30,793 nucleotides of DNA from a virus: IMG/VR virus record IMGVR_UViG_3300032293_000941, positions 1 to 30,793 of that record. One strand, written 5' to 3'. This document shows positions 1 through 30,793 of the stretch, piece by piece. Made by a program: the position numbers and the translations under genes. The notes beneath the pieces were generated by a model. That model saw nothing but the letters and a program-made list of their open reading frames with translations. It did no database searches and had not been told where the DNA came from. Positions within the stretch are counted from its first letter, which is position 1. Each line of letters opens with the position of its first letter.

Positions 1-102
1 GAGCGCTTTCAGTTGATCGACCGCCGGTTTGATGAAATGATCACTCACCTGAGGCGCATTGAAGATCGTCTGCAGCAGGTGGCTGACCGACCACTTAACT
101 GA
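1..102 (+). CDS. C-terminal fragment of a small coiled-coil protein (5' truncated by window edge)
   Basis: The reading frame is open from the first base and stops at TGA 100-102, giving 33 residues. They are charged and heptad-like (LIDRRFDEMITHL, RRIEDRLQQV), as expected for a short coiled coil. The next gene starts 12 bases downstream on the same strand. Since the following genes encode small membrane and coiled-coil proteins around an endolysin, this may belong to the same lysis-associated cluster. The N-terminus lies outside the window, so a membrane segment cannot be judged and no function is assigned. Confidence 0.6.
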   Translation, partial: ERFQLIDRRFDEMITHLRRIEDRLQQVADRPLN

Positions 103-114
103 AGGGGAGGCCTC

Positions 115-591
115 ATGAGCTTCTGGGATCGCTTTGAAAGCAGCCGCGAGGGCATCGAGGACACGGTCGAGTTCACGATCCGCGTGGCGGTAATCACACT
201 GGCCTGCGTCGTGCTGGTCGTCGTGGCCGCACTGGTCGTTGGCCTGTTCGCGTCCAATGACGTGGTGGACAGCGATAAGGTCTTTGAGATCGTCGGCCCC
301 GCGTTCAACATGGTCATCGGTGCCTTCGTCGGCCTGCTGGGTGGCCTGAGCCTCAACGCCAACGCGCGTGACAAGAAACCGGAAGAGCCCGCTCCAATCG
401 AGCCTGAGCCTCTGCCGGCGCCTGAGCCTGAGCCTGCGCCTATGGCTGCTGCGCCGGAGCCTGAAGCTGAAGACGACGACGATGACATGGCCCCGTGGGA
501 GAAGTACCGCAACGACCTGCGCTACGACGCCAACGGCGACGGCGTGGTCGACGAGGACGACTTCCCAGACTGGCGCAACCCGAGGGCGTAA
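115..591 (+). CDS. Two-TM membrane protein with acidic Pro/Glu linker and C-terminal EF-hand-like loop (holin candidate)
   Basis: A 158-residue protein. An amphipathic N-terminus (1-22) is followed by a hydrophobic helix (about 24-48) and a second one (about 57-81). A long Pro/Glu repeat region (about 88-118) and a DDDDD tract come next. The C-terminus carries DANGDGVVDEDD, which matches the Ca-binding loop of an EF-hand or dockerin at positions 1, 3, 5, 6 and 9, with Asp instead of Glu at 12. A GGGGAGG ribosome site precedes the ATG. The stop overlaps the next start by one base (TAATG). Two TM helices directly upstream of an endolysin suggest a holin or lysis regulator by position only; the calcium loop would be unusual for a holin. 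A membrane-anchored accessory protein is the alternative. Confidence 0.8.
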   Translation: MSFWDRFESSREGIEDTVEFTIRVAVITLACVVLVVVAALVVGLFASNDVVDSDKVFEIVGPAFNMVIGAFVGLLGGLSLNANARDKKPEEPAPIEPEPLPAPEPEPAPMAAAPEPEAEDDDDDMAPWEKYRNDLRYDANGDGVVDEDDFPDWRNPRA

Positions 592-749
592 TGGCTGGCA
601 ATCTTTCTACCGTTGAACTGATCGGTCAGCTTTGGCCGATTGTTCTGGCATTCATTTCGCTGGTGATTATCCTTGCCAAGATGGACGTTCGCCTCGCCGT
701 GGTTGAGGAGAAGGTCAAGGCGCTCTTTGATCTGTGGAACAAGAAATGA
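591..749 (+). CDS. Small single-TM protein with coiled-coil tail (holin-like candidate)
   Basis: A 52-residue protein starting at the ATG that shares one base with the upstream TAA. A longer version beginning at 495 would run through the preceding gene and is not supported. Residues about 10-29 form one strongly hydrophobic helix. Residues 30-50 form an amphipathic charged helix (VRLAVVEEKVKALFDLW). The stop overlaps the endolysin start as ATGA, so translation is probably coupled. One TM helix followed by a short coiled coil is seen in XhlA-type haemolysin/holin accessory proteins and in inner-membrane spanins. The position immediately before the endolysin supports a lysis role, but there is no family match visible by eye. 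Confidence 0.75.
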   Translation: MAGNLSTVELIGQLWPIVLAFISLVIILAKMDVRLAVVEEKVKALFDLWNKK

Positions 750-1360
750 GCCTTGTAACTCTCCAGCAGAAGGTCAGCGTCACCGCTGACGGTGCGTTCG
801 GACCGGGCACGTTCAAAGCCGCTGCCGCCTACTACAAGCTGAACAAGAACCGCGCGGCGCACTTCTTCGCTCAGACGGCGCACGAGAGCGGCAATTTCAC
901 TGCCTTCAGCGAGAACCTGAACTACGGCGCGAAGGGCCTGCGCGGCATCTTCGGCAAGTACTTCCCCACGGAAGCTATGGCCAAGGCGTATGAGCGCCAA
1001 CCGCAGAAGATCGCCAACCGCGTCTACGGCGGCCGCATGGGCAACAGCGTCGAGGCATCCGGCGACGGCTGGAAGTATCGTGGGCGCGGCGCGCTGCAGC
1101 TCACGGGCAAGGCGAACTATCAGGCGTTCTCGGACTACATCGACCGCCCGGACGTGATGGAGAACCCGAACCTTGTGGCGACTGAGCTGTGCTTCGAGAG
1201 CGCCCTGTGGTTCTTCGACAAGAATAAGCTCTGGTCCATCTGCGACCAAGGTATCAACGACGCCGCCATCCTCGCCCTGACCAAGCGCATCAACGGCGGC
1301 ACGCACGGCCTCGATGACCGCAAGGCGAAGACGAAGAAGTTCGCCGGGTGGCTGCCGTGA
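746..1360 (+). CDS. Endolysin, glycoside hydrolase family 19 (chitinase-like)
   Basis: A 204-residue murein hydrolase of the GH19 fold, which cleaves glycan strands of peptidoglycan. The N-terminus (about 3-30, VTADGAFGPGT) resembles a short peptidoglycan-binding repeat. The core has AHESGNF around the expected catalytic Glu47, a second acidic residue Glu56 in the SENLNY segment, and the family signature YRGRGALQLTGKANY at 111-125. No signal peptide is seen, so it needs a holin to reach the wall, which fits the TM proteins on both sides. The start is the ATG overlapping the upstream stop (ATGA). The C-terminus overlaps the next gene as GTGA. Length is normal for phage GH19 endolysins. Confidence 0.93.
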   Translation: MSLVTLQQKVSVTADGAFGPGTFKAAAAYYKLNKNRAAHFFAQTAHESGNFTAFSENLNYGAKGLRGIFGKYFPTEAMAKAYERQPQKIANRVYGGRMGNSVEASGDGWKYRGRGALQLTGKANYQAFSDYIDRPDVMENPNLVATELCFESALWFFDKNKLWSICDQGINDAAILALTKRINGGTHGLDDRKAKTKKFAGWLP

Positions 1361-1620
1361 ACGTCAACTGGGGCGACATCCTGAAGGGCGCTGTGCCCAT
1401 CCTGATCGCCTGCATTGCGTGGCTGCTGGGGCAGGTGAACACCTTCGAGACGCGGCTGACCAAGATCGAAGCGTCGATGCCTGTCCTCATCACGCCGGAT
1501 GGCGTACCCACGGACAGCCCGCTTTCGGCAAAGGCTCGATCTGAATTGCGTGAGCATCTGACGGGCGAGATCAACGACTTGAAGGTGCGCGTTGGCGTCA
1601 TCGAAAGCAAATCTAAGTAA
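1357..1620 (+). CDS. Membrane-anchored coiled-coil protein (possible inner-membrane spanin)
   Basis: An 87-residue protein from GTG 1357, which makes a GTGA overlap with the endolysin stop. An in-frame GTG at 1348 would add three residues and cannot be excluded. One N-terminal TM helix (about 12-27) is followed by a heptad-like region (TFETRLTKIEASM), a short Pro/Gly hinge, and a second helical segment (LREHLTGEINDLKVRVGVIE). This N-terminal anchor plus periplasmic coiled coil is the plan of an i-spanin, and the place just after the endolysin fits. No lipoprotein partner with a lipobox was found nearby, so the assignment is tentative. Confidence 0.72.
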   Translation: MNVNWGDILKGAVPILIACIAWLLGQVNTFETRLTKIEASMPVLITPDGVPTDSPLSAKARSELREHLTGEINDLKVRVGVIESKSK

Positions 1621-1630
1621 GGAGATTATC

Positions 1631-1834
1631 ATGGACCTGAAGAAAATGGTGCTCAATGCTGCCAAGAAAGAAGCCGAGAAGGCCGTCGTCAACAAGGTCA
1701 CCAAGGGTGTGATTGGCGACCCCCACCCGCCTCAGCGCTCGCTGATGGTTAAGCTGATGGATGTGCGGAACAAGGGCGTGATTGCGTTCGCAGCCGTCGC
1801 AGCCTTAATTGCAGCAGTTGCCGAATTGATGTAG
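1631..1834 (+). CDS. Small tail-anchored membrane protein
   Basis: A 67-residue protein with a clear AAGGAG ribosome site 7 bases before the ATG. The N-terminal third is Lys/Ala-rich and amphipathic (KKMVLNAAKKEAEKAVVNKV). A short PHPPQR hinge follows. The C-terminus is one hydrophobic helix (GVIAFAAVAALIAAVAELM). It sits between the lysis genes and the virion adaptor gene, with only 10 bases on either side. It may be a second holin-type protein, but no family is recognised. Confidence 0.72.
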   Translation: MDLKKMVLNAAKKEAEKAVVNKVTKGVIGDPHPPQRSLMVKLMDVRNKGVIAFAAVAALIAAVAELM

Positions 1835-1843
1835 GACGGGCGT

Positions 1844-2497
1844 ATGGCCACAACGCTGACCTTTACCACGCTCCAGGAGGACGTGCGGCGCTACTTAGAG
1901 CGAGGTTCGACGCTTGCCTCCGACCCCGTTGTTTATGAGCAAATCCCGCGCCTAATCAACCTGGCTGAGCGGCGCATTGCGCGCGAGCTGAAGATCCAAG
2001 GCTTTATCAACGTCGTCACCGGCACCCTGCAGACGGGCGTCTCAGTGTACGCCAAGCCGGACCGCTGGCGCGACACGGTCAGCATCAACATCGGCACGGG
2101 TGTGCAGAACAACACGCGCAAGATGTTGTTCACGCGCGCCTATGAATATCTGCTGCGCTACTGGCCCGATCGCACTGCCACCAGCCAACCTCTCTTCTAC
2201 GCTGACTACGACTACACGCACTGGCTGTATGCGCCGACACCGGACGCCGACTACCCGTTTGAGGTGCTGTATTACGAGCTGCCGCCGCTGCTGGACGACG
2301 TGGTGCAGACCAACTGGCTGACAGAGTACGCGCCGCAGCTCTTGCTCTACGGGACGCTGCTGGAGGCGACGCCGTTCCTGAAGAACGACGAGCGCATTCC
2401 CGTCTGGCAGAACATGTACGATCGCGCAGCCGCCATGCTGAACGGCGAAGATTTGGCCAAGATCCTTGACCGCTCCTCGGTTCGCAAAGAGGCGTAA
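1844..2497 (+). CDS. Head-tail adaptor protein (SU10 adaptor-like)
   Basis: A 217-residue protein resembling the phage SU10-type adaptor family, which docks under the portal ring and joins it to the short tail. Typical features are an N-terminal helical stretch (TLQEDVRRYLERG), the central IPRLINLAERRIARELK helix at about 30-47, and an alternating aromatic region (FYADYDYTHWLYAPTP) before the C-terminal helices. The length is normal for the family. It lies immediately upstream of a fibre-like protein and the beta-propeller tail protein, which fits a tail-assembly block. The start ATG follows the previous stop by 10 bases. The exact ring partner is inferred from family knowledge, not shown here. 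Confidence 0.8.
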   Translation: MATTLTFTTLQEDVRRYLERGSTLASDPVVYEQIPRLINLAERRIARELKIQGFINVVTGTLQTGVSVYAKPDRWRDTVSINIGTGVQNNTRKMLFTRAYEYLLRYWPDRTATSQPLFYADYDYTHWLYAPTPDADYPFEVLYYELPPLLDDVVQTNWLTEYAPQLLLYGTLLEATPFLKNDERIPVWQNMYDRAAAMLNGEDLAKILDRSSVRKEA

Positions 2498-2502
2498 GCG
2501 TT

Positions 2503-3711
2503 ATGACGAACACCTACACCCAAATCTTTGGCGGCAACACGATCTTCCCGTCGGACGTTTCCTACCTCGCACTGCCGCTGACGGCGGACACCGAACTGGC
2601 GTGGCCGCTGGAGAGCAACACGGTATTGCAGCCGGCTGCGCGCATTATTGACATCACGCCGACGGGTGCCTTCTCCATCATTCTGCCGCCCGCCGACGAG
2701 ACGGGCGTGGGGCAGACCATCCTGTTCAATAACCTCGGCCCCAGCACCGTCACCATCAAAAACAACGTGGGCACGACGATCATCTCGATCGCGCAGGGTC
2801 TGCAGTTCCAGTGCTACATCTCGGACAACAGCACCGCCGCCGGTGTGTGGAGGGCGTTCCAGTATGGCGCCGCCACGGCACAGGCGCAGGCGGCACTGCT
2901 GGCAGGCTTCGGCCTGACGGCGACCGGCGCGACCCTGTCGCAGTCAACGCCCGTCACGCTCTTCAACACCAACTACACGGCGGGTCCGTCTGACCGGGCG
3001 TCGATGTTTATCTGGAACGGCGCGTCGGGCGTCATTACGATGCCGACTGCCACCGCCGGCGGCAACAACTGGTTCATGGCCATTCGCAACAGCGGCGCCG
3101 GAAATCTCGTCATTACCCCGCAGGGTGCCGACACGATCAACGGCTCGGCCACACTGACACTGGCACCGGGCGACAGCGCCACGGTGGTAACCGACGGCAC
3201 CAGCTTCTTCACGCTGGGCCTTGGCCAGAGCGCCGTGTTTGCCTTTGACTTCACGTCGATCAACCTCGGTGGCGTGAGCGGCAACTACACGCTCTCGGGC
3301 GCCGAGTTGAACCGCATCGCCTACCAGTTCACCGGCGCGATCACGGGCAACGTCGAGATCATCGTGCCCAAGACGACGCAGCAGTATTGGGTCTACAACG
3401 ACACGACGGGCGGATCGTTCACCCTGCGCGTCAGGACCAACACGCAGTCGCCAGGTGTGCTGGTGGCGCGTGGTTCGCGTGCCATCCTGTACTGCGACGG
3501 CAATGAGGTGGTGGACGCCGAGACGGGCGGCATCGCCACGCCGGTTGCCGTCGCCGATGGCGGCACGGGCGCGACGACTGCAGGCGCGGCCCTGATCAAT
3601 CTGGGCGGTACGTCTGTCGGCATCAGCATCTTCACGGCGGCGGCTGCGGTCAATGCGTGGACGGCGCTGGGAGTTGCGCCGGCTGGCACCGTCAACGGTG
3701 GCACCTTCTAA
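2503..3711 (+). CDS. Tail-fibre or virion appendage-like structural protein
   Basis: A 402-residue Thr/Gly/Ala-rich protein with low charge and many short beta-prone segments, as in tail fibres and head decorations. Near the C-terminus (about 346-368) is VAVADGGTGATTAGAALINL, close to the NGGTGA-TTA-A-NL repeat common in phage tail fibres. The middle part repeats a pattern of hydrophobic strands separated by Gly/Asn turns (NSGAGNLVITPQGADTINGS). The ATG lies 5 bases after the adaptor stop. It could be a receptor-binding fibre, a spike neck or a decoration protein. The C-terminus ends abruptly after the repeat with no recognised tip domain. Confidence 0.75.
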   Translation: MTNTYTQIFGGNTIFPSDVSYLALPLTADTELAWPLESNTVLQPAARIIDITPTGAFSIILPPADETGVGQTILFNNLGPSTVTIKNNVGTTIISIAQGLQFQCYISDNSTAAGVWRAFQYGAATAQAQAALLAGFGLTATGATLSQSTPVTLFNTNYTAGPSDRASMFIWNGASGVITMPTATAGGNNWFMAIRNSGAGNLVITPQGADTINGSATLTLAPGDSATVVTDGTSFFTLGLGQSAVFAFDFTSINLGGVSGNYTLSGAELNRIAYQFTGAITGNVEIIVPKTTQQYWVYNDTTGGSFTLRVRTNTQSPGVLVARGSRAILYCDGNEVVDAETGGIATPVAVADGGTGATTAGAALINLGGTSVGISIFTAAAAVNAWTALGVAPAGTVNGGTF

Positions 3712-3712
3712 A

Positions 3713-5329
3713 GTGCCCGTCGTCCAGATACGTTCGCAGCCGGGCATCAAACGCGACGGCACGAAGTTCGAGGGCGATAACTACGTCGACGGGCAGTGGT
3801 GCCGGTTTCAGCGCGGCCTGCCGCGCAAGATCGGTGGCTATCGTGCGATCAGCAAGTACCTGCGCGAGATCAGCCGCGCGATGAGTGAGTTTACGCAGAA
3901 CAGCCTGACCTACGTCCACAGCGGCTCGGCCAACCTCGTTGAGCGCTTCTACATCGACAACGGATTCAACACGTCGATCATCACCAACCGCACGCCGTCG
4001 ACGCTGGCGACTGACCCCGACAACATGTGGCAATTTGATTCCATTGCCGCGCCGGGCCTTGGCGGTATGCAGCTTGTCGCGCAGGTCGCGCCGAACCTCG
4101 GGTGCATCTGCAATGCGGACGGCGGCCAGCTTTTCTTTGGCGACCTGTTCGCCACTACGCCGCTGCAGCCAATCACCAATCTGCCGGCTGGCTACAGCGC
4201 CACCGGAGGCGTGGTGGTGCTGCACCCGTACACGTTCATCTTCGGCAACGACGGCTATGTCGCATTCTCGGTGGCTGGCGATCCGACGGACTACACCAGC
4301 CTCGGATCTGGCGCGGCGAACATTGCCTCACAGAAGATCGTCAAGGCCATCGCCTTGCGTGGTGGCCCCGGCAACTCGCCGTCGGGCTTGTTCTGGTCGG
4401 CCGATGCGCTAGTGCGCGCGTCTTTCATTGGCGGCGCGCCGGTGTTCCAGTTCGACACGATCAGCACGCAGAGCTCAATTCTCGGCGCGAACACGGTCAT
4501 TGAGTACGACGGCATCTTCTACTGGGTGGGCACCGATCGTTTCTTGATGTTCAACGGCGTCGTGCGTGAGGTGCCGAACAATCTCAACCTCAATTATTTC
4601 TTCGACGGCCTCAACCAGTCGCAGCGCCAGAAGGTTTTTGCCATGAAGGTTCCGCGCTTCGGCGAGATCTGGTGGTGCTATCCACGCGGTGACGCCATCG
4701 AGCCGTCGCACGCCGTCATCTACAACGTCCGCGAGAACACCTGGTACGACTGCGAACTGCCCAACGGCGGCCGCAGCGCGGCGGTGTCGCCGACCGTGTT
4801 TCCCAAGCCGATCATGACGGGCGTCGTGCCGACTGTCGCGGATGACGAGACGCGCGTCACCGAGGCCAGCGACACGCGCATCACCGAGACGGGCGGCGAC
4901 GTGCGCGTCACGCAGGACAGCGAGGTCGATCAGTATCGCCTGTGGGTGCATGAAGTGGGCGTGGACGACATTGACGGCCTGAACATCCAGCCCGTGCTGA
5001 GCTTCTTTGAGACTGCCGACATGTCGCTGCCCGTGACAAGCCAAGAGAACAAGGCACTGCAGGTGCTGATGATCGAGCCTGACTTCGTGCAGAGCGGTAA
5101 CCTGACCATGCAGGTGACCGGCCGCGCCAACGCCAAGGCGCCAGAGGTGTCAACGGATCCGCACACCATCTACGAGACGCCGCCGACGCCGCAGGATCAG
5201 GTCGTCTATTTCAAGACGCAGCGCCGCGAGTTGCGCTTCCGCTTCGAGAGCAACGCCATTGGGGGCAACTACCAAATGGGGCTGGTGCTGGCGCATGTGC
5301 AACCTGGCGATGGCACGGTGATTGGATGA
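3713..5329 (+). CDS. Tail hub/nozzle protein, P22 gp10-like beta-propeller
   Basis: A 538-residue protein from GTG 3713, one base after the upstream TAA; extending the frame upstream would only overlap the fibre gene. The start of the mature protein (PGIKRDGTKFEGDNYVDGQW) and repeated blade-like motifs (FIFGNDGYVAFSVAGDPTDY; FYWVGTDRFLMFNG; WWCYPRGDA..HAVIYNVRENTWY) match the layout of P22 gp10 and T7 gp12-class tail proteins, which form a beta-propeller nozzle below the adaptor. A TRVTE/TRITE/VRVTQ triplet repeat sits at about residues 380-405. The C-terminal strand-rich region includes FKTQRRELRFRFES. The next gene overlaps as ATGA. Assignment is by motif layout and neighbours. Confidence 0.72.
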   Translation: MPVVQIRSQPGIKRDGTKFEGDNYVDGQWCRFQRGLPRKIGGYRAISKYLREISRAMSEFTQNSLTYVHSGSANLVERFYIDNGFNTSIITNRTPSTLATDPDNMWQFDSIAAPGLGGMQLVAQVAPNLGCICNADGGQLFFGDLFATTPLQPITNLPAGYSATGGVVVLHPYTFIFGNDGYVAFSVAGDPTDYTSLGSGAANIASQKIVKAIALRGGPGNSPSGLFWSADALVRASFIGGAPVFQFDTISTQSSILGANTVIEYDGIFYWVGTDRFLMFNGVVREVPNNLNLNYFFDGLNQSQRQKVFAMKVPRFGEIWWCYPRGDAIEPSHAVIYNVRENTWYDCELPNGGRSAAVSPTVFPKPIMTGVVPTVADDETRVTEASDTRITETGGDVRVTQDSEVDQYRLWVHEVGVDDIDGLNIQPVLSFFETADMSLPVTSQENKALQVLMIEPDFVQSGNLTMQVTGRANAKAPEVSTDPHTIYETPPTPQDQVVYFKTQRRELRFRFESNAIGGNYQMGLVLAHVQPGDGTVIG

Positions 5330-5559
5330 TCGACCCGCGCGGCATGGGTTTGATTGATTGGGCCGACTCCGTTATATTGTCGGTTGGTGATGCGTGGTCG
5401 TTTGGTCGCTTAGACGACGAGAACGAATGGCAGGGCTGGGCTACGGGCTTTTTGCGCGCGACACCGTTCTCGCAGCGCGTCGTGCCTGACCCGTATCAAT
5501 TCGATGACTGGCGCGAGTGGGCAATGCGGGCGTACCCGATGCTTGAAGGACAGGGTTGA
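5326..5559 (+). CDS. Small conserved phage protein (PDPYxFDDWREW type)
   Basis: A 77-residue protein translationally coupled to the tail protein by ATGA. It contains the Trp-rich C-terminal signature VPDPYQFDDWREWAMR. I recognise that signature as recurring in small proteins placed between tail and ejection genes in podovirus-like genomes, but its role is unknown. It has no TM helix. The downstream gene starts within its stop codon (TGATG). It could be a small virion component or an assembly factor. Confidence 0.75.
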   Translation: MIDPRGMGLIDWADSVILSVGDAWSFGRLDDENEWQGWATGFLRATPFSQRVVPDPYQFDDWREWAMRAYPMLEGQG

Positions 5560-8084
5560 TGGCTAACGGCGAAAACGATCTGATGGGCGGCCTCTCCGCT
5601 GCAGTGCAGCCGATGGCGCAGCCGGTGGGCGGTCTCACCGCAGCACAGCCCGCATTCGACGATTACGACGACTACACCGGGCGTATCGGGCCGGATGGTG
5701 AGCCTGAGCGTTACAGCACCATGCGCGGCGGTGATCCGCGCGTTGCGCAGCAGCGCGAGATAGAAGAACGGGCGCGGCGCCTGCAAGAACCTTTCAACAT
5801 CGATAACTGGCTGAAAAGCGCCGGCAAGGACGTGCGCGGCACCACGGCTGCAAGTCAGATCACCCTCCAGCCCGGCACACAGTATCAAATCCGCGACTAT
5901 TCGGGCAAGAACGACGGCCAAGTCATCGCCTCCGGTAGCACGCCCGAAGAGTTCCTTATGCTGCAGGACGTTGCCCGTGGCCTCGCTCGGCAGGGTACGA
6001 ATGCTGATTACCGGATCGAGCAGGTCGGTGGCACACCAACTGGTGGCCTCGCCCAGTATCGCGACCCGACGACTGGCGAGGCGGTGACGCTACTTGGCGG
6101 CGACTTGTATAATAAGCCGATTGCCGGAGACATCATCAAGATAGCCCTGCCGGCTGCGTTGGCCCTTATTCCGGGCGTTGGCGCCGGCCTTTCGGCGGGG
6201 CTTGCTGCCAAAGGGTCGCTGGCTGCCAAGATGATAGGTGCCGGTCTCGCAAGCGGTATTGGCCGCACTGCTGCCGGTGTCCTAACAGGCGATCCCGTCC
6301 TCGACAGTCTCAAGGCTGGCGCTATCAGCGGATTAGGATCGGCGGCTACCGCTGGCCTGTTAGACAAAATCGGGATTGATAAGGCGTTGAGTAATGCCTT
6401 CAGCGGCGCAAAGGGCGCGCTTGCCGGGGAGGCTGCCAGTCAGGGTGTTGGTCAGGGCATTAGCGAAGCAGCGAAAAAAGCCGCCGAAGAGGGCCTGATC
6501 ACAGTTGTTGGGTCCCGCTTCGCACCGTCGCTTGTCAGCGGCGGTCTCAGCGCAGCGAGCGGATCGCTGCTCGGTAATATCGGCAAGCCGCTTGATCGGT
6601 TCCAACAGGCACTTGATAAGGCGCGTCTGGAAAACGAGCTTGGCCTCGGCGACATTGTCGTCAGCGGCTCGCGCATTCCACAAGGTGGACTTGATAGCAT
6701 TCTTGCGGGCGCAGTGCCGTCTTCGCTGAACGTCGGCACACCGACCGACACAAGTCTGCCCAGTGAAGAGCTTCTGGCTGAAGCTAGTCGCACCCAGCCA
6801 AATCGCGTCAGCAATGCCCTTGCGGCTGGCTTTGATCAGTTCCTCAGTGACAATGCCGGCATGGTTGGCGACGATCCAGAACTTTTGGCTGAGGCGGATC
6901 GCATTAAACGATTTGAAGCTGAAGCAGCCGCCGCTGCCGCTGCTGGTGCTGCTGTTCCCACTGGCGCTCTTTCTGCTGCGGAAAGCACCCTTGAACCAGA
7001 AGCAGTTGCTGAGGCGGAGCGCATTAAACGGTTTGAAGCTGAAGCCGCTGCTGCTGCCGCCGCTGGTGGTGCGCTTCCTGCTGCAGTCGCTGGCGAAGAG
7101 CCTTTGATCACTGTCACGAACCAACCGCCTCCAAAGGTCGATTTTACTGGTGGTCTCGCTACAATACCTGCTTCCGTCTTGCTTAGCCAATCGCCAACTA
7201 CAGTTACGGACACCGGCACACCTCCAGGCGACAAGAAAACAGACCTGTCCAAGAAAATCGGCGCGGGGGTTGGCGTTCTCACGCTACTGGACCAGCTACT
7301 GGGCGGCGGTGGCGGCGGTGGCGGTGGTGGCGGCGGCATTAACAGCACGGCCGGCACACGCGCATCGCTCAGCCCAATTTTCAGCGCCAAGCTGCCAGAG
7401 GCGCGCGGTATCTTTTCGCCTGCCTCCTTCGCGCCCCGCGACATGAGCGGCACCGACTTTGCGCGCTACGGCTATGGTCCGGCGAAGTCGTTCTTCGAGA
7501 ACGTGCCGCGCAACGTCGAGGAGTACAAGGCCGCGCTTGCCGCCAACAGCGCGCCGCGTCCGGTGCCCACCGGCACTGCACAGCCGGGGTTGACGATCAG
7601 CTCCACCGGGCAGCCCACGCCGGGCGTCGTAAACCCGCAGTTCGCGGGCGCAACGACAGTCGCGGCTGCCATACGTCGCCTTGCGCCGGATGCCACCGAT
7701 GAGCAGATCGATGCGTATCTCAGCGGGCCAGAGGGTGCGAGGTTCCTTGAGATAATGACCGAGTCAGGCATCACCCAGCGGCGTGCACGCGGTGGCATGA
7801 TGGCGGCCAAGGGTGGCGCGTCCAAGGCTCGTGACACCTACGCCGTCCGTGGCCCAGGCACTGGACGCAGCGACGAGATACCCGCACTGCTGAGCGATGG
7901 CGAGTATGTTATCGACGCCGAGACGGTCTCCATGCTGGGCGATGGTTCCGGTGAGGCAGGCGCCAAACGCCTTGATGAGCTGCGGATCAAGATCCGCAAG
8001 CACAAGGGCCGTAACTTGGCGAAGGGTAAGTTTAGTGCTAACGCTAAGCGGCCCGATAAATACCTATCTGGAGGTCGTGTATAA
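5559..8084 (+). CDS. Large putative internal/ejection protein with GPGTG..S.DEIPALLSDGEYV C-terminal motif
   Basis: An 841-residue protein starting at the ATG inside the upstream TGATG. The N-terminal 180 residues are mixed. A long Ala/Gly/Leu hydrophobic part follows (about 188-290, ALPAALALIPGVGAGLSAGL), then Ala-rich helices. A 40-residue direct repeat (EADRIKRFEAE / EAERIKRFEAE, each followed by a run of Ala) lies at about 444-506. A 12-Gly run is at 582-593. The C-terminus has RGPGTGRSDEIPALLSDGEYVIDAETV, a motif I associate with large virion or tape-measure-like proteins that are processed or packed in the head. I infer a DNA-ejection or internal core protein. No lytic transglycosylase motif is seen. 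Confidence 0.75.
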   Translation: MANGENDLMGGLSAAVQPMAQPVGGLTAAQPAFDDYDDYTGRIGPDGEPERYSTMRGGDPRVAQQREIEERARRLQEPFNIDNWLKSAGKDVRGTTAASQITLQPGTQYQIRDYSGKNDGQVIASGSTPEEFLMLQDVARGLARQGTNADYRIEQVGGTPTGGLAQYRDPTTGEAVTLLGGDLYNKPIAGDIIKIALPAALALIPGVGAGLSAGLAAKGSLAAKMIGAGLASGIGRTAAGVLTGDPVLDSLKAGAISGLGSAATAGLLDKIGIDKALSNAFSGAKGALAGEAASQGVGQGISEAAKKAAEEGLITVVGSRFAPSLVSGGLSAASGSLLGNIGKPLDRFQQALDKARLENELGLGDIVVSGSRIPQGGLDSILAGAVPSSLNVGTPTDTSLPSEELLAEASRTQPNRVSNALAAGFDQFLSDNAGMVGDDPELLAEADRIKRFEAEAAAAAAAGAAVPTGALSAAESTLEPEAVAEAERIKRFEAEAAAAAAAGGALPAAVAGEEPLITVTNQPPPKVDFTGGLATIPASVLLSQSPTTVTDTGTPPGDKKTDLSKKIGAGVGVLTLLDQLLGGGGGGGGGGGGINSTAGTRASLSPIFSAKLPEARGIFSPASFAPRDMSGTDFARYGYGPAKSFFENVPRNVEEYKAALAANSAPRPVPTGTAQPGLTISSTGQPTPGVVNPQFAGATTVAAAIRRLAPDATDEQIDAYLSGPEGARFLEIMTESGITQRRARGGMMAAKGGASKARDTYAVRGPGTGRSDEIPALLSDGEYVIDAETVSMLGDGSGEAGAKRLDELRIKIRKHKGRNLAKGKFSANAKRPDKYLSGGRV
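6888..7085 (+). repeat. In-frame direct repeat (two ~69-bp units, 120-bp period)
   Basis: The segment from 6888 recurs at 7008. Both encode AEA(D/E)RIKRFEAE followed by an eight-residue Ala-rich run. The 51 bases between units encode a different linker. The first 36 bases of each unit are nearly identical, while the Ala codons differ (gcc/gct swaps). This suggests an old duplication kept at the protein level. Confidence 0.8.
7302..7337 (+). repeat. Poly-glycine tract (12 consecutive Gly codons)
   Basis: Twelve GGC/GGT codons in a row give a flexible Gly linker inside the large ejection protein. It separates the repeat-bearing N-terminal two thirds from the C-terminal third. The codons alternate GGC and GGT, so this is not a pure trinucleotide slippage run. 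Confidence 0.9.
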
Positions 8085-9433
8085 TGGCTGTTACAGACTT
8101 CCTGACCGATGGTAAGCCCGGCGCCGTACAGCCGTTCGCGTCGACCACGGAGTCGGTGCTGCCTGATTGGTACACCAATTATGCGCAGGACATTCTCGCG
8201 GGGCAGCAGGCTGTGTCCAACCGGCCGATGCCATTGTTTCAGGGGCCACGCATCGCCGACTTCACGGCTGATCAGCAGAAGGGATTTGAGGCCACCCGCG
8301 AGGGTGCCTTTACGTTCCGCCCGGAACTAAACACCGCCTCGCAGCAGACGCAGGGCGTGTTCGGTCGATCGTCAGTCGGTGCCGCACAGCCGTATTTTAA
8401 TCAAGCCACCGCCATGTCGGCCCTTGGCGCGGCGCAGCCGTTCTTCAATCAGGCCACCGGCATGTCTGGCCTGACGGCCGCTGAGCCGCGCCTTGAGCAG
8501 GGTGCAGGCTTGCTGGCCGGTTCGACTAACGCGCTGGGCCTACAGATGGCGCAGCCCTATCTGGGCGCCGCTGGGCAGTCTGCCGCGCAAACCGTCGGCC
8601 AGTACATGAACCCGTACACCGAGAACGTCGTCAATCGCATCGGCGAGCTGGGCACGCGCAGCCTGCGCGAGCAGGTGCTGCCGGGCATCGAGGGTGAGAT
8701 GATCCGCGCCGGCCAGTTCGGCGGCACGCGGCAGGCCGAGTTGATGGGTCGCGCCATCCGCGACGCCACTGAGGGCATCAGCGCACAGCAGGCGCAGGCG
8801 CTGCAGCAGGGTTTCGGTCAGGCGCAGCAGGCGGCCCAGACGGACCTCGCGCGTCAGGCGCAGCTTGCCAGTACGGCGGGTGGCCTGGGCGGTGCTCAGC
8901 AGCAGGCACTGCTGGGTGCGGGTCGCGGCATGGCCGACATCGGCCAGACGCTTGGCGCACTGACGCAGGCGCAGCAGCAGATGCTCACCGACATCGGCAA
9001 GAGCTCTGGCACTCTCACGCAGGGTCAGCAGCAGTTGCTGGCGGACGTGGGGCGCAGCACCGGCTCGCTCTACGGTCAGGACACGCAGGCGCAGCTCAGC
9101 GCGGCCAACCAGCTTGCCAACATGGCGCAGCAGCGTCAGCAACAAGAGCTGGCGGGCGCAGGCGCACTCAGCCAGATCGGTGCGCAGCAGCAGGCGCAGA
9201 CGCAGCGCAACCTCGACCTCGCCTCGTCGGACTTCGAGCGCCAGTTCGCCTATCCGCAGCAGCAGCTCGACGCGATGACGCGGACGATGCAGGGCGTGGC
9301 GGGTGCCGTTCCGAGGTCTGAATTGAAGACGGGCTACGGCCCGCCAGAGATTGGCCCGTCACCGATTGCGACGGCAGGTAGCGCAGCCCTTACCGCTGCC
9401 GCCATTGCCAAACTGTTCAGCGGCGCACCGTAA
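8084..9433 (+). CDS. Gln/Ala-rich putative internal (ejection) virion protein
   Basis: A 449-residue protein. A GGAGG site precedes the ATG, which shares one base with the upstream TAA. After a mixed N-terminus (VLPDWYTNYAQDILAGQQ) there are three 16-residue repeats (GAAQPYFNQATAMSAL and variants, about residues 99-146). A central helical region then has a large Gln content (AQQAQALQQGFGQAQQAAQ). Three 18-residue repeats follow at about 285-338 (DIGKSSGTLTQGQQQLLA and variants). The C-terminus has a short hydrophobic Ala helix (TAGSAALTAAAIAKLF). Long Gln/Ala helices with little charge are typical of internal core or pilot proteins injected with DNA. The position in the ejection block supports this; no enzyme motif is seen. 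Confidence 0.75.
   Translation: MAVTDFLTDGKPGAVQPFASTTESVLPDWYTNYAQDILAGQQAVSNRPMPLFQGPRIADFTADQQKGFEATREGAFTFRPELNTASQQTQGVFGRSSVGAAQPYFNQATAMSALGAAQPFFNQATGMSGLTAAEPRLEQGAGLLAGSTNALGLQMAQPYLGAAGQSAAQTVGQYMNPYTENVVNRIGELGTRSLREQVLPGIEGEMIRAGQFGGTRQAELMGRAIRDATEGISAQQAQALQQGFGQAQQAAQTDLARQAQLASTAGGLGGAQQQALLGAGRGMADIGQTLGALTQAQQQMLTDIGKSSGTLTQGQQQLLADVGRSTGSLYGQDTQAQLSAANQLANMAQQRQQQELAGAGALSQIGAQQQAQTQRNLDLASSDFERQFAYPQQQLDAMTRTMQGVAGAVPRSELKTGYGPPEIGPSPIATAGSAALTAAAIAKLFSGAP
8378..8521 (+). repeat. Three tandem 48-bp repeats encoding a 16-residue unit
   Basis: Units at 8378-8425, 8426-8473 and 8474-8521 encode GAAQPYFNQATAMSAL, GAAQPFFNQATGMSGL and the diverged TAAEPRLEQGAGLLAG. The exact 16-residue phase suggests an amphipathic helical or solenoid repeat. 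Confidence 0.85.
8936..9097 (+). repeat. Three tandem 54-bp repeats encoding an 18-residue unit
   Basis: Units at 8936-8989, 8990-9043 and 9044-9097 encode DIGQTLGALTQAQQQMLT, DIGKSSGTLTQGQQQLLA and the diverged DVGRSTGSLYGQDTQAQL. Eighteen residues are five alpha-helical turns, which suits a repeated helical rod. Confidence 0.85.
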
Positions 9434-9443
9434 GGAACGTGAT

Positions 9444-10121
9444 ATGGACCCGGAAGACACCGAAGTAGACGATATCCTTCCCGTGATGATTGGCGCCTTG
9501 CCTAGTGCCGAGGCCCTGAAGGTGTACCAGCGGCGCACGAGTTTGGTTGAAAACCAGATACGCAACCACATGGCTGCGCTCGAGAAGGCCCGTGACAACC
9601 TGCGCGCGCAACGCGCCGGGCCGGGCAGTGCCGAGCGCCTCCTCTCCATTGCTGCCGCGCTGGGCCAGCCGACGCGCACGGGCTCGTTCGGCGAGACACT
9701 GGGCAACCTGGGCGCTGTGCTGAGTTCGCAGGAGAAGGCCAGGCGTGAGGCCGCCGCTGAGAACGCGGCACTGGCTGAGAAGTATGGCATGCAGATCGGC
9801 AATGAGCGGTTGCGTCTACTGATGCAGGGTGAGACTGGCGCTAGGGAAGGCCTGCGCGCTTCCTTGGCGCAAGAAGCGGCTGCGGCGAGGGCGGCGGCTA
9901 AAGGTGCAGGGGGAGCCGGGGTGTTTGTCGGGGCAGACTTCGTCCCCCGCAGCAAAGGCACTGGCGTTGCCATAAAAGAAGCGCCGGCTGTAAAAGTGTA
10001 CGAGCTGCAGGATTATATTAACGACCCGGAACAGACGCCCGAAGACAAGCGCGCTGCCTTGCGTAACTTCGACAGTACCTACGGTTTCGGTGCAGCCCAA
10101 ATGTATCTCGGAGGTAAGTGA
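9444..10121 (+). CDS. Helical putative virion protein of the ejection block
   Basis: A 225-residue protein from ATG 9444, which has an AAGGAA ribosome site 6-11 bases upstream. An upstream extension to 9351 would overlap the preceding gene and is rejected. The N-terminus is acidic (MDPEDTEVDDILP). A long charged coiled-coil region follows (TSLVENQIRNHMAALEKARDN and QEKARREAAAENAALAEKY), then an Ala-rich stretch and a short C-terminal domain ending YGFGAAQMYLGGK. The stop shares one base with the next ATG (TGATG). Nothing indicates an enzyme. Its role is inferred from its place among the ejection proteins. Confidence 0.72.
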   Translation: MDPEDTEVDDILPVMIGALPSAEALKVYQRRTSLVENQIRNHMAALEKARDNLRAQRAGPGSAERLLSIAAALGQPTRTGSFGETLGNLGAVLSSQEKARREAAAENAALAEKYGMQIGNERLRLLMQGETGAREGLRASLAQEAAAARAAAKGAGGAGVFVGADFVPRSKGTGVAIKEAPAVKVYELQDYINDPEQTPEDKRAALRNFDSTYGFGAAQMYLGGK

Positions 10122-10852
10122 TGCCCCGTCGTCCACCACCCGCCTTTGGCGATGCCCCTGCAGGCCAAAACCGTTCAGCACAGCTCAAAGAAAGCGTAAC
10201 TGCTGCCGATTTGGTTTCAAAGTACGCCGCTATTGAAAATGAGCGCGAGCGGTTGCGACTGGAACGTGAACGTCTTGAGCGCACGGCAAAACCTCAGGGC
10301 CTCGGCGAAAAGCTGCGCGAGCAGTCCGTACTCAAGTCCGGCGAGGCTCTTACCGGCGCCGCTACGACTGCGCGCACCAAGCTGCCCACCCTCGCCGATC
10401 AGGCGCAGGCGGCGTTTGCGGGCGCGCAGGAACTTGTGACGCACCCCGGCTTTGAAGCCAGTGTCGGCGGGCCAAACCCGTTCAAAGGCGGCTTTGGCTT
10501 CCTTGGCACGTTCCCCGGATCGCGCGCCCGCGACTTCACCAGTCGCCTCGACAACGTAAAGGCGCAGGTGTTCATGCAGGCCTTCGAAACGCTCAAGGGC
10601 GCGGGCGCCATCACCGAACCTGAAGGCGAGGCCGCCACGAAAGCACTGGCCAATCTTGACACCTCGGTGAGCGAGGAACAGTTCAAGAAAAACCTGCAAA
10701 TCTATCTTGACACTATCAAGCGCGGGTATGAGCGCACGAAATCGATGTCGGACATTCAGCCGATCCCGTATTCGCGGGAGATGCTTCTCGCTGAGAAAAA
10801 CAGGCGTCTCCGTGTAGACGTTAACCCTGTCCCCCCGACGGAGCGGCGATAA
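10121..10852 (+). CDS. Putative virion/ejection-block protein with conserved FTSRLDNVKAQVF..LKGAGAITEPEG domain
   Basis: A 243-residue protein. After a Pro-rich start comes a charged helix (AIENERERLRLERERLERT, 37-55). A domain at about 120-205 contains FPGSRARDFTSRLDNVKAQV, FETLKGAGAITEPEGEAATK and SEEQFKKNLQIYLDTIKRGY. This arrangement (LDxLKAQxF, then LKGxGxITExEG, then a C-terminal helix with a spaced hydrophobic repeat) recurs in phage and prophage structural proteins. I recognise the pattern but know no biochemical role for it. Start and stop both overlap neighbours (TGATG, TAATG), so the whole block is probably one transcript. Confidence 0.72.
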   Translation: MPRRPPPAFGDAPAGQNRSAQLKESVTAADLVSKYAAIENERERLRLERERLERTAKPQGLGEKLREQSVLKSGEALTGAATTARTKLPTLADQAQAAFAGAQELVTHPGFEASVGGPNPFKGGFGFLGTFPGSRARDFTSRLDNVKAQVFMQAFETLKGAGAITEPEGEAATKALANLDTSVSEEQFKKNLQIYLDTIKRGYERTKSMSDIQPIPYSREMLLAEKNRRLRVDVNPVPPTERR

Positions 10853-13074
10853 TGGCAACAAACCCGCGCGCTCCGAGTGACACGTTCAACCCGAAGACGG
10901 GGGCCTTGCAGGTCACCATCGGGACACCGGCTGAGATCAAGGCGCTCACCGACGACGAACTGGACGCCCTACTCGGCCAGTACGACACGATGGACGCTGA
11001 GCTAAGCAAGCTCAGCGAAGAAGACATTGACACCATGCTGGCCGCGTCACCGGAGGCCAAAGATATCGGCACGCCGCCCAACGTGGCCCCGGAACTGACG
11101 CCAATGAGCACTGGCGAACTCGTGGCTGGCGGTGCGCGCGAGCTGGCTGGCGGAGCCCTGTTTGAGTTTGCCGACGAGGCTGAAGCAGCCGCACGTGCGC
11201 CGTTCTCAGACAAAAGCTACGATGAGCTGGTGCGCGAAATCCGCCAAAGCCGTGCGCGCTTCAGCCAACAACAGCCGGAAGCCGCCATGGGCCTGAACGT
11301 GGCCGGTGGCATCGGTTCTATGTTCCTGCCCGGTGCCGGCCTTGCTGGGCAAGTTCTGCGCGCCGGAACTGGCATTGGCAAGCTGTCGACGCCGCTGTTG
11401 CGCACAGCCGCCACGAGTGCCGTGGAAGGAGGCATCGCCGGTGTAGGCGCTGGCGAGAACCCTGAAGAGCGCCTGAACATGGGCCTCACTGGCGGCGCAC
11501 TGAGTAGCATCCTCGGCGGCGGCATGTACGGTCTAGGACGCGGTTCGCAGTTCGTTCGTGATGTACGCGATGCGCGCCGCGACACTGGCGCGAACGCCGA
11601 GGCCATTGCCGCTGACTTGCTTGCGTCACGCGTGCCAGTCCCCGACGCATTGCGCCAGCAAATGACCCGCGACGCGCAACTGGGCACTCCGACGACATTG
11701 GCAACCGCCACGCCGGAACTTGCCAACCTGTCTGATGTGGTGCTGCGCACGCCCTCAGACGCACGCGAGGCACTGGCTGAAACAGTCGCGCGCCAGCAGT
11801 CTGGCGCACCGGGCCGCGCGCAGCAGGCGCTGCGGACTGCGCTGCCTACGCCGGACTATTTCGCCTCGATGGATCAAGTCGTAGGGGCGCTGCGCGACAA
11901 CGCCAAAGATTTGTATAGCGAGGCCTACGCCGCCGCGCCAGAGATCCGCGACCAGCGCATTCTAAACGCGCTGAATGAACCGGACATTCAGTCAGCGTAC
12001 GCCGACGCTATCAAGAACTCCAAGCGCGAGATGGCGGCGGCTGCGCTGGATGGCGAAGACCCAGCAAAGTACGCCATGAAGGAGTTTATGGATTTGAAGT
12101 TTGCCGATGATGGCAGCTTCATTGGTGCCAGTTTCACCGGCAAAATGGTGCCTGATTTGCGCTCGCTTGATCAGATCAAGCAGGCACTTGATCGCCGCAT
12201 CACCGGCCTCTATGCCAGCGGACAGGGCGGCGACGCCACGGCGCTGCGTAAACTCCGCGACAAGTTCGTCAACCGCCTCGATCAGGTGGGGCCGGCCGAG
12301 TACAAGGTTGCTCGCGGTCAGTACAAGGGCGACAGCGAGATCCGCGACGCGCTTGAGCTGGGCCGGAAGGCGGTGGCCAGCAACATGCGTTGGCAGGAGC
12401 TGGCCAAGACTATGCGCGAAGCGTCTCCCGGCGAGCAGGCCGCGTTGACCACCGGCTTCATGCAGAACCTGATGCAGCGGTTTGAAGACACGACGCAGCG
12501 CCGCAACTTTGCGCGCGAGATCGTGGACAACGACAACCTGCGCAACAAGCTGCGCTCCCTCGTACCCGCCGCCGAGTTTGACGTGCTGGAGGCCGCACTG
12601 AAGCGCGAGGGGGAGCTGTACGAGCAGACCGGGCGCGTGCTGACTGGCAGCCAGACCTTTGGCCGTGCGGCCGAGGCTCAGGCCATTGAGGACGCCGTGG
12701 CGCGCGGTGACATATCGCCGGCAGTCGATCTGATGCTTAATCCAACGCCGGGCAACTTCTTCAAAAAGACACTGCAGACGTTGAGCAACATGCGCAACGC
12801 GAACGTCTCACGCGCGACGTACACGCAGTTGGCCAAGATGCTTAACACGGCAACGCCGCAGGAGGCAGAAGCCATTCTGCAACAACTAGAGCGCGCGGCG
12901 CCAGCCCGCGCCAAGCGCGAGCGTGCGTTTGAGCAGCGGGCCACACAAGCCGGCGGTGCCGGTGCGCGGATCATTGCCCCGTCCCCGGAAACGGAGCGCG
13001 AAGAGAAGCCGTTCGAACTGCGTATCCCCACGCTGTCAGACGGCCTGTCCACCATGCCTGGAGCGCCTCGCTGA
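10852..13074 (+). CDS. Large putative ejection protein with Gly-rich membrane-like module
   Basis: A 740-residue protein. After an acidic N-terminus (about 1-80), residues about 92-230 form a module: FEFADEAEAAARAPF, a charged helix (YDELVREIRQSRARF), and then Gly/Ala hydrophobic segments (NVAGGIGSMFLPGAGLAGQV, GGALSSILGGGMYGLG) that could insert in a membrane. The same module occurs in the next gene. The rest is long helical sequence with many charged residues, ending in a disordered tail. I infer a DNA-ejection protein from size, amphipathic Gly-zipper-like segments and position. No peptidoglycan hydrolase motif is visible. Confidence 0.75.
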   Translation: MATNPRAPSDTFNPKTGALQVTIGTPAEIKALTDDELDALLGQYDTMDAELSKLSEEDIDTMLAASPEAKDIGTPPNVAPELTPMSTGELVAGGARELAGGALFEFADEAEAAARAPFSDKSYDELVREIRQSRARFSQQQPEAAMGLNVAGGIGSMFLPGAGLAGQVLRAGTGIGKLSTPLLRTAATSAVEGGIAGVGAGENPEERLNMGLTGGALSSILGGGMYGLGRGSQFVRDVRDARRDTGANAEAIAADLLASRVPVPDALRQQMTRDAQLGTPTTLATATPELANLSDVVLRTPSDAREALAETVARQQSGAPGRAQQALRTALPTPDYFASMDQVVGALRDNAKDLYSEAYAAAPEIRDQRILNALNEPDIQSAYADAIKNSKREMAAAALDGEDPAKYAMKEFMDLKFADDGSFIGASFTGKMVPDLRSLDQIKQALDRRITGLYASGQGGDATALRKLRDKFVNRLDQVGPAEYKVARGQYKGDSEIRDALELGRKAVASNMRWQELAKTMREASPGEQAALTTGFMQNLMQRFEDTTQRRNFAREIVDNDNLRNKLRSLVPAAEFDVLEAALKREGELYEQTGRVLTGSQTFGRAAEAQAIEDAVARGDISPAVDLMLNPTPGNFFKKTLQTLSNMRNANVSRATYTQLAKMLNTATPQEAEAILQQLERAAPARAKRERAFEQRATQAGGAGARIIAPSPETEREEKPFELRIPTLSDGLSTMPGAPR

Positions 13075-13075
13075 C

Positions 13076-13972
13076 ATGCGCTCCACCGACTTCCCCTTCG
13101 CTGTGATGCCGCAGCGCCTGCAGCGCGGTGGCGGCCCGTCGTTCGCGGATCGTGCGCGCACGGTGGCGAAGGGGGCGACGTTTGCGTTCAACGACGAGAT
13201 TGAGGCTGGTCTGCGGGCGTTGATGCAGCTAGACCCGGCGGCTTACGAGCGCGAGGTGGCGCGCATCCGGGCGCAGCAGGCGGCATACGAGGAGGCCAAC
13301 AAGGCGGAGTCGCTCGGCCTTGAGATCGGCGGCGCGTTCCTACCGGCGCTTCTGCCGGGCGGTCAGGGCCTCGCTGCGGCCCGCATGGCGTCGCTGGCAG
13401 CCAAGGCACCGCGCGCTGCTGCGCTTGCGCCTGTGGCCGGTGAGGCGGCGCTGTACGGCGTTGGTGCGGCCGACAGCATGGCTGAGATCCCGCGCAGCGT
13501 CGGCGAAGAGATGCTGTTTGGTCTGGGCATGTACGGCGCTGGCGCTGCCCTCGGGCCGCGCCTCAAGGGTCTTGGCGTGAAGGCCGCCAACGCGGTTGGC
13601 GACCGGGTGCTGGGGCCGAGGGTCGAGAACCTCATGTACAGCGATAAGATCGGCGGCCCTCAGTACAAGCCGGGCGATACACTGCCAGCTTATGGCGTGC
13701 GGAACATCTTCAGGCCGGCCGAGTTGGACGACATCGTGAGTTCCGGTTTCATGCGGCCGCCGCCCGATAGGGCAAGAAACACAACGCGGAAATACTTCAC
13801 GATGACCGACGCGGAGGTGCCGTCCGCTGCCAATCAGCAAGCCATGCACATTCGCGTGCCGTCGAGCCGCATCCCGCAGGGTCGCGCAGTGCGCGCCAAG
13901 GATGTGGAAATCTGGGACAACGAGGCGAAAGAGTTCCGCAAGCTGCTCGCGGTGAAGAAGGGCCGTCGATGA
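13076..13972 (+). CDS. Virion-associated protein: shared delivery-like module plus effector-like C-terminal domain
   Basis: A 298-residue protein from ATG 13076, one base after the upstream TGA; a longer frame reaching 12923 overlaps the previous gene and is rejected. Residues about 20-160 repeat the module of the preceding protein: ATFAFNDEIEAGLRAL, YEREVARIRAQQAAYEE, LGLEIGGAFLPALLPGG, then Ala/Gly hydrophobic segments. After a linker comes a different domain (about 195-298) with YGVRNIFRPAELDDIVSSG, RKYFTMTDAE, MHIRVPSSRIPQGRAVRAKD and VEIWDNEAKEFRKLL. That pattern (Y-x-x-R near the start, KYF, closing strand-rich part) recalls ADP-ribosyltransferase-like toxin domains, but no full catalytic triad can be assigned. 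The next gene overlaps as ATGA. Confidence 0.72.
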   Translation: MRSTDFPFAVMPQRLQRGGGPSFADRARTVAKGATFAFNDEIEAGLRALMQLDPAAYEREVARIRAQQAAYEEANKAESLGLEIGGAFLPALLPGGQGLAAARMASLAAKAPRAAALAPVAGEAALYGVGAADSMAEIPRSVGEEMLFGLGMYGAGAALGPRLKGLGVKAANAVGDRVLGPRVENLMYSDKIGGPQYKPGDTLPAYGVRNIFRPAELDDIVSSGFMRPPPDRARNTTRKYFTMTDAEVPSAANQQAMHIRVPSSRIPQGRAVRAKDVEIWDNEAKEFRKLLAVKKGRR

Positions 13973-14484
13973 GCCGGGCGTCGCGTTTTTCCGATCTGAT
14001 CTCGGAGTACGGCAAAGCCGCTGTGGACGAGGTGATGTCCGCCCTCGGCCGCGACGCCGAACCGGAGATGGTTGCAAAGGCCGTGGCGCAGCGCGCGACG
14101 GAGAAGTCCCCCGCGCTGCCCGCGCCGCCGAAGCAACTTGCGCTGCCTGCGCCGGGGCTCCCGAAGTTTGCAGTCAAGCCGCAAGAGATGGCTGCACCAC
14201 CCCCAAAGGCATCGCTGGCCGTTAATCCACAAGGCCCGCTCCGCAAGACAATCGACTTGAATTACTACGGCAGCCCGGTTCAGGTGATGCAGAACCCAAC
14301 GCCAGCTAGGCTGCAAGGCTTCCTCAATAAAACAAAATACAAAGCAGCGCGCCGCATCATAGACCCCACCAGCGGTGACGTTTACGTGTGGGATGCGGAC
14401 GCGCCTGCTCTCCATGCGTTGGTTGCCGAACAGCTAGGCCTGAAATATAATCCCAAGATGGGTGACATTGTCGGGCTGGACTAG
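13969..14484 (+). CDS. Last rightward gene: Pro-rich linker protein with C-terminal NPTPA domain
   Basis: A 171-residue protein coupled to the preceding gene by ATGA. The N-terminus (1-45) is a small helical region (SRFSDLISEYGKAAVDEVMS). Residues about 46-92 are Pro/Ala-rich and probably disordered. The C-terminal domain (about 106-171) has QNPTPARLQGFLNKTKY, KAARRIIDPTSGDVYVWDAD, ALHALVAEQLGLKY and GDIVGLD. A diverged copy of this domain is encoded by the gene converging from the opposite strand. The stop TAG is part of the palindrome CTAG, which also supplies the opposite gene's stop. Function unknown. Its place at the end of the ejection block suggests a virion or early-injected protein. 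Confidence 0.72.
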   Translation: MSRASRFSDLISEYGKAAVDEVMSALGRDAEPEMVAKAVAQRATEKSPALPAPPKQLALPAPGLPKFAVKPQEMAAPPPKASLAVNPQGPLRKTIDLNYYGSPVQVMQNPTPARLQGFLNKTKYKAARRIIDPTSGDVYVWDADAPALHALVAEQLGLKYNPKMGDIVGLD

Positions 14485-14501
14485 TCGGCAGTTACAATGT
14501 C
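14464..14501. repeat. Inverted repeat centred on a CTAG that holds both convergent stop codons
   Basis: GACATTGT at 14464-14471 is mirrored by ACAATGTC at 14494-14501. The shared CTAG (14481-14484) lies between the arms and provides TAG on each strand. The arms are the matching GDIV codons of the two paralogous genes. There is no T-run, so this is not a standard intrinsic terminator, though the RNA could form a hairpin with a 22-base loop on either transcript. Confidence 0.8.
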
Positions 14502-14687
14502 GCCCGCTCCGGGGGGTAAATGGTACTCAAGGCCGAGACTGTCAGCCCCTTGACGATGGGTGCCATTTTCTGCCGGCCAATACCAAGCCCCATTTGGCGT
14601 AACGATGCGTCGCAGAGCACGGTGCTTTGATTTTGCAAGCAGCGCACTGATTTGCGCGGGCGTGGGGTTTTTAACTGCATCTTTCAT
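14481..14687 (-). CDS. Small NPTPA-domain protein, paralogue of the converging gene
   Basis: A 68-residue protein from ATG 14687; an in-frame TTG at 14723 is less likely. Its sequence NPTPAQISALLAKSKHRALR, RIVTPNGAWYWPAEN, DSLGLEYH and GDIVTAD follows, in the same order, the C-terminal domain of the protein encoded at 13969-14484 on the other strand. By eye about 40% of aligned positions are identical. It therefore carries the domain alone, without the Pro-rich N-terminal part. It overlaps the HTH gene upstream by 17 bases and is the last gene of the leftward set driven by P1. It could modulate or compete with the rightward paralogue, but this is speculation. Confidence 0.75.
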   Translation of the reverse strand: MKDAVKNPTPAQISALLAKSKHRALRRIVTPNGAWYWPAENGTHRQGADSLGLEYHLPPGAGDIVTAD

Positions 14688-14886
14688 CTGGTTTCCATCC
14701 TGACGAGAGGGCTTCAAGTGCAACTGAAGCCGGGCCGCTGATCGGCGTAGACCCGGTTTCCCAGTTCCGTATCGTGCGCTTGCCGTTTATGTCTGGATTA
14801 GCAAGCCGCAACGCTGCCGCTAGTCCAGACTGCGTTAGTCCGAGCTGGCGGCGTGCTGCCCGAATAGCGTCCGGCGTCATTGCCAT
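14671..14886 (-). CDS. HTH transcriptional regulator (XRE-like), copy 1
   Basis: A 71-residue DNA-binding protein from ATG 14886, which shares one base with the upstream TGA. The helix-turn-helix spans about 4-45: PDAIRAARRQLGLTQSGLAA, then GKRTIRNWETGSTPISGPAS as recognition helix and wing region. A closing helix, VALEALSSGWKP, follows. This is the short single-domain XRE type seen in phage repressors and in YiaG-like regulators. It is about 58% identical by eye to the second HTH gene at 15755-15982. It is encoded downstream of promoter P1, whose spacer holds a palindrome, so autoregulation is an obvious possibility but is not shown. Confidence 0.85.
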   Translation of the reverse strand: MAMTPDAIRAARRQLGLTQSGLAAALRLANPDINGKRTIRNWETGSTPISGPASVALEALSSGWKPDERCS

Positions 14887-15161
14887 CACAGTTCGTTGTA
14901 ACTACGCGTGACGTAACCGGCGACGGGCAAAGCGCGGACGGCCTCATAGTCGTCCGCCATGTAGTCGATGCCGGTGTCGTCGGCATAGACGACGTAGTGA
15001 TCCTCGCCACCGTAGATCACGCTGCGGCCAGCATCCTCGTAGGAGAGGCCGTGCGTACCGATGCTTTCGTCGATAAGGCGGCATGCATCCGTGATGGTGT
15101 CGGCGATGGTGGTGCCCCAGACGAGGCCGCTGTTGCTCTCGATGATGGTGTAAGTTGTCAT
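14886..15161 (-). CDS. Small acidic protein of unknown function, first gene after P1
   Basis: A 91-residue protein with many acidic and aromatic residues (ESNSGLVWGTTIADTITDAC, SVIYGGEDHYVVYADDTGID, YMADDYEAVRAL). It has no TM helix and no known motif. A GGGAG ribosome site lies about 10 bases before the ATG, inside one of the repeated hairpin/start cassettes. It is the first gene of a three-gene leftward unit (this gene, HTH, NPTPA protein). Negative charge and small size are common among phage anti-host proteins, but nothing specific supports that here. Confidence 0.75.
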   Translation of the reverse strand: MTTYTIIESNSGLVWGTTIADTITDACRLIDESIGTHGLSYEDAGRSVIYGGEDHYVVYADDTGIDYMADDYEAVRALPVAGYVTRSYNEL

Positions 15162-15181
15162 AGTGTGTCTCCCGTGTTGGT

Positions 15182-15194
15182 GGGGCGCTGCCCC
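15182..15194 (-). repeat. Start-associated GC hairpin, copy A
   Basis: On the leftward strand GGGGC-AGC-GCCCC followed by ACCA lies 21-33 bases upstream of the ATG at 15161. A GGGAGAC ribosome site follows it. The stem has five G-C pairs and a three-base loop, with no T-run. It is one of five near-identical copies (others at 15474, 15712, 18563 and 18802). Confidence 0.85.
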
Positions 15195-15209
15195 GTTGCT
15201 GATGTATTA

Positions 15210-15238
15210 TTTATAGGGGAAATCTTTTCCCCCGTCAA
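15210..15238 (-). promoter_or_regulatory. Promoter P1 (leftward) with palindromic operator in the spacer
   Basis: The leftward strand reads TTGACG (15238-15233), a 17-base spacer, and TATAAA (15215-15210), close to the sigma-70 consensus. The spacer itself (15216-15232) is a palindrome, GGGGAAA-AGA-TTTCCCC, with perfect 7-base arms. A repressor bound there would sit between the -35 and -10 boxes. The transcript would carry hairpin A in its leader and then three genes, one of them an HTH protein. Confidence 0.78.
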
Positions 15239-15282
15239 CAGGTTTGTGCAGAAGGGTCGCTAGATGGCTGCAGCCGTCCCAG

Positions 15283-15453
15283 TTAGAAGTTCCACGGCGT
15301 GGCGTCGTATTGTGCCGCAACGGCGCGCGCTGTGCGCTTACCGTCAACCTTGTGTTCGCAAATGAAGTGGCGGCGCCCGTTGGACAGGACGCTGATGGTC
15401 AGCACGCCGTCAAAACGCTTGGTTGGGGCGGTGTAGTCTGCGATGCGTTGCAT
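15283..15453 (-). CDS. Small basic protein of unknown function
   Basis: A 56-residue protein from ATG 15453. A GGGAGAC ribosome site lies 6-12 bases upstream and hairpin copy B lies before it. Sequence features: MQRIADYTAPTKRFDGVL, a beta-hairpin-like TISVLSNGRRHFICEHKVDG, and a final helix KRTARAVAAQYDATPW. It is codon-rich in G/C third positions like its neighbours, and its start cassette matches the other small genes, which supports that it is real. Nothing indicates function. The gap after its stop (15162-15282) holds P1 and hairpin A. Confidence 0.72.
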   Translation of the reverse strand: MQRIADYTAPTKRFDGVLTISVLSNGRRHFICEHKVDGKRTARAVAAQYDATPWNF

Positions 15454-15473
15454 TGGTAGTCTCCCTGTGTGGT

Positions 15474-15486
15474 GGGGCAGTGCCCC
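15474..15486 (-). repeat. Start-associated GC hairpin, copy B
   Basis: GGGGC-ACT-GCCCC-ACCA on the leftward strand, 8 bases after the stop of the upstream gene and 21 bases before the ATG at 15453. A GGGAGACTACCA ribosome-site block follows. Confidence 0.85.
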
Positions 15487-15494
15487 GGTGATGG

Positions 15495-15689
15495 TTAGGC
15501 TGCGCGGACGATCTGGACGCGCAGCACATCGCCATACTTGTTCGCGTAGGCCTTCGCATATGCCTCAATAAGCCACGCCGACGCGGTGCGCGTTTCTACA
15601 AAACGCCACATGTTTCCCCCGCCGCCTTGGATGGCGCGGGGGTCGTCTGAGCCTGCGATTTCTTCAAAGAAACGTGCGGTGATCTTCAT
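15495..15689 (-). CDS. Small protein of unknown function, first gene after P2
   Basis: A 64-residue protein: MKITARFFEEIAGSDDPRAI, a Gly-rich turn (QGGGGNMW), then a helix and strand (TASAWLIEAYAKAYANKYGD, LRVQIVRAA). A GGGGAGAC ribosome block lies before the ATG, with hairpin copy C further upstream. It is the first coding gene after promoter P2 and is followed by hairpin B and the 56-residue gene. No family recognised and no TM segment. Confidence 0.73.
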   Translation of the reverse strand: MKITARFFEEIAGSDDPRAIQGGGGNMWRFVETRTASAWLIEAYAKAYANKYGDVLRVQIVRAA

Positions 15690-15711
15690 GTCGGTAGTCT
15701 CCCCATGTGGT

Positions 15712-15724
15712 GGGGCAGTGCCCC
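15712..15724 (-). repeat. Start-associated GC hairpin, copy C
   Basis: GGGGC-ACT-GCCCC-ACCA on the leftward strand, about 23 bases upstream of the ATG at 15689 and just downstream of the P2 -10 box. It would lie near the very 5' end of the P2 transcript. Confidence 0.85.
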
Positions 15725-15736
15725 GGTTGGTGTCCC

Positions 15737-15765
15737 CTTATGGGGCCGTTTGTCCTAAACGTCAA
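15737..15765 (-). promoter_or_regulatory. Promoter P2 (leftward), near-copy of P3
   Basis: The leftward strand reads TTGACG (15765-15760), 17 bases, then CATAAG (15742-15737). The stretch from CTGTTGA through TTTAGGAC to GGCCCCATAA matches P3 at 27 of 31 positions. The -35 box and TTTAG lie at the very end of the HTH coding sequence (its stop is the TAG). The -10 is embedded in CCCCATAAGGGG, a small palindrome. It would express the genes at 15495-15689 and 15283-15453. Confidence 0.7.
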
Positions 15766-15982
15766 CAGCTAAATTACCCGGCCTCCAGCCGGTGAGCAGC
15801 GCCTCAATTGCCACGGATGCCGGGCCGCTGATCTCGCGATCGCCTGCCTCCCAGCGGCGCACAGAACGCTTGCCGTCGCCGCCCATGCGCAGCAGGACTG
15901 CCAGCTCATGCTGCGTCAACCCCAGTGCCCGGCGGGCGTCACGGACTTCGTTCGGGCTCATCGCCCGCAACTCTTGTGTCAT
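15755..15982 (-). CDS. HTH transcriptional regulator (XRE-like), copy 2
   Basis: A 75-residue DNA-binding protein. I choose ATG 15982 because AAGGAA lies at ribosome-site distance; in-frame GTGs at 16009 and 16015 would add 9-11 residues and also overlap the upstream stop. Core: MSPNEVRDARRALGLTQHEL (first helices), GKRSVRRWEAGDREISGPAS (recognition region), VAIEALLTGWRPGN (last helix). It is a clear paralogue of the HTH at 14671-14886. The end of the gene contains the -35 region of P2, so it sits directly before a promoter it may control. Confidence 0.85.
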   Translation of the reverse strand: MTQELRAMSPNEVRDARRALGLTQHELAVLLRMGGDGKRSVRRWEAGDREISGPASVAIEALLTGWRPGNLAVDV

Positions 15983-16005
15983 GTTGTATTCCTTGTTGTC
16001 GATGG

Positions 16006-16545
16006 TCACTCGCACGACCAGATTTCGCTGGAGCGCTTAAGCTGCGGCCAGCCCTGATCGACGGTGAATGACCGCTCCTCAAACAGGAGATTGTTTGTCG
16101 GCACGATGGTCAGCCGATCGCGGTTGGTGCGGATGAACATGAACTCTTTGCTTTGGCTGGGCTCATGCGTGAATGCATCACCCTGCGGCACCGCCGTGAA
16201 CAGATACTCGCCGGCCTCTCCGCCCTTCACCTTCACCCGTAGTCCGTCCAGATAATCATAGATGAGCAGCGAGAAGTCCCTGCCGTAGCAATCCCAGATC
16301 TGCGCTTGCGGCAGCGTCCAGTCGGTGCATGCCGGATCGGCGCTGAAGCTGATGGCGTGGGGTGGCAGACCACGATAGAATGCACCACTGCACTCCAGAA
16401 TGACGTGACAACCCCACGCGCGACCTGGGTGGCTATGCAAACCAAACCACACGGCCGCCTCCCAGCCGGTGGCACCCTCGCGGATGAACGATCGATCAAC
16501 CCAGACGTAGTAGTGGCGCGGCAGGGACGCGCTGGAACTACTCAT
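16006..16545 (-). CDS. Unrecognised 179-residue protein
   Basis: The largest product of the accessory block. It starts with an ATGA overlap. It is rich in aromatic and beta-prone segments: HYYVWVDRSFIREGATGWEA, AVWFGLHSHPGRAWGCHVIL, FYRGLPPHAISFS, LLIYDYLDGLRVKVKGGEAG, FTVDQGWPQLKRSSEIWSCE. This suggests a compact beta or alpha/beta fold. There is no TM helix, no Walker motif and no clear metal site. I do not recognise the family. Being the only mid-sized protein among very small accessory genes, it is a reasonable candidate for a host-interaction or anti-defence role, but that is inference from context only. Confidence 0.75.
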   Translation of the reverse strand: MSSSSASLPRHYYVWVDRSFIREGATGWEAAVWFGLHSHPGRAWGCHVILECSGAFYRGLPPHAISFSADPACTDWTLPQAQIWDCYGRDFSLLIYDYLDGLRVKVKGGEAGEYLFTAVPQGDAFTHEPSQSKEFMFIRTNRDRLTIVPTNNLLFEERSFTVDQGWPQLKRSSEIWSCE

Positions 16546-16715
16546 GCGTCTTCCATTTTGTTGATCTCGTGGCGGAAGCGCTCGTCTCGGATGCCCCAGA
16601 TGTGGGTGCGTTCCATGTACTGCGATTTCAGTTTGGCCAGCCGGTCGTTAACGGCGTCCAGTTCAGCCTGCAGTCGATCGCGCTGGGCGAAGACCTCGCG
16701 TGCCTCGGCGATCAT
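16542..16715 (-). CDS. Small coiled-coil protein
   Basis: A 57-residue protein with ATGA overlaps at both ends. Residues 4-34 form a strong heptad helix (AREVFAQRDRLQAELDAVND, RLAKLKSQYM). The C-terminus is charged (HIWGIRDERFRHEINKMEDA). The double overlap and matching composition support that it is expressed. It resembles small phage proteins that oligomerise through a coiled coil; the partner is unknown. Confidence 0.75.
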   Translation of the reverse strand: MIAEAREVFAQRDRLQAELDAVNDRLAKLKSQYMERTHIWGIRDERFRHEINKMEDA

Positions 16716-16969
16716 TTGCGCACGCCCTTGCGGCCGAAGCGGCCGGTCTTGGGGTCGCGGAAGAATGCCTGCTTGAGAGTGTCCTCCAGCCGCTCGAGCT
16801 TGGAACGCAGGACGCGGATGACCAGCTCGTTGGTCGCCGCCTCGGAGGCTTTGGTCTCGGCCTCGCCGAGCTTGACGTACAGGGCCTCAATCTCGCGCTT
16901 CTGGCTGGCGGCGAGCCACTTGGCCTCACGCAGTGCGCCCCACGGGTTGATGATGTCACTGATGCTCAT
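16712..16969 (-). CDS. Small charged helical protein
   Basis: An 85-residue protein with an excellent AGGAGGG ribosome site before ATG 16969. The site lies inside the end of the upstream gene. After MSISDIINPWGALREAKWLA comes a long helix of heptad character (KREIEALYVKLGEAETKASE, LVIRVLRSKLERLEDTLKQA). A basic tail follows (FFRDPKTGRFGRKGVRK). The tail could bind nucleic acid or act as a maturation tail, but no family is recognised. It is coupled to the next gene by ATGA. Confidence 0.78.
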   Translation of the reverse strand: MSISDIINPWGALREAKWLAASQKREIEALYVKLGEAETKASEAATNELVIRVLRSKLERLEDTLKQAFFRDPKTGRFGRKGVRK

Positions 16970-17363
16970 TGGTCCCTCCTGTTGCTGATTGTTTGCCCGT
17001 TAAGTTGAAATTGGAACGACCGCGACCCACGGCTCGGGCGTCATTGTAGATTTCGGGTCGATGCGCTTTCAAGGCGGTCGCGAAACGCGGAACTGACCCC
17101 CAGCCGTATTGATGTGCAAGCTCGCTCAACGTCAGGCCGTTGTGCTGCCCACCAACTGGAGGCAGCGTCGGTTTAGTACCCGGCGGCCGTGGCGGATGGT
17201 AGGTGCGCTTTGTGGGCTGCTCCGCCTCAAGGCGCGCCTCCACCCCCTTCACCTGGGACAGGTGGGCGCGAACGCGCTCATTGATGTAGATGCGCTCCAT
17301 GCGCCCCGTCTCGGGGTACAGCCACCAGAAGCGACGACCTCTAATGATTGCCTTGCGGATCAT
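16956..17363 (-). CDS. Basic protein with possible C-terminal HTH-like segment
   Basis: A 135-residue protein starting with ATGA. The N-terminus is very basic (MIRKAIIRGRRFWWLYPETG). A helix and a Pro-rich linker (YHPPRPPGTKPTLPPVGG) follow. The segment LTLSELAHQYGWGSVPRFAT could be a small helix-turn-helix or DNA-binding domain. The last 25 residues look disordered. The end overlaps the next gene by 14 bases, which also hides that gene's ribosome site. A DNA-associated role is suggested by charge and the HTH-like segment, with low certainty. Confidence 0.75.
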   Translation of the reverse strand: MIRKAIIRGRRFWWLYPETGRMERIYINERVRAHLSQVKGVEARLEAEQPTKRTYHPPRPPGTKPTLPPVGGQHNGLTLSELAHQYGWGSVPRFATALKAHRPEIYNDARAVGRGRSNFNLTGKQSATGGTNEHQ

Positions 17364-17689
17364 GCGTCATCCTCTACGGGGTCGTGGCCGTACCGCTTGC
17401 GGTAGATCTTCAGTCCGAGCAGAAGAAAGTCCCGAAGGTCCGGCGGCTCCTCATTACGCTCATCAAAGAACTCAGCGTAGGGTATGCGGTAGGTGTAATG
17501 CTCGCCGTCGTCGGCGTAGGCGTCCTCAAGGAAGACGACGATGTGGCCGTCCATGAGATAGATTTCGAGGCGCTGCTTACGCAGCCACCGCGAGACGGCT
17601 TTGTTGATGAGCGTCTCAACGTCATCGAGATTGACGTGGAAATCGATGTCGCCCTTCGTCGTCTTGGGATCTGGGTCGATAAATGTCAT
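17360..17689 (-). CDS. Acidic protein of unknown function
   Basis: A 109-residue protein with an AAAGGAG ribosome site before ATG 17689. It mixes acidic loops with strand/helix segments (DIDFHVNLDDVETLINKAVS, RWLRKQRLEIYLMDGHIVVF, YRIPYAEFFDERNEEPPDLR) and ends acidic (HDPVEDDA). There is no TM segment or known motif. It is followed through ATGA by a strongly basic protein, so an acidic/basic pair that binds each other is possible but unsupported beyond charge. Confidence 0.76.
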   Translation of the reverse strand: MTFIDPDPKTTKGDIDFHVNLDDVETLINKAVSRWLRKQRLEIYLMDGHIVVFLEDAYADDGEHYTYRIPYAEFFDERNEEPPDLRDFLLLGLKIYRKRYGHDPVEDDA

Positions 17690-17703
17690 GGCTTAGTGCT
17701 CCT

Positions 17704-17820
17704 TTACCAATCGGTGTCATCAAGGTCGTCGAGGTTGATGGGCGGCTGCCGGATGATGATGTAGGCGGCCGTGCCCATGAGGGCGAGGATGACCAAAGCC
17801 AGCCAGTTGTTGCTCGTCAC
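17704..17820 (-). CDS. Very small single-TM protein
   Basis: A 38-residue protein from GTG 17820, forming GTGA with the upstream stop. A longer frame to 17985 would lie inside the previous gene and is rejected. The sequence is one TM helix (WLALVILALMGTAAYIII) with a short acidic cytoplasmic or periplasmic tail (NLDDLDDTDW). Such miniature membrane proteins are common in phage accessory regions; the role is unknown. Confidence 0.65.
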   Translation of the reverse strand: MTSNNWLALVILALMGTAAYIIIRQPPINLDDLDDTDW

Positions 17821-18014
17821 CGGGATGTCCTTTCCAATGCCCAGAGAGGTGCACAGCGCTCGCCTGCGGGTGTGTCCACCAGCACCATCTGGTGGTCCTG
17901 ACAGTAAGCCTCGGCGCGCTGGCGGGTCTTCTTTTCCCACGCGCACACCCACAGGGTCAGGCCGAGGACGACGCCGAGAGTGCAAATGATAATGATGGCT
18001 ATGCGGTTAGTCAT
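17817..18014 (-). CDS. Small N-terminally anchored membrane protein (Rz-like candidate)
   Basis: A 65-residue protein from ATG 18014 (ATGA). An AAGGGAGACGACCA block before the ATG matches the ribosome-site part of the repeated start cassette, although no hairpin is present here. Residues 5-25 form a TM helix (AIIIICTLGVVLGLTLWVCA). A charged region with two Cys follows (KKTRQRAEAYCQDHQMVLVD, TPAGERCAPLW). The Cys pair could form a disulphide if exported. The function is unknown; an accessory membrane protein is likely. Confidence 0.73.
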   Translation of the reverse strand: MTNRIAIIIICTLGVVLGLTLWVCAWEKKTRQRAEAYCQDHQMVLVDTPAGERCAPLWALERTSR

Positions 18015-18307
18015 TGGTCGTCTCCCTTTGCAGCGGCGATGATGTCGTCCACGTAGGCCAGCAGGCGCAAGGCATCGTTCGCCTCGGGCTGGCCGTCGTC
18101 ACCGTCGATCACGTCTGCGTAACGATCAAGGTATTCGGCGCACTCCTGCAGAGCGGCCAGCAGGTCAGGCGCGGCAGCGATTAGCGCGGCGTTGGCATCA
18201 TCTGTGTTGTCGTCCATCGCGCAAACAACGGCCAGCGTCTCATCTGGTGATGTGCCTATGTCGTATCCAAAAACGCGCCAAGGCCCCGGTGTGTGTTTCG
18301 CGCTCAT
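18011..18307 (-). CDS. HTPGPW-family small phage protein
   Basis: A 98-residue protein with the family signature KHTPGPWRVFGYDIGTSPDE near the N-terminus. The equally typical NAALIAAAPDLLAALQECAE segment lies in the middle, followed by a C-terminal helix. This small protein occurs very widely in phage and prophage accessory regions, always without a known function. Its length is normal for the family. It starts by ATGA within the upstream stop. Confidence 0.86.
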   Translation of the reverse strand: MSAKHTPGPWRVFGYDIGTSPDETLAVVCAMDDNTDDANAALIAAAPDLLAALQECAEYLDRYADVIDGDDGQPEANDALRLLAYVDDIIAAAKGDDQ

Positions 18308-18543
18308 GCCGCCACCTGCGCGGCGATGCGACTGATGCTGCGGCAGGCGGCGATGGCTTGCCGGCGGGAGGCCTCACGCGGCAGCCACTGCAGCCAGTCG
18401 GTCGTGGGGTGGAGTAGGGCCCACGCGGCGCTGCTGATCGAGCGCGTCGTGGGGCACAGGGGCTGCGGTGGGCCGGCGGTCTCGACCAACTTGCTGTCGC
18501 GCCACTCTTGCTTGGCGATGTCTTCCTTGAGCCATGCGTACAT
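18304..18543 (-). CDS. Small protein of unknown function
   Basis: A 79-residue protein from ATG 18543, chosen because it follows the repeated GGGAGACGACCA block and hairpin copy D; a longer frame upstream would cross the hairpin. Features: MYAWLKEDIAKQEWRDSKLV, a Pro/Cys turn (AGPPQPLCPTTR), then Trp-rich and Arg/Ala-rich helices. No family is recognised. It is coupled downstream to the HTPGPW gene by ATGA. Confidence 0.72.
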   Translation of the reverse strand: MYAWLKEDIAKQEWRDSKLVETAGPPQPLCPTTRSISSAAWALLHPTTDWLQWLPREASRRQAIAACRSISRIAAQVAA

Positions 18544-18562
18544 TGGTCGTCTCCCAGTTGGT

Positions 18563-18575
18563 GGGGCGCTGCCCC
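18563..18575 (-). repeat. Start-associated GC hairpin, copy D
   Basis: GGGGC-AGC-GCCCC-ACCAAC on the leftward strand, 20 bases before the ATG at 18543 and 9 bases after the upstream stop. A GGGAGACGACCA ribosome block follows. Confidence 0.85.
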
Positions 18576-18583
18576 GGTTGATG

Positions 18584-18664
18584 TTAGGCGCGGCGCAGAA
18601 AGCGCAGGCGGTGCAAGCGTTCGCCGCCAATCATTACCGACACATCGCCGGCATCGCGGATCAT
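18584..18664 (-). CDS. Candidate 26-residue micro-gene
   Basis: ATG 18664 overlaps the upstream TGA as ATGA and opens a 26-residue frame ending at TAA 18584. The peptide (MIRDAGDVSVMIGG, ERLHRLRFLRRA) has a beta-turn-like start and a strongly basic end. Hairpin D begins 8 bases after its stop, as for other genes in the block. The evidence is its coupled start and position; it may be a spurious frame. Confidence 0.5.
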   Translation of the reverse strand: MIRDAGDVSVMIGGERLHRLRFLRRA

Positions 18665-18783
18665 TTGGCGTTCCACTGCACAACAAAGCCACCGGGAACT
18701 TCATAAAATGCGCCGCCATTTTTGATCTTTGCGGCAGCAATGGCAATGGCGTCATTCAGGTTTTTGACTTTGACGGTAAACAT
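18661..18783 (-). CDS. Small 40-residue protein
   Basis: From ATG 18783, with an AAGGGA ribosome site 7-12 bases upstream. A second ATG at 18790 is out of frame and a longer frame to 18873 crosses the hairpin. The sequence MFTVKVKNLNDAIAIAAAKI, KNGGAFYEVPGGFVVQW suggests a compact beta-alpha-beta fold. Hairpin copy E lies before it. No function can be named. Confidence 0.72.
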   Translation of the reverse strand: MFTVKVKNLNDAIAIAAAKIKNGGAFYEVPGGFVVQWNAK

Positions 18784-18801
18784 TTTGCATTCCCTTTTGG
18801 T

Positions 18802-18814
18802 GGGGCGCTGCCCC
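18802..18814 (-). repeat. Start-associated GC hairpin, copy E
   Basis: GGGGC-AGC-GCCCC-ACCAA on the leftward strand, 13 bases after the stop of the upstream gene and 18 bases before ATG 18783. Here the ribosome-site part is shortened to AAGGGA. Confidence 0.83.
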
Positions 18815-18827
18815 GGTTGGTGTGGTG

Positions 18828-19004
18828 TCAGACGGCGCGCTCGGCAATGGCGTCGAGGATGGCGTCGGCCCATCCTGCGAAGTACCAGCCGGTCTGGTTG
18901 GTGTTGGGCAGGACGCCGTAAGCGTGCACCTCACCGTTACGGGCGATGCGGACGCGCTCGGCGTCAACGTGGGCGATAATGGCGGCGCGGTTGGTCTTGG
19001 TCAT
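18828..19004 (-). CDS. Small protein, first gene after P3
   Basis: A 58-residue protein from ATG 19004, preceded by a CCGGAGACACCCA ribosome-site block that resembles the other cassettes. Sequence: MTKTNRAAIIAHVDAERVRI, ARNGEVHAYGVLPNTNQTGW, then a helix (FAGWADAILDAIAERAV). It looks like a small alpha/beta protein. It is the promoter-proximal gene of the long leftward accessory operon. No family is recognised. Confidence 0.72.
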   Translation of the reverse strand: MTKTNRAAIIAHVDAERVRIARNGEVHAYGVLPNTNQTGWYFAGWADAILDAIAERAV

Positions 19005-19028
19005 TGGGTGTCTCCGGTTGGTCTGATT

Positions 19029-19057
19029 GTTATGGGGCCATTCGTCCTAAAGATCAA
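19029..19057 (-). promoter_or_regulatory. Promoter P3 (leftward) of the accessory operon
   Basis: The leftward strand reads TTGATC (19057-19052), 17 bases, then CATAAC (19034-19029). The spacer TTTAGGAC-AA-GGCC is shared with P2, and the later ACCAACCGG is also shared. P3 lies in the 76-base gap (19005-19080) between the VRR-NUC gene and the first accessory gene; the rest of that gap shows nothing else. Confidence 0.68.
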
Positions 19058-19080
19058 CAGGGAAAATGCAGTGCCGCGAA

Positions 19081-19428
19081 TTATTTTATCGTGGCAGCGA
19101 ATGCGTTGACCTGAGCTTGCGCATTCTCTGAGCCGGGGCACACGATGCAGGTGTGGCCGAGGCTCTCCAGATATTTGATCCAGTCGGTCTGCTCGGGCGA
19201 GACACGGCCGCCCTTCCGGCGCTTCATCTCGATCCATAGCCGCCAAGCCGGCACGAAAAGATCGGGAACGCCAGCCGACGCGCCCTCGGCCTTGAGCTTG
19301 GCGCCGGCCGCCTGAGAGCGATAGCCGCCGTTGGGGATCGCAAATATGCGAACGTCCGCAAACTTGCGCCGGAACCAGCGCACGAAATCACACTGCTCCT
19401 CATGCTCGGTTGGGAAAGTTTCCTTCAG
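19081..19428 (-). CDS. VRR-NUC domain nuclease (probable CTG start)
   Basis: About 115 residues. The VRR-NUC fold (PD-(D/E)XK-like) is shown by an N-terminal EHEEQCDFVRWFR, the IPNGGYRS turn, GVPDLFVPAWRLWIEMKR with the catalytic PD and ExK, and SPEQTDWIKYLESLG. Such nucleases act in recombination or Holliday-junction cleavage. No ATG, GTG or TTG lies in frame at the proper place. A CTG at 19428 overlaps the upstream TGA as CTGA, with GGAGGT 6 bases before it. An ATT at 19431 is the alternative. It belongs to the recombination operon and lies next to a Cys/His-rich gene and a helicase. Confidence 0.82.
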   Translation of the reverse strand: MKETFPTEHEEQCDFVRWFRRKFADVRIFAIPNGGYRSQAAGAKLKAEGASAGVPDLFVPAWRLWIEMKRRKGGRVSPEQTDWIKYLESLGHTCIVCPGSENAQAQVNAFAATIK

Positions 19429-19637
19429 AATGGCACCTCCCTTGGCTGCACATCGTATGGATCGTGTTCCCGCCAGTCCGGGCAGGCGCTTGGCGCCTCT
19501 TGGAACTCGGCGGGCGGCGTTGCGGCGTGCTTGTGGCAATGGTTGGTTTCCCGGTGAAAATAGTTGCAGTCCCAACATAGTTTAGGGCGCCCGCATTCCC
19601 AAGCAATCAGCGCGGCTGGCTTTGTTGCCATACTCAT
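19425..19637 (-). CDS. Small Cys/His-rich, probably zinc-binding protein
   Basis: A 70-residue protein starting with ATGA at the helicase stop; an upstream GTG at 19643 would add only two residues. It contains CGRPKLCWDCNYFHRETNHC followed by HKH, giving a CxxC plus several His/Cys residues that could hold one zinc. The second half is Pro-rich and acidic. Its stop codon region includes the ribosome site of the VRR-NUC gene. It may help the neighbouring helicase or nuclease bind DNA, by position only. Confidence 0.75.
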   Translation of the reverse strand: MSMATKPAALIAWECGRPKLCWDCNYFHRETNHCHKHAATPPAEFQEAPSACPDWREHDPYDVQPREVPF

Positions 19638-21217
19638 CCCCACAGTCTCCCGATGATGCGATGATATTTGCCATCGCGTTTGTATGTGATGTCCGCTGGC
19701 GGCCTTGAGGCATTCATCACGGCAGCGGCGCCGTCGAGCGTGATGCCTTGCCTCAACTGCGCGCCAGCACTGCTGGCAATGATGCCAAGCGTCGCCACCG
19801 CCTTTTCACCGGCGTAGCCGCCGTGCGTAACCGGAAAATATTCCTCGACCAGCGGATCGCTCAGGCCGCCATAATACGACACGGCCAGCATTTCCTTGCC
19901 ACTGGCACGGCTCGTGTGTTTGCGCCACCTCCACTCCGTAACCGTCATCTCCTGCACATCGACGCCCATGATGTCGTCGTGGTGCAGCTCCAGCTTGGGC
20001 TTCTCGGGTTCTGGGAACGGCGTATCACAGGTCGGGCAGACCTTGGCGCTGATGTGCACCAGCTCATTGCAGGCATCGCAGACCTTGACCGGCGCCTCGC
20101 CATTGCCATCGCCCTTGCGCTTCGGGGGCTCCACAGCGGTGATCGGCCCATGCGCCTGCACCACCCCCGCAAAGTCCAGCACAAGGCAGTGATCGGTGTG
20201 GCTCTTCACGCGCATCCCGCGGCCAGCCATCTGGACATACAGGCTGGCGCTCATCGTCGGCCGCAGCATGGCAATCAGATCGATGTCGGGATAGTCGAAC
20301 CCGGTCGTGAGGACGTTTGCGTTTGTCAGCGCCCGCAAGCGGCCGCCCTTGAAATCCGCCAGTATCTGCTCGCGATCGGCCTTTGGTGTTGTACCCACCA
20401 CGCAAGCCGCCGGGATCCCGCGTTGGTTCAGCAGCGCGGCGATTTGCTCGGCATGGTGGACGCCGGCGCAAAAGAACAGCCACGCCTTGCGCCCCTCCGC
20501 CCGATCGATCACCTCGTCAACCACGGCGACGTTGTTCTCGTCGGTATCGATCGCCGCCTGCAGCTCGCTCTCGATATACTCTCCGCCCCGCTTGTGGACG
20601 CCGCTCACGTCGAACGTGGCATTGGTGGGCTTGCTACGCAGGGTGGAGAGAAACCCTTTGTAGATCAGTTCCGCGATCGACACCGGCTCGATCATGGCGT
20701 GGAACAGGGCCGGTGCATCAGTGATCAGCCCGTGGCCCAGCCGGTATGGCGTGGCTGTCAGGCCCACGACGCGCAGCGCCGGGTTGATGGCGGTGAGGTC
20801 GGCCAGCAGGTGACGATAGCTGCCCTCGTCCTTGTGGCTCACCAGATGGCACTCGTCGATAATGACAAGATCAATGTGGCCTAGTTGCTGCGCCCTGCTC
20901 CGCACCGATTGAATGCCGGCGAACGTGATTGGCTCGCCGAGGCGCTTGCTTCGCAGCCCGGCGGAATAGATGCCCATCGGCGCGTTAGGCCAATGTTCGC
21001 GCATTTTGGCAGCATTCTGCTCGATAAGCTCCTTGACGTGGGTCAGCATCAGGACGCGCGTTTCCGGCCAGTTTTGAAGCGCATCTTTGCACAGCGCCGC
21101 CACGATGTGGCTTTTGCCGGAACCGGTTGGCAGCACCAGACACGGGTTGCCAGCGTTGCCCGCAGCGAACCAGCCATACAGCTGGTCGATGGTGTGCTGT
21201 TGATAGTCACGGAGCAT
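19634..21217 (-). CDS. SF2 (DEAD/DECH-box) helicase with C-terminal zinc ribbon
   Basis: A 527-residue ATP-dependent helicase of the type II restriction/RecG-like SF2 group. Motif I is PTGSGKS (30-36), motif II is DECH (121-124), motif III is TATP (154-157), and motif VI is MAGRGMRV (330-337). After the two RecA-like domains, Cys380/383 and Cys394/397 (CDAC...CPTC) form a zinc ribbon, followed by a C-terminal region of unknown role. I choose the ATG sharing one base with the upstream TGA; an in-frame GTG three bases before is the alternative. It lies between a Cas4-like nuclease and a small zinc protein, so it probably unwinds DNA during phage recombination or replication. Confidence 0.9.
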   Translation of the reverse strand: MLRDYQQHTIDQLYGWFAAGNAGNPCLVLPTGSGKSHIVAALCKDALQNWPETRVLMLTHVKELIEQNAAKMREHWPNAPMGIYSAGLRSKRLGEPITFAGIQSVRSRAQQLGHIDLVIIDECHLVSHKDEGSYRHLLADLTAINPALRVVGLTATPYRLGHGLITDAPALFHAMIEPVSIAELIYKGFLSTLRSKPTNATFDVSGVHKRGGEYIESELQAAIDTDENNVAVVDEVIDRAEGRKAWLFFCAGVHHAEQIAALLNQRGIPAACVVGTTPKADREQILADFKGGRLRALTNANVLTTGFDYPDIDLIAMLRPTMSASLYVQMAGRGMRVKSHTDHCLVLDFAGVVQAHGPITAVEPPKRKGDGNGEAPVKVCDACNELVHISAKVCPTCDTPFPEPEKPKLELHHDDIMGVDVQEMTVTEWRWRKHTSRASGKEMLAVSYYGGLSDPLVEEYFPVTHGGYAGEKAVATLGIIASSAGAQLRQGITLDGAAAVMNASRPPADITYKRDGKYHRIIGRLWG

Positions 21218-22224
21218 CACGCCACTACCTCCGCTTCAGGGAACACCCGCTTCACATTCTCAACTTCTTCGGTCCCGCACACGGCCGGGTTCGCCAGTAT
21301 CTCGCGGCTCTTGTATGCAGTCGCGCTGTTCTCAATCACGCGATCGCCAATGCGCCACATGACGCTGTGGCCGTCCTCGCTGGGGATCATTGGCCACGGC
21401 ACCAGATCAGGGTGGATGATGTGGTCATCGCAGCCGGTGTGCTGGAAATCGACCGGGATGTGGTCGGCCTCGTGCCGCTCGCAGCGCCAGGTGCTGTCGG
21501 GCTTCGCCGTCGCATGCGCACATGTGCGGCAGTTGGCGTGCTTGGTCGGCTCGGCCTTGTGGCAGAAGCTGTGCGCCGGGCAGAAGCGGCACTGATACCA
21601 GCTAGGATCGATGCTGATGGGTGGTGGTAGGCGATCCGCCAGTGTGATGCGCTGGCCGCGCTCCACTGCTCTGGTGGCAACGTCGGGGTTGTAGCGCACG
21701 CGCTCGACATAAAGCCGGTCATCGTCCTTGCAGACCGCCACATAGAGCGCGCGGTCAATGTTGGTGCCGTGCATGTAGACCTGCATCTGGACGAAGTGCA
21801 TCGGCTTGGATTTCTCAACGCCTTTGGCCGCCATGTCATCAAAGCTCTTTTTCGAATGTGTCTTGAACTCGGCAACGTGGCGCTTTGTCGGCGCCTCTGG
21901 CACGCCGCTCTCAATGACGCCGTCTAGGCTGCCGGAGACGTGACTGCCAAAATCGATCCGTTGCTGGCTCGATCGCACGTCTATCCCGACGTTGCGCAGG
22001 TCACATATGATGATGGATTCTTCGTTCTGGCCGCGGCGGAACAGGCGCAGGATGCGTCCCTCAAACGCCTCCACTACGGCCCAGCGGAACGACAGCCACA
22101 GCCACCGATCGCAGGGGTGGCCCAGCAGGCTGCACCCCAGATGCGGGCGCGGCTTCTCACTCTGCGATTTATGATATTGGTCAATCAGGTGCGGTATGGT
22201 ATTTATCGGCTCGGGCAATTTCAT
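21217..22224 (-). CDS. PD-(D/E)XK exonuclease, Cas4/AddB-like with iron-sulfur cysteines
   Basis: A 335-residue nuclease. The catalytic core shows GSLDGV (Asp101), AEFKTHS (Glu119, Lys121) and the QMQVYMHG helix with Gln146/148 and Tyr150, in the order of RecB-family nucleases. Cys31 (or Cys38) near the N-terminus and Cys212, Cys215 and Cys221 (CRFCPAHSFC) match the iron-staple 4Fe-4S pattern of Cas4/AddB. A second Cys set (Cys232, 235, 248) follows and may bind zinc. It would resect DNA ends to feed the neighbouring Sak4-like annealase/ATPase and SSB-like protein. The C-terminal 80 residues are extra compared with a minimal Cas4. Confidence 0.85.
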   Translation of the reverse strand: MKLPEPINTIPHLIDQYHKSQSEKPRPHLGCSLLGHPCDRWLWLSFRWAVVEAFEGRILRLFRRGQNEESIIICDLRNVGIDVRSSQQRIDFGSHVSGSLDGVIESGVPEAPTKRHVAEFKTHSKKSFDDMAAKGVEKSKPMHFVQMQVYMHGTNIDRALYVAVCKDDDRLYVERVRYNPDVATRAVERGQRITLADRLPPPISIDPSWYQCRFCPAHSFCHKAEPTKHANCRTCAHATAKPDSTWRCERHEADHIPVDFQHTGCDDHIIHPDLVPWPMIPSEDGHSVMWRIGDRVIENSATAYKSREILANPAVCGTEEVENVKRVFPEAEVVA

Positions 22225-22254
22225 TGGCCTGTCTCTCGCTGCTGCGGTTGAGGC

Positions 22255-22290
22255 GTCCCCCCGGCTCCAACCCCAAATGGCCGGGGGGAC
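22255..22290 (-). promoter_or_regulatory. 11-bp GC-rich hairpin between two operon genes
   Basis: GTCCCCCCGGC (22255-22265) and GCCGGGGGGAC (22280-22290) are perfect inverted arms with a 14-base loop. The hairpin begins 9 bases after the SSB-like stop and ends 30 bases before the nuclease ATG. No T-run follows on the leftward strand, so I do not call it an intrinsic terminator. It could act as an RNA-processing stop, attenuator or ribosome-site control. Confidence 0.82.
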
Positions 22291-22298
22291 AAACTCAC

Positions 22299-22805
22299 TT
22301 ACTTAGCCCAAGGCGGCTTGGCGCTTGCGCTGGCTGGCGCGGCCGATGCGGAACCCGACGCCTTCGGCATCGCCGCCGTTGAGCCGCCGATCGCCTTCCA
22401 GCCCGCGATCTCATTGCGGTCCTGCGTGTAACCGTTGGCGATGTCCTTGGCGCTCGCCTTCTTGATGCGCACCTTGATGCAGACATTGCCGCCGATCAGT
22501 TCGTCGGAATCCTGCACCCGTTGCAGGCCAATGGCGCGCATCAATTCACCCAGTTGTTCTCGACCGATGCGTTCGGCCTCGACGCTGGGGTTGCGGATGT
22601 TCAGGCTGCCGAAAATGACCCGGCCCTGCTGCGTCGGCCCAGTGATGTCGTAACGGACATCGATCTTGGTGCCGGTGCCAGCCTTAGTCTGACCGACATC
22701 GGCCTTCGTGATCGTGGCGTCATACCACCCCTCAGGCAGCAGGTCATAGCTGCGCTCAGGCTGCGGCAGGTTGTCGACGACAAAAGTTTCTTCGAGAAAT
22801 GCCAT
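22299..22805 (-). CDS. DUF669-family SSB-like protein
   Basis: A 168-residue protein of the DUF669 family: SYDLLPEGWYDATITKADV, GTGTKIDVRYDITGP, RVIFGSLNIRNPSVEAERIG, QLGELMRAIGLQRVQDSDEL and KVRIKKA. The typical acidic tail is replaced by a long Ala/Ser/Pro tail ending PPWAK. DUF669 proteins accompany Sak4-type recombinases and probably bind single-stranded DNA. The C-terminal PPWAK could be a protein-protein docking tip, as SSB tips are. The hairpin after it may help make more of this protein than of the nuclease and helicase. Confidence 0.85.
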   Translation of the reverse strand: MAFLEETFVVDNLPQPERSYDLLPEGWYDATITKADVGQTKAGTGTKIDVRYDITGPTQQGRVIFGSLNIRNPSVEAERIGREQLGELMRAIGLQRVQDSDELIGGNVCIKVRIKKASAKDIANGYTQDRNEIAGWKAIGGSTAAMPKASGSASAAPASASAKPPWAK

Positions 22806-22810
22806 GTCAA

Positions 22811-23188
22811 TTACTCCTTGGTGATGGTGAACGAGGGACGGCCCGGTGTGGCCGTTATTGCGTCAAGCAGCGGGGTTGTGATTTCCGGCTTGGCTGCTTT
22901 CCAAGCGAAGGCGTTGATTTCCGGCTTCCACCGGAACAGGCTTGCAAGATGGTCGCTCAGGCCGTTCTCCGCCGCCAGCTCTTGCAGCTTGTCGGCGTTG
23001 ATCTTGCGGTTGATGCGGCCCTCGATCTTGACCTTGTACGTGTCCGCATCAAAGTTGAGGGTGCCCTCCAGCGTTTCGGCCACGTTAAAGGTCTTGACCA
23101 TCGCATCCTCAAGATCGCGGCGTGTCTTGATCGCGGCAGTCTCAATCGCCTTGGCGTCCAGCCACTGCTGGTAGATTGAGACGGTCAT
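22811..23188 (-). CDS. Small phage protein of the recombination operon
   Basis: A 125-residue protein starting by ATGA. Sequence: YQQWLDAKAIETAAIKTRRD, LEDAMVKTFNVAETLEG, FDADTYKVKIEGRINRKINA, LQELAAENGLSDHLASLFRW, and a C-terminal strand segment TPGRPSFTITKE. I recognise the layout from phage genes beside Sak4/DUF669, where it has no assigned role. Its place between SSB-like and ATPase genes suggests it joins the recombination or replication complex. Confidence 0.8.
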   Translation of the reverse strand: MTVSIYQQWLDAKAIETAAIKTRRDLEDAMVKTFNVAETLEGTLNFDADTYKVKIEGRINRKINADKLQELAAENGLSDHLASLFRWKPEINAFAWKAAKPEITTPLLDAITATPGRPSFTITKE

Positions 23189-23412
23189 ACAAACTCACTG
23201 TTTCTTTCTTCAAGCATCGCGTCTGCAATCGAAAATGCCCGCTCAACGGTCTCAATGATTGACAATTTCTCCTCATCGTCTTTCGCTGCGGCCAACAATC
23301 CGATCAGTGCTTGTCCGGCAAACCAGTCGAGCAGCGTCATTCCCCCAGCGCGAACGCCTTCATGGTTAACAATCGGAAACGCTGGGCCTCCCTTTTTTTC
23401 ATAGTTTGTCAC
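23185..23412 (-). CDS. Small conserved phage protein (GGPAFP / GMTLLDWFAGQAL type)
   Basis: A 75-residue protein from GTG 23412, which overlaps the upstream stop as GTGA; a longer frame to 23517 is rejected. It has the signature KKGGPAFPIVNHEG, GMTLLDWFAGQALIGLLA and a C-terminal SIADAMLEER helix, a small family found very often in phage early regions. The function is unknown. It is coupled to the next gene by ATGA. Confidence 0.85.
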   Translation of the reverse strand: MTNYEKKGGPAFPIVNHEGVRAGGMTLLDWFAGQALIGLLAAAKDDEEKLSIIETVERAFSIADAMLEERNSEFV

Positions 23413-24086
23413 GCTGCACCTCCAATCTTGGCAATGATGGCGCCGAGATCCGGCGCCTCCCACGTCTCCAGTTTGCCGGAGCGGTCCTTGGCCAGCCATG
23501 CGCCGTCGCCGTCGCACATCAGAGCGCGCTGGGTCACGCCGTCGGCGTCACGCTCAACCCGAAGCGCCAGCACCTCGTCGAAGAAGTACGGCAGCCCCTG
23601 CGTCAGGCTCTTACCGGGCATGCCCGGATTGTAGAGCAGCTTGCCCATCTCATCCTGCGACTTCTCCAGCTTGGCACTCATGTAGATGTGCTTGCCGGGC
23701 AGGTCGCGGAACGCGCGGATGAGTTCCTGCATGGTGGTGTTGAGTTCACCATATGCCGCGCGGCCGTCCTTGTTCTTGCGCAGTTCGTGGGCCAGCACGA
23801 CCTCGGCGACCTCGCTGATGCTGTCCAGCGCCACGCTCTGATATGATGCCGCCTCGGTCGACGACTTGGCCCACTCGTACGCCTCACGCAGATCATCCAT
23901 GCCGGTGATCTCAATGTAGGGAAGGTCGGCGTCTTGGATTGACAGCAGACCACCCTCCGCCGACAACACGACCGGGTTCGGTAGCGTGCGGATCAGGCTC
24001 GTCTTGCCGGCGCCAGCCTGACCGTAGCAGAGCAGCTTGACGCCGTTGGCGGCCAGTCCGCCCGTCTGTTTCAGATTGATTGCCAT
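23409..24086 (-). CDS. RecA-like ATPase of the Sak4 (AAA_24) type, putative recombinase
   Basis: A 225-residue ATPase. Walker A is GQAGAGKTS (22-30). Further motifs are VVLSAEGGLLSIQD, the strand/Walker B-like SVALDSISEVAE, and KHIYMSAKLEKSQDEM. Together they place it in the AAA_24 / Sak4 group of single-strand annealing or strand-exchange proteins. It begins at ATG 24086 with a GAGGAGAG ribosome site, as the first gene of the leftward operon from the divergent control region. Partners in the same operon are the DUF669 SSB-like protein, the Cas4-like nuclease, the SF2 helicase and VRR-NUC. Confidence 0.88.
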   Translation of the reverse strand: MAINLKQTGGLAANGVKLLCYGQAGAGKTSLIRTLPNPVVLSAEGGLLSIQDADLPYIEITGMDDLREAYEWAKSSTEAASYQSVALDSISEVAEVVLAHELRKNKDGRAAYGELNTTMQELIRAFRDLPGKHIYMSAKLEKSQDEMGKLLYNPGMPGKSLTQGLPYFFDEVLALRVERDADGVTQRALMCDGDGAWLAKDRSGKLETWEAPDLGAIIAKIGGAA

Positions 24087-24141
24087 AATGGCTCTCCTCG
24101 CTTCGCACCTGTCGGACAATCCAGTCGGTGCGTGAAAGTGT

Positions 24142-24171
24142 CTTTACAGCGCGTGTGGTGTGGTTGTAAAG
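24142..24171. promoter_or_regulatory. Self-symmetric divergent promoter and operator
   Basis: CTTTACA (24142-24148) and TGTAAAG (24165-24171) are perfect inverted arms 16 bases apart. Read either way this is TTTACA-16-TGTAAA, a sigma-70-like -35/-10 pair, so the same two boxes could serve both strands. It lies between the leftward Sak4 gene (start 24086) and the rightward HTH gene (start 24205). The inverted arms also fit a dimeric repressor site. Other bases of the 24087-24204 gap show only the two ribosome sites and a short GTCGG repeat. Confidence 0.68.
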
Positions 24172-24204
24172 CCTGAATTGTGGAAAAATCAAAAAGGAAC
24201 GCTG

Positions 24205-24387
24205 ATGCTCAATCTGGAACAACTGCGAACGGCACTTGAGGATCGGAATCTTGAAAAGGTGTCGCAGCGCACCGGCATCCACCGCAACACGGTTGCTGCG
24301 ATCCGCAACGGCGCGAACGCCAATCCGACATATGCGACGATGAAGGCTTTGTCTGACTATCTGACTGCGGCGACAGTCGATGGTTGA
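24205..24387 (+). CDS. Small HTH regulator (Cro-like)
   Basis: A 60-residue DNA-binding protein from ATG 24205 with AAGGAAC upstream; a GTG-initiated extension to 24160 overlaps the promoter. Core: LEQLRTALEDRNLEKVSQRT as the first helices, GIHRNTVAAIRNGANANPTY as recognition helix and turn, then a closing helix (MKALSDYLTAAT). This short family is common in phage control regions. Being the first rightward gene after the symmetric promoter, it probably controls that promoter and so the switch between the two early operons. It overlaps the primase gene by 8 bases. Confidence 0.87.
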   Translation: MLNLEQLRTALEDRNLEKVSQRTGIHRNTVAAIRNGANANPTYATMKALSDYLTAATVDG

Positions 24388-26407
24388 CCTGACCAACATC
24401 CTGGGTGGCCCGTGGTCGCCGCCGAAGGTGGCGCAGCCTGATCCGCCGGCCGTGCAACTACTCGACGCCATGCAGCGATCGGGACTAACGCCGCCGCGTG
24501 AGATTGTCCTCGATGGCAAGCTGCACCGCTTCAACTCCGGCACGAAGGGAAGCCCCGGCGCCGGCGACAAGTCCGGCTGGTACGTGGCCTACTCCGATGG
24601 CATCCCCGCCGGCCGTTTCGGCTGCTGGCGCGCTGGCATTGAATCGACGTGGCGCGCCGACGTGGGTCGCAGCTTGACCCCGGCCGAGGAAATGGCTCAC
24701 GCCCGCCGCATGAACGAGGCCAAAGCCGCACGTGATGCCGAGACGGCTCGCACCCGCGAGACCGCCGCCAACACCGTAGAGGCTATCTGGGTCGGTTGCA
24801 TGGGCGCCGATCCGGCGCATCCCTATCTGGCGCGCAAGGGTGTCGCCGTGCATGGCTCCCGCGTCACGGGCGATGGCCGGCTGGTCGTGCCGCTCTATAC
24901 GCCAGACGGGCATCTGGCATCGCTCCAATATATCGACGTGGACGGCGGCAAGTTATACCATTCCGGCGGCCAGACTGGCGGCTGCTATTGGATCGTCGGG
25001 ACGATGGATGAGCCGGGCACCGTCTACATTGCCGAAGGTTTCGCCACGGCCGCGACCATCCACGAAGTCACCGGGCGCCCCTGCGTCGTGGCCTACTCGG
25101 CCTCCAACCTCGTGCCCGTCACCGGCTCGATACGCGAGCTGGTTGGGATCGCGGCGCCGATCACGATCGTGGCAGACAACGACACATCCGGCACCGGCCA
25201 GAAATACGCCGATCAGGCCAGTGCCAAGCACGGCGCGCGGGTCGTCATGCCCCCCATCCCCGGCGATGCGAACGACTACGTGCAGGCGGGGCACGACCTG
25301 AAGGCGCTGCTGAACCCGCCCCCTGCAGTAACAGACTGGCTCACTCCGGCCGATGACTTCTGCCTCGAGCCCGCGCCAATCCGCTGGCTGGTCAAACACT
25401 GGCTACAGGAAGCCGCGCTGATCATGGTGCACGGCCCGTCAGGTGGCGGCAAAACCTTCGCCGTGCTGGATTGGAGCCTGCACATCGCGTCGGGTCGCAC
25501 CGACTGGCATGGCCATCGCGTCAAGCCCGGCCCAGTGGTCTATCTGGCCGGCGAGGGCCATCACGGCTTGCGCAGCCGCGTTGCCGCGTGGAAGCAGCAC
25601 CACAAAGCCGGCACGCTGGACATGTGGATTTCCAAAACCGGCACGGACCTGAACACGCCAGAGGGGTATCAGCGGGTGGTCGATGCCATTCGCGCGCTGC
25701 CGCACCCACCCAGCCTCATAAATGTCGACACCCTGCATCGCTTCCTGTTCGGCGATGAGAATAGCTCAGTCGATGCCAAGACGATGATCGACGCCTGCGC
25801 GGCTCTCATGCGGGAGTTCAGCTGCTCCGTGCTCCTCGTCCACCACACCGGCGTTGCCGATGAGGCCCAGCACCGGGCGCGCGGATCGTCCGCATGGAAG
25901 GGCGCGCTCGAGATCGAGATCAGCGTCGTCCCCGCCAAAGGCGACACGCCAATACAGATCGTGCAGCGCAAGTCCAAGGATGCCGAAGAGGCCGAGCCGG
26001 TCTACGCGGAACTCCAGTCAGTCGCCATCAACGGCTGGCTGGATGAGGACGGAGAGCCTGTTACCAGCGCCGTACTTGTAACCGCAGAGGCACCTCCAGA
26101 GCGGAAAAAAGAATCCAAATTGGATACATGGCGCAAGATGTTTGAGAGCGCGTGGTTTGATTCCGGCACCGAAATCGTCAACGGGAAGCCATTTGTGTCG
26201 CGATCGGCGCTGCTCGATTACCTCAAAATCAAGGTGGGTTTGAAGGAGGCATATGCCCAGCAGTACCTCAAACCAGGCGTCACCGACAAGCTGATCGGGG
26301 CGCTGACCTTGGCCGAAATGGTGGAGAAAAGTGGGGCCGGATTTGCCGTAATTTGCCAAAATATGGCGAGCAGGATGGAAATGGCCAAGAATGGCCAAAA
26401 AGCCTAA
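24380..26407 (+). CDS. Bifunctional Toprim primase / RepA-like helicase
   Basis: A 675-residue replication protein. The N-terminal part (about 35-205) carries the primase-associated region, including WYVAYSDGIPAGRFGCW. The Toprim domain follows with the EGFATAATIHE motif (Glu219) and ADNDTSGTGQKYA (Asp266, Asp268). The helicase domain starts at about 330: Walker A GPSGGGKT (352-359), Walker B LINVDTLH (Asp450), LLVHHTG (485-491) and the RGSSAWKGALE motif of RepA/AAA_25 helicases. It likely primes and unwinds at the phage origin. No separate DNA polymerase is in the window. The non-coding region just downstream may be the origin. Confidence 0.9.
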   Translation: MVDLTNILGGPWSPPKVAQPDPPAVQLLDAMQRSGLTPPREIVLDGKLHRFNSGTKGSPGAGDKSGWYVAYSDGIPAGRFGCWRAGIESTWRADVGRSLTPAEEMAHARRMNEAKAARDAETARTRETAANTVEAIWVGCMGADPAHPYLARKGVAVHGSRVTGDGRLVVPLYTPDGHLASLQYIDVDGGKLYHSGGQTGGCYWIVGTMDEPGTVYIAEGFATAATIHEVTGRPCVVAYSASNLVPVTGSIRELVGIAAPITIVADNDTSGTGQKYADQASAKHGARVVMPPIPGDANDYVQAGHDLKALLNPPPAVTDWLTPADDFCLEPAPIRWLVKHWLQEAALIMVHGPSGGGKTFAVLDWSLHIASGRTDWHGHRVKPGPVVYLAGEGHHGLRSRVAAWKQHHKAGTLDMWISKTGTDLNTPEGYQRVVDAIRALPHPPSLINVDTLHRFLFGDENSSVDAKTMIDACAALMREFSCSVLLVHHTGVADEAQHRARGSSAWKGALEIEISVVPAKGDTPIQIVQRKSKDAEEAEPVYAELQSVAINGWLDEDGEPVTSAVLVTAEAPPERKKESKLDTWRKMFESAWFDSGTEIVNGKPFVSRSALLDYLKIKVGLKEAYAQQYLKPGVTDKLIGALTLAEMVEKSGAGFAVICQNMASRMEMAKNGQKA

Positions 26408-26622
26408 CGTACATACGCGTACTTTTTGAAAAGATACGGTGTAAGTCATTGAAATACAAAGGAAAGTGGTTGTGGCGTATCTTTGTTCGTATCTTCACCG
26501 GGGCAGGGCGAGTCAGCGTACCGTATCGTACTCCCCCCTTTAGGGGGGATACGAAAAGTACGCTACGAGCGGCGGCTTTTGAGACGGGTTGGATTGGGGA
26601 CTGAAGTGGGGTGGAATTGAGC
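26408..26622. other. Non-coding region with CGTATC iterons (candidate replication origin)
   Basis: This 215-base gap after the primase-helicase contains five copies of CGTATC or its complement: 26433-26438 (reverse), 26476-26481, 26488-26493 (12 bases apart), 26522-26527 and 26548-26553 (reverse). A GTAC-rich start (ACGTACATACGCGTAC) and a complex hairpin are also present. Fewer than 0.1 copies of the 6-mer are expected by chance. Iterons plus a hairpin next to a primase-helicase are classic for an origin. A transcription-control region for the methyltransferase operon is the alternative. Confidence 0.6.
26515..26564. repeat. Long imperfect hairpin with C6/G6 core
   Basis: Nested inverted arms: AGCGTAC (26515-26521) with GTACGCT (26558-26564), CGTATC (26522-26527) with GATACG (26548-26553), and TCCCCCC (26532-26538) with GGGGGGA (26543-26549) around the loop TTTA. 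The two inner pairings share two bases, so one of them is shortened. No T-run follows, which argues against a simple terminator. Confidence 0.75.
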
Positions 26623-26775
26623 ATGAAAATTGATCAGGTTTTGGGGGATGGCGTCAGTTCGTGGCGCGAGATCGAGGGATATGCTAGACTGGTCGCAGAT
26701 CGGCTGGAGGCGGTTGCTTGCGACAGTCCAGGTGATGGCTTATTTACAGATCGCCAGACCGAGATCGGAAACTGA
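26623..26775 (+). CDS. Candidate 50-residue protein upstream of the methyltransferase
   Basis: ATG 26623 opens a frame of 50 residues ending at TGA 26773-26775, one base before the methyltransferase ATG. Sequence: MKIDQVLGDGVSSWREIEGY, ARLVADRLEAVACDSPGDGL, FTDRQTEIGN. It is helical and acidic, with a modest GGAA ribosome site. The tight spacing to the next gene supports that it is translated. It starts with the same KI..Q pattern as the methyltransferase (MTPKIEQVAV), which may be chance. Function unknown. Confidence 0.58.
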   Translation: MKIDQVLGDGVSSWREIEGYARLVADRLEAVACDSPGDGLFTDRQTEIGN

Positions 26776-26776
26776 G

Positions 26777-27994
26777 ATGACGCCAAAGATTGAACAGGTC
26801 GCAGTTGCAGATATCATCCCTTACGCCTCAAACTCTCGTACCCATTCTGATGCACAGATCGCACAGATTGCTGCAAGCATCCGAGAGTTTGGCTGGACGA
26901 ACCCGATCCTCATTGATGGCTATAATGGGCTGATCGCTGGCCACGGGCGGCTGTTGGCGGCGCGTAAGCTGGGCATGGGGGAAGTGCCGGCTATCGTCCT
27001 CGATCACCTTAGCAAGGCCCAGCAGCGCGCCTTGGTGATTGCGGATAACCAACTGGCGCTAAGTGCCGGGTGGGACATTGATATGCTGAAGGCTGAGATC
27101 GAGGATCTTAAGCTGGATGGATTTGATCTGGAACTGCTGGGATTTGATGATAAGTTCCTTGATGGGCTGTTAGAGCCAGAGCCGACCGAAGGGCTGACCG
27201 ATGAGGATGCGGTGCCAGAGGCGCCGGCGATTCCGGTAACGGTGGAAGGTGATGTTTGGGTGCTGGGCAATCACCGGCTTATGTGCGGGGATAGCACTAG
27301 CATTGATGCGTTGCAGACGCTCACTGGCGGTGCCTTGGTGGACATATGGCTCACTGATCCGCCTTACAACGTGGCGTATGAGGGCGGCACTAAAGAGAAG
27401 CTGACCATCCAAAACGATAGCATGGGTGACGACGATTTTCGTCAGTTTCTGCGCGATGCCTATTCCGCTGCCGACGCTGTCATGAAACCGGGTGCCGTGT
27501 TTTATATCTGGCACGCAGACTCGGAAGGTTACAATTTTAGGGGTGCCGCTCAGGACATAGGATGGAAAGTGCGTCAATGCCTAATTTGGCGCAAATCATC
27601 GCTGGTCATGGGACGCCAGGATTATCATTGGCAGCATGAGCCTTGCCTTTACGGTTGGAAGGAAGGTGCTGCTCACCTTTGGGCATCTGACCGCAAACAA
27701 ACCACAATCCTTGAGTTTAACAAGCCTTCGCGGAATGGTGAGCACCCGACCATGAAGCCAGTGGAGTTGTTTGAATATCAGCTGCTGAACAACACTAAGG
27801 GTGCGGACATTGTCCTCGATTCGTTTGGTGGATCAGGCACAACGATAATTGCAGCCGAGAAGCACGGTCGCCACGCACGTCTCATGGAACTCGACCCAAA
27901 ATACTGTGACGTAATTATCAAACGTTGGCAGGACTTCACCGGCCAGCAAGCCGTCCACGCTGAGACTGGGGAGGCGTTCGATGCCTCACGTTAA
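26777..27994 (+). CDS. ParB-domain DNA methyltransferase (N6-adenine or N4-cytosine)
   Basis: A 405-residue protein from ATG 26777; a longer frame to 26630 is not favoured because the N-terminal ParB strand begins just after this ATG. Residues 1-90 are a ParB/Srx-like domain (VADIIPYASNSRTHSDAQIA, GLIAGHGRLLAARKLGM). The methyltransferase domain has DPPYN (motif IV, 194-198), HPTMKP (323-328) and FGGSGT (motif I, 350-355). Motif IV before motif I marks a beta-class enzyme. It would modify phage or host DNA, perhaps protecting the phage from restriction or marking DNA for replication or packaging. It sits directly before the terminases and overlaps TerS by 14 bases. Confidence 0.9.
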   Translation: MTPKIEQVAVADIIPYASNSRTHSDAQIAQIAASIREFGWTNPILIDGYNGLIAGHGRLLAARKLGMGEVPAIVLDHLSKAQQRALVIADNQLALSAGWDIDMLKAEIEDLKLDGFDLELLGFDDKFLDGLLEPEPTEGLTDEDAVPEAPAIPVTVEGDVWVLGNHRLMCGDSTSIDALQTLTGGALVDIWLTDPPYNVAYEGGTKEKLTIQNDSMGDDDFRQFLRDAYSAADAVMKPGAVFYIWHADSEGYNFRGAAQDIGWKVRQCLIWRKSSLVMGRQDYHWQHEPCLYGWKEGAAHLWASDRKQTTILEFNKPSRNGEHPTMKPVELFEYQLLNNTKGADIVLDSFGGSGTTIIAAEKHGRHARLMELDPKYCDVIIKRWQDFTGQQAVHAETGEAFDASR

Positions 27995-28406
27995 TCTCAC
28001 CGCAAAGCAGGAAGCGTTCTGCCAAGGCATCGCTGATGGGATGGGGCAGGCCGACGCTTATCGGCGCGCTTATGATGCGGAAGGCATGAAGGACAACAGC
28101 GTTTACCCGAAAGCGTCCGAGTTGATGAAAAACGGCAAGGTCGCGGCAAGAATTGCCGAACTGCGCTCTGCCGTACAAGAAAAGCAACTTTGGTCGCGGG
28201 AAATGTCGGTCAAGGCGCTAGTGCAAGCGTTCCGTGAAGGCACGGGATCGGTGAAGGTTGCAGCGGTTAGAGAACTTAACGCGATGCATGGCTACAATGA
28301 ACCGGCCAAGTTGGCGATCAACGCGCAAGTTGGCGCGGCCTCGCCGGAGATCATGGCGGAATTGACCCAGGCGCTGCTGAGCGCGGCGAAGGGTGGCGAG
28401 AAATAA
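27981..28406 (+). CDS. terS: Terminase small subunit
   Basis: A 141-residue protein that recognises phage DNA for packaging. The N-terminal HTH region has LTAKQEAFCQGIADGMGQAD, AYRRAYDAEGMK and ASELMKNGKVAARIAELRS, typical of the Terminase_2 / Xre-like small subunit. The central oligomerisation helix region and a short C-terminus for the large subunit follow. The start is ATG 27981, with GGGGAGG upstream inside the methyltransferase end. The large subunit gene begins before its stop. Length is normal for the family. Confidence 0.85.
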   Translation: MPHVNLTAKQEAFCQGIADGMGQADAYRRAYDAEGMKDNSVYPKASELMKNGKVAARIAELRSAVQEKQLWSREMSVKALVQAFREGTGSVKVAAVRELNAMHGYNEPAKLAINAQVGAASPEIMAELTQALLSAAKGGEK

Positions 28407-29871
28407 AACCGTGAACGCGCCATTCATCCCGCCCAAGATGGACGCCCGGCAGGCCGCGTTCCTGCTATGGCAGCGCGACTGGGCGGCGACTGCGCGACCT
28501 AACCAGATACCCGACTTGGTCGCCCCCGACGGCTTCGTTGAGATGGGCTTCATGGCAGGTCGCGGTTATGGCAAAACTCGCGTGGGTGCCGAGTGGGTCG
28601 CGCGTCAGGTCTATCTCGACCCGTTAGGCTTTGACAGCGCCGTTATAGCACCCACCTATCAGGACGTGAAGTTCACGTGCTTCGAAGGCGAGAGCGGCCT
28701 GCTGTCCGTCATCCCGCCAGAGCTGATCAAGGCGTACAACAAGTCGGATCTCGTCATCGAGATGTACAACGTCACCGGCGGTGTCAGCTCGATCCGAGGC
28801 TTCACGGCCGAGAAGCCCGAGCGTTTGCGGGGCCCACAAAACGCACGGCTGTGGTGTGATGAATTGGCGGCCTGGCAGTACGACGACGTGTGGGACATGG
28901 CGATGCTCGGATTGCGGCTGGGCCAGAAGCCGCAGGTGCTGTGGACGACGACGCCCAAGCCGCGCGATCTGGTGCGCAAGCTGACCGCGCCGAAAAAGGG
29001 CCGCGTGATCGTCACCGGCTCAACCTACGACAACCGCGCCAACCTGCCCGACGTGTTCTTTGACCAGTTGTCGCAGTACGAGGGCACGACGATCGGCCGG
29101 CAGGAGCTGTACGGCGAGCTGATCAACCCGGAGGAGAGCGGCATCGTCAAGCGCAGCCACTTCCGCCTGTGGCCGCACGACAAGCCTCTGCCGCGCTTCG
29201 AGCTGGTGGTGATGAGCCTCGACACGGCGTTCACCGAGGCTACCACCGACAAGCGATCGGGCGATGCCGACCCCACGGCTTGCACGGTCTGGGGTGTCTT
29301 CCAGCACGAGAAGCGGGCCAATGTCATGCTACTCGACTGCTGGGACGAGCGGTTGGGGCTCCCGGATCTTTTGCGTCGTGTCCGCAAAGAAATGGGGGTT
29401 GCATATGGTGACGATGATGACTCGGCCCTAGTGAAGCCGCTGTTCGGGTCAAGCAAGCCGCTCACGTCCGGCCGCAAGCCGGACATCTTGCTGATCGAGG
29501 ACAAGGGTTCAGGCATCTCACTGCGCCAGATGCTGGAGCGCGAGCGCATCGAGGCCTACGCCTACAACCCCGGCCGCGCCGACAAGCTGACGCGGTTGCA
29601 CATCGTGTCGCCCATCTTTGCACGCCGCATGGTCTGGCTGCCCGAAAGCGCCAAACATCCCGGCCGCCCGCGCAACTGGGTTGATCCGATGCTGACGCAA
29701 TTGTGCAGCTACACCGGGCCGGGCAGCGTCAAGCATGACGACTATGTCGACTCGACCAGCCAGGCGCTGCGCTTGATGATGGACAAGCGTCTGCTCGATA
29801 GTGTACAGGCCAAAAAAGATGAACCGTCTGGGCCTCCGCCTAAGCCGGTGCGCAATCCGTACGCTAGTTGA
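28393..29871 (+). CDS. terL: Terminase large subunit (packaging ATPase/nuclease)
   Basis: About 492 residues from GTG 28393; a GTG at 28411 is an alternative start. ATPase: deviant Walker A GRGYGKT (56-62), Walker B LWCDE (153-157), and coupling motif WTTTPKP (184-190). RNase H-like nuclease: Asp277 in VVMSLDTAF, Glu369/Asp370 in LLIEDKGSG, and Asp449/450/453 in KHDDYVDS. All catalytic elements are present. It translocates DNA into the procapsid and cuts concatemers. Its terminal overlap with TerS and the portal gene 11 bases downstream follow standard packaging-module order. The C-terminal tail (PPPKPVRNPYAS) may touch the portal. Confidence 0.94.
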   Translation: MARNKTVNAPFIPPKMDARQAAFLLWQRDWAATARPNQIPDLVAPDGFVEMGFMAGRGYGKTRVGAEWVARQVYLDPLGFDSAVIAPTYQDVKFTCFEGESGLLSVIPPELIKAYNKSDLVIEMYNVTGGVSSIRGFTAEKPERLRGPQNARLWCDELAAWQYDDVWDMAMLGLRLGQKPQVLWTTTPKPRDLVRKLTAPKKGRVIVTGSTYDNRANLPDVFFDQLSQYEGTTIGRQELYGELINPEESGIVKRSHFRLWPHDKPLPRFELVVMSLDTAFTEATTDKRSGDADPTACTVWGVFQHEKRANVMLLDCWDERLGLPDLLRRVRKEMGVAYGDDDDSALVKPLFGSSKPLTSGRKPDILLIEDKGSGISLRQMLERERIEAYAYNPGRADKLTRLHIVSPIFARRMVWLPESAKHPGRPRNWVDPMLTQLCSYTGPGSVKHDDYVDSTSQALRLMMDKRLLDSVQAKKDEPSGPPPKPVRNPYAS

Positions 29872-29882
29872 TTGGAGCGGGC

Positions 29883-30793
29883 ATGGAAGACGATGACGAT
29901 CTGCCCGAGACCGAAGTCGTTGATCTTGGCGACGAGGACGATGACGACGGTGTGATCGACACGCCAGACGGCGGCGCCATCGTGCGGCTCGATGACGATG
30001 AGGGCGACCCGCGCTCCGAAGACTTCTACGCCAACCTCGCGATCGACATGTCTGACAGCGAGTTGTCGGACATTGCGCAGACGTTCCTCGACCTGATCGG
30101 CAAAGACAAGGAAGCGCGCAAGAAACGGGACGAACAGTACGAAGAGGGCTTGCGCCGCACCGGCCTGGGCGATGACGCACCCGGCGGCGCGCAGTTCAAC
30201 GGCGCGACCAAGGTCGTCCACCCGATGCTGACCGAGGCGTGCGTCGACTTCGCCTCACGCGCCATCAAGGAGCTGTTCCCGCCGCAGGGTCCGGTCAAGG
30301 ATCTGATCGTCGGCAACGTGTCCGGCGACAAGGTCAAGAAAGCCAAACGCAAGACCGAGTTCATGAACTGGCAGCTCACGGTGCAGGCGACGGAGTTCCG
30401 CGCCGAGCTGGAACAGTTGCTCACTCAGGTGCCGCTGGGCGGCGCGCAGTACATGAAGGTCACTTGGAACGAGGCGCGCAACCGGCCGGAGTTTTTGTTT
30501 GTCGCGATCGACGACATGTATTTGCCGTTTGCGGCGACGAACTTCTACACGGCGCAGCGCAAGACGCACGTCCAGTATCTGACCACGATCGACTACCAGC
30601 GCCGCGTCAAGAGCGGCATGTACCGCGACGTGGATATCGGCCCCGTCAGCATGGAGCCCGACTTCAGCGTCGCCGAGAAGGCAAACAACAAAATCGAAGG
30701 CCGCAACGAGACATCCTACAACGAGGATGGGCTGCGCACAATCTACGAGATCTACACGGTCGCCGACATCGAGGGCGACGAGCTGCTGCCGTA
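29883..30793 (+). CDS. Portal protein, N-terminal part (cut by window end)
   Basis: An open frame of 303 codons without a stop runs off the window. The first 45 residues are extremely acidic (MEDDDDLPETEVVDLGDEDD). Portal-type features follow: QYEEGLRRTGLGDDAPGGAQ, KVVHPMLTEACVDFASRAI, KELFPPQGPVKDLIVG, a helix with RKTEFMNWQLTV, then the wing region (AIDDMYLPFAATNFYTAQRK, THVQYLTTIDYQRRV). This matches podovirus-type portal proteins, which form the dodecameric DNA channel. The acidic N-terminus is unusual and could face the DNA or the adaptor. The missing C-terminal half is outside this window. Confidence 0.82.
   Translation, partial: MEDDDDLPETEVVDLGDEDDDDGVIDTPDGGAIVRLDDDEGDPRSEDFYANLAIDMSDSELSDIAQTFLDLIGKDKEARKKRDEQYEEGLRRTGLGDDAPGGAQFNGATKVVHPMLTEACVDFASRAIKELFPPQGPVKDLIVGNVSGDKVKKAKRKTEFMNWQLTVQATEFRAELEQLLTQVPLGGAQYMKVTWNEARNRPEFLFVAIDDMYLPFAATNFYTAQRKTHVQYLTTIDYQRRVKSGMYRDVDIGPVSMEPDFSVAEKANNKIEGRNETSYNEDGLRTIYEIYTVADIEGDELLP

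Follow-up and report, generated by a model that had tools for sequence, protein, structure and literature searches.

Aca10, from the acrIC7-acrIC6-aca10 operon of Pseudomonas citronellolis, is a small, dimeric, XRE-type HTH protein encoded by the last gene of a short operon. It binds the minimal operator ATACGCTCATTGAGCGTAT on its own promoter (PMC9410881), and each of ten published Aca-type promoter sets has an inverted repeat within the core promoter and is repressed by the cognate Aca (PMC9410906). Aca3 of Neisseria, an HTH_3 protein of about 70 amino acids, represses its operon, and autoregulation is known from the literature for the antitoxins MqsA and HigA2.

Here we analyzed a 30,793-base viral record (the window, meaning the whole stretch of DNA), whose terminase shares 62% identity with the terminases of the Caulobacter phages KcrB, RLK, GB2A and RW; no DNA similarity to named phages was found. 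The window contains a promoter, P1, with a palindromic spacer, followed by genes for an acidic 91 amino acid protein and a small HTH protein (HTH-A). With a probability of roughly 75%, we consider P1 to be the autorepressed promoter of an accessory module formed by these two genes and working like an acr-aca operon, in which HTH-A would bind the spacer and repress its own transcription.

The P1 promoter and its transcription unit

P1 lies on the minus strand from 15238 to 15210 and reads TTGACG-GGGGAAAAGATTTCCCC-TATAAA, with the -35 box (15233..15238) and the -10 box (15210..15215) both read from the sequence. The palindrome GGGGAAA-AGA-TTTCCCC (15216..15232), two 7-base arms of 100% complementarity flanking 3 bases, exactly fills the 17-bp spacer, as the original prediction had described. 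This 17-mer is unique in the window at up to 3 mismatches, its own one-base shifts aside. Perfect 7+3+7 palindromes occur in the window at the chance rate (3 observed vs 2.7 expected), so that the P1 palindrome alone is unremarkable, and we discarded it as evidence by itself. The P1 spacer is the most palindromic of the 87 promoter-like sites that a loose definition yields in the window, and a promoter plus palindrome of P1 quality upstream of HTH-A has p = 0.007, the floor of a test with 150 shuffles. The P1 dyad is located 9 nt from the -10 box, the distance being 7 nt in most of the other promoters that we collected (see below), a difference that speaks against the operator reading.

Downstream of P1, the minus strand encodes a leader palindrome (GGGGCAGCGCCCC, 15182..15194), a ribosome-binding site, the 91 amino acid ORF (14886..15161) and HTH-A (14671..14889), in this order. 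The stop codon of the 91 amino acid ORF overlaps the HTH-A start (TGATG), and HTH-A is followed by a 62 amino acid ORF (14492..14680, minus strand) which matches no family and may be the final gene of the unit. That the unit encodes a short HTH protein had been predicted correctly, except that its gene comes second, after the 91 amino acid ORF, in a unit of at least two genes. HTH-A (XRE/HTH_3, phrog_14076; 72, 71 or 69 amino acids depending on the start) is the predicted autorepressor of P1.

The 91 amino acid protein has a net charge of -12. It was found in no named phage; searches of Pfam and NCBIfam assigned it to no family, and PHROG gave nothing meaningful. Its top fold match was AcrIE2, at noise level (Z 3.8 vs 3.7 for transthyretin); we did not accept this match given the tie with transthyretin, a Foldseek rmsd of 14 Å and poor quality in three of the five models. 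We regard the protein as a candidate that probably acts in anti-defence or in host takeover.

The leader palindrome also precedes other genes of the region. The element consists of GGGGCANYGCCCC (or its complement) with ACCA...GGGAGA, and its 13-bp copies at window positions 15182, 15474, 15712, 18563 and 18802 precede five small genes; it is also present in about 20 related contigs. The two arms vary in concert in distant relatives (GGGCTCAGCCC, GGGCCAGTGGCCC, GGGTCAGTGACCC), and this co-variation suggests that the element is an RNA hairpin. The start-associated sequences reportedly carried by cluster K mycobacteriophages offer a comparison.

The only clear HTH-A orthologue that we found is encoded in a contig of 7,029 bp (L015) and is 98% identical to HTH-A over 65 residues. 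P1 falls within a 98-bp block that is identical in this contig, vs 93% identity in the adjacent coding region; as this is the single true orthologous site, conservation of the exact P1 sequence rests on one pair. Five other contigs (L020, L022, L023, L030 and L036) have the HTH-A paralogue HTH-B with the promoters P2/P3 and lack HTH-A and the P1 palindrome, and in four of them (all except L023) the segment after a 56 amino acid gene was read and contains neither P1 nor HTH-A. Two more (L017 and L018) have the 91 amino acid gene with no HTH relative and no palindrome in those records; as the related contig records may be fragments, all of these absences are provisional. At about 113-135 of L015, the HTH-A frame runs into the last residues (DATPWNF) of the 56 amino acid gene product, a junction that is likely a recombination scar at the module edge. 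Taking into account this scar and the presence patterns of HTH-A and the 91 amino acid gene across these contigs, P1, the 91 amino acid gene and HTH-A appear to behave as an inserted accessory module.

Spacer palindromes and recognition helices among HTH-A relatives

For HTH relatives taken from viral contigs and from one genome collection, we scanned the upstream regions. Many distant relatives of HTH-A have an operon promoter whose spacer carries a palindrome of different sequence and almost the same position: ATAGGCCCAGTGGGCCTAT in L004/L051; GGCCCAATGGGCC in L063-L066 and L069; CGGACA(N3)TGTCC(G/T) in L057, L012/L067 and L061; and TAGGGC(N5)GCCCT(A/T) in L052, L058 and L062. When 26 upstream regions were scored blind against dinucleotide shuffles, 11 had p<0.05 and the combined p was 2e-7, the loci being not fully independent since a few are interrelated, vs p = 0.88, 0.18 and 0.91 for three control regions of the same loci (downstream and both opposite strands). 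A hand-collected list of 23 promoters illustrates the layout, with the statistics carried by the blind test: 20, P2 and P3 among them, have GG at -6/-5, CC at +5/+6 and an odd dyad whose distance upstream of the -10 box is 6-9 nt.

The original prediction proposed checking whether the palindrome is kept in relatives with the same HTH, and took its loss from such relatives as evidence against an HTH-A operator. The outcome is divided: the palindrome is retained in the identical block of L015, but L040-L042, the closest relatives after L015 (62-65% identical to HTH-A), keep the HTH with a similar promoter that has no spacer palindrome and for which no operator was found, and in part they represent that contrary case.

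In L006, L008 and L010, the HTH genes of the family are preceded by a DNA methyltransferase-like gene or by other small genes. The HTH unit promoters of L006 and L010 read TTGCAT...CCCCATGAG, and upstream of the unit both have a perfect palindrome, TATTCCTTAAGGAATA, within a repeat-rich GGCCCCTA region (L006 109-136, L010 4641-4668).

The class of operator corresponds to the recognition helix of the linked HTH. The RKWE helix class is paired with the operator GGCCCANTGGGCC with its GGCCC half-sites, the GER..RRWE class with CGGACA(N3)TGTCC, the G(K/G)RAVRRWE helix of L052, L058 and L062 with the TAGGGC operator listed above, and the RNWE helix of HTH-A with the GGGGAAA half-site. L048 and L050 have G(K/R)RAVRRWE, nearly the TAGGGC-class helix, yet their sites are imperfect and of the GGCCC type. 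Operators predicted from the helix were found in three of four cases (L065, L066 and L061); the fourth failed, as the CGGACA operator expected from the helix class of L081 (Sphingomonas sp. CFBP 13720) was not found there. This locus has two copies of GGGCCAATGGCCC ahead of the HTH gene, at -368 and -982. L069 combines the RKWE lysine with a GGCCC operator and sits outside the RKWE clade (support 98/97), on a long branch of unsure placement, which suggests that the lysine/GGCCC pairing arose twice, apparently by convergence. Part of the helix-operator matching is shared descent.

A dimeric repressor encoded in the P1 unit and acting at the spacer, as originally proposed, is the reading best supported by the family palindromes, the blind test, L015 and the Aca10-like fold described below, with binding as its predicted step. 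P1 would be an early promoter of the sigma-70 type, with its spacer serving as the operator of HTH-A, the product of the second gene downstream. Upon infection P1 would be active at once; HTH-A, having accumulated, would settle as a dimer on the palindrome between the -35 and -10 boxes and exclude RNA polymerase from P1, and this shut-off would produce an early pulse of the 91 amino acid protein.

Competing readings of the P1 palindrome and a possible second circuit

The palindrome could also be the operator of another protein, namely HTH-B, a Cro-like protein encoded at 24160-24387, or a host regulator. HTH-B (15755..16015, minus strand, phrog_14076) is a paralogue 55% identical to HTH-A, and the third helices of the two are similar (GKRTIRNWE in HTH-A, GKRSVRRWE in HTH-B). 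The Cro-like protein (phrog_18104), located at the divergent start of the rightward genes, is a further HTH_3 protein of the window, and a profile comparison found it unrelated to HTH-A. Against this reading, relatives that carry HTH-B but not HTH-A have no P1 palindrome, the HTH-B-linked promoters P2 and P3 hold a different site, and within the family a different linked HTH goes with a different operator; we consider it unlikely.

P2 (TTGACG-TTTAGGACAAACGGCCC-CATAAG, 15737..15765, minus strand) overlaps the 3' end of HTH-B, and P3 (TTGATC-TTTAGGACGAATGGCCC-CATAAC, 19029..19057, minus strand) heads the unit that has HTH-B as its last gene; HTH-B is the predicted regulator of both. Their spacers contain an imperfect palindrome, TTTAGGAC-RAAY-GGCCC, at nearly the same place as in P1 and with GG at -6/-5 and CC at +5/+6 relative to the dyad; the palindromes of P2/P3, L005b and L050 are individually non-significant (p 0.25-0.63) and were placed by the GG/CC positions only. 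The original prediction had set the P1 circuit apart from P2/P3, a distinction that the related design of these spacers does not bear out: HTH-B, together with P3 and P2, seems to form another circuit that is related to that of P1 and HTH-A, follows the same design and has an address of its own. In related contigs the first-gene slots are hypervariable, with 7 different genes behind P3-type promoters (19057) and 4 behind P2-type promoters (15765); we infer that these slots resemble accessory or anti-defence slots.

The palindrome would be a chance feature of a strong promoter if HTH-A acted elsewhere or on nothing nearby. The chance rate of 7+3+7 palindromes in the window and the missing palindromes of L040-L042 and L081 are consistent with this, but the position within the promoter, the blind family test with its clean controls and the helix-operator match make it improbable.

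We assign the same low standing to a toxin-antitoxin pair, in which HTH-A would be the antitoxin and the 91 amino acid protein the toxin, autoregulated through the P1 palindrome in the manner of MqsA/HigA; this reading shares its operator with the one we prefer and differs in the cargo. HTH-A and HTH-B match PF01381 (HTH_3) with 24.1 and 24.8 bits, above the Pfam cut-off of 23. The HTH-A model (pLDDT 94.7) has HigA2 (Z 10.1), Aca10 (Z 9.5; 1.1 Å over 54 residues), MqsA (Z 8.8) and Aca2 among its best fold matches, and 29 of 29 HTH members match the MqsA family model (NCBIfam TIGR03830), with 21-22 bits vs a cut-off of 61.8. The MqsA-model matches and the HigA2 fold match favour this reading; against it, the scores are below the family cut-off, no zinc domain is present, and HTH-A consists of the DNA-binding domain alone, with no part for binding a toxin. 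The 91 amino acid protein, for its part, matched no toxin family and occurs in L017 and L018 with no HTH relative present.

Finally, a hairpin, acting as a terminator of P2 read-through or as an RNA/DNA structural element, is very improbable, given that a 7-bp stem with a 3-base loop is possible in P2 read-through RNA but a T-run downstream is absent on both strands (for which we dropped the terminator), the palindrome is not in the terminator-scan list, and homologous sites have 1-5 central bases at a constant place relative to the -10 box, as for a protein site.

Comparison with known autorepressors

Cro/CI-type repressors such as 434 and P22 c2 share with HTH-A the HTH_3 fold and promoter-overlapping operators, predicted in the case of HTH-A; they differ in that HTH-A has a single local site in the window, in place of a switch with several operators, and no CI-like C-terminal domain. 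The DNA-binding domains of MqsA and HigA2 also have the HTH-A fold, whereas HTH-A lacks a zinc or toxin-binding domain and a recognised toxin.

The solved Aca members were searched with both paralogues and with the family profile. HTH-B gave a weak match to Aca10 (7xi5, E 0.003) and an E of 0.49 to Aca3, and the family profile matched Aca3 (9vt3) with E 3.5e-7; HTH-A alone gave no match to these structures. Aca3 is similar to HTH-A in size and domain, and no II-C acr gene was seen beside HTH-A. HTH-A resembles Aca10 as a small XRE-type HTH protein with a palindromic, odd-dyad operator on its own promoter, the HTH-A side being predicted. The two are about 26% identical, their operators differ in letters, and no known acr gene lies alongside HTH-A. 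Residues R34, Q37, Q38 and R44 of Aca10 align with R35, R38, N39 and T45 of HTH-A, in a register taken via the alignment of HTH-A with HTH-B, so that the critical Arg44 is not kept. The L004/L051 palindrome and the Aca10 operator are both odd 9+1+9 dyads with 7 of 9 half-site positions equal.

We withhold Aca membership because no acr gene is known in the P1 unit. Tentatively, phrog_14076 and its relatives may form, in phages of this kind, a large, unrecognised family of Aca-like autorepressors that guard interchangeable early accessory genes for new anti-defence proteins, the 91 amino acid protein being one of them, with a readable helix/operator code. A small phage regulator family is tied here to predicted operators in about 20 loci, and its natural helix/operator variation makes the recognition code testable. 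If the acr-aca parallel holds, a spacer palindrome with an HTH gene would be a search handle for anti-defence genes in relatives of Caulobacter phages. Fold alone shows no function, and the parallel is built on three features together: the fold, an inverted repeat inside the core promoter (in P1 and family-wide), and a small HTH gene that closes, or nearly closes, a short phage operon made up of small genes, as in the operons of known Aca proteins.
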